Below are positions 1 through 64,000 of a stretch of 64,000 nt of DNA, piece after piece. Within the stretch, counting starts at the first letter, position 1. Each line of letters begins with the position of its first letter. The DNA comes from Romanomermis culicivorax (Eukaryota > Nematoda > Enoplea > Mermithida > Mermithidae), in assembly GCA_963922205.1 (NCBI GenBank), contig CAWUHX010000029.1, positions 744,001-808,000 on the forward strand, written 5' to 3'. A model generated the notes under the pieces. That model saw nothing but the letters and a program-made list of their open reading frames with translations. It was not told the origin of the DNA and did not search any database. A program made the position numbers and the translations under genes.

Positions 1-134
1 GAATGATCGGAATTATCGATCGATCGACTGGAATTTGCATGTTTGTGCAACTTTTGCTTGCGATGTATTTGCGCTTCCAAACGCGCTTTTTCCAAAGCTT
101 CTTTCACTAAAGCTTCACGACGTTCTTCTTCCCG
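1..134 (-). CDS. CCDC66-like gene, exon 7 (cut by window edge)
   Basis: The acceptor TACCAG lies at 140-135. The exon opens R-E-E-E-R-R-E-A-L and continues in phase 0 from exon 6, with more charged helix, then an S/N-rich stretch at the window edge. It has no stop, so the gene continues to the left of the window. The helix aligns by eye with the last part of the CCDC66 coiled coil before it becomes serine-rich. Confidence 0.7.
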
Positions 135-859
135 CTGGTAGTAACAAGAGAAACAACTATTATTAGAAGAGCTATTTTTATCGCAAAAACGAGGACAAAA
201 TAACGATACTTTCAGAAAGATTGTTCATGAAGGTAAAAGCAAATTTGCTAGACTTTAGTCCATAATTTACTGCAGTAGATACGTAAATAGATTGTTAATT
301 GTTGTAGCGCTATCAAGATCAGTAAAACCTGAAGTTAAATTGGGTGTAAAAAAAGAACGCTCAATTACGAATATATAAATTCCAAACAGAGATGAATTTT
401 AGGATATTCGACATTAAATTTCAAGCAGACATCCCCAAATTATGTAGGGGTAAAATCCCATATGGTGAAGGCCATACATGCACGTGGAGATTTGCGGGTA
501 TTTACCTTCAGCAGATGCAATCCCCCAATTATGATGGGGAAGACGATGAAGAAAAATGAGCAAGAGATAAGAGAAATCTAGGAATAAAAATGATGCTGAC
601 TTGATTCTAAAGAAGTAACATTAAAGCTTATGGAAGTGTTGACCAAGCAAATAATTTCACATATTTGAGTAATATAGGTTGAGAAATATGCTACATGGAT
701 GTTAGAAGACCTTTGTTTTCGTTATGAGAAAACACTCTATGCCCCGCCCCCTGTTCTGATTGACCCCAGTAGTTTCCATGCTGTGCATTTATTTTTTTGT
801 TGACTTTGTCACGTCGAGGGTGCTGTATAATCAGTGGTTTTCCGTGCTGTTCTGCTATA
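135..859. repeat. Intron with a dispersed repeat
   Basis: No gene is seen. Bases of about 530-760 are similar to about 6030-6300: shared features are a GAAGATGACGA-like stretch, a shared AATAATTTCACATATTTGA and the block ATGTTAGAAGA. Just after it, 740-800 carries a TGACCCCAGTAG-type sequence also present near 5000, 6000 and 6780, so this is part of a larger decayed dispersed element. Confidence 0.4.
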
Positions 860-1292
860 CATAAATGTAATCGGGGTTGGGGAGTGTTATGGCACCCCCC
901 CCAGAAATCGTCGACCATATGGCTAGCCATTGGGCAACCGCCCCCACGGGTTTTTCCAATCCAATGGTTAGCCATATGGTAGCCGTAGGAACCACCATAC
1001 TTTTGGTCAGAAAAATACTGAAAAATTCCAATTTTTTAAATGAAAAATATCAATTTTTGAACAAAAAATGGTAAGAAATGTGAATTTTCCTTGCGCTTCG
1101 CGCAATAAATACATTTTTTCGGTCTTTTTAGAAAAAAATTACTATTTTTTGAACTATTTATCGGACCTTTTTCGGGAAAAATCGAATTGTTATCCTTGAA
1201 AGACCCCTCCCCCCAAAATTTTGGGAATTACTGACCCCGGCCCAAAAAAAGTCCTCCGACCCCCCAGACCTCGGGGCCCCCTTACATGTATG
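860..1292 (+). mobile_element. hAT-A non-autonomous element, copy 1
   Basis: A 433-bp element starting CATAAATGTAAT and ending CTTACATGTATG. It is flanked by an exact 8-bp duplication, CTGCTATA, at 852-859 and 1293-1300, the length typical of hAT insertions. Near the left end are two copies of a palindrome based on CCATATGGCTAGCCATATGG. The middle carries TTGCGCTTCGCGCAA (1091-1105), a version of the shared hairpin. No coding capacity. Confidence 0.85.
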
Positions 1293-1694
1293 CTGCTATA
1301 CTACTCGTTTTCTCTTTCTGTCACTGTATACATATGCATATATATATGGGGATGGGGCCATCAGTAGCCCTTGCGTCCTTAAGTGTCACAACTTTCTTCT
1401 TTCTGTCAATTATACCATGAGCAAAGCAAGCGCGAAGTAAAATAAAAATGTACATTCCTTCTGTGCTTTGAAGTTGTCAAGTTTTCGAAATTGTGGACAT
1501 CCTAAACGCACCCACCAATTGCCATTTTTTGAAAAAATACGCATTGACGGATTTCCTTAAAATTGGTGGCATATCCAGTAGAACACTTCCTAAAATTTGG
1601 TGTTACCAATGAGTAATTTTTCTTCCACCACACTCGAAACTTCAAGATGCGTTTCACGAAAAATCAATGCTAAATAACAGCCAAGAAAAACAAT

Positions 1695-1842
1695 ACAGTA
1701 GGATTTTTTAGCACGGTGCTAATAGAGTTGAGAGTGTGCTGCTAATGAAAATTTTAGTCGTGCCGAGAAAAAGTAATACCTACTAAACAAAGTTGGCAAT
1801 TGTGCTAATGGGACTTGTGCTAAAAAACCCTGTAGTATATTA
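1695..1842. mobile_element. Small MITE with TTTTTTAGCAC ends
   Basis: Left end GGATTTTTTAGCACGG and right end GTGCTAAAAAACCC form an inverted repeat of about 17 bases, with a GCACGGTGCTAA palindrome just inside. The interior is about 150 bp. A related longer copy lies at about 18693-19165. The ends resemble hAT (CAGGG-like), but no clean 8-bp duplication was found here. Confidence 0.5.
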
Positions 1843-2523
1843 AGCAACCAATAAAAAATTCGAAAACGCCTTTATTTTGTTTCAACAGCTAAAACCAGTT
1901 TTTGTATTGATATTGTGTTTTCTAAAAAGCATTTTCGATTTGTACGTAAACTTTTCGGTTACCCCAGAACCAATAAAACTGAAAACCATAACGCCCTATC
2001 CAAGAATCACAGTAATGATGAACTACTTCAAATTTCAATTCAATCACCCGTTTGAAAATCGTGGACGAATTTTTGGCCAATGTTCGCTTAGCAAACAAAC
2101 TTTATTCTAGTATTGATTCCCATTATCAGAAAACTCAACGTTAGGTTTCTGTCAAAGAGTAGAAATCGATAAAAAAAGCTACCTTGTTTGCCGGCAGTAA
2201 TTTTGCTCCCTGGAATCATGAAGTTCTGTGAGAATTGAATATTAGAAATGAAGCAGATGAACTATGCAGAATGCAAGAAGCGAAAGTGACAACTTGATAT
2301 GGATGCGAATGATTCCCCGGGTTAAAGTTTGCCAAATTTTGCGGTATGACCGTGATTCAACTTATTACAAAACTGAATGATTCTTATCGAAATGAAAGAG
2401 CGTGGAACAACGCTTATTTTAAACGATTACAATGGAAAAATGACAGTTACTGATCGTCTAAGGGGATAGAGCGTCATTAAGGCAAAAAATAGCCAACGGA
2501 GGAAAACGTAAAAATAACCTAAC
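1843..2523. other. Intron, no recognised feature
   Basis: Intron of the CCDC66-like gene, AT-rich. A 77-codon frame at 1877-2110 has no recognisable protein features and is treated as chance. Nothing else seen. Confidence 0.5.
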
Positions 2524-2685
2524 CTGCAATTCTTTCCAGCGTGTCAATTCTTTTTGATTTTCCAACTTTTCTTTCAACTCGATTAAATGCCTTTCTTTTT
2601 CAAGTCGTTCATTTTCCATTTGTTCGCGTTCAGCTTCCAGAGCTTTGAGGCGCTGTTTTTCTGTGATTTGTTTCTCAACCGCCGT
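2524..2685 (-). CDS. CCDC66-like gene, exon 6 (coiled coil)
   Basis: Exactly 54 codons between acceptor TTTTTGTAAG and donor CAG|GTTAGG, phase 0 on both sides. The translation is almost entirely E, K, R, Q and L in heptad spacing, a continuous coiled coil, including A-L-E-A-E-R-E-Q-M-E-N-E-R. This is the core helix on which the CCDC66-like call rests. The 94-bp intron separating it from exon 5 is short for this gene. Confidence 0.8.
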
Positions 2686-2779
2686 CTTACAAAAATTGAT
2701 GTGGAGAAAAAGGCCAAGAACCATAAGCGCAAAATGTGATAATGGTAATAAAAATATTATACTCCAGAAAAATATTTAC

Positions 2780-2855
2780 CTTATTCTCCATGATTTTTTG
2801 CTTTTGTTCGGCCGTTAATTCTTCGCCGTTAATCTTGATCGCATTGTCAAGGTAG
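2780..2855 (-). CDS. CCDC66-like gene, exon 5
   Basis: A short exon of 76 nt: one base completing the split codon, then 25 codons, between a pyrimidine-rich acceptor ending AATAG and donor GTAAAT. It codes for the start of the coiled coil, with L-D-N-A-I-K followed by E/Q/K-rich residues. This corresponds to the L-D-P-A-Q-I-E-E-R segment that opens the conserved helix of CCDC66. It is separated from exon 4 by the largest region of intron repeats except that between exons 3 and 4. Confidence 0.75.
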
Positions 2856-3500
2856 CTATTCAAGTTAGAAAGGAAAAATAATCGTTTCATCAGCCAGAAA
2901 TGTTTTTTTTTCACGTGAAAGAGCAAGCTTAGCACTGAAAGGTACAAGAACATGGCCTCGGAGCTCGAAAGACTATGTAGGTAGGTGAATAATTAGAATA
3001 ATTAATAAGCCATTAGTCGGCGTCTAGCCAATTTTTTCTAGGCATGAAGGGTCAGAAGGCAAACCGAAGCACAACACTGGCAACAAAAAATTCAGAACCC
3101 AAAGACGACAAGTAATGTGATGGATACCATTTTCAGAAAATAACGAACTAGCTGTGGAACTCAGCTGAGAAGATGCTAATTTTGAATACCTAATGATTCG
3201 AATATTCCGAGAAAGCATATACGGTAAAGGACTAAATTTGCAATCAAAATGAAAAACTAACTTTTGGAACTACTTTCGCATTTTATCATTATTACATTAT
3301 TATTACCTAATGAAAATTTCTCCGAAAAACAGTAAAAACATTTTCTTTGAATCTACCGTTTTTATGTATTGTGCAGGAGCGCTACCAAGAAAAAGGCGCC
3401 ATTTCATACGAACTAATTGTGTATCTAGACTAACCTTAATGATTTTTTTAGCTTTTACCTTAATGATTCCACATAAACTGAAGATTAAGCTCAACTCATA
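2856..3500. other. Intron, no recognised feature
   Basis: Overlapping short frames on both strands (3024-3512) have no domain, biased composition or splice context. No repeat family recognised. Confidence 0.4.
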
Positions 3501-3509
3501 CACATAAGA

Positions 3510-3712
3510 CATATCGAGAAAGTTAAGCTGCAGCTGAGCTGTAGCATAACTCTGTATGTTGTAACATTGTCGTTAAGGTGCAGGTCAGCTGCTGCAGCTT
3601 AACTTTCCCGATATGTTTTGTGTGCTTAATGGCAATGGTATAACATATAGAGTGAAGCTACAGCTTAAGCTGCAGCTCAGCTGGAGCTTCAGTTTCTTTG
3701 AGAAACCGACCC
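3510..3712. repeat. Right part of a Harbinger-type MITE (AGCTGCAGCT-rich)
   Basis: A cluster of AGCTGCAGCTGAGCTG-type palindromes ends in GAAACCGACCCCTGG. The same layout ends the 213-bp MITE at 31156-31368 (GAAACTGGCCCCAGG). A CTG or CAG triplet after the CCC end fits a Harbinger 3-bp target duplication. The left end could not be identified, so this copy may be truncated. Confidence 0.45.
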
Positions 3713-3851
3713 CTGGAAAATGAAGAAATTAAAAAAACAGAGAGCGTTAAATGTTCTTCGAAGAATAGTTTAGAAGGTGAAAGTTTTTGCACGTGTTAAA
3801 AAGTGATTATTGACAACTGGGTGAAAAAAGTGCCTTGCGATAGTGTATATG

Positions 3852-4943
3852 CAGGCTTTTTTTTGGTTTGAAAACCAGGAGCCAAATGGCTCCTAGGCCT
3901 AAATTTTTAGGGGCCAAATTGAAATTTTGGGAGCCAGAAATTTTTAACTGAAGAATATCGAAAAACGGACATGTAACACACTGTAGAACGTACTAAATAA
4001 TTAAATTATATAGATATTCAATCAGTTGTTACGAGTAAGAAAAAAATTACTGTTCAAAACTTGTTTTACAACTCGCGTTTTCGGTTACAGCCTTCTTTCT
4101 GCATGTACAACGATCGGCCGAGAAATCTTCGTGCAAAGAAAATTTTTATGCAAAAAACACGATATTTCGTTTATTTTTGCACAAACCTTCCAAGGTAGCA
4201 CTTGAGTTTATTTCCATCTGAATCGAAAGTATAGGGTTTTGAAAATGCAGATCCTGTTCTTATTGTTCTCTTGTTGTTTATATCTTTCCGGCACTATGCG
4301 ACGAAATTCTTTTTAGTTTTTGACACTCTAAAATGCTAGAAAAACAATTTAAAGATAACTTATTCGATAAACATACATGGTTCGAAAACATGTATATATA
4401 TATCATTTACGAACTAAAAAATATGTTCATACTTTTATGAGTTTGACAAATTCAAATTTTATGAAAATCACCTCCATTATGATCATGAATTTAAACTCTG
4501 CTCCATATTTAAAATAATAGTTATAAAAAATGGAAAAATTGAGATTTTGATCTCTTAAAGGCACGAAAATTCATCTTTTCAATGCGAAGCGAACCCTCAT
4601 ATTTTTTCCCTTTGTCGAGAATTTTTCTCCCCAGAAAGTTTGATTTGTAGGAAAACAGTGCATAGAGTAATTTGAAAAATGATATAATGAGATCCGGCGC
4701 GAAGCGCCAGAAAATTTTATTGATTTTAGAACCTGTAAATTTTAGAACCCGTGTTTAATGATTTTAGAACCTGTAAAACACATACTTTAAATCTAAAATT
4801 GAATGAAAATAACTACAATTCACCATAATATATATGAATAAGTCAAAATTTTAGGAGCCAAAATGGCTCCTAAGCCTAAAATTTTAGGAGCCATTTCCAA
4901 ACTTTTAGGGGCCCAGGACCCTAAAATGACTAAAAAAAGCCTG
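3852..4943 (+). mobile_element. hAT-B non-autonomous element, full copy
   Basis: A 1092-bp element starting CAGGCTTTTTTTTGG and ending AAAAAAAGCCTG, flanked by an exact 8-bp duplication TGTATATG at 3844-3851 and 4944-4951. Just inside both ends lie inverted blocks containing GGAGCCAAATGGCTCC-like palindromes. The interior carries the exact hairpin GGCGCGAAGCGCC at 4696-4708. No reading frame of note. Truncated relatives are at 8578-9392 and 53292-53900. Confidence 0.9.
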
Positions 4944-4951
4944 TGTATATG

Positions 4952-6830
4952 GGACGCGGACAATTAGTCTCAAACACACATGCACGGGGGGGGGGGTTTG
5001 ACCCCCAGCAGACATTGATTGACCCTAGGGTTTTTTGTTGTTCATGAATTATTTGCACATGTACAAACGCCAGCCAATATTTCATTTGTACAATTTGTAC
5101 GTAGCAAAAATAAATATAAATAAGTAACCTGTGTTCCTCTATGTCATGGCCAAAGACTAATAACCAAATCAGTCTAATTTTCAAATTTTATTTATAATTG
5201 CAAAAAATTCATGAAAATTGGGCAAAAAGTCGAAACTTTCGAGTTTCAAGTCTAATTTACAAGCATTGTGGAACAATTTGTCTGGAAAACTATCCAATAG
5301 CATAATGAATTTGCATTAGATGATAAACCGATGTTAATTCCTTCATGCTGACAAGTGAAAGCCCAAAATGCGCCAGAAAAATTTTTTTGAATCAGATTCG
5401 AATTTAGTGTTCAAGAGCCGTAATTTTTAGAATTTTATTTGAAAAATTTTTAAACCAGTAATTGATTCGTTAACTCTCATTAACTTGGCCGAAAAGATAT
5501 CAGTGGAAGAGTAGAAAATTTCCGAAAACTACTTCCATGAAGCTTCCGAATTGATTTTACGCTAAGAAAGGAATAATCGCTTCAAAAACTTTAGAGGCTT
5601 GACGTATTGATCTTTCTCAAGAAATGTTCCAATGAAAAACTGCGAATCTTCATCAAATATCAAGATAAAATATTGAAGATTACCACTTACAACATGAGAT
5701 GATACGTTTGAGATGATGAAAACTATTATACATTAAATGTTAGGTGAGGGTAGACATTCTGAAAGCCGCGTCTGAGGTGGGTAGTACATAATAATGATTA
5801 TTAAAGTTAAAACCGGCGCGATGCGCTGGAAAATTTTGAGATTATGAACTTCTAAAATGCACCGAAATGCATATTTTCTGTACCTTATTCCCAAAATTTT
5901 CTTCCCTAAACGGGGAAAGAACCGTTTGTACATGTACAAATGACTACCTCAATTTCGTTTGCCAAAAAAATTTTCATTTGCCTCCGGCAAAAAAAACACT
6001 GATTGATCCCAGCAGACTTGACTACCCCAGCAATGATCGAGAAGATGACGAAGGAAAATGAGTAAGAGAGAAGAGAAAGTCGTCATAAAAATTAAAATGA
6101 TGCTGTAGTTGAACAATTTTTCTAAACAAAGCACTATTGAGTTCCAAAAAACTAATATTAAAACTTTAAAAAATGTAGTCTACGCAAATAATTTCACATA
6201 TTTGAATAATATAAAATGCAGAATATGCTGCTTGGATGTTAGAAGATCCATCTAAGATCTTTTTTCGTTATCAAGAACAAGAAAATTGTATTCCACCCCA
6301 GTGTTTTTTCGTACTTTACAAATGAAACGGTCCAGAGTACAAAGGAAAATTTGGGCTTCGTTTGTACCAGTACAAACGAAAATTTTTGGACAAAAAATTT
6401 TTTTGTTACTCAACAGCTGTCAGTATTCAGTATCAATGGACTTTGTACGACTTGTTTGTTATGCGTCCACATCGAAAACGACAAACTAGCAGCTGTGGCA
6501 TAATAATAAAAGCTTTTTGTGGAGTATTTCACTGGTGCATGTTATGTGCCTCATGATCAAGTGTTTTATGTGTCTGAATTTGTAGCCTTCTTATGTGTCT
6601 CGTGGAAATAGCCAACGTATTCATATTCCACAACATGTTTGTTGCATTTTATAACAATGAATGCTCTTTTCAGTAATTTTTCGCAAATTTTGGAGTACAA
6701 ACGGTTTTTGTGAGGTCGTTTGTACCAGTACAAATGGACCGAGTACAAAAAACCACTGTTCCACCCCCTGTCCTGGCTGACCCCCAGCAGAATTTTTATG
6801 CCGTGCATGCACGGTTTCAAGTAATGTGCT
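4952..6830. repeat. Decayed repeats with GTACAAA palindromes and a hAT-C relative
   Basis: No gene. Palindromes of the type TTTGTAC-NN-GTACAAA recur at about 5929, 6358 and 6717, with half-sites at 5050-5105. Between about 5190 and 5900 lies a diverged copy of the hAT-C interior: the AACTTGGCCGAAAAGATAT-type block and the hairpin relic at 5815 are shared with 10440-10800. Two GACCCCCAGCAG blocks (about 5000 and 6780) may be the outer ends of one old element of about 1.8 kb. Confidence 0.45.
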
Positions 6831-8041
6831 GCAAGTAATTCGACAATAGCAGTTTGGCCTCAGCTGCAGTTCGCCGCCGGACAATTTATCCCTACCACGA
6901 TTCGTCCCTCGCGATTTGCATCTCATGCCCCTGAATTTTACAGGCATATCATTACGCATGTGCCATTTATTATAAATAAATCATTTAAAATGAAATGTTT
7001 TTGTCTACCAAGCCTCCTCCAAATGTCCTGTTAATGGAACAATTTTATACTTATCGCCCCTTTTTCTTGTTTTTTCAAATTATCCTTGCTATTCCTGAAT
7101 TCCTCTTCTGTATTTTTTGTTGCTTACAACTATTTTTCCGATTTATTTGCTTCTTCTGTTTTATGTCCTCTATAAACTGTACTAAATAGATCCGTGATCC
7201 TTTCACTATGAATGCATGAATCAATTTTTTGAACATCGGGTCTGGTCTATGTATTATCGTCATGCAGTCTTGGACGGTTGTTTGCGACTGTTTTATCGCG
7301 GTCATTTTGGTACAGGTCATTTTTGGGGCGAAATCGTCATGATGCAAAGTACTCGTGTTCACAGATTCGGACATTTCGGCGCAGCAATCTTGGCGAAATA
7401 TTTTCTTTGGCGCAGAACACCACTACACACATTTTTTGCAAGTCCACAACTTTTGGTTAACATAGAAGTTGAAGACTACACTTCCAATATGTAAATTTTA
7501 CCTAAATGATAGCTACAATTTTTTTATTTTGAACAATTACATTAGTGTATTGCCGACTTTTGTTTTATATTACAGTAAACAAAAAAACATACGCTTCGAC
7601 GAGAAAGCATAGATATTTCCGATTTTCCTGAAGCGATCAATGAGTTGGCTTGATATTTTCTTGATTTTCAAAAAGAAATAAAAAAATACAGTTCAGAATG
7701 AAAATGCAGACGTTTACCATGACTCCGCTTCATGAAGTAGAATATTCCACCAAAATTAGTAAAAAGATTGGTACTCACTCAAATTTTTGTAGTTCATATC
7801 ATACTTTTTCTTTTTCATTTTTTAGTGCTCTCTATAATTTTTTTGTCATCTACGTCAGAGCACATTAAGCTGGCCGCACCAAAACGTGTTAACGCAGTCG
7901 ACAAGCCACTGGATACCACGAATATCGGAGGCGGATTTCATGAGGGGTAAATTACCAGGGGCAGATTGCAGCAGAGACCAACCGCTAGGGCGGATGGAGA
8001 ATTACAGGGGGCGCATTGCCCGAGAACTAGTGTATAGTGAG
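6831..8041. other. Intron, no recognised feature
   Basis: Several frames of 60-112 codons overlap on both strands at 6621-7500 and 7768-7950, none with a recognisable domain or consistent splice context. AT-rich, pyrimidine-rich stretch at 7040-7190. Nothing else supported. Confidence 0.4.
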
Positions 8042-8225
8042 TAGGGACGTATTGGGTCCAAAATTTTAAGAATATTGAGTCCGGGTCCGGGTCCAAAATT
8101 TTGATATTATCGGGTCCGAGTCCAAAATTTCAAGAATATCGGGCCCGGGTTCAAAATTTTGAGAATATCGCATCCAGCAAAATGGTCGGGTAATTTCGGG
8201 TCCGGGTCCGTTATATTTTCCTTAA
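8042..8225. repeat. GGGTCCGGGTCC / AAAATTTT minisatellite
   Basis: Four to five imperfect units of about 32 bp, each with a TCGGGTCCGGGTCC core followed by AAAATTTT and AAGAATAT. It begins with TAGGGACGTATTGGG. A second block of the same units lies at about 11380-11514, in the opposite position, and ends CCCCGATACATCTATA, which is close to the reverse complement of the first block's start. Confidence 0.6.
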
Positions 8226-8241
8226 GCCATTCTGTGTGACC

Positions 8242-8577
8242 ATACATGTAATTGGGGGGGAAGTGGTATGGGAACCCCCCAGAAATCTTCGACCATATGG
8301 CTAGCCATTGGGCTACCGCCCCCAGGATTTTCCGATCATATGGCTAGCCATATGGTAGCCGCAGGAACCCCCATACTTTTGATCGAAAACATACTGAAAA
8401 ATGTCAATTTTCGAACAAAAGATGGTCAAAAATGTGAATTTTCTGGGAGCTTCGCGCCATGGATACATTTTTTCGGTCTTTTTGGAAAAAATATGATTTT
8501 TTGAACTATTTTTCGGACTTTTTTCGTGAAAAAATTGATTTTTTTCTTGAAGAACCCCTCCCCCCAAAAATTTTTTT
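8242..8577 (+). mobile_element. hAT-A copy 2, right end missing
   Basis: Left end CATACATGTAATTGG is intact (8241 on), followed by both CCATATGGCTAGCCAT palindromes and a degraded hairpin (about 8450). The copy stops in its right half at about 8570, directly against the interior of a hAT-B copy. The right terminal repeat is absent. Confidence 0.75.
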
Positions 8578-9392
8578 TGATTCTGACACTCTAAAATGCT
8601 TGAAAATCAATTTAAGGATAACTCGTTCAATAAACATATAAGACTCGAAAACATGTAAATATCATTTTACAAATTAAAAAATATGTTCATACTTTCATAA
8701 ATTTAAAAAAATTCAAATTAAACTTGAAATTTATGAAAATCATCACCATTATGATTATGAACTCAAACTCAGCTCCATATTTAAAATAATAGTTACAAAA
8801 AATGTAAAAATTGAGACTTTGATCTCTTAAATGCACCAAAATTCATCTTTTCCTTGTCGAAGCCCTATTTTCCCTTTTTCGAGAATTTTTTTCCCAGAAA
8901 GTTTGATTTGTAGAAAAGCAGTGAATAGACTAAGAGGCCAACTATACTTCGCCGTACGGCACCACATTGAGCTGCTATACTTCGCCGCAGGCGCCGTGCG
9001 GTGCCGTACGGCGCCTGATGAGTGGCTGCTAAACTTCACGACGTACGGCGCCGTACGGTAGTAAATGATAATAGGTAAATGAAAATGATAAGTAGCTGCT
9101 GTACGGTGCCACGCGGCGCATGATAAGTAGCTGCTATACTTGCGTGCCGTACGGTGCCATACGGCGCCATATAGTTGGCCCCTAATTCGAAAAATTATAG
9201 AATAAGATACGGCGCTTGCGCCGCAAATTTTCTGTGTTTTATGATTTTAGAGCCTGTAAAACACTTTGAATCTAAAATCGAGTAAAAATAACTATGTATA
9301 ATTCACCAAAATATAGATAGATAGGTCAAAATTTTGGGAGCCATTTCTAAATTCTTAGGGGTCCAGGCCTCTAAAATGACTAGAAAAGCCTG
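8578..9392 (+). mobile_element. hAT-B copy, left half missing, with nested MITE
   Basis: From GACACTCTAAAATGCTTG the sequence follows the right half of the 3852-4943 element and ends GACTAGAAAAGCCTG. The left half is absent; hAT-A sequence takes its place. A Tourist-like MITE (8934-9182) is inserted inside. The hairpin relic at about 9206 has changed to GGCGCTTGCGCC. Confidence 0.75.
8934..9182. mobile_element. Tourist/Harbinger-like MITE inside hAT-B
   Basis: A 249-bp insertion with inverted ends GAGGCCAACTATA and TATAGTTGGCCCC, flanked by TAA at 8931-8933 and 9183-9185. The undisturbed hAT-B copy has a single TAA at the matching place (about 4675), so the empty site is visible in the same window. 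The interior is GC-rich with repeated GTACGGCGCCGTAC-type palindromes. Confidence 0.85.
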
Positions 9393-9871
9393 AGGTAATG
9401 ACGAATCCTGTTTTCACTGAGCTTTATTGATTGGGGATTTACTCAGATTCAAAAAGACATTCGAATGGCAGTGCAGTGTGTGCCAATCGTTACAGCTCCG
9501 AAAATGGCAACTCAAATTGGATGAAATTAGCATGGGCATTAGTGCCTACAAAAATGATTAAAAAATACTGGGGCATTATATGGGAAAGTGTCCAGAAAGT
9601 AATTCAAATGTTTTCGGCTATTTCCACTTTTTTCTGGACACCTCAAGAAGTGTAAAACATCCAACATTAGAAAAAATTTTCCAAATGCAGTATGTAAAAC
9701 CACACAATATATACCCTATTCTTGATTAAATTCATTTTCAACTTATCATATTCAAGACCGAATTTCTAAGAAACTGCATCTCTAAATGCATTTGAGAGAG
9801 AGACAACGTCACTTTAAAATCACATGGTTTAGTTGAGAGCCTGTTGCCAGGAATTTTCTTTGGGGGGGGGG
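9393..9871. other. Intron, no recognised feature
   Basis: Includes a 74-codon frame (9431-9655) with no domain, a G run at 9862-9871 and AT-rich sequence. Nothing else supported. Confidence 0.4.
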
Positions 9872-10972
9872 CAGGGTTTTTTTTGACCGACGAGTCACAA
9901 GCCAAGTGGCTTGTTGACCTAAAATTTTACAAGCCATTCCAAATTTTTACAAGCCAATTTTATACGTGAATAAATTCCAATGCTAGGTTATTTTTTAAAT
10001 AAATGTTTATATTGAGCATCATGGCAATCGATCAAAAAAGAGATGTCATTCAACATTTTTTCAATAACATTTTAGAACCGTTAATTCATTAAAATTCAGG
10101 AAACATTTGAAATTTTTTGAGTTTGATCGATATCTAATCTACAAGCATTGTCGAAAAAATTTTCCAGCAAACTATCCAAGAACATAATGACTTTGAATTA
10201 CATGAGAAATCGATGGTTAAGTCCTCTATGATGACTAGTGAGAGCCCAAAAAAGCTATTAATCTTTCCTGCCTGGAACGCCGGAAAAATTTTTTGGGTAA
10301 TTGACATTCTGCGATGCTGGAAAATCAAATTTTCAACCACTTATTTGAAAAATTAGTTTAGAATTTTCTGTTCAAAGGTCGTAATTTCTGGAATTTTATG
10401 TTTGAAAAATTTTAAAACCATCAATTTATTCAAACGCTCTCATGAACTTGGCCGAAAAGATATGAGTAAGAAGAGTAGAAATTTCCGAAAACTACGTCCA
10501 TGAAGCTTTTAGATTGATTTTACGTCAAGAAAAGAATAATCGCTTCAAAAAGTTTACAGACTTGACGTATTGATCTTTCTCAAAAAATGTGTCAAGGGAA
10601 AAATGTGAGTCTTCATTAAGTATCAAGATGAGATTTTGAAGATTACCAATTAAAACATGAGATAATACGTTTAAGATGATTGAAACTATTAAAGATTAAG
10701 TGATAAATGAAGGTATACATGTTAGAAGCAGCGCCTGAGCTAGGAAATAAATAATAATGCTTATTTAAGTTATAACTGGCGCGAAGCGCCGGAAAATTTT
10801 GAGATTATGACCTTCTAAAATGCACCAAAACGCATCTTTTCTGTATCCGATATGATCAAACACATGACTCAAAAAATTCTGGCAAGCCATTTTGGCTTGT
10901 TGGACTAAAATTCTACAAGCCATTTTGTCAGTCCAACAATCCATGGCTTGTAAAATGCTAAAAAAAGACTAT
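9872..10972 (+). mobile_element. hAT-C non-autonomous element
   Basis: An element of about 1.1 kb starting CAGGGTTTTTTTTGACC and ending CTAAAAAAAGACTAT, set in G runs that would serve as the 8-bp duplication. Subterminal blocks pair as inverted repeats around AAGCCATTTTGGCTTGTTGG. The exact hairpin GGCGCGAAGCGCC is at 10778-10790, followed by GGAAAATTTTGAGATTATG. A nearly identical truncated copy lies at 25351-26073; diverged relatives at about 5190-5900 and 46740-47240. Confidence 0.7.
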
Positions 10973-11379
10973 GGGGGGGCGAACATTTTTTCACCCAATT
11001 TACCTTAAAAGTGGCATTTCTGGCTTGACTTGAAAAACCGCAACTTTTGCTTTTTTCAACACTTCAAACGTTTGGCGAGGCATGGCTCCAACCCCCTGCC
11101 TACAGGTCTATCTTTCATGAAATATTAGTGACTAAGCATCTCTATAATTTCATTTTTGATCCTCAGATTAATATTTTTAGTAACCATCTAGAATGGCCGA
11201 AAAACTGTTGTGTCTGAAATATAACTTGGTCGCTGTAGATTTTAAATCTGAGTCAGTCTCACAATTATCTAAGCAATAAAGTGTTGATCTGTTACTTTTC
11301 ATATTCCAACTGTTAATTGCTGTTTTCATCACATCTTTTAACATGGACATTTGTTTTCAGCCGAACGACTATGTTATAC
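10973..11379. other. Intron, no recognised feature
   Basis: Unique-looking AT-rich intron sequence. No frame, repeat or RNA gene supported. Confidence 0.4.
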
Positions 11380-11514
11380 ATCAGACCCGAATCAGAATTT
11401 TAACAATTTCTCCGGATCCGAGTCCAAAATTTTAAGAATATCGGGTCCGGGTCTAGCAAAATGGTCGGGTAATTTAGGGTCTCATTTCGGGTCCGGTTCC
11501 CCGATACATCTATA
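11380..11514. repeat. Second GGGTCCGGGTCC minisatellite block
   Basis: Same unit as 8042-8225, including AGCAAAATGGTCGGGTAATTT, which occurs in both. It ends CCCCGATACATCTATA. With the first block it could bound one 3.47-kb element into which other repeats later inserted. Confidence 0.5.
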
Positions 11515-11940
11515 ACAGAGAGGATTATAAATAAAGAAAAAAATTTCCAGCGTTGCAGTACGATATGATTGAGGTTGATGCATCGTTACAAATTTTGGAA
11601 TCGTTAAAGCGAGAATTCTAGCAAATAAAAGATCTACAATTTCGGCGTTATAATTTTTAGTGACTGTAAATTTTTATCTGAAAGAATTTTCTTTTTGATT
11701 TTTTTCCACTTACACACAGAAAAAACATACTGCATTTCAAATATGATAATAGCTAAGAAGTTTATCTACATTATCTGCTGCACGAGATGTCATACTCTAT
11801 GGCATTGCTAGTTTTTGGAAATATTTAGTAGTTGTTTACTTTTCAGTAGTGCGTCGCCTTACATTATGTCACATCGGAGAATTCCTATCGTCTGCCTTCG
11901 ACTTCTTCAAAAATAGGACACTGCGAGGTATCTATTACAT
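11515..11940. other. Intron, no recognised feature
   Basis: AT-rich, no supported frame. It ends TATTACAT just before a hAT-A copy. Confidence 0.4.
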
Positions 11941-12349
11941 CATACATGTAACGGGGCCCCGAGGTCTGGGCGGGTGGTCGAGCGACTTTTTTGGGCAGGG
12001 GGTCAGTAATAACCAAAATTTTGTGGGGAGTTTCAAGGAGAAAAAATTCGATTTTTCACGAAAAAGTTCGAAAAACAGGTCAAAAATTAGTAATTTTTTT
12101 ATAAAAAACCGAAAAATGTATTCATAGCGCGAGGGGCTTAGAAAATTAACACTTTTTACCATTTTTCGTTCAAAAATTGACATTTTTCAGCATTTTTCCG
12201 AGGAGAAGTATGGGGATCCCTACGGCTACCATATGGGTAGCCATTGGATTGGAAAATCCTTCGGGGGTGATCGCCCAATGACTTGCCATATGGTCGACGG
12301 ATTTCTGGGGGGGGGGGTTCCCATAGCACTCCTCCCAATTACATTACGT
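11941..12349 (-). mobile_element. hAT-A copy 3 (reverse orientation)
   Basis: Begins CATACATGTAACGG and ends near CAATTACATTACG. It is the family reversed relative to copy 1, with both palindromes near the right end and a degraded hairpin at about 12130. The flanks TATTACAT and TCTAACAT agree at 6 of 8 positions, a plausible decayed target duplication. Confidence 0.75.
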
Positions 12350-12592
12350 TCTAACATACAAAAAATGCGGTGCTTCTGCTAACGAGTGCTTAAGCAGTAG
12401 GTAATGCTTGTGCGTCTTCATCGCCGTTGCTTGATTCTAAACTCATACTTTTCTAAATGTGAATCAAGTCGTGAAAATGGTTTCAATTGTGTTTAGCACT
12501 GCATAAATTTTGATTTAGTCCTCTTAGTTGGCAAAGAACGAGTATCATGAAAGTGATTGCACAAATTTTAACCTGACTGCTAGACTTCTAAC
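12350..12592. other. Intron flanking exon 4
   Basis: Short intron stretch with no feature apart from the exon 4 donor at its right end. Confidence 0.4.
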
Positions 12593-13074
12593 TCGCGATT
12601 GAACTGTTTTTCATACCCGACGCTATCATCCAATCCGCTAATTTTATGCGGGGCAAAGCAATTAAAGTCTTGATAAACCGATTCAGCGAATTTTTGACCA
12701 CTGATTGACGACGGCTTACTAGCCAACGGACTGGTGACGGGTGCCGTCCGCTGCGTTTCAGAATTGAAAATTAACGGGCTTACGTACGCCATAGGCAAGG
12801 GCGGATTTAAGGCGTAAGCGGCGTCCGGTTGATGAAAGTTTTGTTGTTGAACTGGCGTACTACAGACAAATGTGGACGGATGTTGAGAGGCCGCAGCAGC
12901 GGCTATAATTCGATTTTCTTCCCTCATCGACAAAATTTTTTGATTAAGATTATCGATAATGAAGTTTGTGACGTTGTCGTCCGGCGATTGTAATGTTTGC
13001 CAATAATTTAGCTGGCTGGCCCAATCTTCGGTATACTCGTGAGGATTTTGCTGGATTCTCACCAACGAATCATT
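12593..13074 (-). CDS. CCDC66-like gene, exon 4
   Basis: This exon starts after acceptor CGTTCTCAG (phase 0) and runs 160 codons plus two bases to donor GA|GTTAGA at 12592. The donor is non-ideal. It was chosen because the two leftover bases fit the single base that opens exon 5, while staying in frame meets a TAG six codons downstream. The peptide has an alanine run (six A), then a P/S/Q-rich segment. No domain is recognised. An alternative is that the gene ends at that TAG and exons 5-7 belong to another transcript, which the phase match makes less likely. Confidence 0.7.
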
Positions 13075-14280
13075 CTGAGAACGAATTACATTTGGTGAAA
13101 AAATCATCAAATGAAACGCAAGATAACTAGAGAAGCTGCAGTCAGGTCCTGATGAAGCCTAAAATATTTCAGGGAGAAATAAAAGAATGAAGGGGAAAAT
13201 ATGAACTCCAAGAACAACATTTTCAAGTTAGACAGTAAACGATTTGTCGAAGAAATCTGAGATAGACATTCCAAGTAAATAGTCGATAGATTATTGGGAT
13301 GGTTACTCCCATAGTTTTGACAAAAAAAGATAATAGGACATATTTGCTGTCAAATAAGGTTGTTTTTTGCCAAATACAGCCGTTCTTTTTGACAAGAATT
13401 CTGAGGATACGGCTTATTCACGTGCCGAGGTCTGTCATTGAATCAAGGCACTGCTAGATACAATGCGAATAAGTGAATAACTGAATTCAAAAGGCTTTGC
13501 AACTGAAAGACAGCTGAGCAAGAATCTACCCTGAACAAAGCGTGTTAAATACGCAGAAAACGAAGCGATTTACTAGAATTAAAATAGAGAACAAAAAGCA
13601 ACACAGACAAAAGAGCTTTTAACAAGAGACAAGCATTGTATAGGGTACAACAACAAAATAAACTGACGTATTATGTGATTTTCAGATAAAATAAACGAGA
13701 AAGAATATTCCATGCATATATGCGCATAGGGGAGGGAGCCAAGTCAGGGATTTACCGTCAGTCAATTTTGGCCAACCAGTCCTCAGCTGTACAATCAGTG
13801 ATTGCATACATGCACACGGTCAGGGGTTCCGGGGTATAGAAAATTACCAAAATTGGTCCTTTAGTAATTTTTTTCCAGAAATCAGGTGAATAGTAATTTT
13901 TTTACTTCAAAATAGAATGCCGGCAAACAACAAAATAAAATGTCAGCAAGCAACAACTCCATTATTGACAAATCGATATTCACACTGAACATCAAAGTGC
14001 CCGTCAGTAGAAATAACTGAACATCATGTTGGTATTCTAAACAAACTGCACTTTTATAAAATTAGGAAAAAAATTTGCTACCCAACGATTTTGGGATTTA
14101 TCCCCGGCCTGGAACTGGTACCATGCACATGTATGATTGCATGGGAAAAATTTCAGATTTTTAAGTTTAGTTTGATATAAATTTGATATGGGCTCCACAC
14201 AAAATATAACTACATTATAAGTATAGGGCCGGCAAAGGCAGCGTTACAGTGTGGAACGATACGGAGTGTAGAAAGATATA
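13075..14280. other. Intron, no recognised feature
   Basis: No frame above chance. Around 13320-13400 are imperfect direct copies of a TGTCAAATAAGG / TGCCAAATACAG type sequence. Nothing else supported. Confidence 0.4.
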
Positions 14281-15080
14281 TGAACCGCGCCGCGCCTAAT
14301 GAAGCCGTCTCCCTATTTCGTCTTGTCTAGATTATTTTTACTAAAGTCGGCTCTATTTCATTAATAATATTTATTTGTATATTAATATGAATAAAGATTG
14401 TCACATGGTAGAAGGTAGGTGAGCAAATGACCCTTGCATTAGTGTGTTGCTGACGCCGGATCACATAAAAACCGTCCGTAACATCGCTTCCCGTTTTCCA
14501 AGTCAATGGAATTAGCATTTCCTCTGGGGGTTTGTAGGTTCGCCCTATAAGGGCCCATTTATTTAATGTATGTTGTCAGGTCTGGACAAGGACTGTGCAC
14601 GATAACCAAGGCACCAGCAAAGAGAAGATTCAACTAATCCAAACTCAAACCTAAATCCATCATCTGGTTAATCAAAGACTTGCACAACGAGTGGTGGCTT
14701 TCAACTCCTCACTCATAACAGAATATCATAGACAGACTAGAAGAAAAGAACACCAACATGGCTAGTGGCTATTATAGAATTTTGGCTGGTCTTGAAATGA
14801 GTACAGGTGGGAATGCAAAAGGTATAATTCTACGTAGATTGCCGCCCGGGGCGGCCAGTAAAAATTAAACAAATGGTGTTTCATTTATTATAAACCTGGA
14901 ACATTTTTGGTGTCGAATCAGACCAAGTTCTGACTATTATTACAGAATTAGAGCCTCTGATCCTTAAGCCAGCAACATCGTTACGCCCGCGGGCATGCAT
15001 CTCTCCTATATAAGGGCCCGAGTAATGCAATCTTTGTGGGACTTCCTCTGCCAATTGAGGAGGCTGTTGAGAATATGAAG
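14281..15080. repeat. Possible LTR or promoter-bearing repeat remnant
   Basis: Less AT-rich than its surroundings. It carries CTCCTATATAAGGGCCCGAG (about 15003-15022), a TATA-box-like motif, and a second TAAGGGCCC at about 14548. This is the look of an LTR promoter, but no matching second copy, TG...CA ends or coding sequence was found, so the call is weak. Confidence 0.25.
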
Positions 15081-16404
15081 TTTTTCAAACTGTAAGATTT
15101 TAGAATTTTACGCCATTGCCAAAAATTTATCAATTTTTCTTCTATAGTATTGTTCTATGGTTTTAGGTATTTTTCCTTTTTCAAAATTTCTCAAAAATTT
15201 TATGGCTTCAATAATTTTGCATTCAACAAAAATTCTTATTGAGTGGCCAACTTTGTATTTTGTGTTTGATAAAATTTGCGCGACCCTAGTGGCTAATGGA
15301 CAGACTTGTGATATGATACAGTATTTCTAGTTTACATTACCGTATTATAACTTGCAAGAAGTCTACTCATTTTTAGTGTTTTGCAGTTTTACATTGTGCT
15401 GATTTACGGACACTATCTAACGTTTTTATTGACCGGTCAACATTTTTAACTGATCAGTCAACATTTTTTATTGATCGGTTAACTTTATTGTCATCCATGT
15501 TTATTTGCCCAGCTAACTTTTCGCCAACTTAGAGTATGATGCCAGCTCACCAACCTGGTTTACTTCAACATGAATGGAAATTCTGCATGCTATACCTGGT
15601 TTAGTTCAACTTGAATGGAAATTCTATACCCGCATAACAAAATTTAGTAATTTCGATTGTTTTACAGTTTATGGGGCGGTCGGTTTAAGCCAGTATTTTG
15701 GTAAAATTTTCTGCATTCTTATTGACTGACAAATTTTCATGAGTGTATTAATTTTGCCTATACAAGTGTTGAGACCGTAAAACCACAACAACTTTAGAAG
15801 AAAATGGACATACTATAATTTTATGATTTTACACATTTTTTGCGCTTCAAAATTCTGAAATTTTATGCAAATTTGAAACATTGTGTTGAATGGTCATTTT
15901 GTCTAGGCAATTACTTTATGGTATGGAAGTAAGGGAATTTTTGATCGGAAAATCGAAAATTTTTAGAAGGAATTAGAAAAGCCATGGTTTAACAGTTTTA
16001 CACAATTTTTGCATTTCAGAATTCTACTTTACATAATTTTTATCGACTGGTCAATTTGTCTAGAAACCTTTCTGGCAACTTTTGAATACGGTAATAAGGC
16101 GAGCTCAAGTTTTACGGTTTTACGCATTTTTTAACTTCAAAATTCTGAAATTATATGACTATTTGCAAAATTTTTATCGGCCTGTCAACTTTTGAGTGCG
16201 GTAGTGAGGGAAGCTCTTGCGTAAAACTTTAAAGCTTTGGAAGAAAATTAACAGACTATAATTCTACAGTTACAAAAATTTGTGTGTCTCAAAATTATAG
16301 AATTTTTACGCATGCGTGTATTCAACGCCGTACTTAGGTGGGGTAGGGGAGCGGCCGCCCCCCCCCGCTTGGGACTTTGTCATATGTCGATTTTATGTCT
16401 ATCA
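15081..16404. repeat. AT-rich intron with short tandem copies
   Basis: At 15428-15490 three imperfect copies of a unit of about 27 bp contain GATCGGTCAACATTTTT-like sequence. Around 15545-15625 GGTTTA-TTCAAC-TGAATGGAAATTCT occurs twice. Similar phrases (GACTGGTCAATTTGTCTAG) recur to 16200. No gene. Confidence 0.4.
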
Positions 16405-17060
16405 ATGAGTATAACAGTCATTGTTTTCTATCAGGCGCGGCCATTAGCATACCTACTTCCATTTACTAATTAACCTTCAACAGTTTCAATCAACTGCATT
16501 AACTCATCTCTTTTTTTAAAAGTTACAAGACAAAATTTTCGGCATGGTTCCCACTATGGTAAACAATTTTTTGATTTCAAAACCGAAACGATGCCCTTTG
16601 GTGAACTTCAGAAGGTCAAAACCTGAAAATTTTCCGCCGCTTCGCGCCGTTCATGAGTATAATAGTCATTGTTCTCTATCAGGCGCGGCCATTGGCGTAT
16701 CTACTCCCACTTACTAATTAACCATCAGTAGTTTCAATCAACTGAATAGTCTCATCTGCTTTTTTATTAGTCATACGTCAAAATGTTGGGCATGGTTCTC
16801 ATCGTGGAAAAATATTTTTTCATTTCAGAACCGCAACGATGCATTTTGGTAAACTTCAGAAGGTCAAAACCTCAAAATTTTCGGGCGCTTCGCGCCGCTC
16901 ATGAGCATAACTGTCACTGTTTTGTATCAGACGCGGCCATTAGCACATCTACTTTCACTTACTAATTAACCCTCGTCAGTTTCTATCAATTGAATTACTT
17001 CATCTTTTCTTTTATTAGTTAAGAGCCAACATTTGGCTGATAATTGAGGTTTTTCACTTT
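16405..17060. repeat. 248-bp tandem array, about 2.6 units
   Basis: Units start at ATGAGTATAAC (16405), ATGAGTATAAT (16653) and ATGAGCATAAC (16901), a period of 248 at both steps. Each unit carries TATCAGGCGCGGCCATTAGC-like sequence, then ACTTACTAATTAACC, and ends with a form of GGGCGCTTCGCGCC. A single related unit lies at about 45590-45830 and a further relic at about 46480-46570. Confidence 0.8.
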
Positions 17061-17120
17061 TAAAATTTTTTTCTCCCACTTCGTTTGGAGTTTTCCAAAT
17101 ATTTTGGAACGTGAACCTTC

Positions 17121-18680
17121 CAGGGTTCATACAAAGTTGGAGAAAAAAAATTCCCTGTGTTTTCCAGGTTTTCCAGGTTGACAAATGAAATTTTTCCAGG
17201 TTTTTATAATGATGAAATATTAAAATCCTGAAGAAAAATACTGAATAATAGAAACATGTGTGAGCTAAAGTATCATCAAAAATAGAGTACTAAATCAAAA
17301 AATTTATTTCAAATTAGTGCGTAACCTAGCGCCGAAAAATTTTGATTCTGAAGCCTCTAAAACGTCGGAAAATTAATTTTTCAGCACATTCTTATGCAGC
17401 TACCGATGATCAATCGTGATCTTTTAAGCATTTGATTGGTGGAAGCGTTAAAACATTTTTCTAACGTTTTCGTATATCAAGAGCCAGTAATTTACCAATC
17501 ATAATTATTTATGATATATATAAACCAACGTATAAACTATAAAAAAGTGTGATAGATATTTTACTTCGGATTCGGATATCGGTAATTAATGCCGGTGCTG
17601 AGCATCGGAAAAAATTAAGATTTTGATATTCTATATCGTTGGAAAATGATTATTTTTAATATCTATTTCCTGCCTGAAAAGTCTAATTTTTCAGTGAATT
17701 CAACATGTTTTCACTCAGCCAAACTACAATTCAGAAATTAGGCAAGCAGCAATGAATTGAAAGACTTTTTCAGACAGACGAACCTCTGCTATTGTCCCGC
17801 GCTTAATCATTTTCCAAATGCACAAAGTTATCTTCACGAAAGTCGAAAATTCTAAAGAACCACAAAATGATTTTGTGGAAATAATTTAGAAAAATCTAGG
17901 TTTTAGTCAAATATGTTAAAAAACAATACAAGGTCAAACATTCATCCATAACATGCTGATGTTTAAAAGCTATAAGCCAGCGTAAGCTAGGCCCCCATTT
18001 TCCAACTGCACAACAGAAATGATAACAAGAATCATAAGTGATTTGAAATCCGGCGCGAAGCGCCAGACAATTTTCTAATATTTTTTCTTAAAAACGCATA
18101 AGAATACATCTCCGGACAGGAAACTCACCCAATCAAAAGGGTCGTTAGGCTCTAATTTTTATAAGCCATGTTGGCTTGTGCCCCTAAATTTTTAGGAGTC
18201 AATCAGAATTTTTAGAAGCCATGGTTCCTAATTGACCTAAAAAAACCCTGACCAGATTAGATTTTTTTTGCTCGCAAATATGAATGCTCTATATAGCCGA
18301 AAACATTTTGTTGATTAGTCTCCGATTTTCTGGCATAAATGAGGAGTTTGAATGTTTTCTCGAATATTACCCTTACAATCCAATTGAAACATTGACTTTG
18401 ACATAATAATTTAAAGGCTACATTGAAAGTTGAAGTTGGAAAAGTAAAAAAACGATCTCAAATACTCGATGATTTTAAGCAATTTCACTTTCAATGTGCA
18501 TAGTCGAATAAGAAAACTCGCCGCAGCGCGGCGAAAAAATTTGACGATTTTCCTGTAATTTTCAACATTTTTCCTTAAAATTCCCTGTGTTTTCCAGGTT
18601 TTCCAGGTTTTCCAGACCTGAAAAAAAATTCCCTGTGTTTTCCAGGTTTTCCAGGTTTTCCAGGTTGTGTATGAACCCTG
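17121..18680. mobile_element. hAT-D element with CAGGGTTCATACA ends
   Basis: The outermost 13 bases are a perfect inverted repeat: CAGGGTTCATACA at 17121 and TGTATGAACCCTG ending at 18680. CAGGG/CCCTG ends are typical of hAT. Inside both ends are runs of TTTTCCAGG units (three to five copies), also near 18580-18660. The 1560-bp interior has no long frame; it contains the exact hairpin GGCGCGAAGCGCC (18052-18064) and a hAT-B/C-like right end finishing near 18254. No matching 8-bp duplication was found. Confidence 0.7.
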
Positions 18681-18692
18681 TTAACGTATATC

Positions 18693-19165
18693 GTAGGCTT
18701 TCTAGCACGGTGCTAACGACTGGAAGGGAGAAATTTTCGAAAAAAGTTCGAGAAGAAATTTAAAAATATCACTAAATTGTGCTGAAAAATCGAAAATCGC
18801 CGTTTTCACATATAGTTTTAGATACAATGAAAAAATCTAAACGTTTATTGAAACAGACTGCAAATTCAGGGACTCCTAAAAGTATTACCGTCAAATTAGC
18901 TACTGAATATTTACTTCTCGGTAAACCAATAAAGTGCATAATGTAGGAATGAAAAGATTTAATTAGAATCAGATGGGAGTCTTATTCCTTTTAAAAGTAA
19001 CAATATCAAGCATAATTTCATGAGTCAATACAATAAAAGCATTTTATCAGAATTAACAAACTCGCACACTAGTTTGACACCAACGGAGTATTATTTGTCT
19101 AATGTGAAATAGTTTTTCATTGGCACAGATGCTGATAGGACTCGTGCCAAAAAAACCTGCAGTGA
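18693..19165. mobile_element. MITE with TAGCACGGTGCTAA, longer copy
   Basis: Left end TAGGCTTTCTAGCACGGTGC and right end GTGCCAAAAAAACCTG repeat the layout of the small MITE at 1695-1842. About 470 bp, no coding. Ends are hAT-like; the target duplication is unclear. Confidence 0.5.
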
Positions 19166-19601
19166 ATAATATATGATGCAGTGCATAGTATATGAACAGT
19201 ATATACACTTCTATAATTTGAACCTTTTGTGGTTTTGTTGCTGAAACTTTGTGTAGTAATGTAGCACCCTCAGCAGCAACTTATCAGTAATCTTTACTTC
19301 TTTTTTGAACAGTAAAAATATTCGGATATCTGGATATTTTTTCACATCCGGATGTCCGTTTTTCAAAATATCCGTCGGGATATCCGACGCACATCACTAC
19401 TTGCCAACTTGGTCGACATCGACCTTCGCCGTGCTCTACCCAAGTGGAATTTTGCACGCTAAAACGTACGATTTGATGTTGGCCCACTCCTACACCACAC
19501 CTTTTACAGTAATGTGGAAGCCACGTTGAGGCCTCCATCGTACTCTTTAAACGCCCTGTATCACCCAACACAGTGCGTGGGGAATTTGTCTGCCCCATAC
19601 T
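19166..19601. other. Intron with a locally GC-richer stretch
   Basis: Frames of 74 and 104 codons on opposite strands overlap at 19284-19598; neither has a recognised domain. The interval 19340-19500 is less AT-rich than its flanks. It could be an old coding fragment, but nothing supports a product. Confidence 0.3.
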
Positions 19602-21053
19602 TATTTATCTGAAAATGCCAGGAAATGGCAAAAAGGAGAATATGTTAACCCTTTTTGCTTGTTTAACTGGCTTAAAAGTTCGATATTAGGCCTCCCCATC
19701 ATTTCATTTCAGCAAAATTCTAACTGAAAAAAACTTTCCATTTTCTGAGAAACATGTACGCGCCCAGTTCCTTAGTCATTTCTGAAAATGCCTCTGCGCG
19801 AAAATGGACAAATCTTTGAAAAATTTCAGTATCAGTTATTAAAGTTGATTCTTACAGAAGAAAAAACTTTGGTTTAATGAAAAACCCGAAATCTTTGTAA
19901 TTACTTATGTGCCATTCTTTGTTAGAACTTTTCATTACTGTATACGATGCAGTTGTATATACTTTGTTTCCGAAAAGCAGGTGGTAAACCCGCAGTATTC
20001 CTGATTTGCAAGACAACGAATTTACACAATTTGAAACAAATTCGAAAAATTAATTGCTGGTAAACAGCAAAATTTTTGTTGACGGCGATTCTTGGGAGAC
20101 TGGCGAACATTATTTGAGTAAAATTAGCTAAAGCATAGTTTCAAATAAGTTTAAACTAGCATTAATCGTACTAGAAATTTAAATTCCCGCATTTTAAACT
20201 CGGAAAGAACAATACGTGTGAATCAAGAATACAGTGAATTTATAACCAGGTTCTCGGAAACGAAGTATAGTATTATGCTCAGTGAAATATGGGACAAGGA
20301 GAAACATATTCATCTTTTGCCACTTTCTAGTATTAGAGAATGGTTATTGTTCTGTATAGTTTTTGTCAATTATAGCACTTTTTTGTACAACCTGTAATGA
20401 ATTTTATACATACATGTAATTGGGGGGGAAGTGCTATGGGAACCCCCCCCCCCCCCCAGAAATCGTCGACCATATGGCTAGCCATTGGGCGACCCCCCCA
20501 GGTTTTTCCAATCCTATGGCTAGCCATATGGTAGCTCTAGGGACCCCCATAGTTTTAGTCGGAAAAATACTGAAAATGTATTTTTTTCATGAAAAATGTC
20601 AATTTTTGAACAAAAAGTGGTCAAAAACGTCAATTTTCTCGGCGCTTCGCGCCATAAATACATTTTTTATCATTATTTAGACAAAACTTACTTTTTGAAC
20701 CGTTTTTTTGGACATTTCTCATGAAAAAATCGAATTTTTTTTCTCTCAGGGACCCCTCCCCCCCAAAATTTGGAGAATTACTGACCCCCGGCCCAAAAAG
20801 TGCTCCAACCCCCCCCCCCCCAGACCTCGGAGCTCCGTTACATGTATGATTTTATACATGCAGTTAGAGGCATCACGTGTGTTCTAACTGGGCGCTTATA
20901 TGTTTCTCAGAAAATGGAAAGTTTTTTACAGTAAGAATTTTGCTGAAATGAAATGATGGGGAGGCCTAATATCGACCTTTTAAGCCAGTGAAACAAGCAA
21001 AAAGGGTTAACATATTCTCCTTTTTGCCATTTCCTGGCATTTTCAGATAAATA
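19602..21053. mobile_element. Foldback element with arms of about 165 bp
   Basis: Sequence 19602-19768 reappears as its reverse complement at 20889-21053 with only about six differences by eye; ends are TATTTATCTGAAAATGCC and its complement. The loop of about 1.1 kb contains hAT-A copy 4. The two arms include ATTAGGCCTCCCCATCATTT. No coding frame. No convincing target duplication at the outer ends. Confidence 0.8.
20409..20848 (+). mobile_element. hAT-A copy 4, with exact target duplication
   Basis: A 440-bp copy from CATACATGTAATTGG to CCGTTACATGTATG, flanked by ATTTTATA at 20401-20408 and 20849-20856. Both palindromes are present near 20470 and 20515. The exact hairpin (read here as GGCGCTTCGCGCC) is at 20641-20653. 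Long C runs sit near both ends. Confidence 0.92.
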
Positions 21054-22231
21054 TCGTACTTTTAAGCTCCTGCAAGGAAGGTGTAAAAAATTCTTTACTG
21101 AAAAAGTGTATTTTCGAAGTATAGTACGAACGCCACTAAAATGTGGCGAATTTTACATTTTTTGGCATATCATTTATGCAAATTTTTAGCGTACGTTGAG
21201 ATATTTCGAAAAACAAACATATGCATCAGGGACAACAAAATACGCTCTTTGTAACGGAGCTACTTAAAATCGATGAATCGAAAAAATTTTTTGTAGACAA
21301 CGTTTATGCAAATTTCTAACGTACTATACATTTTTACAAAAAACAAATACCAAAACTGGGGGGTAGACAAAGAAGCTCGTTTCAATGGTGCAACAAAAGA
21401 TCTGAAAACCACAAAAAAATTTTCTAAATGGACATTTTCGCTTTTTTTACAATTTTGTTTACACTGCACATACTAGATGATAAGGTGGTTTACTCTGGGC
21501 ATTTTACTCAGCTATCGAACAAAAAAAGAATTAGCTTTCTACGACTCATACAACTCGAGATATTTGTGCGGTCATCTACCCCAACTCGGCCAAATTTGCA
21601 TATTTTCTATGATAATTAAGTTTACACTACAAATTTTCAAACCGCCAGTCAGTATCTTGTACAACTCGAGGAGCTGCTTCCAATGGAACAAGAATCGTCT
21701 AGAAAGACTAAATATTCGCAAAGTTATTACTGGTAGGAGTTTTGAGATTTTTCTTTACACTGAAATAAGGTCGCATTTGCATATTTCGAAAAAATTTCAT
21801 GGTGGTTCCGAGATATGACCCTGCTGAAGATATTAATACCACAATCGAGCTAATCGGTTAGAATAATCGTTAGTTATGAAAAGGTGGCAAAACAGTACTC
21901 TAGTTTGTCTCATAACTTTAGCTACAGTATGTCTACAGTATTCTAAGTGGTACCACATTGTAGCCCGCATCGAGTTCTATATTGTTGCCAAATTTCAGCT
22001 TTGGATTTCTTATAGTTTTTTAGAAATCTTGCCTTAAACGTGAAAATCGGCGTGCCCAAAACGAAACATATTGTAGTCTAGTACTAACGTGCTAGCTACG
22101 ATAACGTTATCTTCTGTACCGGCTATGAGTATTGATATGAAACTAATGTCAACCGTATAGAAAAAATGTAAAATCAACAAAGACAATGGAGATATTCTTC
22201 GACCATTGGTACTCTAATTTTTAGGTTATGA
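21054..22231. other. Intron, no recognised feature
   Basis: Includes a 113-codon plus frame at 21477-21818 with no domain and no splice support. GTTTATGCAAATTTCTAACGTAC-like phrases repeat near 21170 and 21300. Otherwise nothing. Confidence 0.4.
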
Positions 22232-22613
22232 TTTGCATGTAACGAATTTGTTTAGTCAGTGCCATAAGAACCTTCACAGAAACCGTCAGTCATATGACTA
22301 ACCATATAGTGACTGCCTCAAGATTTGCCAATCAAATGGCTATAGCATATGGTAGTCATAAAGGCTCCATACTTTTGGTAACAAATGTCCATTTTTTAAT
22401 AAAACAAACTTAGTTGAAAATGTCAATTTTTTCGGCGCTTTGCGCCATAAATACGTCTCATACGGGTTTTTAGCCAAAAGTGCTATTTTTTGAACCGTTT
22501 TCCGTTTGACAAAAAAATAGATTTTTATCCTTCAAAAAATTTAGGGAAATCGATGAGCCTCCGTTCCAAAAAGGTCGTTTGAATCCGTCAGACCTCAGAG
22601 CTTCGTAACATGT
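22232..22613 (+). mobile_element. hAT-A copy 5 (strongly diverged)
   Basis: The family can still be followed: CATGTAACG start, GTCATATGACTAACCATAT in place of the palindrome, GGCGCTTTGCGCC as the hairpin (22434 on), and CAGACCTCAGAGCTTCG before CATGTCTGG at the end. Divergence is much higher than for the other copies. Confidence 0.6.
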
Positions 22614-22740
22614 CTGGTTTAAAATAATGTAGGGAAAGCCAAATTTAAATATCTGGAAATTACCGTAAATTTCAAAATTGTTGAATATACCTAGTTTGTC
22701 TTTTATAAAATTCTCATAATTTGGAAAACGAAAATAATCA

Positions 22741-22910
22741 GCTATGTCGTCGAAATCGTTCACATACAGCTGTTATAGTGAGATTCTTCATTTCAAAAAT
22801 TGTTAACGGTTGATTGAGTATGGCCACAAATTTTCAGTCATATGGTTTATCAGAAAACTGTAAACAGTATACTTACTTTCCCCTTTTATAATTTAGAAGC
22901 ACGGCTGCTA
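22741..22910. repeat. Dispersed repeat shared with 44800-44970
   Basis: TGTCGTCGAAATCGTTCACATA and the following 150 bases match 44808 onwards with moderate divergence. Nature unknown; no ends were identified. Confidence 0.45.
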
Positions 22911-23108
22911 ACATGATTTTTCTGTTTTATTTGCATTTATCTAAAATTATGAATTTATAGCTTAATTTTTTGAAATTCTAGCGGGTTGAAAAAAATATTT
23001 ATAGCTGGATGAAATAAAAACGTCGCTTTTCATTAATAGTCCAAATGATGAAAAAATACGTGTTTTCTAGTGAAACTAGCGAGTATTTCTGAAATAACTT
23101 CGGTTTAC

Positions 23109-23435
23109 CGAATCGACGTATCCGGCTCTAAATCCGTAAAAATTGGAAGGCGAATAGCTACTGTTGGTAGGACTTTGACCTATGTTCTGCTTGACGAAGG
23201 GCGTTTGATGAATCAAAATTGGCTGTTGGTGATCCAAGTTCAAGGCCGCTATAACGCTCGAAAATTGTTCACCGACGAGTAGCGGCGACCCTTTGTTTAA
23301 ATTGACTACAGGCATCGTGGTCGTTATGGAAGATGAAGATGGTTGTGAAGGCACGAAGGCGTTGGGCGCCGATTTTCCTGTATGCACGTGAATTACCTTA
23401 TCGATCGGTTGGCTGGCAAGAGCATAATGAGCAGC
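23109..23435 (-). CDS. CCDC66-like gene, exon 3 (low-complexity)
   Basis: This exon of 327 nt is exactly 109 codons. It starts after acceptor TTGCTTCAG and ends at donor GTAAAC, in phase 0 at both ends, matching exon 2 before it and exon 4 after it. The product is rich in S, P, Q, N and T with no recognised domain, the usual character of the disordered middle of this family. Past the donor the frame runs into a stop after about ten codons, so the splice is required. Base composition is visibly less AT-rich than the flanking introns. Confidence 0.75.
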
Positions 23436-25165
23436 CTGAAGCAAGATATCACGAATAACACAGAAGCAAATAAATGAAAAATAGTAAAGCAGTAATATGG
23501 TCAGCCAAAACGCACTCCTTTTGACTTTCACTATTTTTCAAGCGCAGTGCTCAATGCCAATTAGATATGATTTTATACCATACGCCAGAAGACTGATGCA
23601 TGAAAATCATTCTAAAATTTTACATATCTTTATAACAGTAACATCAAAACTTATCAAGAACAAATATATATGTTTTCGTTACCGAAGGTGTATACCATTC
23701 CAGGCGGTGCCGGATCCACGATTTGTCACGAAAGTATGGAAATAATTATGAAATTCCCGATATTCACATTCCAAGGTCAATATTTTCATACTTAGAATCA
23801 TTTCAGGAACGTGGATTTTCATATGTTTCCTTTATTCAATTTGCCAGCATTTTTTGGATTTTGGATTCGTAATTCCCAAAAGGTTTTGCTGTCTATCTAC
23901 TTTTCAGAAAAATAAAATTTAAATCATAAATTAAAAATAGATTCATTTTTCAGTAATTCTTCTCGATTGTTTCCTACAATGCCAAAAGGTCGAATAACAA
24001 ATTAAGGTAAGATACATTTCTGCACAGGAACCCTTTTGAGTGTTAGCCGCAGTGCTGGGCAATGTCAGAAACTTCCACTGGTTTAAAAATCAAATTTTTT
24101 GGTTGGTTGGTTGCCCGAAATACCTACGACTTTTCTTATTTCTCTCGAATTTTTGAGAAATAGTTGGTTTTTTCCAGCCTTTTTTTAACGTCTCCCTGCT
24201 GATGGCATTATGTAGATGATTGAATACGTCAGCACATCAGCAAATTACCCAGGTCTGCTTAGCTGTTTAGTTTCGCACATCATATCCAGTATTCATATTT
24301 GAAATGAAACAGCAAGTTTTCGTATTACACGAATATTTAGTATATAACGAGTATTTGCTACTATAGCTCTAACTTAGGTGGGAATGCGATCCGACTCAAA
24401 GATCATAAAAATCTTCTTAAACGCGAGAAGGTCGGCAAAATGCACGATTTAGATAAAATAAATACTATTTTTCACATGTCTACTTCTGTTCTCTAGCTTC
24501 TACTCCCAATCATTCTTTATTATATCATGTTCATCATCATAGTGCTACTAATTTTACAGGCACGTTCCAGAACTAATTCATGCTTCTTTTTCCTTTTCTT
24601 CAGGTTGCAAACGATTCAACCTGGCAACGGCGAAAGAGCACCCATCCATTTTTAAAAATCGATATTTCTGTCGACATTTACTAGAATAAAAACTGCAAGA
24701 TATGGCACCCTTTGACCGATAGCACACGTGTAAATTTCAGTTGTGCTAGAGTTTGGTTCTCAGGTTTAATCAACAGAAAATGTTTTCACCAGTAAAAAAT
24801 TCACTGAAGTTATGCACAACGCAGAACTGGTTTCAAACTTATAATCTCTCAGCAATGCATATACTTGAAGTAGTGTGACTTATGTGTAATATGCAAAGAG
24901 CAGGCGAAGAACATTCTCCAATGACGAAATCAGCAAATTTCAGAAAAAGTTTTAAAACAACGTCAAAAAAAGACAAATCACCATTATTCTACGAAATATG
25001 CTGCAAAATGGAGGAATATCTTTTCTCACCGACGAACAGGAATGCCAGCTTCAATAAAGTGGGACCATCATTCTCCATGGTTATTGACGTGAAATACAAC
25101 GGAATTTCCGATAAAAATTCACAAAAAAAGTTTTACAGAGGCATTTCATCAACTGTGATGCTATG
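23436..25165. other. Intron, no recognised feature
   Basis: No supported gene. A segment at about 24090-24260 (GAAATACC...CAGCACATCAGCAAATTACC) is loosely similar to 28240-28390, hinting at an old dispersed repeat. A 165-codon frame starting 24882 is intron sequence running into a hAT-A element and is not a gene. Confidence 0.4.
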
Positions 25166-25350
25166 CATACATGTAATTAGGGGGGAAGTGCTATGGGAAC
25201 CCCCCCCCCCAGAAATCGTCGACCATATGGCTAGCCATTGGGCGACCGCCCCCCCAGGATTTTCCAATCCTATGGCTAGCCATATGGTAGCCCTAGGGAC
25301 CCCCATACTTCTGGTCGGAAAAATACTGAAAAATGTCAATTTTTTGATGG
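25166..25350 (+). mobile_element. hAT-A copy 6, left part
   Basis: CATACATGTAATTAGG start, both palindromes and the CCTAGGGACCCCCATACT segment, stopping at about 25350 where hAT-C sequence begins. The left flank ATGCTATG does not match the right flank AATTGCAT of the following right part, so the two parts are probably not halves of one insertion. Confidence 0.8.
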
Positions 25351-26073
25351 AAAAAAAGCTATTAATCTTTCCTGCCTGAAACGCCGGAAAATTTTTTTGG
25401 GTATTGACATTCTGCGATGTTGGAAAATCAATTCTCCAAACACTTATTTGAAGAATTAGATTCGAATTTTCTGTTCAAAAGTCGTAATTTCTAGAATTTT
25501 ATGTTTGAAAAATTTTAAAACCATTAATTTATTCTTACACCCTCATGAACTTGGCCGAAAAGATATGAGTAAGAAGAATAGAAATAACCGAAAACTACTT
25601 CCACGAAGCTTTCGAATTGATCTTACGTTAAGAAAGGAATAATCGCTTCAAAAAAATTACAGACTTGACGTATTGATCTTTCTCAAAAAATGTGTCAAGG
25701 GAAAAATTGAATCTTCATTAAATATCAAGATGAAATATTGAAGATTACTAATTAAAACATGAGATAATACGTTTAAGATGATTAAAACCATTAAAGATTA
25801 AATGATAAGTGAAGGTGGACATGTTAGAAGCGGCGCCTGAGCTAGGAAATAAATAATAATGCTTATTTAAGTTATAACTGGCGCGAAGCGCCGGAAAATT
25901 TTGAGATTATGACCTTCTAAAATGCACCAAAACGCATCTTTTCTGTATCCGATATGATCAAACACATGACTCAAAAAATTCTGGCAAGCCATTTTGGCTT
26001 GTTGGACAAAAATTCTACAAGCCATTTTGTCAGTCCAACAAGCCATGGCTTGTAAAATGCTAAAAAAACTATG
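25351..26073 (+). mobile_element. hAT-C copy, left end missing
   Basis: From AGCTATTAATCTTTCCTGCC onwards it follows 10250-10972 closely and ends CTAAAAAAACTATG. The exact hairpin is at 25880-25892. The first part of the element (matching about 9872-10250) is missing. The following CCTAGGGA would be its right target duplication. Confidence 0.8.
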
Positions 26074-26393
26074 CCTAGGGACCCCCATACTTTTGGTCGG
26101 AAAAATACTGAAAAATGTTAATTTTTTGATGAAAAATGTCAATTTTTGAACAAAAATGGTCGAAAACATCATTTTTCTCTGCGCTTCGCGCCGTAAATAC
26201 ATTCTATTGTCATTTTTTAGACAAAAATTACTATTTTTTGAACCATTTTTCGAACTTTTTTCGTGAAAAAATCGAATTTTTTTCCTTCAGAGACCTTTCC
26301 CCCCAAAATTTTGGGAATTACTGACCCCCGGCCCCAAAAAAGTGGCCCAAACCCCCCCCCCTCCCCAGACCTCAGGGCTCCGTTACATGTATG
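26074..26393 (+). mobile_element. hAT-A right part after hAT-C
   Basis: It starts again at CCTAGGGACCCCC, so about 59 bases are present both here and at 25292-25350. It then runs to CCGTTACATGTATG, including GCGCTTCGCGCC near 26183. Confidence 0.8.
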
Positions 26394-26625
26394 AATTGCA
26401 TGGTGTGCGAATAAAAAAATTAATAGATTTCAGGCGGACCAACTGACAAAACCAAATATCGAATAGACGTGCAGATCCAGAACAATACTAATTCAAAAAT
26501 TCGAAACATCCAATGAGAGACTGATTTAAAAACATGAAAAATGCGGAACTAGTTGCCATAGAAAATCGATGATATCAATATTATTGCATTTTGCTTCTAT
26601 CTTTATCAACAATTACAGTCACAAG
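26394..26625. other. Intron, no recognised feature
   Basis: Short AT-rich spacer between hAT-A copies. Nothing seen. Confidence 0.4.
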
Positions 26626-27074
26626 TATACATGTAACGGAGCTTCGAGATCTAGGATGATAGAGCAATTTTTTGTGGGTGGGGTCATCGATTGCTAAAAA
26701 AGGGGTCATCGAAAAAAAGTTTTCGATTCATTCGCCATGTCCGGAAACGGTTTAAAAATTGTAATTTTTGTCTAAAAATCATCAAAATATGTATTTATCG
26801 CGCGAAGCGCCGAAAAGATCGACATCTTTGAGCATAATGATCATTTTCTATACTACATTTTTGCATTTTTCATTTGCATTTATTTACATTTTCGGTTTTC
26901 ATTTATTTACATTTCCATCATTTTCATTTACATTTTACAGTTTTTTCGACCAAAAGAATGGGATTCTTTTTACTGATATATTTCAGCCATGTGATTGGCA
27001 AACCTTGGGGGGGGGGAATCGCCAAATGGCAGACGATTTCTGGGGGTCCTTATGACACTTCCTCCAATTACGCA
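26626..27074 (-). mobile_element. hAT-A copy 7 (reverse orientation)
   Basis: ATACATGTAACGGAGCTTCG opens the copy and CTTCCTCCAATTACGC closes it. The hairpin CGCGCGAAGCGCC is at about 26800-26811. Between about 26850 and 26940 several TTTCATTT(A/G)CATTT repeats have expanded inside it. Its palindromes near 27000 are badly degraded. Confidence 0.7.
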
Positions 27075-27596
27075 TATGGAAAGTTGTCTGACTTTTTTTA
27101 TTCAAAAATGAATGCACTTCCAGAATATATAGTGTTTTATGCTTGAAATACTACGGTTATCGTTGTATGACCCTTACACGAAGTTTTGTTGTTCCCTCTA
27201 CGTAGCGAAGCAGACGTTGTCGGAACTATGACTTATTTACACTGCGAAATTTTCTGTAAATATCTGGAATTCGTTCAACTTCACGGCGAGATCGACTTTT
27301 ATTTTTTTAGTTCTCCACGGCAGAAACGACGAAAAATCAAATGAAAATGTAAGTTTCAAGAGCACCATCCAAGTTTAAGAACGGTTTTTTGTTTGATACA
27401 TTGTCCAGCGATTTTTTTTATCAGATTCCAGATCAATCTTGAATGCCCGAAAATTTCAATCAGTTATATTTCTGCTCACAAGCATTTCCATTACAAGAAC
27501 CTGCTTATGTCCTATAGTACATGCTAGAGCTCGAATTTTCTGCTGGTACAGTCATCATCCGGTTGGCCAAGAAAGTGTTGCGGTATTACTATAGTT
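27075..27596. other. Intron, no recognised feature
   Basis: No frame or repeat supported. Ends in CTATAGTT, the left duplication of the next element. Confidence 0.4.
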
Positions 27597-28028
27597 CATA
27601 CATGTAACGGAGCTCCGGTCTGGGGGGGTTGGAGCACTTTTTTGGGGCCGGGGGTCAGTAATTCCCAAAATTTTGGGGGGAGGGGTCCCTGAAGGAAAAA
27701 AAATTCGATTTTTCCCATGAAAAATGTCCGAAAAACGGTTTAAAAAGTAGTAATTTTTGTCTAAAAAATGATAAAATATGTACTTATGGCGCGAAGCGCC
27801 GAGAAAATCGACGTTTTCGACCATTTTTTGTTCAAAAATTGACATTTTTCATGGAAAAAATGACATTTTTCACTATTTTTCCGACTAAAACTATGGGGGT
27901 CCCTAGGGCTACCATATGGCTAGCCATAGGGTTGGAAAATACTGGGGGGGTCGCCCAATGGCTAGCCATATGGTCGACGATTTCTGGGGGGGGGGTTCCC
28001 ATAGCACTTCCCCCCAGTTACATGTGTG
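27597..28028 (-). mobile_element. hAT-A copy 8, with exact target duplication
   Basis: A 432-bp reverse copy from CATACATGTAACGGAGC to CCCAGTTACATGTGTG, flanked by CTATAGTT at 27589-27596 and 28029-28036. It carries the exact hairpin GGCGCGAAGCGCC at 27788-27800 and both palindromes near 27910 and 27960. Confidence 0.92.
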
Positions 28029-29451
28029 CTATAGTTAAACATGTAGAAAATTTACGATGATTTCTTACATTCAGAATTACGATCTCTAGAAAAACAAGCA
28101 TTTACACATGATCCATCTATACAAATTTGGAAACTATCTTCTAATTCACTATCCAAACTCATTTTTTGGACTTTTATTTTCTAATTTTCTACCCAGTTCT
28201 AGGCAATAGCAGAATTTATCGCTTACCGGTTAAAAAATTCATTTTTTGGTTTCAGCCCGAAATTAATATGACTTTTGCTAGAGTTTATCAAAAATAACTA
28301 ATTTCTAGCAGATTTATTTGCTTTTCAATCTGGCTAATTGAAAACATCAGCACATCGCCCTCTGATTGTCCCAATTTACCTTATTGTGATATTTTTAAAA
28401 CTCCTAGTTAAATAAACCCTAATGTCTTTTGATCCGTACACCCATCTCCCTAGTTTTTAATATTAATAACCAGCAGATCGCACGCTTGATAAAAATGCAA
28501 ACTGATACAAGTGAAGACGCATTCGCAACCGATCGAGCTTTCAAAAAAACAAATCCTAGTTTTTTGATGGCAATGAAATAAAATAGGAACGTTTTGCGGA
28601 AAAACTTCTAACCATGGCTATTCTCAGAGACGTAAAAATTTACGAGCAACCACGCAACCGAACCAGGACGAGAAATGGTTTTTTATTTTTGGCTCTTTTA
28701 TATACGAATTATCACAATTTTGATTAATGAGAAGAATGTATGTAAATGTAGAAGTATGAAATGATACGAGCGAACATCGAAATTAAAACTTATAGATGAG
28801 AATATATCTAGTCAAAAGACAAAATTTATGATTTGAGATAAAAAATGGTAAAAATACAAAATAAACGAGCATATACTGGAAAATTCATCGGTAGAATTTA
28901 AAACTTTTAGAATATAAACTACTTCAGAAAAGTGAAGAAAATAATTATTCGCAATAACTGCACTCGCATTTATATTAAAATTATTAATAGAAGTCTTTCC
29001 GAAAGCACCGATCAGATTGAAGAGGTCATGATTAATTTGAACAGATAATTTCTTATCAGTACTACTAAATAATACTTGATCAAGCTGAACAAGAAAAATA
29101 AAGTTAGAGTTGATTTTATGCATGTCTCTTATCTTATGCCTTTATCTAAAAAAATTTTCGTAAAAATTCACTGAGAACGAGTTATATATCGGTTGTTACA
29201 GTATTTTTAAACTGAAAAATATGTGATACAAAGATAGTCCTCAAGTTTAACTTTTATTTGTCAGCGGGGTCTAGAAGCATGTGGCATATTTCTTTTGAAC
29301 TTTTCTTGATGGAAAAGAACTCCAGCTACAAAATTTTTTCTTCTTAATCAAGCGAACAAAAGAAAATGCTGCGAAACTAACTATATACTAAAAATTCCAC
29401 ATTTTTGTACACCAAATAATTTGTTCCGGACTGGTAATTTATCTGGCTTAC
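28029..29451. other. Intron, no recognised feature
   Basis: AT-rich. A 103-codon minus frame at 28812-29123 has no domain or splice context. The segment 28240-28390 loosely resembles 24090-24260. Nothing else seen. Confidence 0.4.
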
Positions 29452-29690
29452 ATTTTGTGACAGCAAGGCGCTGCCACTGCCGATGCCATTGATGTCTTGA
29501 GTTTGCTGCAGACTGGGCGAAATAATTTGGCCTTTTGTAGTTTTAATGGCTGTTTTTGCCGTAGCGACCGTAGTAAGATTTTTATTTTCCAGCGCCGGTG
29601 TCGATTCATTGTTATTATTGACAATTTGGCTAGATTTTCGACTACGATAGTCGTTTTTTTTCCCGAATGGGAACCATTCATTTTGATCGG
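29452..29690 (-). CDS. CCDC66-like gene, exon 2
   Basis: This exon of 239 nt lies between acceptor TTATCTAG and donor GTAAGC. Two bases complete the split codon from exon 1 and 79 full codons follow, ending in phase 0. The first residues give a N-E-W-F-P-F-G-K motif, comparable to the W-x-P-W/F-G-(K/R) motif after the first helix in CCDC66-like proteins. The rest is N/S/T-rich and probably disordered. A plus-strand reading frame of 65 codons over the same bases is a shadow. Confidence 0.75.
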
Positions 29691-30079
29691 CTAGATAAGA
29701 AAAAGTAGGGACACATATAGGAAAACTGAAAGGGCAAACTATGTGACCATAAATATTCAAAAGTTTGATTACTTTGTAGTATTGATTGGATTGGAGAGTA
29801 AAATGTACAACAATCAAACAAAAACTAAATGAAATGTTAGGTCTAGAAAATTATCGTTTACTTAAAATATCCTCGACATTGAGTCAAAATGCAGGCTTCA
29901 ATCACAATATTGTAGACGTTGTCAAGTGAATGAATGTAAGTTGCAAGACGTTAGCAGTGTGGAAACAGTGATTTTTGCATTTAATTCAGACGACACTTGG
30001 AACAAAATTTAATATTGGAACAAGCACTAAAATATGCCACAAAATTTAGACTAATAATCACATATCATTGTTTACTTAC

Positions 30080-30173
30080 CCTTTTCCTGCGACCATTGCA
30101 ATTTTTTCTTTTCAACTAAAGATAGTTCCTGTTTATCGTCGCCGTAAGATCCGACCGAATTGTAAATATTCAT
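30080..30173 (-). CDS. CCDC66-like gene, exon 1 (start codon)
   Basis: ATG at 30173 opens 31 codons plus one base, ending at donor G|GTAAGT (30079-30078). The peptide carries an E-L-S-L-V-E-K-K-K-L-Q-W stretch, the helix type seen at the start of CCDC66-like coiled coils. The trailing G pairs with the CC that opens exon 2 to give an alanine codon. The ATG has an A-rich context (AACAACATG). A further upstream coding exon is not excluded, because the frame stays open for some codons before the ATG. No TATA box or clear promoter was seen to the right. Confidence 0.7.
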
Positions 30174-30922
30174 GTTGTTTTTCCAACACAAATAATAATA
30201 GTACTGCTTCTGGATCGAAGACAAGTCTCTGAAAACTGGATATTATAACCGAAACGCTTTCTATACTAATTAATGTCCGGCTCGCCCAAGTCCATTGCTT
30301 CTCGTTCGTTATCGGGAAGCGAACTACCTGCCGGGTAAAACGAACGTATCGAAAATGCCAGGAAAAAATTTCATCAAGCACAAAAAGAATGTCATTCTTG
30401 TCGTCAACGAGGAATACTAAAAGGCCTCTTTTTTACTATATCCTGAAAAATAGAACACGCTGCAAGATAGTCCATATGACGTTCATCCCCCCTACAGTTA
30501 CTACAAAAATATATAAATGTTAGTAATAGTGTGCGCCCTCAAATAGATTTCTCTTTCCTTACCTTCGTTTCCCAAGTTAGTACAATATATATTGCACGGC
30601 TGACCAACACCACAATATCCATAAACGACTGTTCACTTCACTCCGCGAAAACTTGCCACATCGAACAGTGAATAAAATTTCCAAAATGTGATTTTATTCA
30701 ACTAGCACGCCACTTATGTAATAGAAGGCCAAATGATATACACATTTGGGAAATATTTACGCATCATGAAAATGTCTAACGGAGAAGTGAAAATGCAAAA
30801 GTAATGATTGTGCACACCTATAATCAATCACGCGACTGACACCCGTTTTGAATTTTCACAAGGGCATTGCGTATGTGATAGTCGCAAGCCCAGCCTTAAA
30901 TAAACAAACTGTTCCTTTTTGA
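30174..30922. promoter_or_regulatory. Upstream region of the CCDC66-like gene
   Basis: About 750 bp between the CCDC66-like start codon (minus) and a possible plus-strand first exon (30923). The two diverge, so this may be a shared promoter region. No TATA box, initiator or conserved element was recognised, so this is position only. Confidence 0.25.
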
Positions 30923-31017
30923 ATGTCGAAGGAAAAGGATGAACTTGGTCGGTCCACTAATTATTTTTGTATTTTGAATAAACGTAAAAAATCAATTCAG
31001 ATCACGCAAGATGACTT
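30923..31017 (+). CDS. Possible first exon of an unknown plus-strand gene
   Basis: ATG at 30923 opens a lysine-rich N-terminus and meets a good donor, GACTTT|GTAAGT, at 31018. Without splicing the frame runs on to 31195, but its last codons lie inside a MITE, so the unspliced product is unlikely. No protein family recognised. No matching downstream exon was identified before the transposons that follow. It may be chance. Confidence 0.3.
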
Positions 31018-31155
31018 TGTAAGTAACCGGCCATATGTATGCGGATGTCTATTTGATTATATGACTTCAAGGCAAATATTAACTGCTTGCATGTCAGGAT
31101 GTTCCGCGGATTTGCAAAATGAAATTTTCCAAGTCATTTTTCTACAATTTTACAC

Positions 31156-31368
31156 GGGTCGGCTTCATCAAAGACAAGGTCCTACCGAGCTGTAGCTTAA
31201 ACTGCAGTTAGCTCTGCATGTTATACCATCGCCGTTAAGGTACAGCTCAGCTGCAGCTCAACTCAAACACAACATATCAAGAAAGCTAGGCTGCAGTTGA
31301 GCTACGCCTTGACGACAGTGTTATATCAGTAGCAGCTGCAGCTCAAGTCCCTTTGATGAAACTGGCCC
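31156..31368. mobile_element. 213-bp Harbinger-type MITE
   Basis: GGGTCGGCTTCATCAAAG at the left and CTTTGATGAAACTGGCCC at the right are inverted. The interior is made of AGCTGCAGCT-type palindromes, as at 3510-3712. The flanking triplets are CAC and CAG, close to a CWG 3-bp target duplication. It sits 75 bp left of the large Harbinger element. Confidence 0.7.
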
Positions 31369-31732
31369 CAGGTTTTTCCGGAGTAAAAATCATCTATATT
31401 TATCATACAAAATGATAAAAGTGTGTGTACCAGTGGAAGACCTGCTGCCGGTTTCCGGAAAGCAACTTAAGTCGGAGTCGGACTTAAGTTCTAACTTAAA
31501 CCGTTAAGTCGGTTTCCGGTACGGAAGACTTTGCTCAACTTTAAGACATGTCTTAAACATATGACTTAAGTTAAGACTTAAAAAAATGGGTTTCCGGTAC
31601 GTTAAGACTAGTCTTGACTTATTTAAGTTATGTCTTAACTCCCGTGAAATTTAAGACTGGTGGGTAGGTGTCTTAAAGTTACGACGAGGTGTATTATGTC
31701 GGTTTGTTCACACTTCACTCGTACATCATTTC

Positions 31733-32508
31733 TTGCGTTTTCGAAAAATGGTCGGTCGACTTTTATTGCTGCTGAACGAGGAACGTCGAAACAACATTCG
31801 CATCAATAGAATATTTCGTGACCGATCTAATCCTCTAGATATATATAATGACGTGGATTTGTATCAAAGATATCGTTTCGATCGTCCAAGTATTTTGCAT
31901 ATCACGGACTTATTAGCTAATCAACTAAATACTACGAAGAGGAATTACGCCATGCTGCCAGTGCAACAAGTTCTTATGACCTTGCGATATTATGCTACTG
32001 GTACGTTTCAAATTTTTTGTGGGGACGATATTTGTATAACCAAAAGTGCTGCATGCAAAACAGTTTGGAAAGTAACTAGCGCTATATTGAATCGTATGAG
32101 TTCCGGCATACAGTTTCCGGTCGAAGGGCGTTGCGATCAAATAAAATCGGACTTTTACAAAATTGCAAATTTCCCGGGCGTTTTAGGATTAGTTGATGGT
32201 ACTCATATTCGCATTCAACGACCGTCTGAAAATGAAAACGACTATATTAATCGTAAATATTTTCCTTCTATCAACGTCCAAAGTATTTGTGATAGTAAAG
32301 GACGATTTTTGAACGTTTGCGCGAAGTGGCCAGGGTCAACGCATGATGCTTTTGTGTGGTCTCAAAGCCGGATAAACGCGCAATTTGAAGCCGGTCGTGA
32401 AGACGGATTCATACTCGGCGATAGCGGGTACCCTTGCAAACCATGGTTACTCACGCCTTTCCGGAACCCGGAAAATCGTAATCAATTGAATTTTAACGCA
32501 GCCCATAG
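31733..32508 (+). CDS. Harbinger transposase, exon 1 (HARBI1-like DDE)
   Basis: The first of two exons of a 351-residue DDE nuclease, the HARBI1/PIF transposase size. The exon holds an N-terminal helical region and most of the catalytic fold. The first acidic residue lies in G-L-V-D-G-T-H-I, the second in L-G-D-S-G-Y-P, and W-P-G-S-T-H-D sits between them as in the family. Donor AG|GTAGGC at 32509 splits the codon of the A-H-R motif. The enzyme would cut and paste the element at 3-bp targets, normally in complex with the SANT protein coded on the other strand. ATG at 31748 is an alternative start. Confidence 0.9.
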
Positions 32509-32975
32509 GTAGGCATATTTCACTGCTTTCTTGATTCAGAAAATTCCCTTTGTTATCTCATAGATCAAAATTTGAAGAAATAAAACAGAAATAACATGAT
32601 AATATGTTAATCAAGCATAAATATATCTCCTTAATTTTCAAAGAATTTCAGCACAACAATAATGTCAAATTGTAGAACATATTTCTGTTCTTTTTCACCT
32701 TTACAAATAACATATTCGGATGTGGAAGCGTCATAATATTTATACAGCTAAAATTATGTAATTTTATGCTTCAATATTGAATAATTTTTTCCTGAAGTCA
32801 CCATGAAAAACTGGAGACCATAAATGGGCGTGGTGGGGGTTTGGAGGGGGGGCTTGAAACCCTGATATATTCTTTCCGCAGTATTAATTTTTCTATAGTT
32901 AAAATTTTGCTGCACGTTTAGACACACAAAAAAATTTTTTGAGTGAATAAAAAAAATTATTGTGCTTCCTTTAAG
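32509..32975 (+). other. Intron of the Harbinger transposase gene
   Basis: A 467-bp GT-AG intron, ending CTTCCTTTAAG. It contains in-frame stops and a G-rich stretch near 32825-32850. Length is not divisible by three. No other feature. Confidence 0.75.
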
Positions 32976-33255
32976 GCGCACACGAGTCATCATTGAACAA
33001 ACGTTTGGTAGATGGAAACGACGCTTCCACATTATGCATGGTGAAGTTCGTATCAAACCATCTAAAGTCACAAAGCTCATCATTGCTACTAGTATATTGC
33101 ATAATCTAGCGATTGATCGGAATCAACGAGATTTTGATGATGTGTTTGAAGACGAATTAGAAGGCATTGAGATTGCGGATTACAACGACGCACTGGGTCC
33201 AGAAAACGGAAAGACTTTTAGATTACACATTGCGAATTCATACTTCCATTTATAG
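32976..33255 (+). CDS. Harbinger transposase, exon 2
   Basis: Continues exactly in phase: the split arginine codon, then R-T-R-V-I-I-E-Q-T-F-G-R-W-K. This carries the third catalytic acid (E) of the DDE triad in its usual family context. L-H-N-L-A and an acidic tail follow, then TAG at 33253-33255. 776 + 280 nt give 352 codons including the stop. No frameshift or stop breaks the gene. Confidence 0.9.
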
Positions 33256-33312
33256 TCTGGTCCGAAAAACGGATTCACATTTTATTCAAACAGATTCTTA
33301 TAATAATAAAAC

Positions 33313-33607
33313 TTATTTCAACTCGGTGAGGTTGTAACTAGATTTCAACTTATCAGCTTTCAGTCTCAACACATGAATCTCCCAATCTAATTTCACTTTT
33401 TTCTTTTCGAACAGTTCTTTTTTCATGGCAAACGTTTCCTTTTGTAATTCCAACGATTCTTTCTCGATATCGAGTCGAGCTTTCTCGATTTCAAGTAATG
33501 ACGGTGTGACCGAATTCTCCGCATTTTTCGGAGCCTTTATCGGAACTTTGGAAGCTGTGGAAATTGGACCTTTTCCGACCATATCGTAATCGACATCGGA
33601 TTCATTT
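33313..33607 (-). CDS. Harbinger Myb/SANT-like protein, exon 2 (coiled coil)
   Basis: After acceptor TTCCAG one base completes a split codon; 97 codons and a stop follow. The product is an acidic linker, then a K/E/L heptad helix of about 60 residues, the typical C-terminal coiled coil of the accessory protein. Only 57 bp separate its end from the end of the transposase gene, so the two genes converge. Confidence 0.85.
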
Positions 33608-34438
33608 CTGGAATTAATTAATGAATATTTTCAATTTTTATTTCACTATACTACCTAATCATGAAAACTTAAAAAATCTTTAAAGCTGTTAATCAAAACA
33701 ACGCAGTACCGAAAGTGAGATATTTATTGAGGGGAAAAAAGTACATATGATCCTTTGATATGAAAATTAATAAATAACGTTTGAAAGAGCACACTCAATG
33801 TTCGACAGATTCTAAATTAAAAGTCACTTTTTATTGGCTATTGTTTCAACACTATATCCTTTAAAAAAATTTGTGGACAATATTGTCGATGAAGTAATTT
33901 TTTCTATTGGTCATAAATAATGTCTCAAGCAGCATCAAGTGATACTCTATTAATACTCTTTTGCTTCAAATTCTATGCTAATTGTTTGAAATTTTCTGGA
34001 AAAATTCTTGGTTCTATTGATCAAAAAGATTCAGCATGGTGAGAAACGTCTAAAAACAGCGTTTCAGCAGATTTGTCACATTTTTCGACTTCATCCGACT
34101 TTTCAGGTATGAATCCCCTAGAATTTTTCCACTGTCAATGTATGATCGCTACGACATTTCATTTTCATTTCTTAAATAAGATTTTCATGTTACGCTGTTA
34201 AATTCGTAATTTGTTTAGACGGTCGTCACCGAAATAGTTTTATAAAGTCGGTTACAAAATTTATTTTGATTTAAACACTATGTCATTAGTGATTGGCAGT
34301 TGCCTAATGGCTATACTAGTTCCTTTTACTTTAATGTGCAACCTCATTCATTTTTCGATAGTGTTATTAGGATATCGTTTTAACATTCTTCAAGAAATAA
34401 TTCGCGTTATTAAGTAAATTATACGTGCAAGTACTCAC
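33608..34438 (-). other. Intron of the Harbinger SANT gene
   Basis: An 831-bp GT-AG intron (donor GTGAGT, acceptor TTAATTCCAG), AT-rich, without any recognised feature. Confidence 0.6.
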
Positions 34439-34848
34439 TCTAAATCTGACGTAATAGTGGTATCTTCGGTATCAATCCCAGACGGAATCCCGTTGAAACT
34501 ATCGGATTTTTTGTAGGCATCTACGATGTCCTCAAGTACCTGAGGCATTGGAGACGACAGTGGCCCACCTCCCGTTCCTTGCAAAGCTTTTTTATCCACA
34601 CCATTCTTTTTCTTTGCCAAACTTTTCAAATTCATCCATTTTTTCTTCACTTCGTCGACATTTCTTTTGTTGGCAGGATAACAAGAATTAACTTCGTTGA
34701 TGATGAATTCCCACGTTCGTTTCTTCTTCACTCGCATATCAGCGTCGTTGTGCTTGGCTTCTATAATTCCACGTTTTTCGATGCACATGTCCTTTAATCG
34801 TTCAATTTGGGCCGTGGTCCAATTATTACCTCGCTTTTTCTCACTCAT
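34439..34848 (-). CDS. Harbinger Myb/SANT-like DNA-binding protein, exon 1
   Basis: The start is taken at M of M-S-E-K-K-R-G-N-N-W (34848), because the trihelix Myb/SANT-like domain begins there. An ATG 69 bases further left in the gene (34917) is in frame but adds an unrelated leader. The domain runs about residues 8-85 with N-W-T, A-W-E-like R-T-W-E-F-I and V-K-K-K-W-M-N-L-K-S, as in the regulatory proteins of Harbinger elements. These bind transposon ends and help carry the transposase into the nucleus. The exon ends at donor GA|GTGAGT. Confidence 0.88.
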
Positions 34849-35322
34849 GTTAGCATTCGTAGTGAAGGAGTGGACGTTATTTAAGTGAAATGAAACATAT
34901 TGTGCATGATGCAACAATGCTGCGGACTACTTTTACGCGCTGTGTAAACTGAGTAGGCGTTTTTGATTCGCCGTAACCCCATAATACGATTTAAGATATA
35001 ACTTAAGTTATAACTTAACTTATTGATTTTTCGTATTGTGAAGATAATGGGAGTAAAACGTTATTCAAGATGTAACTTAAGTCAGTCTTAAGTTATAACT
35101 TCGCTGAGTTATGTCTTAAATCGTACCGGAAACTGACTCAAGTTATAACTTGGTAAGTTATAACTTAAGTCTAGAACTGACTTAAGTTATAACTTACGTA
35201 CCGGAAACCGGCCCCTGAGCTATGTATAGATGTTTCTAGTCAGCTAGATAGGCCCGCCAACCAACTGCAGGATGTCCAGCGGTTTTCAAAATGAAATTCC
35301 TTGAATTTACCAGGTTTTCCAG

Positions 35323-36067
35323 TGTCAGGGTTACTGTAAGGGTTGATGTGTACTTAAGCAAGTTGGGTTTTCGACTTTACTAATCTACAACTTACAACCT
35401 TCGTACAAACGTTGGTTCAACACGAAATGTAAAACTGGTGCAAAAACGCAAACGTAAAACGGGTGCGAAATTACACAACGTAAAACTCGGCGCGAGAATG
35501 CACAAACGAAATAACGGTCCAGTCGCGGGACGATTCTCATAAGGCAAAATTACTGACAGAATCCGGCGCGGGATTCAACTGCTGAGGTCGACGTAAAAAC
35601 CAAAGACTCGCGTAAGGGAAAATAACTGATGGAATCCGGTGCGGGATTCAACTATTTGGGTTGATGCGAAAAACCAAGACTGGCCATCTTTTTCAAAAAC
35701 AGGGTCTTCTTCCTCATCTCAGACCCACTTGACCCATATTTCAGACATGAAAAACACCCACAGTGGTCGGCGCGGACCATACTTGAGTTACTGTAGGTTC
35801 TGAAATCTACAGGGCGCCACAATTAGCCCTGTTATGCAAGTGTCCATAATTAGTGTTTTGAGATGTGGCCACTGTTTCCGTTGAAGTGTGCATAATTACA
35901 ATGAAAAGTGCTCGAGTGCACAAAACTCGTAATTCTAACGAATGAAAAATAGCTGTACAAAAACAGGTTTTAACCGGAATTTTTTGGAGGAAAACATGGT
36001 AAAATTTTCAGAAAATATACAGTACATAATTTTTCATAACTTTACATTTTTGTCACTCCTCGTGACA
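35323..36067 (-). repeat. Gypsy-1 3' LTR (coding sense)
   Basis: 745 bp, TG...CA, paired with 43676-44408. By eye about 3.5 % of positions differ, mostly transitions. This copy has about 14 extra bases near 35780 (GGCGCGGACCATAC). The left neighbour is CCAG. Confidence 0.9.
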
Positions 36068-36130
36068 TTCCCGTCCTTCAAAAAGCGGACGTCCTCATTC
36101 GCAGTCCAGGCCTCGATTTTTGGATGTGAA

Positions 36131-39100
36131 TCAGTTGTATAGATGGCACCATTTGTTGCCAGCCGATTTTGAACTGTTGATTGATGGACGAGTTGAGATA
36201 ATTGTACAATTTGGTGTTGAGGGTCGATTTTCCTGATATGTGACCCTTGAGTGAAAGGGTACTGTTTCGTTGATGTGGATCGTGAATTGCTTACCCTTTT
36301 CATTTTCGAGAAGGATATTTGGATATGAAATACCAACGATTTTAAATGGTCCATGTTGTTTGGTTATGAATTTTGGACATTCTAACCGTTTCATTGTATG
36401 TGTTTTCCGAAGAGCGTAGCCTCCAACTCCATATTGGGTGTCATTGGCGTTTTTATTGTATTGAGCAGTGTAATTCGATTGGGCTTCGTTGGTTGCTCTG
36501 TTCACTTTGTCAAATGCGGATGAAAGATAAGTTTTTACCCTTGTTAAGTAATCGTCTGGGTCAACCTGATAAGGAGACCTCGGGAAAAGGGTTTCTGAGG
36601 GCAATCGGGGCTTCCTGCCATAAATTAATTCGAAGGGGGAGAAACCCGTCGTTTTATTCACATGAGTGTTTATGGCGAAGACTGAAAAAGGGATGTAATC
36701 ATCCCAATCGTCGTGATGATCATCGACGAACATTCGCAGACGTGTGACGAGGGTTCGGTTCCCTCTTTCGACCTCACCATTGGGGCAAGGGTGTTAGGGG
36801 GTCGTATGTACCTTTCTGGTACTGCATAATCTTGTGATTTCTGTGAAAAGTTCTGATGTGAAATCAGAGGCCCGATCACAATGAATGATTTTGGGCGCAC
36901 CATGCTTACAAACGATTTGATTGACCAAAACAGAGGCTATAGTCTTTGCGGTTATATTTGGTACGGGGAAAGCCTCCATGTATTTTGTGAAATAGTGGAC
37001 GAAGACGACAATGTGCAAGTTTCCATTGATTGAAGGGGTGATAGGGCCAATGCAATCTAGCCCAACCCCCTCAAATGGTTCACTACTGAAGATAGGAACC
37101 ATCTTTGCCTTGATGCGATGTCTGACAGGTTTGTTCATTTGGCATTTTGAACATGTTTCACAGTATGATTTGACATCATTGTGCATTCGGAGCCAATAAT
37201 ACCAGTCTGCAATCAAACGTAAGGTTTTTTCAAAGGCGAAATGGCCCGCGAATTTTGAGTCGTGATGGGTCCTCATGACCTCATGACGTAGGGCTTTGGG
37301 AATGTAAAGTCGCTTTTTCCCGTTTGAGAGACGGTAGAGAAGCCCGTTTTCCTCACAATAGTGTTTTATGAGTTCGGAATTTCCATTCCTAAGATCCGTA
37401 AGGAGTTTGCAGGTGTCCGTATCTATCAGTTGAAATTCTGCAAAGTTTTTGGCCAATTCTTCCGCATCAGTGGCCTCATTTTCTAGACCTTGGATTGGGG
37501 CTTGGATAATGTTTATTGAGCCCTTACTTTCCGTTTTTTCAAGGTCTACTTGAACTACATTAGTCTCTGGATGAGTCTCTAAGGTATCGATATCAAAAGT
37601 GGGTTCAGATTTTGGATCAGGGAAACGCGAAACTGCATCAGCGTTTTGGTTGGCCACACCACGGCGGGGCCTGATATCCAACTGAAAGCCAGATAAGGCT
37701 AAACCCCAACGTGCAATACGAGGGGAGGGGTTCTCTTTGCTGAGAACCGCTTTGACGGCAGTGTGGTCAGTATGGACTATCACTTCTTGTTGAAACAAAT
37801 AAGCCCTGAAGTACTTGACAAATTCGACAACTGCTAGGGCTTCTAGTTCAGTGATCGGATAATTTTTCTCAGCAGGTTTTAGCCCACGGCTTGCAAAAGC
37901 AATGGGATGCTCAAGCATATCATCCCCAATTTGACTCAAAACAGCACCTATACCAAGCAGAGAGGGGTCTGTTTGTAAAACGAAGGCTTTTGAAAAGTCT
38001 GGATGAGCCAAAAGAGGGGCCCAAATGAGGCAAGTTTTGAGTGTCTCGAAGGCTGCTTGTTGCTCTGTGCCCCAGGCGAAAGGGGTATCCTTTTTCAATA
38101 ACTTTGTCAAAGGGCCGGCAAGCATAGAGCAGTCCTTTATGAAACCTCGATAATATGATGGAAGACTCAAAAATGACTTGACTTCCCTAACATTAGTCGG
38201 GGCAGGAAGTTGGGAAATAGCTTCAACTTTGCCAGGGTCTGGAGCTATTCCTTTCTCAGAGATTATGTGGCCCAGGTAGTGAACTTTAGTCTGCGAAAAC
38301 TTACATTTTTCGAGCTTCAATTTTAAGCCAGCGTTATCCATGCCGCTCAAAACAACGTCTAGACGAGCCAACATTTCTGCATGGGTCCGTGCGAATACCA
38401 AAACATCATCCAAATAAACAAGGCAATTCGACCACTGTAACCCCGAAAGTAAAACATCCATCAAGCGTTGAAAGGTTGCAGGGGCATTGCAAAGCCCAAA
38501 AGGCAGGTAGTTGAAGTGGTACTGCCCAGACGAGCAGTTGAACGCCGTTTTTTCCCGATCCTGGTCAGCAATTGGTATGCTGTAATAAGCGTTCGTTTGA
38601 TCTAATGTCGTAAAATATCGCATACCCCTCAAAGCATCAAAAATATCATCAATGCGCAGAAGGGGGTATGTATCCTTTTTGGTCACATTGTTCAGGCCTC
38701 GAAAATCAATGCAGAGGCGAAAACGGCCGTCCTTCTTTTTAACCAGGACTGTATTTGTGCACCAAGGGGAACTGCTCTTTGAGATTATCCCACTATTTTC
38801 CAGCTTTCTGATTTCTTCTTCAATCAAAGCCTTCTCTTTAGGGGCTGTTCGAAAAAGGGGTCTTTTCACTGGTGTGCTACCCTGTGTCTTAATTGAATGT
38901 TCCACCAGTGTTGTAGGACCAACATCCGCTTTTGTTTTGGCGTATAAGTTTGGATATTTAGCCAGCAGATCCAAAAGAAGTTGCTTTTCCGTTTCCGTAA
39001 GGTCAGAACCGGACAAATCTACAGTTTGGTTCAACCATTCTTTTATGGGTTTCTCCTTGACTGACCCATCTAGATTACCATTGTATGCTTCTTTTCTGGT

Positions 39101-39754
39101 TGCCACGTAACAGACCACAGAACCAATGCACATGTTCGGATACAGTGTGACTTCTGAGTTCAAGGGGTTCATTACTGAAATCCCCAGGTTGTGGTCAATG
39201 ACTGGACTCACAGTGGCAGCAAAACATACATGTAGTTTTTCTGCCACATTCAGTTCTGGGGAGAACTGGTCCATAGTCTCATTTCTGTAAAGATTTGAAA
39301 CAGGGACTGAAAATTCAGTCACACTTCTTGGGGTAAGAATGAGCCGTTCATTCATGTAAATGCCGCCTTGGTGGCGTAACGAATGATATTTAACTCTTGT
39401 GCAGGGTACAATTTCATTTTCCAATTTCACATATGATTTCTTGTTGTTTATAGCCCACTGTTTGAAGCGAAACAAGAAATTTGACCCCAGTAAAAGGTCC
39501 GCAGCACAGTTTTCTTGAACGAGTGCTGTGACTGTTTCGTTGATAGCACCAATTTCAATCGTGAGATAAACTGCACCCAAAACATGAATGCTCATGTTGT
39601 TGGCAGCTATAGGGGTCATATTCGTGGGTTCAATTTTAATATCACCCAATTGATCAATGATTCATTTGTCGACTAAGGTAAATGTAGCCCCGCAGTCTAC
39701 CATAGCATTGGCGGTAACGTTTTTGTTTACTCTAACCATAATATGGGGCGTTCT
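36131..39754 (-). pseudogene. Gypsy-1 Pol: protease, RT, RNase H, integrase
   Basis: Retropepsin: active-site loop D-C-G-A at 39697-39686 (D-T/S-G usual), then TGA at 39664-39662. A 951-codon open stretch follows from 39649: protease end with L-L-L-G-S-N-F; RT (about 265-435) with intact Y-L-D-D at 412-415; RNase H (about 555-665; T-D-P-S, E, T-D-H); integrase H-H-C-C finger (about 788-838) and core with D864 and a second D near 925. TAA at 36796-36794 falls just before the N-G-E-V-E-R glutamate; the same frame then continues to 36131, 64 bases from the LTR. The enzymes would copy and insert the element. Confidence 0.92.
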
Positions 39755-40875
39755 TCAATTTTCGCCACTCACATGGGTAGCATTATTCACCCATTCCATC
39801 AAAGGGGCACTAGAGGCCTGTGGATTTGGCACCATAATGTATTTATTTTGGGCTTCCAAATTCCTCAGATTGGCCAACTCCAAGAGGGCCTGCCCAAGGG
39901 TAGGAGTAACGGGAGGAGGAATTCGATTCCTCGGCTGCTCATACCTCGGCAATTGCCTGAGTCTTTTAGCACATCGAGAGACCCAGTAGCTAACATAGAT
40001 AACTCCAACCACAAAAGCTATTAGGACAGCCAAGTTTACCAACATCTGCAAGGGTCCTTTCAGCAAATTATTAAGTCCTTGGGCATGCTTTGATGTGACC
40101 CAACCATCACGTGTTCAAGGGCTTGACCAGCCCCTGAAATGCTATTACCGATGGCTTGTCCGGACCCAGCCAGAAATTCGCACACTGTCCCTGAGTGAAG
40201 GGACATTTCTGAGGTATAATTGACTAGTCTTTTGACCACAAGTTCCAAATCATGGGTCCGAAACATATAGCTCTTCAGAAACAATAGGCTAGTTGAAACT
40301 GCTGTCAACTGACCATGAAATATTGGCAGAGATTTGAAGTTGAAGATTGAGAAGTTTCCCTGCCAAACGACTTCTAAGGGTACCTTACTGACATGAATAG
40401 GACCCATTTCTGTTTGCCAAGTTTGGTTGATTTTGTAAGGGTGAATTGGCTGATGGTTGCAATCCACCCTTTGGCTAAAGGGTAGGAGATCCACACCTCC
40501 TGGGGAAACAAACATCAAGTCGTTTCCCAGTAAGACCGGCATGTATTCATAGCAGGTGCCATTGATTTTATGATTCTTGTAAATTCGAGAGGCATTCACT
40601 TGCCTGCAGGACCAAATTGTTATGGCCTCACCCGTGAACTGGGCAATAATGTCGGTTTGTTGGAGGAAGGCCTTTGCTCCTAGAGTAGGGTCTAGATGTA
40701 AAAATTGCCATATAAGATCCAAATGGCATTGGGCCTGTCTACATAGTTCACTCCACACGTTTTGAAAACTTTGCATTTCAAAATCAATCATTTTCAACGC
40801 CAAATAGTTTAGTTTGGCATTGATGGGGTCAGAATCTGTTAGATCAAATACAGGTGGAGAATTCTGACCCTCCAT
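39755..40875 (-). pseudogene. Gypsy-1 envelope-like glycoprotein, C-terminal part with membrane anchor
   Basis: Continues the ectodomain in a different frame (40875-40060), with at least four more N-X-S/T sites, C-pairs and W-rich stretches. A second frame change near 40075 leads into a segment of about 20 hydrophobic residues (about 40045-39980), then a basic R-C-A-K-R-L-R stop-transfer and a proline-rich tail, the layout of a type I membrane anchor with cytoplasmic tail. The tail is in the same frame as pol; only TGA at 39757-39755 separates them. Confidence 0.75.
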
Positions 40876-41669
40876 TTATACAAGGTTTGATTGATCTCGA
40901 TCACAACACTTTGTTCGGTGAGTAGCCCATTTGTGATATTAGGGCAACTTTTGTGAGAAAAATTTGATCTTTTAACAAAAAACGCAGCTTGCAAGTCATT
41001 AACGATGATATGATGACCCGTTTGTTTCACAATATAACTGTCTTTGTACTCAAAAGGGCATATAGATTCGAGGGTTGTTTCATTCCAAACAACCACTCCG
41101 TCTGATGCAACACAGTGGCCTGAACTGGGTTTGCAGCCCCCAAGATCACCAAGGGTGCTTAGCAGATTCGAATTATCCCAGGAGGCCACTTGCCCTTCCT
41201 CAATGATTAAATTCTCAACAGAACTGCAATGATCATTGCAACATCACCTATGTTCGACACTGAGCATATTTGCAGTTGACCAAAAGTTTGGAAGGGTCTC
41301 GTTCAAAGTTTGGCCCTTGTAAAGTTTTGAATACCAAAAAGTTTTGCATTCAAAAGGGGTGAGTGTTGCAAGTTTCGTATCATCACCCACAATACCTTTG
41401 GAACCGAAAAATCCCGTATTTGTACAAATTGTTCGAGTTCTGATGCTACACTTGAATGCTGGAGATAGCTTAGGGTGCCCACGAGGTACGAAAAGCTTAC
41501 CCATAGTTGTCAGAGGTTTCTCACCCACCATGGGTCTAACAAACAAAACAGTTTTAGGAATTTCGATTGAGTGACCACTTTGAGAGGTTCCACAAATTTG
41601 AAGTGAAGAGACTTTATTTATGCCCATAAAAATGGTGAAAAAAATATACACGCATTTTAAAGAAAACAT
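40839..41669 (-). pseudogene. Gypsy-1 envelope-like glycoprotein, N-terminal (surface) part
   Basis: ATG at 41669 starts a classic signal peptide: short polar start, about 12 hydrophobic residues, then small polar residues before a cysteine-rich ectodomain. There are at least five N-X-S/T sites and many cysteines, including a C-V-A-S-D-G-V-V-V-W segment that recalls class III-type glycoproteins of chuvirus-like negative-strand viruses; that relation is a guess. TGA at 41246-41244 interrupts it in frame, and the frame is lost at about 40850-40870. It would act as a surface glycoprotein if expressed. It stands between gag and pol. Confidence 0.75.
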
Positions 41670-42238
41670 ATGGGCGGTGGTGGCCTTTTCAATAGGGGCG
41701 TCAGCCCCAGTTCCGACGGTTTCCACACGTTCTTTTCCCCTGGCCACGATTTTTGTTGTGTCTGTTTGTACAAGAAAAGAAGAACCGTGGCCCATTTTGT
41801 CGATGGCCCTGTTGAGGGCTTCTTGGGCCGGTCGATTGGTTTCCTTGGCCCACGAGGTTTCGAGTGCGATTTCGACGTTTTCTCCTCCGGGCTGTCCGAG
41901 CCCGCCTGCACCTTGGGCCTGCACCCCTTACCGTTGATTGCCATTACACCCTGTAATGAAGAAAAAGCCCTTTTATGGGGCAGATAACTTTCTTGAGCTT
42001 CAAGCCTCTCACCAAGTCTGTCGAAGACAGGGGGCCTGTCGGATCCAGGGCCAACATCGGTTTTGCCCTTTTTCGGAATTTTATAGTCTTTGGGCAAGGT
42101 CAGTTTTTCAGCAGCCACCTGTTCGATCTCACCCTCGCTTAACAAGCCTTTGGACATAGGCTCATTCGGTTCGGGCATTGGCGGAATGGATGCTGGCCAT
42201 GCCCAATTTTCTGTCTCGTCGTTACTCCAGTCGGGGTC
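41657..42238 (-). pseudogene. Gypsy-1 Gag-frame C-terminal region
   Basis: About 193 codons continuing the Gag frame after the TAA. Proline/lysine/serine-rich, with two short P-P runs and no enzyme motif. It ends at TAA 41659-41657, ten bases after the ATG that opens the envelope-like frame (41669), so the frames overlap slightly. An 85-codon extension of the envelope frame also overlaps it. Function unknown; perhaps a late-domain or linker region. Confidence 0.6.
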
Positions 42239-42784
42239 TTATGCTAGTGACATGACCGGGCGTGTGACAGAACAATGATTTAAAGTGGTCATACCAGGGT
42301 CGTCACTATCCAGGAGATTGATAGAAAACCCATTATTGTGATTCTGACCATACTTTTGGGGGCAATATTTTTCCAAATGCCCTTTGTGTTTACATTTCCT
42401 AAATTCTATGGTAGGGCACTTATTGTGCTTATGTCCCACTTTTTTACAAAAGCGACATTTTGATTTACACTCAGAGGCCACATGGCCTTCTCGACTACAA
42501 ATAGAACATGAAGAAACCGTAGGGGAGTCAGAGGCTTTCTTGCAAGTATTAGCATAATGCCCCTTTTTCCCACATTCATAACATGTGACACTGTGATCTG
42601 AACGCCTCTGTTTTTCATTTTTACCATGATTTCGAAGTTCATCCAAAATTTTGTCAAACTTTTGGCTCAGCTGATCGACCTGATTTTTCAAAGGGTCGTC
42701 ATGTTGGACCGCTAAAACTGGTTCCCTGACAAACGAGGGATATGACATAGGACAGGGGACTTTGGCTTCGTCCCGCAACATTTG
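42239..42784 (-). pseudogene. Gypsy-1 Gag, nucleocapsid with zinc knuckles
   Basis: In frame with the capsid part. Three canonical C-X2-C-X4-H-X4-C knuckles (C-Y-E-C, C-S-I-C, C-R-F-C) stand close together; a fourth (C-K-H-K-G-H) lacks one cysteine. They would bind the genomic RNA. Ends at TAA (42241-42239), again with the frame open beyond. Confidence 0.85.
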
Positions 42785-43522
42785 TCATTCTATGAATACG
42801 GCTTCAGAAACGAGGGCAGCTAAATCAGGGTACTGTTTGTACTTGATGACACTTTGAATATCACTCAACAGACCCTCACCGAAAACGGGTTCAATTAAAT
42901 TCTTCCGTAAAGCTAGTTCAAAATTAGGATAGGCAAGCCAGCCCAATTTTTCGAGTTCCTTAAAGAAAGCCATTACTGTTTCAGTTCGTTTTTGTTTTCG
43001 ATCCCCCAAGATTTGATGATGAAACAGGGTGTCTTGAACAACAGGGAAGGCGTCCAGCAGAGCCCGTTTAAATTGATCGTAGGTCTGAGGAGGATTAGGG
43101 GAGTTGGAAATATTTTCGAATTTCACCAAGGCGTCCCCATCCAAATGGAATTCCAAAGATATAAACTTGAGGGCATCATCATCAGCTGTAATCCCCTTTA
43201 AAAGCATTTGTTTTTCAAGCTTCTTGGCCCATCCTTCAAAATTTTCAGAAGGCCTACCAGTGAAATGTGGAAAATCGCGATTTTTCGTGGACATTTCGCT
43301 CCTAAGATGTCCAATTCTTAACTCATTCAGACCCACTTCAGTAGTGGACACTTTTTGTGCAATTTGAGCTTCGAGCTCCCGCAGACGCCCATCCAAAACA
43401 GTGGCGAGAGCGTCCTGAACTACATGTCCCAATGGGTCTATAATTTGGTTGTGATGAGGCATTTTTTCGTTGAGGGTTTGTTCCCTAGTTTCACGCTCGA
43501 TGCCTTTAAAGACGTCACACAA
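42785..43522 (-). pseudogene. Gypsy-1 Gag, matrix/capsid part
   Basis: 245 residues from the ATG at 43522. The first 60 or so are helical and charged, then a Retrotrans_gag-like capsid with F-T-G-R-P-S-E-N-F-E-G-W followed by helices, ending in L-I-E-P-V-F-G-E and Y-P-D-L-A-A-L-V. It would assemble the particle. It ends at TGA (42787-42785); the same frame continues on the other side into the zinc knuckles, so the stop splits one Gag. Whether this is decay or a read-through stop is open. Confidence 0.85.
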
Positions 43523-43675
43523 CGTTTCTTTAGTTACAGTATACCGACCTGACTGTTTTGATGAAATTTTTGGAAGAGAAAAAAAAAGATTTGACCAAGA
43601 ATTATATAAATTTTTGTTTGGATAAGGCTAAAGAAAAAGTTTCTGGGTTCCCCTATTATTAGGTCACCACGTTTA

Positions 43676-44408
43676 TGTCAGGGTTACTGTAAGGGTTGAT
43701 GTGTACTTAAGCAATTTGGGTTTTCGACATTACTAATCTACGACTTACAACCTTCGTACAAACGTTGGTTCAACACGAAATGTAAAACTGGTGCAAAAAC
43801 GCAAACGTAAAACGGGTGTGAAATTACAAAACGTAAAACTCGGCGCAAGAATGCACAAACGAAATAACGGTCCAGTCGCGGGACGATTCTCGTAAGGCAA
43901 AATTACTGACAGAATCCGGCGCGGGATTCAACTGCTGAGGTCGACATAAAAACCAAAGACTCGCGTAAGGGAAAATAACCAATGGAATCTGGTGGAGGAT
44001 TCAACTATTCGGGTTGATGCGAAAAAAACCAAGACTGGCCATCTTTTTCAAAAACAAGGTCTTCTTCCTCGTCTCAGACCCACTTGACCCACATTTCAGA
44101 CATGAAAAACACCCACAGTGGTCTTGAGTTACTGTAGGTTCTGAAATCTACAGGGCGCCACAATGAGCCCTGTTATGCAAGTGTCCGTAATTAGTGTTTT
44201 GAGATGTCGCCACCATTTCCGTTGAAGTGTGCATAATTACAATGTAAAGTGCTCGAGTGCATAAAACTCGTAATTCTAACGAACGAAAAATAGCTGTACA
44301 AAAACAGGTTTTAACCGGAATTTTTTGGAGGAAAACATGGTAAAATTTTCAGAAAATATACAGTACATAATTTTTCATAACTTTACATTTTTGTCACTCC
44401 TCGTGACA
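43676..44408 (-). repeat. Gypsy-1 5' LTR (coding sense)
   Basis: 733 bp, the promoter-side LTR. It is followed (minus strand) by TAAACG and then the candidate tRNA primer site TGGTGACC. Transcription start and polyadenylation signals were not clearly recognised. Confidence 0.9.
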
Positions 44409-44412
44409 CCAG

Positions 44413-45285
44413 GTCATTTTTCCGGAATTTGAAAAAAACACTGGTGATGAGAGGATATCCTGAGCTAATTCGCTTTTTTGTATAAAACTTGAATATTAGT
44501 GATCTTGCGTAGAAACTATGCAAATCAACACGGGTTTGCTTTACGTGAGAGGTTTTCTTTTGATTTGACTTGAATTCCCCTTGAAAAAGCGATTTTCGGT
44601 TACCAACCATTCCTGTAATTGGGGGGAGGCAGACATGCCCCCTCCCACGTGGATTTGGGTGGGCATAGGCGAAATGCAGTAATACCGATTTGCTTATCTG
44701 AGAAAACGTTAAACGCGAAGTATTTCGGAAAGGAGAATCACGAGACTATAGTCAGTTTTTTATAAAATGCTTCCAGATACAAAAGTGACACAAATCAGTA
44801 CTGTCGTCGAAATCGTTTACATATCGGTCTTACTGTAAATTTTTTCGCTCGAGAAATCGCTAAAGGTTAGGTCAGTATGCTCACAAATTTCCAGTCCTTT
44901 ATGATATTTTGTTTATCAGAAAATCGCAAAAATGTGAAATACTACTTGCTTTCCACTTTCATTATTTGGAAGCATTTCAAGAAAAATAGACTATAGAATT
45001 TTCATTGAGACATATGAAAGAATGAGCTTCAAAATGATTCGCCATTTCTGACACATTTATACGTGGCCAATGCTTTTTTGACTTGCTTCAGATTTTATTT
45101 GCTATACGACGAAAACTGTAAACGTGTTTCGATTACGAAAAGATCGGCAAGTTCAATTTGAAAAGATCGTGTCAAGAATTCCAGTAGGCGTGGCTACTGT
45201 AGCAGTGAGCAGTTGTATTTTTTGTGTGTGATATTTTGTGAGCAGCGGCGTTTCTTAAGTTTATATCATAGTAAATCGAAAACCC
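44413..45285. repeat. Non-coding, with dispersed repeat
   Basis: The first bases continue the target sequence of Gypsy-1 (GTCATTTTTCC). At 44800-44970 is the repeat shared with 22741-22910. A short CCTGTAATTGGGGGGAGG near 44613 recalls a hAT-A end, but the rest of the element is absent. No gene. Confidence 0.4.
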
Positions 45286-45589
45286 CTGTAAAAAAGAAAT
45301 GTAGAATCTACATCAGATTTTTATTTTAAAAATGTATACTTGTTGAAATGACATAATGTTTTTATGTTAAAGCAACAACAATGCAAGTTTTGAAGAAGTC
45401 CTGTAGAGTCAACATGAAAGATTTATGTGCGAGTGAAAAAACTGACATAACAATTTTTTTTATGTTGGATCAACATGAAAATTCTGATTAACAAGTTTTT
45501 ATTTGTCCATCATTGAACATTGGTACAGTTGTTTTTTCCCTCAAATGGGGTCTTTTGAGGAAAAAAATTTGGAAATGAGGAAAGAAATT

Positions 45590-45830
45590 TTGGGGATGGT
45601 TCTCATTGTGGAAAAAATTTTGGGGAATGGAAATTCAAAAAGATGCGGTCCGGTGGACTTTAAAAGGTCAAAATCTCAAAATTTTCGGGCGCTTCGCCAT
45701 GCCGCTCATTGGTATAATAATCACTATTTTTTATCAGGCGCAGCCGTTAGCATATCTACTTCCACTTAATAATAAATGTTGAACAGTTTCTATTAATTGA
45801 ATTGACTTGTCTCATTTTCTAACAGACAGT
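45590..45830 (+). repeat. Single unit related to the 248-bp array
   Basis: GGTTCTCATTGTGGAAAAAAT, the GGGCGCTTCGCC hairpin relic and TATCAGGCGCAGCCGTTAGC follow the unit order at 16650-16950. A weaker second relic lies at about 46480-46570. Confidence 0.6.
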
Positions 45831-46739
45831 ATTTCACCGAAAATAGCGATTTTTCATCAATTTTTCTCTCGATGCTTGGGATTTTTCGAACGTTTGCAAC
45901 TTGAACTTTTGCATTTATTGATGATAGAAATTCAAGATATCATTCTACTCTGTGATTTTAGAACCTCTGTTCACGAATATCTGTTGGAGAGATGTATTTT
46001 TCAGCATTTTAGAATATAAAAGCTCAAAAATTTTTTTGGTGCTTCACGCCAGAATGAAGAACAAATAACACTTCAGTAGTTTGATTTTAATCTTTTTTAT
46101 CAACATTGTGAGGGTTCATTTTCCATCGTTTTAGAAGGTGAAATTCTAAATTTTTTCTGGCGCTCTGCTTCAGATCAAGAATTAAATTAAATTAAATAAT
46201 TCTAATCGAAACCACAAAAATGCTAATAGCCAATAAATTCATAAAACTCTATTGTTTAAATGCTTTATCTGCTCCTGTACAATACAATATATTCTTCATC
46301 AGCTGATTTTGACTAACATAACCAGAATTTTCTCAATTTTTTCCTCATTTTTGCAGGTTCCTAACTCCAAATACACTGGAATGTTTGGGGATGCTCCTGA
46401 AATGCATAAAAAAGCACCCATAAACATTTTTTAAAATGTGGAAAATTTTTGGAATCTGAGGAAAAAAATTTTGGGTCTGGTTCTCAAGTGGAGAAAATCT
46501 GCGAGGAAAAAAAACGGTGGCCATGGGTATAATGATAACTATTTTCTATCGGTGCAGCTGTTACTGTTTTTTTCACAAATGTGGAAAGGGGTCAAATTTT
46601 TTTCCACATGTGAAAAAAATTTTTTTTGGTCTTAAAATCCTCGTTTTTTTGCTTGAAAATGCTCATAAATGCTTCAAGTGTTTTTGGATTTTTTTAATTA
46701 TTCTGATAATCATTCTGATCATATATCTCGAAAATTAGA

Positions 46740-47240
46740 TTTGAATTTTGTGTTCAAAAATTTGTAATTTTTAGAAATTTATTATTCCAAAAATTTTGAA
46801 CCATTAACTTGTTCGTAACCTTTCATAAATTTGGCTGAAAAGCTATGATTCAGAAGCATAGAAAATTTTCAAAAATACTTCCATGAAGCTTTTGAATTCA
46901 ATTTACATTAAAGAAGAAACAAATGCTTCAAAATGTTTAGAAAGTTAACATGTTGATCTTTCTCGAAAAATCTATGGATGAAAAAATGTGGATCTTCATC
47001 AAATATAAAGATATAATATGCAAGGTTGCCAATTAAAAATGAAATAAATAAAATAAAGATGAAAACTATAAGAGGTTAAATGGTAAGTGAAGGCAGACAT
47101 GCCAAAAGCCGCACCTGGGCTTGGTAATAAATTATAATGATTATTATAACTGCTGTGTGAAGCGCTGGAAAATTGTGAGATTTGGACTTCCTAAAATGCA
47201 CCAAAATGCATCTTTTCAACATGAAAACCCAAAATTTTTC
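46740..47240 (+). repeat. Diverged hAT-C interior
   Basis: ATTTGGCTGAAAAGCTATG, TACTTCCATGAAGCTTTTGAATT and GTGTGAAGCGCTGGAAAATTGTGAG follow the hAT-C order at 10445-10800 with many changes. No ends recognised. Confidence 0.6.
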
Positions 47241-47930
47241 TTCCAGATTTGTGGAAAGACTTAAAAGTTAGATTGAATTTCCAGTATAATGATTCATGAA
47301 TATGCAAAAAAAATTTTCTCGTTCTTCACACTGGCCTCAATGATACACATATTTGAGAAAAGAGATAATCGCAAAACAACACAAATATCTGCGATGCAAC
47401 TGCTAATGAACTTTTTTCTAATCGATATTTTCATGCTTTAGATCATTCAAAGTGATTATCTCACTATTTAAAATTCCAAAAACTGTATTTTTCTCATTTG
47501 TTGGCAAACTACCAGCTTAAAAAATTAGAATGATTCAACATCTTGGAATAGCATAAATAGAGCACCAGGCAGGGTTTTCTCCATACTGTCCAGATTTTTT
47601 TGGGGAATTTTTGGAGTCTTCTGCTCTGAATGAAAACTTCATCTTAAAATAGCATAAATAGAGCACCAGGCAGGGTTTTTCTGCATTGTGTGAATTTTTT
47701 TCGGGAATTTTTGGAGAGTCTTCTGCTCTGATAATGATGCCCTTTTTGGCATGACTATTCTCCATTTGTCCTTTACTAGGTGTGAGGTTTAGGGAGCCAA
47801 ACCTTCAATAAGATGAATAGAGTTCTAGTAATGTCCTGAAAATTATTTTGTACTTACTTTTTATTTTATGGTATATTTGTATTTTCTTTAGGTGAATTCC
47901 AATAAGTGAAGTAGAATTAATAATAAGGAA
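47241..47930. repeat. 101-bp direct duplication and non-coding sequence
   Basis: AATAGCATAAATAGAGCACC and the following 95 bases occur at 47547 and again at 47648 (period 101), both ending in GAGTCTTCTGCTCTGA. Otherwise no feature. Confidence 0.55.
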
Positions 47931-47957
47931 GGTGAGCCCCCACATAAAAACATCAAA

Positions 47958-48062
47958 AAAGGAATTCGTGGCAAATTGAATTTTAGACCCAACTTTTCAC
48001 ATGGAGAAGATGTTGACAATTGTCGTGTCCATCAAAATAGGCTTATTATTGAAAGTAAAAAG
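47958..48062 (+). CDS. SAMD3-like gene, possible upstream exon
   Basis: The frame reads K-K-G-I-R-G-K-L-N-F-R-P-N-F-S-H-G-E-D-V-D and continues with a basic helix. This matches the remembered motif x-N-F-L-P-x-x-P-x-G-E-D-x-x-S-L-E that marks the middle of the multi-copy SAMD3-like proteins of fish and cnidarians. Borders are not fixed. A further short piece (L-W-P-A-I-V-L-P-E-V, from an acceptor at about 48240) also fits the family order. Confidence 0.4.
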
Positions 48063-48828
48063 TACTTTAAGTTTCAATTATTTTTTATTAAATTTTATAG
48101 CGAAAAAAATAATGAGGAATCTGAAAATTATCCGGGAAATAATGGCAACAACCTTTTTGCTACATTGAGCTGATGTAGGTGATGAATTTGAAGACCACTT
48201 GAATGTGAAACGATGCTGTTTTGTATCTGAAATATTGCAGCTTTGGCCGGCCATTGTTTTGCCAGAAGTGGTATGCTCCAGTCTTATTTTTAATAATATT
48301 AATCAATCATACATATTAACATGTGGGAGAGTTGGAAGGAGCCCAAATTAGATGATCAGAAACTTAGCTTTGGTAGGTCTACTCCCGATTTTTGATCAAT
48401 CAGGAACAAAATAATGACCTTCTATTTTTGCCTCGTCTCCTCAAAGGAAATTCGTCTTTTCTATTTAAAATGTTCATTTTTAGTAATTTTTTTTGCTGGA
48501 AACATTTTTTTTTATTTTCCCTCACTTTTTGTTGGAGGTTCTACCATCTCAACAAATCCAAGCTGTTCCAAATCTAGATTTCTTATAATGATTTCATTTC
48601 TTATATCAAACGCTTTTTTCAGATCATTGATGAATTATCAGGATTTGTAATGTAAACTTTACTACCAGTTGGTTTAAACAGCTTGATTCAGTTGTTTTGG
48701 CCGTAGTTTTGATGTGCAATTCTAAATTCTCCAATGTTAAAAATATAGAAGTAAATAAATAATATTCCAAAATTGAACCTTATGCACTTATTTATATCAT
48801 GTACACTTCTCCAATATTTTCTGCTTAG

Positions 48829-48946
48829 GATTGAAGATGACGATGATGACTCTGACCAAAATATTATCAGCAACAGGATGATACCATTAAAGTCAATTCC
48901 AGAATTGCTGAATGAAGAATCGTCATTATTTTTCCAAGTTTTCATG
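48829..48946 (+). CDS. SAMD3-like gene, exon
   Basis: Acceptor TTTTCTGCTTAG, then one base and 39 codons, ending at ATG|GTAAGA in phase 0. The peptide has an acidic run (D-D-D-D-D) then I-P-E-L-L-N-E-E-S-S-L-F-F, equivalent to the L-P-x-Y-L-x-E-D-x-S-x-F-F motif of the family. The next exon continues in phase. Function of the family is unknown. Confidence 0.55.
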
Positions 48947-49382
48947 GTAAGAATTATGTTATTTTACTACAGTATGCATATTTACCACATTTTTTTCGTA
49001 AAAAACTATGATTCTTGTGCAACATCTGATGATTCAATGCTTCATTGTAATTTTTCTGATACAAGCATCATAACTGAAAGCAAAAAAATTACGGGTTTAT
49101 AGCTGATTCTGATGACATACTGAGCATTAGTATAATACTAAATCCTGTTTATAATATGCATTTTAAGTTTAGTTTGAAGGTCACATTACTGAGTCACAAA
49201 TGAATTTTATGGATTCAGAATTAAGAATTTCATTCATGAAATGGGTGTTGGAATTAGCTTTATTAATCAGAATTATCATTGTTTGCAGCTTTTGCAACAT
49301 GTTCTCACAACTTTAGTCTTTTACTAAACAATTGTTCATACTTGCCATTGTGAATAAATAAGACATCAGCATTTTTATTCAG

Positions 49383-49655
49383 GATGGTGCCTTAGACTCG
49401 GATGTTATAAGCAATGAACGTGGCAGCAATGGAGCATATATTGCTATCATCGAAAGCTTAAATGATGTTCGAAATCTACTTGTTTGTGAGAAACAAATAA
49501 TTTTAAAAGGAAGCTTCAATTTTCTGGAAGCACTTATGTATCTCATCGCTGTTCATTATATTTTTAATATTAAGTACACAGTGCCACTAACTTGTGGATT
49601 TCTCCAAAGATCTGTTTTAGAAGCTGGTTGGGGTGACAGAAAGCCTTGGGTTAAG
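49383..49655 (+). CDS. SAMD3-like gene, long C-terminal exon
   Basis: 91 codons without a stop between acceptor TTTTTATTCAG and donor AAG|GTATCA, phase 0 both sides. It contains I-A-I-I-E-S-L-N-D-V and then A-L-M-Y-L-I-A-V-H-Y-I-F-N-I-K-Y, the A-x-x-L-x-x-L-x-Y-x-L-N-L-x-Y-P motif near the end of SAMD3-like proteins. A later acceptor (TTTATTTCAG at about 49787) is followed at once by AAG TAA, a possible terminal exon. The intact frame and phase argue for a gene or a recent copy, not old decay. Confidence 0.6.
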
Positions 49656-50912
49656 GTATCAAACTTGATGAGACACATTAACAATCATTAAATCTTATAA
49701 TCACACTAAGGCCGTACAAGGAAGGAATCAGGGCACATTACCACATTACCCCTAGAAATTATTTTTGTAGACTCTTCTTTATTTCAGAAGTAAGCATTGT
49801 TTAGTCGATTTTTGTAGGATCTTTCACATCCCAGTAAAGTTAACAATTTGAAAAATTTTGTCAAGATTTTGCACTGATTAGACAGGGAAAAAGAATTTTT
49901 TCAAAACTCCACACCTTGAGCAAATTCTCTGGACAGATGCAGGCCTAATTACGTGGTCTCTGACTTCTAATAGAATTTCATATTGTCAATAAGTTGATTT
50001 CATGGTGCTGCATTGTTTTTGTGATATGTGTTTTTTTGTTGCATTCCTTTCGTTTAATTAGGCTTGTTTCGTTATCTCTTGCGAAAGTGCTAAAGTTTTA
50101 TATCATATGTTTATTGTTCATACATTACCTCAAATTTTGGTCATATTTTGTTTTGTTAGCATTCTAGAAAGTTTTATGTTAATAAAGGACGCTTTGAATA
50201 AAACAACATACCTTATATTTATGTTGATCCTACAAGAATATAATATGGTCTTAAATTTTTATGTTGGGTCAACATAAAAATTCATAGTATATACCACAAT
50301 GGCACGTATGTTGTATTGACATGATGTTTTTATGTTGATCATACATAAGTCTATAACATAAAAATTTTATGTTCAAGAGTACATAAAAACTTTGTGGCAG
50401 CAGTTACCCCCCAAACTTTTTATGTTGATCCAACATATTCTTTTTTACAGTGTAGATTAAGTCAAACTATTTGGAAAATAGTTTGAGTATTCAGATTCAA
50501 CTCCTAGAAGGATGAGCTAGCGCATTCCGAGTTTCTGCATCGGAAAACCTCGAATGATTAATGGAAGTTCCGGGGATTGACATAGCGCTCTAGACGAGCC
50601 CGTCAATCTCCTGCATTTGATCATCATTGCATAATTTCCATCCCACACTCCAAGTATTCCAATCTACAGCATTCTGCATGCTCATCTCCTAGGTTTCTAC
50701 AAATACGCATGATAATACAATATGCTGCTTATGCATAATCTTGATTAAAAACCAGAATTTAATGTTATCTTAGAGTTTACAAAACTTCCTCCAATATGCA
50801 CTTTAAAAAGTGTGTAATAGCTTATTCGACAACATTTTCAATTCTCTATCCTGGAACAGAAAGAAAGACTGAGTTCACTTTAAACTGGTGAAAACTGAAT
50901 TATCTTAGTTCA
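49656..50912. repeat. Non-coding, with TATGTTGATC iterons
   Basis: 50200-50440 holds five to six copies of a TTTTTATGTTGATCCAACAT-type unit in both orientations, at the right end of the TIR element. The rest (50451-50912) shows no feature. Confidence 0.5.
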
Positions 50913-51215
50913 ATGGCCTTTGAGAAGATTGATACCCCTCTACCTGTCTGTGGCCATATACATGTCTCCGATAGAGCTGCAGTAAAGACCAACAGTCCAG
51001 TTCCATTCACTATGGAATCTGATTTCGGTCAACATCTTGTCAAATGTGTCATTCTCAATGATGACACTAGTGACCAGTGCATTATTGGAACTGATTTTCT
51101 GGCTCATCCTGATGTCCAAGCCATTCTGAACTTTAAGCAAAAAAAGACTGATTTGGAAGAAATTTTTAGCCCAAAACATATCCGTTTGGAGGAAAAAAAT
51201 TTTATAAAAGACTGA
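50913..51215 (+). pseudogene. Retropepsin fragment of a Gypsy element
   Basis: A 100-codon frame with C-I-I-G-T-D-F-L-A-H-P-D-V-Q-A, the second half of a retroviral-type protease, close to [12 protein letters not shown] in Gypsy-2 (about 61550). The active-site half is not seen in frame upstream and no RT follows. It may belong to the same dead element as 53930-55007. Confidence 0.7.
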
Positions 51216-51394
51216 TTTGGAAGCAATAAGACAGTCTGAAAAATTGACTGAAATTAATTGTAAGTAAAAATAGTTCAAGTGGAATTTCTTTCACTACTGA
51301 TTTATGGTCTAATGAGCAAGAAGGCTTAACAAAACAAGAGAGCTTTTGCAACATGAGTACTGACCTAACTTACTAGTGTAAAATGTATGTAAAT

Positions 51395-51492
51395 GATACA
51401 TATCTTAGAGTATGATCCTGTGACATAATCTGCAGGTTCAAGTGATACATACCTTACAGTATGATCATGTAATATGATGTGCAGGTACATTT
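51395..51492. repeat. 49-bp tandem duplication
   Basis: GATACATATCTTAGAGTATG at 51395 and GATACATACCTTACAGTATG at 51444 start two similar 49-bp units, each with an ATGATC and a TGCAGGT. Confidence 0.5.
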
Positions 51493-51779
51493 CATGTACT
51501 GCATTTTCCTGAAAAGTTCTAGAACCTTCCACAATATTATAGAAAATTCTGTTCATGTACATTGTATGATGTTCTAGAATATTCTGTGATTTTCTGTAAT
51601 AGTATACAAGCGGTGTTGTTTTGCATATTCATTCATTTATTTATTGTGCTATTCAGTGCATTACTATTGTACATTGTGTTAGTTTGCCTTATTAAACTTG
51701 GCTATTTACCAGATAGTATTCTAGTATAATATTTACAATTTGCCCCAAGGCTTATCTAACTCTAGTTATTGTCCAAAGA

Positions 51780-52016
51780 CACAACAGTAAAAAAATGGGC
51801 ATCCCATGACATAGATCCACTTCAATAGTGGCAAATCAACAAAAAATGTATCCAACTGTTGCAAAACTTGCACTGCATTACCTTAGGGCATCGGCCATTA
51901 GTATGCCTTCAGAACAGCTGTTCAGTGGTGGGAGAATCATCTGTAAGCCATTATTAAATCATATTTCAGGAAAATCAATGGGGAAGCTATTATTTTTGGG
52001 ATATAATTTCATTTAA
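51780..52016 (+). pseudogene. hAT transposase, C-terminal dimerisation remnant
   Basis: A 62-codon frame reads Y-P-T-V-A-K-L-A-L-H-Y-L-R-A-S-A-I-S-M-P-S-E-Q-L-F-S, the conserved hAT C-terminal (dimer_Tnp_hAT) motif, with the usual E-R changed to E-Q. The preceding D-P-L-Q-x-W motif lies just upstream in another frame with a TAG inside. The rest of the transposase is gone. It shows that hAT transposases existed here, possible movers of the hAT-A to D elements. Confidence 0.85.
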
Positions 52017-52660
52017 TTTTTCAAATAAAAAATTGGATTTTGAGTGTAGGGGAATAATTCTCTTATTGAATAAAGTTTTCATTGCATCAGCATTATCTTT
52101 GTCTTCTCACGGAGTTGTGAATTCTGCTAGCTGCTCCCATACCTTATTTTTAAAATTATGCAGACAACTGCAAAAACCATAAAATTCCTCCCCCCCACAA
52201 AATTCTGGTTTCCGTTTTCCAATTTTGAGTTACACAGTTTCAGTTTCAGAAAAAAACATCCCTAAATTTTTTCGTCTTTAATTTGAGTCATAAATTACAA
52301 AAAATAGAAGCTAAAATATAAGTTTTGTGTTCCAGATAAAATGTTGGGTTAATGTAGATTATATTACTAATTTACAACAATAGTTGATAAAATTATACTT
52401 TTCTGATGGAAAATTTTGTTTTTTGTGCTTTCGTTTTCAGTTGTTCTTGAGATATCTATTGATGACTGACAATAAGCTAGATTGTTGGATTAGCATTAGC
52501 GTTAGATTAGCTTACATACCCAACTCAGAAAAATTGCATCTTTTTTAAATTTTAGAAATTTGGGGTACCCCAGCAAGATTTTAGGAAAAATAAGTACCCT
52601 ACTCCAGAAATTTGAGATTTACCTTCCTACAAGCAACCTGACATCTAACAGGTTAGGCCT
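52017..52660. other. Non-coding, no recognised feature
   Basis: AT-rich; a C run near 52190. No frame or repeat supported. Confidence 0.4.
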
Positions 52661-53042
52661 CTCTCAGAAATTGTCAGTCATGTGGATAGCCATTACATGA
52701 TCCCCTCATATGGTGTTCCAATCCTATGGCTAGCCATATGATAGCTATATGGACTATCACACTTTTGGTCAGAAAAATATTGAAACATGTCAATTTTTTA
52801 ATAATTTTTCAGAAAATTGGACAAAAATGTTAATTTTCACAGCATTTTGCACCATGAATACATTTTTAAAAGTTTTTTTAGACAAAAAGTACTTTTCATG
52901 GAACTGTTTTTCAGACTTTGTAGCAAAAAAATCGAATTTTCTTCTTTCAGAGACTCCTGTCTTGGAATTTTGGGGAATCAGTGACCCCCAGTGCTAAAAA
53001 AGTCCCTGAGCTCCCTAGACCTTGGAGCTCCGTTACATTTAT
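52661..53042 (+). mobile_element. hAT-A copy 9 (diverged)
   Basis: CAGAAATTGTCAGTCATGTG replaces the usual start of the palindrome zone. CCTATGGCTAGCCATATGAT keeps the second palindrome. The hairpin has decayed to CAGCATTTTGCACC. It ends GGAGCTCCGTTACATTTATG. The left terminal bases are lost. It lies outside the CCDC66-like gene. Confidence 0.7.
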
Positions 53043-53291
53043 GAATTGCAAAGGATTCAAAACAACAAATATCCAATTTTTCAAATAAAATAGACTCTTA
53101 CACATGGACAAAACTGGACAACCAATAGCACATTCACAACCCATTGACCTAGATACATCCATTAGTAGAAATGCGGAATGTTGTAGAGTGGTGATAGTAT
53201 TAGTGAATTATTTTTATGGAATATTTATCTGAAAACTGAAGAGCAAAAGAAATAAGAATAGAAGTTGAGAGTGCTATTAAAAATATGATAT

Positions 53292-53900
53292 CAGGCTTTT
53301 TTAGTCATTTTAGGGGCCTGGGCTTCTAAAAATTAAGAAATGGCTCCCAAAATTTTGACATTTATATACATATATGTATTTGAGTCAATTATAGTTATTT
53401 TCATTCAATTTTAGATTTAAAGTAAATGTTTTACAGGTTCTAAGATCATAAAACACTGAAAACTTTCTGATGCTTGACCTCAGATTTCATTCTATAATTT
53501 TTCGGACAGGTCTATTCAATGTTTTTCTACAAATTAAACTTTCTGGAAAAAAAGTTTCTGAAAAGGGATAAAATATGGGCCTTCGACAAGGATAAGATGA
53601 ATTTTGGTGCATTTAAGAAGTCAAAGTCACAAATTTTCCAACCTTTTAGTAACTATTATTTTAAATATGGAGCCGAGTTTCATGATCATAATGCAGGTGA
53701 TTTTCACAAATTTCAAGTTTAATTAATTTTTTCAAACTCATTAAACTATGAACATATTTTTAAATTTTTAAAGTGATATATACATGTTTCTGAGGCTTAT
53801 GTTTATTGAACGAGTTATCCTCAAATTGATTTTCAAGCATTTTAGAGTGTTAGAATCAAAAAAAAAATTCTATAAAAATTTTCTAGAAAATAAAAAAAAT
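53292..53900 (-). mobile_element. hAT-B copy, one end only
   Basis: CAGGCTTTTTTAGTCATTTT at 53292 is the right end of hAT-B in reverse, followed by its interior in reverse order to about 53895, where TTTTAGAGTGTTAGAATC matches 8578-8600 in reverse. The other half is absent, as in the copy at 8578: both break near the same place. Confidence 0.75.
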
Positions 53901-53929
53901 GAACCAAACTCTGATGGTCAGGATTCGAA

Positions 53930-54566
53930 TGTATGTCAACAATAATCAGTTGGACTGGGACTTACATGTCCCCTTTGCTAAGTTTGCAGTCATGTAAATG
54001 AAACCACAGGTTTTACTCCATTTGAACATATTTTTGGCAGGTTTGCAGCTCTACCTATAGATGCAGATTTGAATTATAGTCCACCGCCATACATGATAGA
54101 CATATTGGACTATGAGCATGAAGTAAAAAGACATTTCACAGAAGCACTGAATGTGGTTCAATGGCAAATTGCAAGTTCACAAGATAGATATAAGACTCAG
54201 TATGATAGAAAGACAAGCGAGACCAAATACCAGATAGGAGATTCGGTCTTGAAAGAGTCACAAGTAGTAAGAAAAGGATTAATACAGAAAGTGATGCATT
54301 TATACCAGGGGCCATACAAAATAGTCAAAATTGTCTGTTGGAATATTGTAATGGAATTGGTCAATGATCCATCAGTGACAGAAGTAGTGCATACCAATTG
54401 AACAAAGATATATCGGCAATCATCAACTGGCAATCAAAGCCACAATGATCAAAGCAGTAAGGAGCCATCAAGTCCCAAGGTGATACATGGAATTGATTCA
54501 AATGTTGAAGAATCATTTAATGAGAACAATGTGACAAACGAGGACATTTGCCCTTAAGGGGTGGCA
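53930..54566 (+). pseudogene. Gypsy-3 integrase C-terminal remnant
   Basis: The stretch T-G-F-T-P-F-E (in pieces, with stops) followed by a 110-codon frame (54069-54401) with R-Y-K-T-Q-Y-D-R-K-T and Y-Q-G-P-Y-K-I-V-K is the end of a Gypsy integrase: the core end, helix and chromatin-side barrel. After its stop about 150 bp lead to a purine tract (TTAAGGGGTGGCA) and the LTR. Confidence 0.8.
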
Positions 54567-55007
54567 TGTCGAGAGGAACCCTGTTGACTTATCACGTTTT
54601 TTTACTATGTTCTTTGGTTTCTATATCACTTGACTTAGTATTTTTGTACCCCAGTTAGGATATCAACTGTTCTAGCCTACCTACAGTATATTGCATATTT
54701 AGTTTCATTCTATGGTATATCACAATTACAGTAATCTTAATTAGTAGTGAAGTGAAACATATTCTATGTTTCATCAGTATTATCGCTTGGGGCTTGGCTT
54801 AATTTGTGCTTGATGTATTTTTTTATCTCATTCAGCTGTAAAGTCATGCTACTTTTTTATATATAAGCCTGTGTTATCTCCTGTAAGTCAGTTCAGTATT
54901 GTTCATTATATTATTATCCTGGTCAATAAAGTAAGTCATTTAGGACTCCAGTTAGGGGTTGTCTGTTGACAAGAGCCTGAGTCACAATTGGAGCTTGGGC
55001 TGTGACA
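54567..55007 (+). repeat. Gypsy-3 LTR (3')
   Basis: 441 bp from TGTCGAGAGG to GGCTGTGACA, starting right after the purine tract GGGGTGGCA. It contains a TATA-like TTTTTATATATAAGCC (about 54855) and AATAAA (about 54926), in the correct order for promoter and polyadenylation. The 5' LTR is not in the window. Confidence 0.75.
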
Positions 55008-57284
55008 GTATGCCTACAGTATGAACAAGTTCGAATATACATGCAAAGTTTGCTTGAGACACAATTTCTGAGAGATTCTACCTTTTTTTACATAGGCCCA
55101 TGATAAGTTGAAAATTAATCATACCTCGAATTCTGATATTTTGGGTAGTTTCATGCGGTGAGTTTCATGGTACCATTCGTTTGCTTGTAAACAAAAATTC
55201 ACACCGCTACAGTATACCAAAATTTGAAAATTGATGATTTTTTTGCATTTTCAGTGGTCTTACTAGCCAAGGGATATTTCAATATCAGATTGATCTTATT
55301 TGATGAATGAATATTCATTTTGCAGAGGAGAGAATAAGCTCTCTTCTGATGTAACATTTACAGTAAATAATTGCATATTACACTTTTTCATAAAGTTTAA
55401 AGTGACAAAAATGAACCGTCGAAATTAAAAAAATTTTGTTCATGGGCACTCCTGAGCACCTTCCCATTGGAAGCCGCAGAATTTTACTTTCTTATATTGT
55501 AGCTCATGCATTTTTACTGCATTGATTAAATTTTCATCAAAATTTGTATGCCATTCTGGGAGCTGTACTGCTCTGAAGAAGGCATACTTATGAAAATTTC
55601 ATATAAATCATTATATTTGCCAGGTGGCCCTTGTCTACCCCATGTGATATACTTATTACCTATACTGTAGAATTATCAAATAACCAACAGACTACAGTTT
55701 GATTTATTAATTGTTTCACAAGCAAACATTTTACACTCTGCAAGAAAGTTTGAACAGTCAAAAATTACAAGCAAAAATGAAGAAAAATCCTGCTTAGAGG
55801 CACTCACGAGCACCTTCACCTACCATGCTGCAGAATTTTATCTTTTTATTCTCTCATTCATACATTCCTACAGTAGCTGTGAAAGCAGCATCACGATTTG
55901 AATACCCATTGACAAATTACACAAATCTAAAGAAAGTGATTTTTTTGCATTTTTGTGTTTTTAAGTAGTAGGTTCATTATATCAATACTGGAACCAGAAA
56001 ATACATTAAAAAGGTCAAAACATTTCAGACATGTAGAAAAACAGTGATTAATGATTTTAACTGCATTTTTATCTACTGTTCAATTCCATTGAGTCAATGA
56101 TCTAAACGAATGATACAAGCAGCCCTCACCAATCAATTTTCACCAAACTGATTCGAGTCACTGATCCAAAAGAATGATACAAGCCCTCGGCCTAATCCAA
56201 CCTCACAAAGCCTATGTCATTCACCTGCAAAAGAAAAATCATAAAGCCCACTGTGTGAATAACAGTTTGATACCTGTATTTGCAAGTCATTTTACGTTTG
56301 TCATATACATTAAGGGACATGATCCATCTTCAATGCCTGAAGATGTGCGATATATGAAAAGAATCTCATGAGCAAATCACTGATCTAAATCAGCACTGGC
56401 GATTTTTTTTACTAACACAGCAAATCTTGGAAAAATTTTTGTTAGAAGGCTTATTTGAAAAGAAATGAGTACTTTGTGTTTTTTATCTACAAAAATTTGA
56501 AGATGGAAATACTCTAATTACCAATAGCATTGCACAGTTAACATAAGCAGCAAATTGTTCACTGAAAACTAAAACATTTTTTTGTTTCAGTTGGTAATTT
56601 CTTTTTAGTCAGGCTGTCATACATACATACAAGAATTGACACAAATGAATTTGATGTAACAAATTTTTGTTTTCTATGTTTAGGTTTTCACTGTATTTGC
56701 TGACACAATCCATCGACATCTATCTTAATATAAAGTAAAAAATAGTTAGTCAAGTTGATATGTCATGAAAGATCGTATCTTGCAATAGTTTCCTGTTACC
56801 TGGTCCACTAACACACTCCATTCATTTTAAAATGATCGAAGATGTGGTCGCAGTGCGGGCAAACAGAACCTTACTAGAGATTATGAAATCAATCTCGAAA
56901 ATTTTGAAATGTTTAGAATAGAAAGAGTGATCATCAAGGAGTCCGTATCATAAAGGAAAAATTTATTGAATAGACTTGTCTTCCATAATTTTGAACAAAA
57001 TTTTGGCTCCAACCCTGCTCCGATCATTTCAAAAAGAATGCAGTACACTGACACTTTGCCGCATACATTCTTTTCGTTTTTTGTCATTGGTATTTTTTCG
57101 TCAGACAAATTTGAGGGATGTATTTGGCTCAATTCTAATCTAAAATTTATTGCAATATGAATTGTAGGAGACCACTTCTCAACTTCAAGGACTTTCAATT
57201 GATTGTTAGTGGCACGTTGGCGTCATACAAATACATAGGGGGCGCCATCATTTAAGAAAAATTAATTATGATCCTACAATAGAC
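55008..57284. other. Non-coding, repeated phrases only
   Basis: No gene. GGGCACTCCTGAGCACCTTC (about 55445) and GGCACTCACGAGCACCTTC (about 55800) with GCAGAATTTTA after each show an internal direct duplication of about 350-bp period. Short frames at 56174-56371 and 56881-57198 have no domain. Confidence 0.4.
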
Positions 57285-58112
57285 TGCACTGTATCAAAGA
57301 TGTGGGGTACCCTGAAACGAGCAATATAAGTATACAGATATGGGCCTTAAAATCAACAGTTTCTGCAAATTTGAAAAAAACATGTACAAATAGGCAACAA
57401 CATCCCTCTGAATCTTGAGCCTAAAATCTAGATATTTTGTAGGTATGCATGGGGCCGAATTTCATCAGTGAATCTTCAATGATATGAGGATGTCATTGCA
57501 TCAAACATTTGCCTTAGGCTTTTGAAAACCAAGCTGTTTTCGGTATCAAAAGTTGTTTTCCATATCACCGGCATCAAAAAGAGAATATACACTATTTCAC
57601 TGATATAATGTTGATGTTATTGTAAAATTTTGAAGACGTCAGGTTATTAGTCAAAGGACATATGGTTCGGATAACCTGAATGACAATACTCAAAGGATAG
57701 AGAACTTTTCGCCTGTTTGAAGGTGATGTACTTCTGGTTCGTAGATTCTGCACCATCTTTTCAGCATATTTGCAGCATTCATGGTCAACAATATTTTGTA
57801 CACCTTCATTTTTAGATTAGGCTGATTACAAGTAGAGTGCCAAGGAAAGTTTTTACTCGAAGTTTGGATGAGTATCGTCTCATGCAGAGTAACCTGTTTA
57901 AAATTTCCTCATAAATTTACCGATGAAACTCGCCCCTAATGGCACCTACAAAATATCTAGATTTTGGGCCCAACAGTTTTTGAGATTCCAGGTGGGTTTT
58001 TGCCTATTTTGCATGTTTTTCTGAATTTGCACAGATCCTGTTGATTTGAAGGCTGGGGTTCCTGCACTTATAGTGCTCCTTTCAGGGTATGCTACATCTT
58101 TGGTACAGTGCA
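57285..58112. mobile_element. Foldback MITE with arms of about 200 bp
   Basis: TGCACTGTATCAAAGATGTG at the left end and its near complement at the right (ending TGGTACAGTGCA) open two arms of about 200 bp that match as inverted repeats with roughly 15-20 % difference by eye, including AAAATCTAGATATTTTGTAGG. The 828-bp unit has no coding. The target duplication is unclear. Confidence 0.7.
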
Positions 58113-58391
58113 CATTGCTGTAAGATTATGTCAGAGGGTCAATTCCTCTGACCTTTGGTCCTCTAATTACCTCATTTTCATTTCCTAAAGTCTCTTTGTT
58201 GTTAAAGTATTTCCATTTATCATTAAGTAAACAAACCGATAAAACGGTTTGTGTCACACATATTTTTGGTCTAAAACAAATAAATGGTGGGCGCGAAAGT
58301 TTTGCATGCTACTTGCAAGTTGATGTTAGGCGCGTTGCAGTGTATTTTTTCATTCTTATTATTTGTCTTATGATTCTTGGTCATTTTTATT
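58113..58391. other. Spacer before Gypsy-2
   Basis: No feature. The base composition changes at about 58250 towards less AT-rich sequence. Confidence 0.35.
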
Positions 58392-58978
58392 TGTCGTCGG
58401 AGAAGCGTCTCCTTTTGCATATTATTGTCATTCTATCCGAAGGATCGGACGCTTCGTGAATACTCGCGGTGACTCAGGAAAGAACGTGGTCGCATTCGCC
58501 GCTTTCGTTTATTGTGTATTTTGGGTTTTGTGTCGCAGATCTGCCTTGAGGGATTATGCGGCCTGAGTAGTTTTCGACGTTCAATTTTGATCAAGACAAG
58601 TAGTGAGTTGGTGTTCCGGAGTCAGGTAGATTGTTTCCGTCTTTTGACAAGTTTCAGCTTAGGCCGTGGACTAAGATATCCTGAAGTCCCTGTGGCTCTG
58701 TGCACAGGGACGAATAGAAGGATCAGCGAAGCAGGGAGGAGTCAGGGGTTTGTGTTCATGTATTTTGGCACTTTGCATATTCGTTTCTCACTTACTCTCA
58801 CTGTTGTATTTTACTACACTTTTCGTTTGCTCAAAATAAATATCTTCGTACATCAAGTCTCAGTTAACTGCAGTAGGATTGTAATTAGTACCGGGTTAGC
58901 ATCAGGGGCCGTACCAGATTGGATCTCCCAAGAACCACAGCTAGGTAGCTGAGGGCATACGAGCACTTCAATACGACA
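58392..58978 (+). repeat. Gypsy-2 5' LTR (inferred)
   Basis: TGTCGT at 58392 and ACGACA at 58978 are a 6-bp inverted repeat with TG...CA. One base after it comes TGGTGACTTGTACAGC, a candidate tRNA primer site sharing TGGTGAC with Gypsy-1. AATAAA lies at about 58837. The second LTR is beyond the window, so the left border rests on the end motif alone. Confidence 0.6.
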
Positions 58979-59006
58979 TTGGTGACTTGTACAGCTACAA
59001 AGGTAA

Positions 59007-60180
59007 ATGATGAAGAAATTATTGAAACCAAAATTAACGGTGCAGAAACAACCTGGAAGACGACCAAAAGTAACATTATCGCAAACCGAATTGACTAAAG
59101 AAGATCACGTTGAACGAATGGCAAATATGGAGGCAACAATCGAACAAGTAGCAAAGAAATTTGCAAATGTACCCGATGATCGCGACAAAGATCAAACTAT
59201 TGATGCGGAAACATATGATTACGCGGATCAGGGGATACAGATGTCCTCTGATTCAGTATCATCCTTCGAGAAAATTAGCTTACCTCCAGAAACGAATGTG
59301 GTATCATTTTACAATTCAAGATATACGCCTACAATACCGAAAAGTGACACTAAAATCGATATCGAAACAAAACTGAAGAACGAAACTGAAAGGACAACGA
59401 ACGGAAATATCCAGGATGAGGCCACTTTAGCCATCCTGGAATCAATGCAAAAAGCTGTTGACAAATTGACGAATGCCGTTAATGTAGAAAGAACGAAAGC
59501 GGCACTTCGGGAACAAGAAATACTCAAGCAACTCATGCGAGAAAGAGCAGAACGTAAGTTATGGGAAGAAAAGTTTCGGGAACAAGAACAGCAAAACTCA
59601 AGAAAGATCATGGAAGAAGTTGAGAAACAAATGCGGGAATTGATGAAGAAAATGGATAAGAGACCCGACGAAAGAATATTGAATCCCGGAGATATGGAAA
59701 TACTTCCGTCTGAACCGGTCAAGGACCATTTATACAGGAGTTTGGAAAGAAAAGTCAATTGGTTTGAAAACCATTTCGCCCAGGCCCAGGCTCAAGGTGC
59801 CCAACATCGAATGATTGAAGATGAAGTATCAATGATGTCATGGAATACCCGAACAGAACAACCCATATCTGGAGGCAACCCTCGAAATCGGCAAAAGTAT
59901 GGACGATATTGTGAAGATCCCGAAAAAAGAATGAAGATAATTTTGAGTCGAATGAAGAATAAAGAAATATCAGATAAAATGGAAGCCGTGGAAATACTTA
60001 ATTTTTTCGCCTGTTTGGAAGGCACATTTAAGCCTGAAGACACAGAAGACTTAAGAATTGAAGTACTCTGGCATTGCTGCGATTTTGAAACCTCAACGTA
60101 TGTGGACAAGAACGGCAGTTACGAAGAAGGAAAAGCAAGCGTCATTAGAATGATCCCCCCCCCCCCAAATGGACACTCCT
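59007..60180 (+). pseudogene. Gypsy-2 Gag, N-terminal part
   Basis: A 398-codon frame opening with a basic K-K-L-L-K-P-K start, then a long coiled coil (about residues 140-215, E/K/R/Q heptads), then the first half of a capsid with L-N-F-F-A-C-L-E. It leaves the true frame at a run of 12 C (60155-60166): the rest of the capsid continues in the next frame. The length of the C run could vary by slippage or sequencing error. Confidence 0.85.
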
Positions 60181-61398
60181 GCACTCAGAAGGGAGCTACA
60201 TGATATGAAAAAACGAAAAGGGGAGACTACAAAAGATTTTTTGCGACGAATAAAGACTTATGTCCATTTATTAAATTACGAAAAAACCGAAAATGAACGA
60301 AATCGAATTGTTATCGAAACATATTTTCACAAAGCCCCAGTGTATGTCCAAACTCGAATGGAAGGTCGGCTTCACGAATTCAAAAATATCGCCTCTTTGG
60401 CAGAATTCGTAAACAAATTGAAAGCCGATACCATGGCCTGGAAAGAATTTAGCGAAGAGCAAGAAGACGGCGAAAACGATCAGTTGAATCGAGTCTATGA
60501 AAATAGAAGATTTAATAATTTGCAAATTCATCAGCAAGATAGCAGTATCGGTCAACAACAACAAAATTCAAGGCCTCAGCAAATTTTTCCACCACCACCA
60601 GCATTTCAAAACCCTGTATCTCAACAAGATATTATGAAAATGGTCAATGATGCAATTAGGAATCAGGGCCCTCCAGCTCTTAATCATTGGGGAGTCAATA
60701 GTAATCCTAATAATATTCAATACAATAACTTACTTGATCGTGTTTTGGGAAATCCATATCCTCGACCATATTGTTCATACCATAAATCGAATAGCCACTC
60801 GTCCGAAAATTGTTTTATTCTCCACCCTGAGCTAATTCAACAAACGGATCAGGGGAGGTCGTGGAATCGTGGTAATAATTTTTATAATCAAAATTTTGAC
60901 CAGCGTGGCGGCTTTGTAAATTGTGGACGAGCCGGTTTTGTTAATTTCGGTCAACGGGCACCATATCATAATAAAAATGCGGAACAGAATTCAAATGTGG
61001 CCTATTATTATCGTCAAGGTAATGTCCCGCAGCCACCGCCAAATATTGTACCATCAACATCATCGCAACCGATCAATAACCCCCCGAATAATTCCATAAA
61101 TGTTATAAATTCACAGGAGGCTAAAAAACAAGATAAGCCAGAAATTATAGCCTTAGATGGAGTTCTTATAGAAAATTATGAGTTAAGCTTAGCGAATGTT
61201 ATCAATTCTACTTCAGAAGCGAAACCTAGACTCGCCAATGATAACGAACATCTATTTTTGGAAAATTTTCGCAAATGTCAACCATTATTAATACCCATTA
61301 ACATGCGCGGAGAAGAATTTAAAGCCCTAATCGATACTGGGAGCACAATCTTGCTTTATGAGGACAGATACAGCGTCGAGACTACTGAATACACCTAA
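60169..61398 (+). pseudogene. Gypsy-2 Gag, C-terminal part, with protease start
   Basis: Continues the capsid (L-R-R-E-L-H-D-M, then F-L-R-R-I-K-T-Y), a Q/N/P-rich linker, and one zinc-knuckle-like C-X2-H-X4-H-X4-C (C-S-Y-H ... N-C) instead of the usual C-X2-C type. At 61333 comes the protease active site, L-I-D-T-G-S-T. The frame is lost shortly after, at about 61350, where the next frame takes over. Confidence 0.85.
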
Positions 61399-62536
61399 GA
61401 CAAAATTTCCTATCTTAAATTCAGTAGTAACAGCTGTAGGAAAACGCGTAACAACATATGGTCCTACATTTATCTACGTTGGAACCAGTTTTGGAAATTT
61501 TCTGGCTAGATTCGCATTGCTAGATAACCTGAACGAAGGTATTATATTGGGTCTAGATTTTCTAACCCATCCTAGTATACAGGCATCTATTGATTTTCGA
61601 AAAGGCCACATGCGCCTAGCGAATATAGAAAGACAGATAATTAGTGAAACATTATTCGACGATGCGCAAATACCATCGCGGTTGCCAATTCCTACAAATC
61701 GGATGGTTTTAGATTATGTACCTATAAAGGAGGAAGTTAAGGAAGAGGATCTGCCTGAATTAGAAAGCGACGATGATCAAGAACAAGTAATACGAATTAC
61801 CGAAATGAATGAAGAAACTTTTATTTGGACAAAAAATGGGACATATATTCCCCCGAATACCACTTCTTTTGTGCAAGCTATGGTTTGGCCACAGAAAGAT
61901 TGGACAAAGGGTCCCATAGTGGTAGAAGAAATGGGGAAGAATACTTTATTCGACGTCGACACCTCAATCCTGGATGCCAAAGACAACAATTTTGGAATTC
62001 TACTCATAAATGAAATGAACAAAGGGATAAAATTGCGTAGCAATGAGTTGATAGCAAAATCCAAAACGAAATTCCTAGGGCCGGAATTCGATGAGAAAAT
62101 ACATCAACTTCAGACAGAACCTCAAATTCAACAGCAGAGCGAACCAGAATTCATCAAAATCGTGACGCAACTAGTGAAAGAATCGAGTATCGATCGAGAA
62201 GGGCAACAGCAACTTATGAATGTCCTACTCAAACATAGGCATGCATTCAGTATGAAAAACGATCCTTTGATGATGACCCACGAGGCACAACATAAAATCG
62301 ATACAGGAGACGCATTACCAGTTCAAAAACACTACTGGAGAGCTCCCATCATGCAAAGAGATATTATTCCTGAACATGTAAAGGATATGATGGAAAAAGG
62401 TGTCATTGAGCCCTCTAGAAGCCCTTGGGCTGCACCATTGTTTTTAGTGGGCAAGAAAGATGGCACGTGGAGACCAGTAGTTGATTACAGGGGAATTAAC
62501 CAAGTAACGAAAGACGATAAATTTCTGATACCATGA
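61358..62536 (+). pseudogene. Gypsy-2 protease end and RT start
   Basis: 392 codons: protease second half with [11 protein letters not shown], an acidic linker, then the RT fingers with [15 protein letters not shown] and D-Y-R-G-I-N-Q. Ends at TGA 62534-62536, inside the well-conserved P-x-I-D-D region, so the stop is a break in RT, not a natural end. Confidence 0.88.
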
Positions 62537-63613
62537 ATTGACGACTATTTAGACGCGTTAGGAGGTGCACGATATTTTTCGACTTTGGATTTAAAGTCCG
62601 GGTACAGGGAGGTGCCAATGCACTCCGAATCGAAGGAAAAGACAGCATTTATATGCCAAGACGGTCTTTTCCAATTCAAAGTAATGCCATTCGGGCTTAA
62701 AAATGCTCCCGCAGAATTTCAGCATCTCATGGAGCGAATTCTATACCCTTATGTATGGAAAATATGTTTGGTATACATCGACCATGTGATAATTTTTTCA
62801 AGAACCATGGAGGAGCATCTGGAAAACCTAGAAACCATATTTCGATGTCTGACAAATGCAAACCTTACATTGAAACATGACAAATGTTCCTTTATGCCAG
62901 CCAGTGTAAAATTTTTAGGCCACATATTGGACAAAAACGGAATGTCAGTTGATCCACAGAAAATAGAAGCAGTTAGAAGTTTCAAAGTACCTAAATCCAT
63001 CAAGCAGCTACAGAAGTTCTTGGGATTAGTACAATGGTCCAAACGTTTCATACATAACTTAGCTTTCATCGCCCAGCCTTTATTTAAAGCCCTCGTAAAG
63101 AAGAATAGGAAGGAGAACTTTGAACTTTCAGAAGAACAGTTAACAGCTTTTGAAGGTGTAAAAAACGCCCTAATGACAGCACCCTTCCTTCGGTATCCAG
63201 TGTTTGATGGATCAGCGAAATTTATGATTCAGACTGATGCCTCAGGAACAGCGATAGGTGCGATTTTGTATCAGGAAACACAAAATGATCGCTGGACAAT
63301 AGCCTATTCGAGTAGAGTTTTAAATGACGCCAAAACAAGATATTCCACAACGGAAAGAGAGTGTCTAGCCGTAGTCTATGGGTTCAAGCAATACCGACAT
63401 TACGTTATGGGGTTTAGGGTCACAATCAGAACAGATCATAAACCACTTACGTGGCTTTCGGCGGAAAAACAACAGAATCAAAGGTTGCTGAAATGGGCCT
63501 TATATCTCGGACAATTTAACTATACATTTGAATATGTCATGGGACGTGATAATGCATTCGCAGATTTCTTATCACGCTCCGAGGAGAAAGAAAAGATCCG
63601 AAGCAAAAAGTGA
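62537..63613 (+). pseudogene. Gypsy-2 RT palm and RNase H
   Basis: The same frame goes on: F-S-T-L-D-L-K-S-G-Y with the first catalytic aspartate, P-F-G-L-K-N-A-P, then Y-I-D-H at 62774-62785 where Y-x-D-D is required. RNase H follows (T-D-A-S, E-R-E, R-T-D-H-K-P-L) and ends near D-F-L-S-R. TGA at 63611-63613. The histidine at the second metal-binding aspartate predicts a dead polymerase. Confidence 0.9.
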
Positions 63614-64000
63614 GAAAGTAACGAAGAAATTGAGGACAAAAATGTGAGTACGGAACCGGAATGCATGGCAGTAACGCGAGCCATGATGAAACAGATGCTT
63701 GAACCCGAGACACAAGAAACATTTATCAATCCTCCACCGCCGACTCAACAAGAAATAGATCAAACGCCAGAGGAAGCGAAAAAGGAGTCGAAATTATTTT
63801 CTCTGGAATTGATTAAGAAACAACATCGACTAGATTCAAAATTGGTGGATATTTTTCGGAATATTGGCGAAAATAGTTCCAAAAAATACTTTAACAGTTT
63901 TCACTTAGAAAACGGGGTATTATACCGAGAAAATATCCACAAAAAAAATCAATTAGTAATCCCCTCGAAGCTTAGACACCTTGTTATACATCAATATCAT
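63614..64000 (+). pseudogene. Gypsy-2 linker and integrase start (cut)
   Basis: The frame continues after the TGA as an acidic, P/E/Q-rich linker and then reaches F-H-L-E-N-G-V-L-Y-R and L-R-H-L-V-I-H-Q-Y-H, the first part of the H-H-C-C zinc finger of Gypsy integrases. The window ends here. Confidence 0.8.

What the first reader, a model, noticed from the sequence alone, without database searches (positions are those of the whole stretch)
39755..41669. Envelope-like glycoprotein between gag and pol in a Gypsy element
Seen: inside two matching LTRs, on one strand, gag and zinc knuckles are followed by a frame with signal peptide, at least nine N-glycosylation sites, many cysteines and a membrane anchor with basic stop-transfer, and only then by protease-RT-integrase. 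Known: errantiviruses, retroviruses and env-bearing BEL/Pao elements carry env after pol. The env tail shares the frame of pol, and gag and pol are also in one frame by coordinate. Inference: an env was captured into a gag-pol element and may have been made as part of a gag-env-pol product or by re-initiation at the overlapping ATG (41669). I know of no described family with this order.
Basis: partly seen in the sequence, partly recalled or inferred. Interest (0 to 1): 0.88.

Follow-up and report, generated by a model that had tools for sequence, protein, structure and literature searches.

The report
Nematode retroelement with envelope before polymerase
A large family of virus-like jumping genes in a mosquito-parasitic worm carries a viral envelope protein in the middle of one long gag-envelope-polymerase reading frame, a gene order not found in the papers searched here.

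Summary
The window (Romanomermis culicivorax, inferred from assembly size and contig count) holds a decayed Ty3/Gypsy-type element on the minus strand, with a glycoprotein between the zinc knuckles and the protease. One of its four pieces matches Pfam Monjiviricetes_fusion (chuvirus-like). It is no chance insertion: 142 env-bearing loci were scored in the genome (a lower bound), 44 of them in one open frame of 2450-2700 codons. In 4 of 6 fetched two-LTR copies gag, env and pol share one frame; two of these have identical LTRs. Four diverged loci (env 54-58% identical to a near copy) and a protein from an unnamed NCBI contig (Env-TM-PR-RT) repeat the fusion. Env is under purifying selection (dN/dS 0.08-0.12 in the three comparisons with usable dS above 0.05). 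The ATG at 41669 is present in 4 of 29 near copies, so re-initiation there is unlikely. Best reading: a Gag-Env-Pol polyprotein threaded through the ER by an internal signal, with Env's transmembrane segment tethering Pol. Order and fusion are shown; translation, topology and infectivity are inferred. Nearest precedents: Atlas virus (Gag-Pol-Env, one frame, BEL/Pao) and Anakin (chuvirus glycoprotein, BEL/Pao).

The parts
43676..44408 (-). 5' LTR (TG...CA)
   Evidence: 4-bp duplication CTGG at 44409-44412
42239..43627 (-). gag: capsid-like region and NC with CCHC zinc knuckles; stops at 42785-42787 and 42239-42241 in this copy
   Evidence: zf-CCHC 1.9e-8; Retrotrans_gag 0.0066, below cut-off here, 7.1e-6 and above cut-off in diverged copy L069
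41670..42238 (-). variable linker between NC and env signal
   Evidence: no match in 4 of 4 diverged loci
41604..41669 (-). hydrophobic signal-like segment at start of env, internal in the family's long frame
   Evidence: passes the 19-residue threshold in 4 of 5 copies measured
41247..41669 (-). env, N-terminal piece
40839..41243 (-). env, middle piece (after in-frame stop)
40060..40875 (-). env, piece with Monjiviricetes_fusion match (PF24664, 3e-16)
39755..40114 (-). env, C-terminal piece: transmembrane segment (about 39989-40045) and cytoplasmic tail
39430..39741 (-). aspartic protease; DCGA at 39686-39697; stop at 39662-39664 in this copy
38261..38743 (-). reverse transcriptase (RVT_1, 9.6e-35)
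37685..38074 (-). RNase H (RT_RNaseH_2, RT_RNaseH)
36131..37303 (-). integrase (H2C2 37303-37127, rve core 37030-36830); stop at 36794-36796 in this copy
35323..36067 (-). 3' LTR; 4-bp duplication CTGG at 35319-35322

Best explanation
It is a decayed copy of a recently mobile Ty3/Gypsy-type endogenous retroelement family of the nematode Romanomermis culicivorax, in which a chuvirus-like fusion glycoprotein is built into the single long reading frame between gag and pol. Shown: order LTR-gag-NC-env-PR-RT-RH-IN-LTR, one frame, in several subfamilies. Inferred mechanism: the ribosome first makes Gag in the cytosol; the internal hydrophobic segment then acts as a signal for the ER and is cut by signal peptidase; the glycosylated ectodomain enters the lumen; the transmembrane segment stops transfer; PR-RT-RH-IN is made on the cytosolic side as an extension of Env's tail. 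Gag and Env-Pol would meet at the same membrane, Pol would be packed into particles by its tether to Env, and PR would release the enzymes. This resembles the way alphavirus and flavivirus polyproteins are made (recalled), not the spliced env of retroviruses.
For: Glycoprotein identity: PF24664 above cut-off in 8 of 8 env or env-piece translations from sibling loci (E 1.5e-15 to 3.9e-20) and in 1 of 4 window pieces. Family trait: order kept in 6 of 6 fetched two-LTR copies and 29 of 29 near copies, 17 of 29 with NC, env and pol pieces in one frame (five of these 29 are among the six); one open frame of 2527-2544 codons in 4 of 6; 44 of 142 env matches in frames of 2450-2700 codons, and for 32 of these 44 the RT search lists a match about 2.1 kb downstream with the same frame length (hand comparison). 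Diverged loci: 4 of 4 open over all 1500 codons fetched with gag, env and pol pieces in that frame, env 54-58% and pol start 41-55% identical. Elsewhere: P0125, unnamed NCBI contig, Env-TM-PR-RT in one frame, env 40% identical; P0003, jgi, transmembrane segment in frame upstream of PR. Selection: env dN/dS 0.083, 0.091, 0.117 where dS is 0.057-0.075. Recent movement: LTR mismatches 0/809 and 0/809 in two copies, 4-bp duplications in 6 of 6. No usable own start: ATG in 4 of 29.
Against: No RNA or protein data. The window copy itself is broken in gag, env, PR and IN. A Gag:Env:Pol ratio of 1:1:1 is unusual and would need correction after translation. One near pair gives dN/dS 0.28 (10 differences only) and five between-subfamily env pairs are saturated. 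The signal segment misses the hydropathy threshold in one of five copies (L031). Both structure models failed (pLDDT 38 and 36), no solved structure matched, and no chuvirus protein came up directly, so class III is inferred from the profile match. Twelve of 29 near copies are not in one frame, as expected of decayed copies.
Confidence: 0.74

Rival explanations
1. Env is made from its own message (cis- or trans-spliced), or an in-frame splice removes env to give Gag-Pol, so that the long frame is only the genomic RNA's reading.
For: Retroviral env is normally spliced; the nematode Gypsy-type element Cer1 keeps a frame without a gag-pol stop and still makes CERV from a five-exon message (PMC10309623, passages). 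Romanomermis RNA was not available here.
Against: No conserved start codon before the ectodomain in five copies (nearest in-frame Met 7 to 63 codons upstream, at different places); ATG 41669 in 4 of 29; no pyrimidine-rich acceptor by a simple pattern in the 330 bases before the ectodomain in 5 of 5 (donor sites and looser acceptors were not examined); frame continuity would not need to be kept across diverged subfamilies.
Confidence: 0.18
2. The glycoprotein no longer mediates entry but serves as a membrane anchor for Gag and Pol inside the cell.
For: Nothing here tests entry; an internal membrane segment alone could sort Gag and Pol to membranes.
Against: The ectodomain, with its cysteines, is under purifying selection and well conserved between subfamilies, more than expected for a mere anchor.
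Confidence: 0.06
3. Chance insertion of a viral glycoprotein fragment into one Gypsy copy, or a chimeric assembly.
For: The window copy is broken in env, gag, PR and IN.
Against: 142 env matches, order 29 of 29 in near copies, four diverged loci with the same fusion, and a fused protein from another source.
Confidence: 0.01
4. The segment is a cellular membrane protein.
For: Weak matches of the tail piece to DUF4234 and Wzy_C_2, both below cut-off.
Against: PF24664 matches above cut-off, with weaker BDV_G and Glycoprotein_B matches below cut-off.
Confidence: 0.01

Closest known systems
Atlas virus, hookworm endogenous belpaovirus (PMC9094657; passages)
   Same: Nematode LTR element, viral-type Env fused with Gag and Pol in a single long frame (2828 residues), identical LTRs
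   Different: Order Gag-Pol-Env; BEL/Pao pol; phlebovirus-like class II Env at the C terminus
Anakin elements of mosquitoes (PMC7642597; passages and section 16)
   Same: LTR element with a chuvirus-derived glycoprotein
   Different: BEL-Pao pol; insect hosts; the place of the glycoprotein was not stated in the passages seen
Jingchuvirales glycoproteins in arthropod and nematode genomes (PMC10084718; passages and section 8)
   Same: Reports two nematode glycoprotein insertions and Gypsy fragments near glycoproteins in insects
   Different: Found no clear capture by Gypsy elements
Errantiviruses and Dingle of Dimorphilus (PMC7854359, passages; PMC13172572, passages)
   Same: Gypsy-type elements with viral-type Env; Dingle Env resembles herpesvirus gB, and mosquito Gypsy elements are said to have type III fusion glycoproteins
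   Different: Dingle Env lies downstream of the integrase; errantiviral env after pol (recalled)
Cer1 of C. elegans (PMC10309623; passages)
   Same: Nematode Gypsy-type element with one 2272-residue polyprotein frame and no stop between gag and pol
   Different: Extra ORF after pol, spliced, nuclear protein CERV, not a glycoprotein

Membership tests
Ty3/Gypsy (Metaviridae) type LTR element | LTRs TG...CA with short target duplication | tested here: met
   window and 6 of 6 fetched copies, 4-bp duplications
Ty3/Gypsy (Metaviridae) type LTR element | PR-RT-RNaseH-IN order in pol | tested here: met
   Pfam RVT_1, RT_RNaseH_2, RT_RNaseH, Integrase_H2C2, rve in order; PR motif read in sequence
Ty3/Gypsy (Metaviridae) type LTR element | RT groups with Gypsy elements in a tree | not tested
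   no tree built; the named best hits are called Gypsy/412 and K02A2.6-like
Errantivirus | env downstream of pol | tested here: not met
   env lies before PR; the long frame ends at the start of the 3' LTR, leaving no room for a second env
Anakin (chuvirus glycoprotein in BEL-Pao) | BEL-Pao pol | tested here: not met
   Pfam domains and named hits are of Gypsy type; no tree built
Chuvirus-like (Monjiviricetes) fusion glycoprotein | match to the family profile above cut-off | tested here: met
   8 of 8 sibling env or env-piece translations; window piece 59 bits, cut-off 27
Chuvirus-like (Monjiviricetes) fusion glycoprotein | class III fold | tested here: inconclusive
   two models of pLDDT 38 and 36; no fold search run
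Atlas-type belpaovirus | single Gag-Pol-Env frame | tested here: not met
   single frame yes, order Gag-Env-Pol
Infectious retrovirus-like element | enveloped particles that enter cells | not testable with these tools
   needs bench work

The most novel reading that the evidence does not exclude
A lineage of Gypsy-type elements, older than the divergence of the 41-55%-identical pol starts seen here and present in at least one other unnamed source, uses a membrane-threaded Gag-Env-Pol polyprotein in which the viral fusion protein's transmembrane segment, not a Gag-Pol fusion, carries the polymerase into particles, so that envelope, capsid and enzymes are made from one message in one pass.
Probability: 0.5. 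Interest if true: 0.87.

Novelty: new variant of a known kind. Interest (0 to 1): 0.76.

Why it matters
In the retroviruses and env-bearing retrotransposons that I know or read about, env comes after pol and is usually expressed apart. A recently mobile family with env fixed in the middle of one frame shows another workable genome plan, gives a simple way to deliver Pol to a budding particle, and makes the question of how env is gained by LTR elements testable in a nematode whose hosts, mosquitoes, also carry chuvirus-type glycoproteins in their retroelements.

Tried and rejected
Structure models: two jobs on shallow alignments (6 and 5 sequences) gave pLDDT 37.8 and 36.2; not used, no fold search run. 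PDB sequence search: no match at E up to 10 for the window piece and for one sibling env. IMG/VR scans with P0003, P0125, P0127, the window piece and alignment A4 and GTDB contigs with P0125 and A4: no relative confirmed. Search for 2A motifs: none in 15 pieces of 5 copies; R-X-K/R-R: none in 5 env pieces, two in one gag piece. Control: of 120 pol hits read, 49 had a PR motif with 40 or more residues upstream, and 2 of 49 had a hydrophobic stretch there: P0003 (strong) and P0018 (weak). Rfam and tRNA scans of the window: nothing.

Scripts that failed or were replaced: one search missed LTR ends because of a too strict motif and stopped with an error (redone); the env-start codon tally was wrong for minus-strand loci (redone); one search used a wrong tblastn option and returned no hits (redone); the piece named PR was read out of register and is not used. 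In one search the codon of copies with a broken frame at that point was read at an extrapolated place.

Considered and rejected: chance insertion, chimeric assembly, cellular membrane protein, re-initiation at ATG 41669 (see rivals).

Full report
What is in the window. On the minus strand, two LTRs (44408-43676 and 36067-35323; TG...CA; CTGG duplication on both sides) enclose gag with CCHC knuckles, a glycoprotein, and PR-RT-RNaseH-IN. The LTRs differ at 25 of 731 aligned bases, so this copy is fairly old. It is decayed: gag has stops at 42785-42787 and 42239-42241; env is in four pieces (one stop, two frame changes) and starts in another frame than gag; PR has stops at 39755-39757 and 39662-39664; IN has one at 36794-36796.

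What the glycoprotein is. The piece 40060-40875 matches Pfam PF24664 (Monjiviricetes_fusion; 3e-16, 59 bits, cut-off 27); the other three env pieces match no family above its cut-off. Env or env-piece translations from eight sibling loci match PF24664 in 8 of 8 cases, with weaker matches to BDV_G and herpesvirus Glycoprotein_B below cut-off. A 2026 paper calls the chuvirus glycoproteins type III fusion proteins (PMC13172572, passages), so a class III fusogen is the likely identity; I could not confirm the fold.

Whose genome it is. G000 has 359,112,060 bases in 595 contigs, which fits the Romanomermis culicivorax v2 assembly, 359.1 Mb and 595 scaffolds (PMC10879605, passages). Both protein hits of the first env search and two of the four of the second are from that species. 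The identification is an inference.

Other copies. An LTR query gave 64 matches from 40 scored candidates. Six places with two LTRs were fetched. In 6 of 6 the order is gag-NC-linker-env-pol, and in 6 of 6 the copy is flanked by a 4-bp duplication. In 4 of 6 one frame of 2527-2544 codons runs from gag through env to the integrase end, ending just inside the 3' LTR; the other two are broken, one of them with a large internal deletion. LTR mismatches in the six are 0/809, 0/809, 10/790, 1/809, 44/800 and 6/828, so members moved recently.

Genome-wide. The env piece gave 142 scored matches out of 3198 first-look candidates (a lower bound, as the tool says). By open-frame length, 44 of 142 lie in frames of 2450-2700 codons and 73 of 142 in frames of 1500 or more. 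For 32 of the 44, the RT search (146 scored of 7617 candidates) lists a match about 2.1 kb downstream on the same strand with the same frame length; the other 12 are not in that capped list, and two of these 12 were fetched and do hold gag, env and pol in one frame (L069, L070). This comparison was made by hand. Of the 26 RT matches with 88% identity or more, 24 have a listed env match about 2.1 kb upstream; the other two keep only the env tail before PR and are cut off inside env. So no env-less sibling was found among the closest relatives; more distant RT matches were not checked for it.

Near copies. Among the 29 best matches after the window (five of them also among the six above), the order is kept in 29 of 29 and the NC, env and pol pieces share one frame in 17 of 29. 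The codon at the place of ATG 41669 is ATG in 4 of 29, ACA in 18, ACG in 2 and something else in 5, some of these read at an extrapolated place.

Diverged subfamilies. Four loci with env 54-58% identical to a near copy were fetched in part. In 4 of 4 the whole 4,500 bases are one open frame holding gag (37-61% identical), NC, env, and the start of pol (41-55%). The linker between NC and env has no match in 4 of 4. Five copies measured have four CCHC knuckles each, and env has the only strong transmembrane segment. The hydrophobic signal-like stretch passes the threshold in the four diverged loci but not in the near copy L031, where the core is shorter.

Elsewhere. P0125, from an unnamed NCBI contig of 13,136 bases, reads Env (PF24664 at 265-382), a transmembrane stretch near 508, PR (738-818) and RT (1056-1121) in one frame of 1130 residues, env 40% identical. 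P0003, from a jgi contig, has pol 45% identical and a strong hydrophobic stretch in frame upstream of PR; that this stretch is an env end is inferred from its place only. P0127 (536 residues, source not named) has the env with a signal-like start. As a control, 2 of 49 pol hits with a PR motif and at least 40 residues upstream have a hydrophobic stretch there, P0003 and, weakly, P0018. An old gene model of R. culicivorax, P0128, shows by eye a gag part, an env part and PR in that order; only PR was found by Pfam.

Selection. Env dN/dS is 0.091, 0.083 and 0.117 in three pairs with dS 0.057-0.075, and 0.28 in one pair with only 10 differences; five pairs between subfamilies have saturated dS and nonsynonymous distances of 0.31-0.37. 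In one of those comparisons (L031 and L069) env (0.37) is less diverged than gag (0.58) and the pol start (0.55).

How it most likely works. Shown: one frame, order, conservation, recent insertions. Inferred: Gag is made first in the cytosol; the internal hydrophobic segment takes the ribosome to the ER; signal peptidase cuts behind it; the ectodomain is glycosylated in the lumen; the transmembrane segment returns the chain to the cytosol, where PR-RT-RH-IN is made as an extension of the Env tail; PR then frees the enzymes. The design predicts that Pol reaches particles through Env. No 2A motif that could split the chain was seen in the pieces examined. The main rival is separate expression of env, or removal of env, by splicing, as the spliced CERV of Cer1 shows is possible in a nematode element; there is no conserved start codon or simple acceptor for it, but only RNA can decide.

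Comparison with what is known. Atlas virus of the hookworm has a single Gag-Pol-Env frame, in a BEL/Pao element with class II Env. Anakin has a chuvirus glycoprotein in BEL-Pao elements of mosquitoes. A 2023 survey of Jingchuvirales glycoproteins found no clear capture by Gypsy elements. Dingle of an annelid has a gB-like Env downstream of the integrase. None of these has env before pol as far as the passages seen tell. Ten searches of the paper library turned up no Gag-Env-Pol order; one paper that could hold it, Chary and Hayashi 2025, is not held.

Verdict. A real, family-wide, recently mobile and selected Gag-Env-Pol arrangement: a new variant of a known kind (env-bearing LTR elements), with a mechanism that remains to be shown.

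Noticed in passing
59007-63613 (+): A second, different Gypsy-type element running off the window: gag-like frames, a protease-like LIDTGS motif by eye, RT and RNase H (Pfam only for the last frame). Here no membrane-protein frame was seen between gag and PR, an ordinary contrast in the same genome.
   Followed up: partly
31655-32512 (+): Frame with DDE_Tnp_4 transposase match (3.4e-24), probably a Harbinger-type transposon (name recalled).
   Followed up: partly
39686-39697 and L031, L067, L068: The protease motif reads DCGA instead of the usual DTGA or DSGA in three of five copies examined; L069 and L070 have DTGA.
   Followed up: partly
G000 C122:532055 and C122:540464: Two RT matches 8.4 kb apart, one in an open frame of 3612 codons: perhaps tandem copies sharing an LTR.
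   Followed up: no
16405-17019: Tandem array of a 248-base unit, 2.5 copies.
   Followed up: no
42239-42784 and sibling loci: Four CCHC knuckles in the NC of each of five copies, more than the one to three I know from most Gypsy elements (recalled).
   Followed up: no
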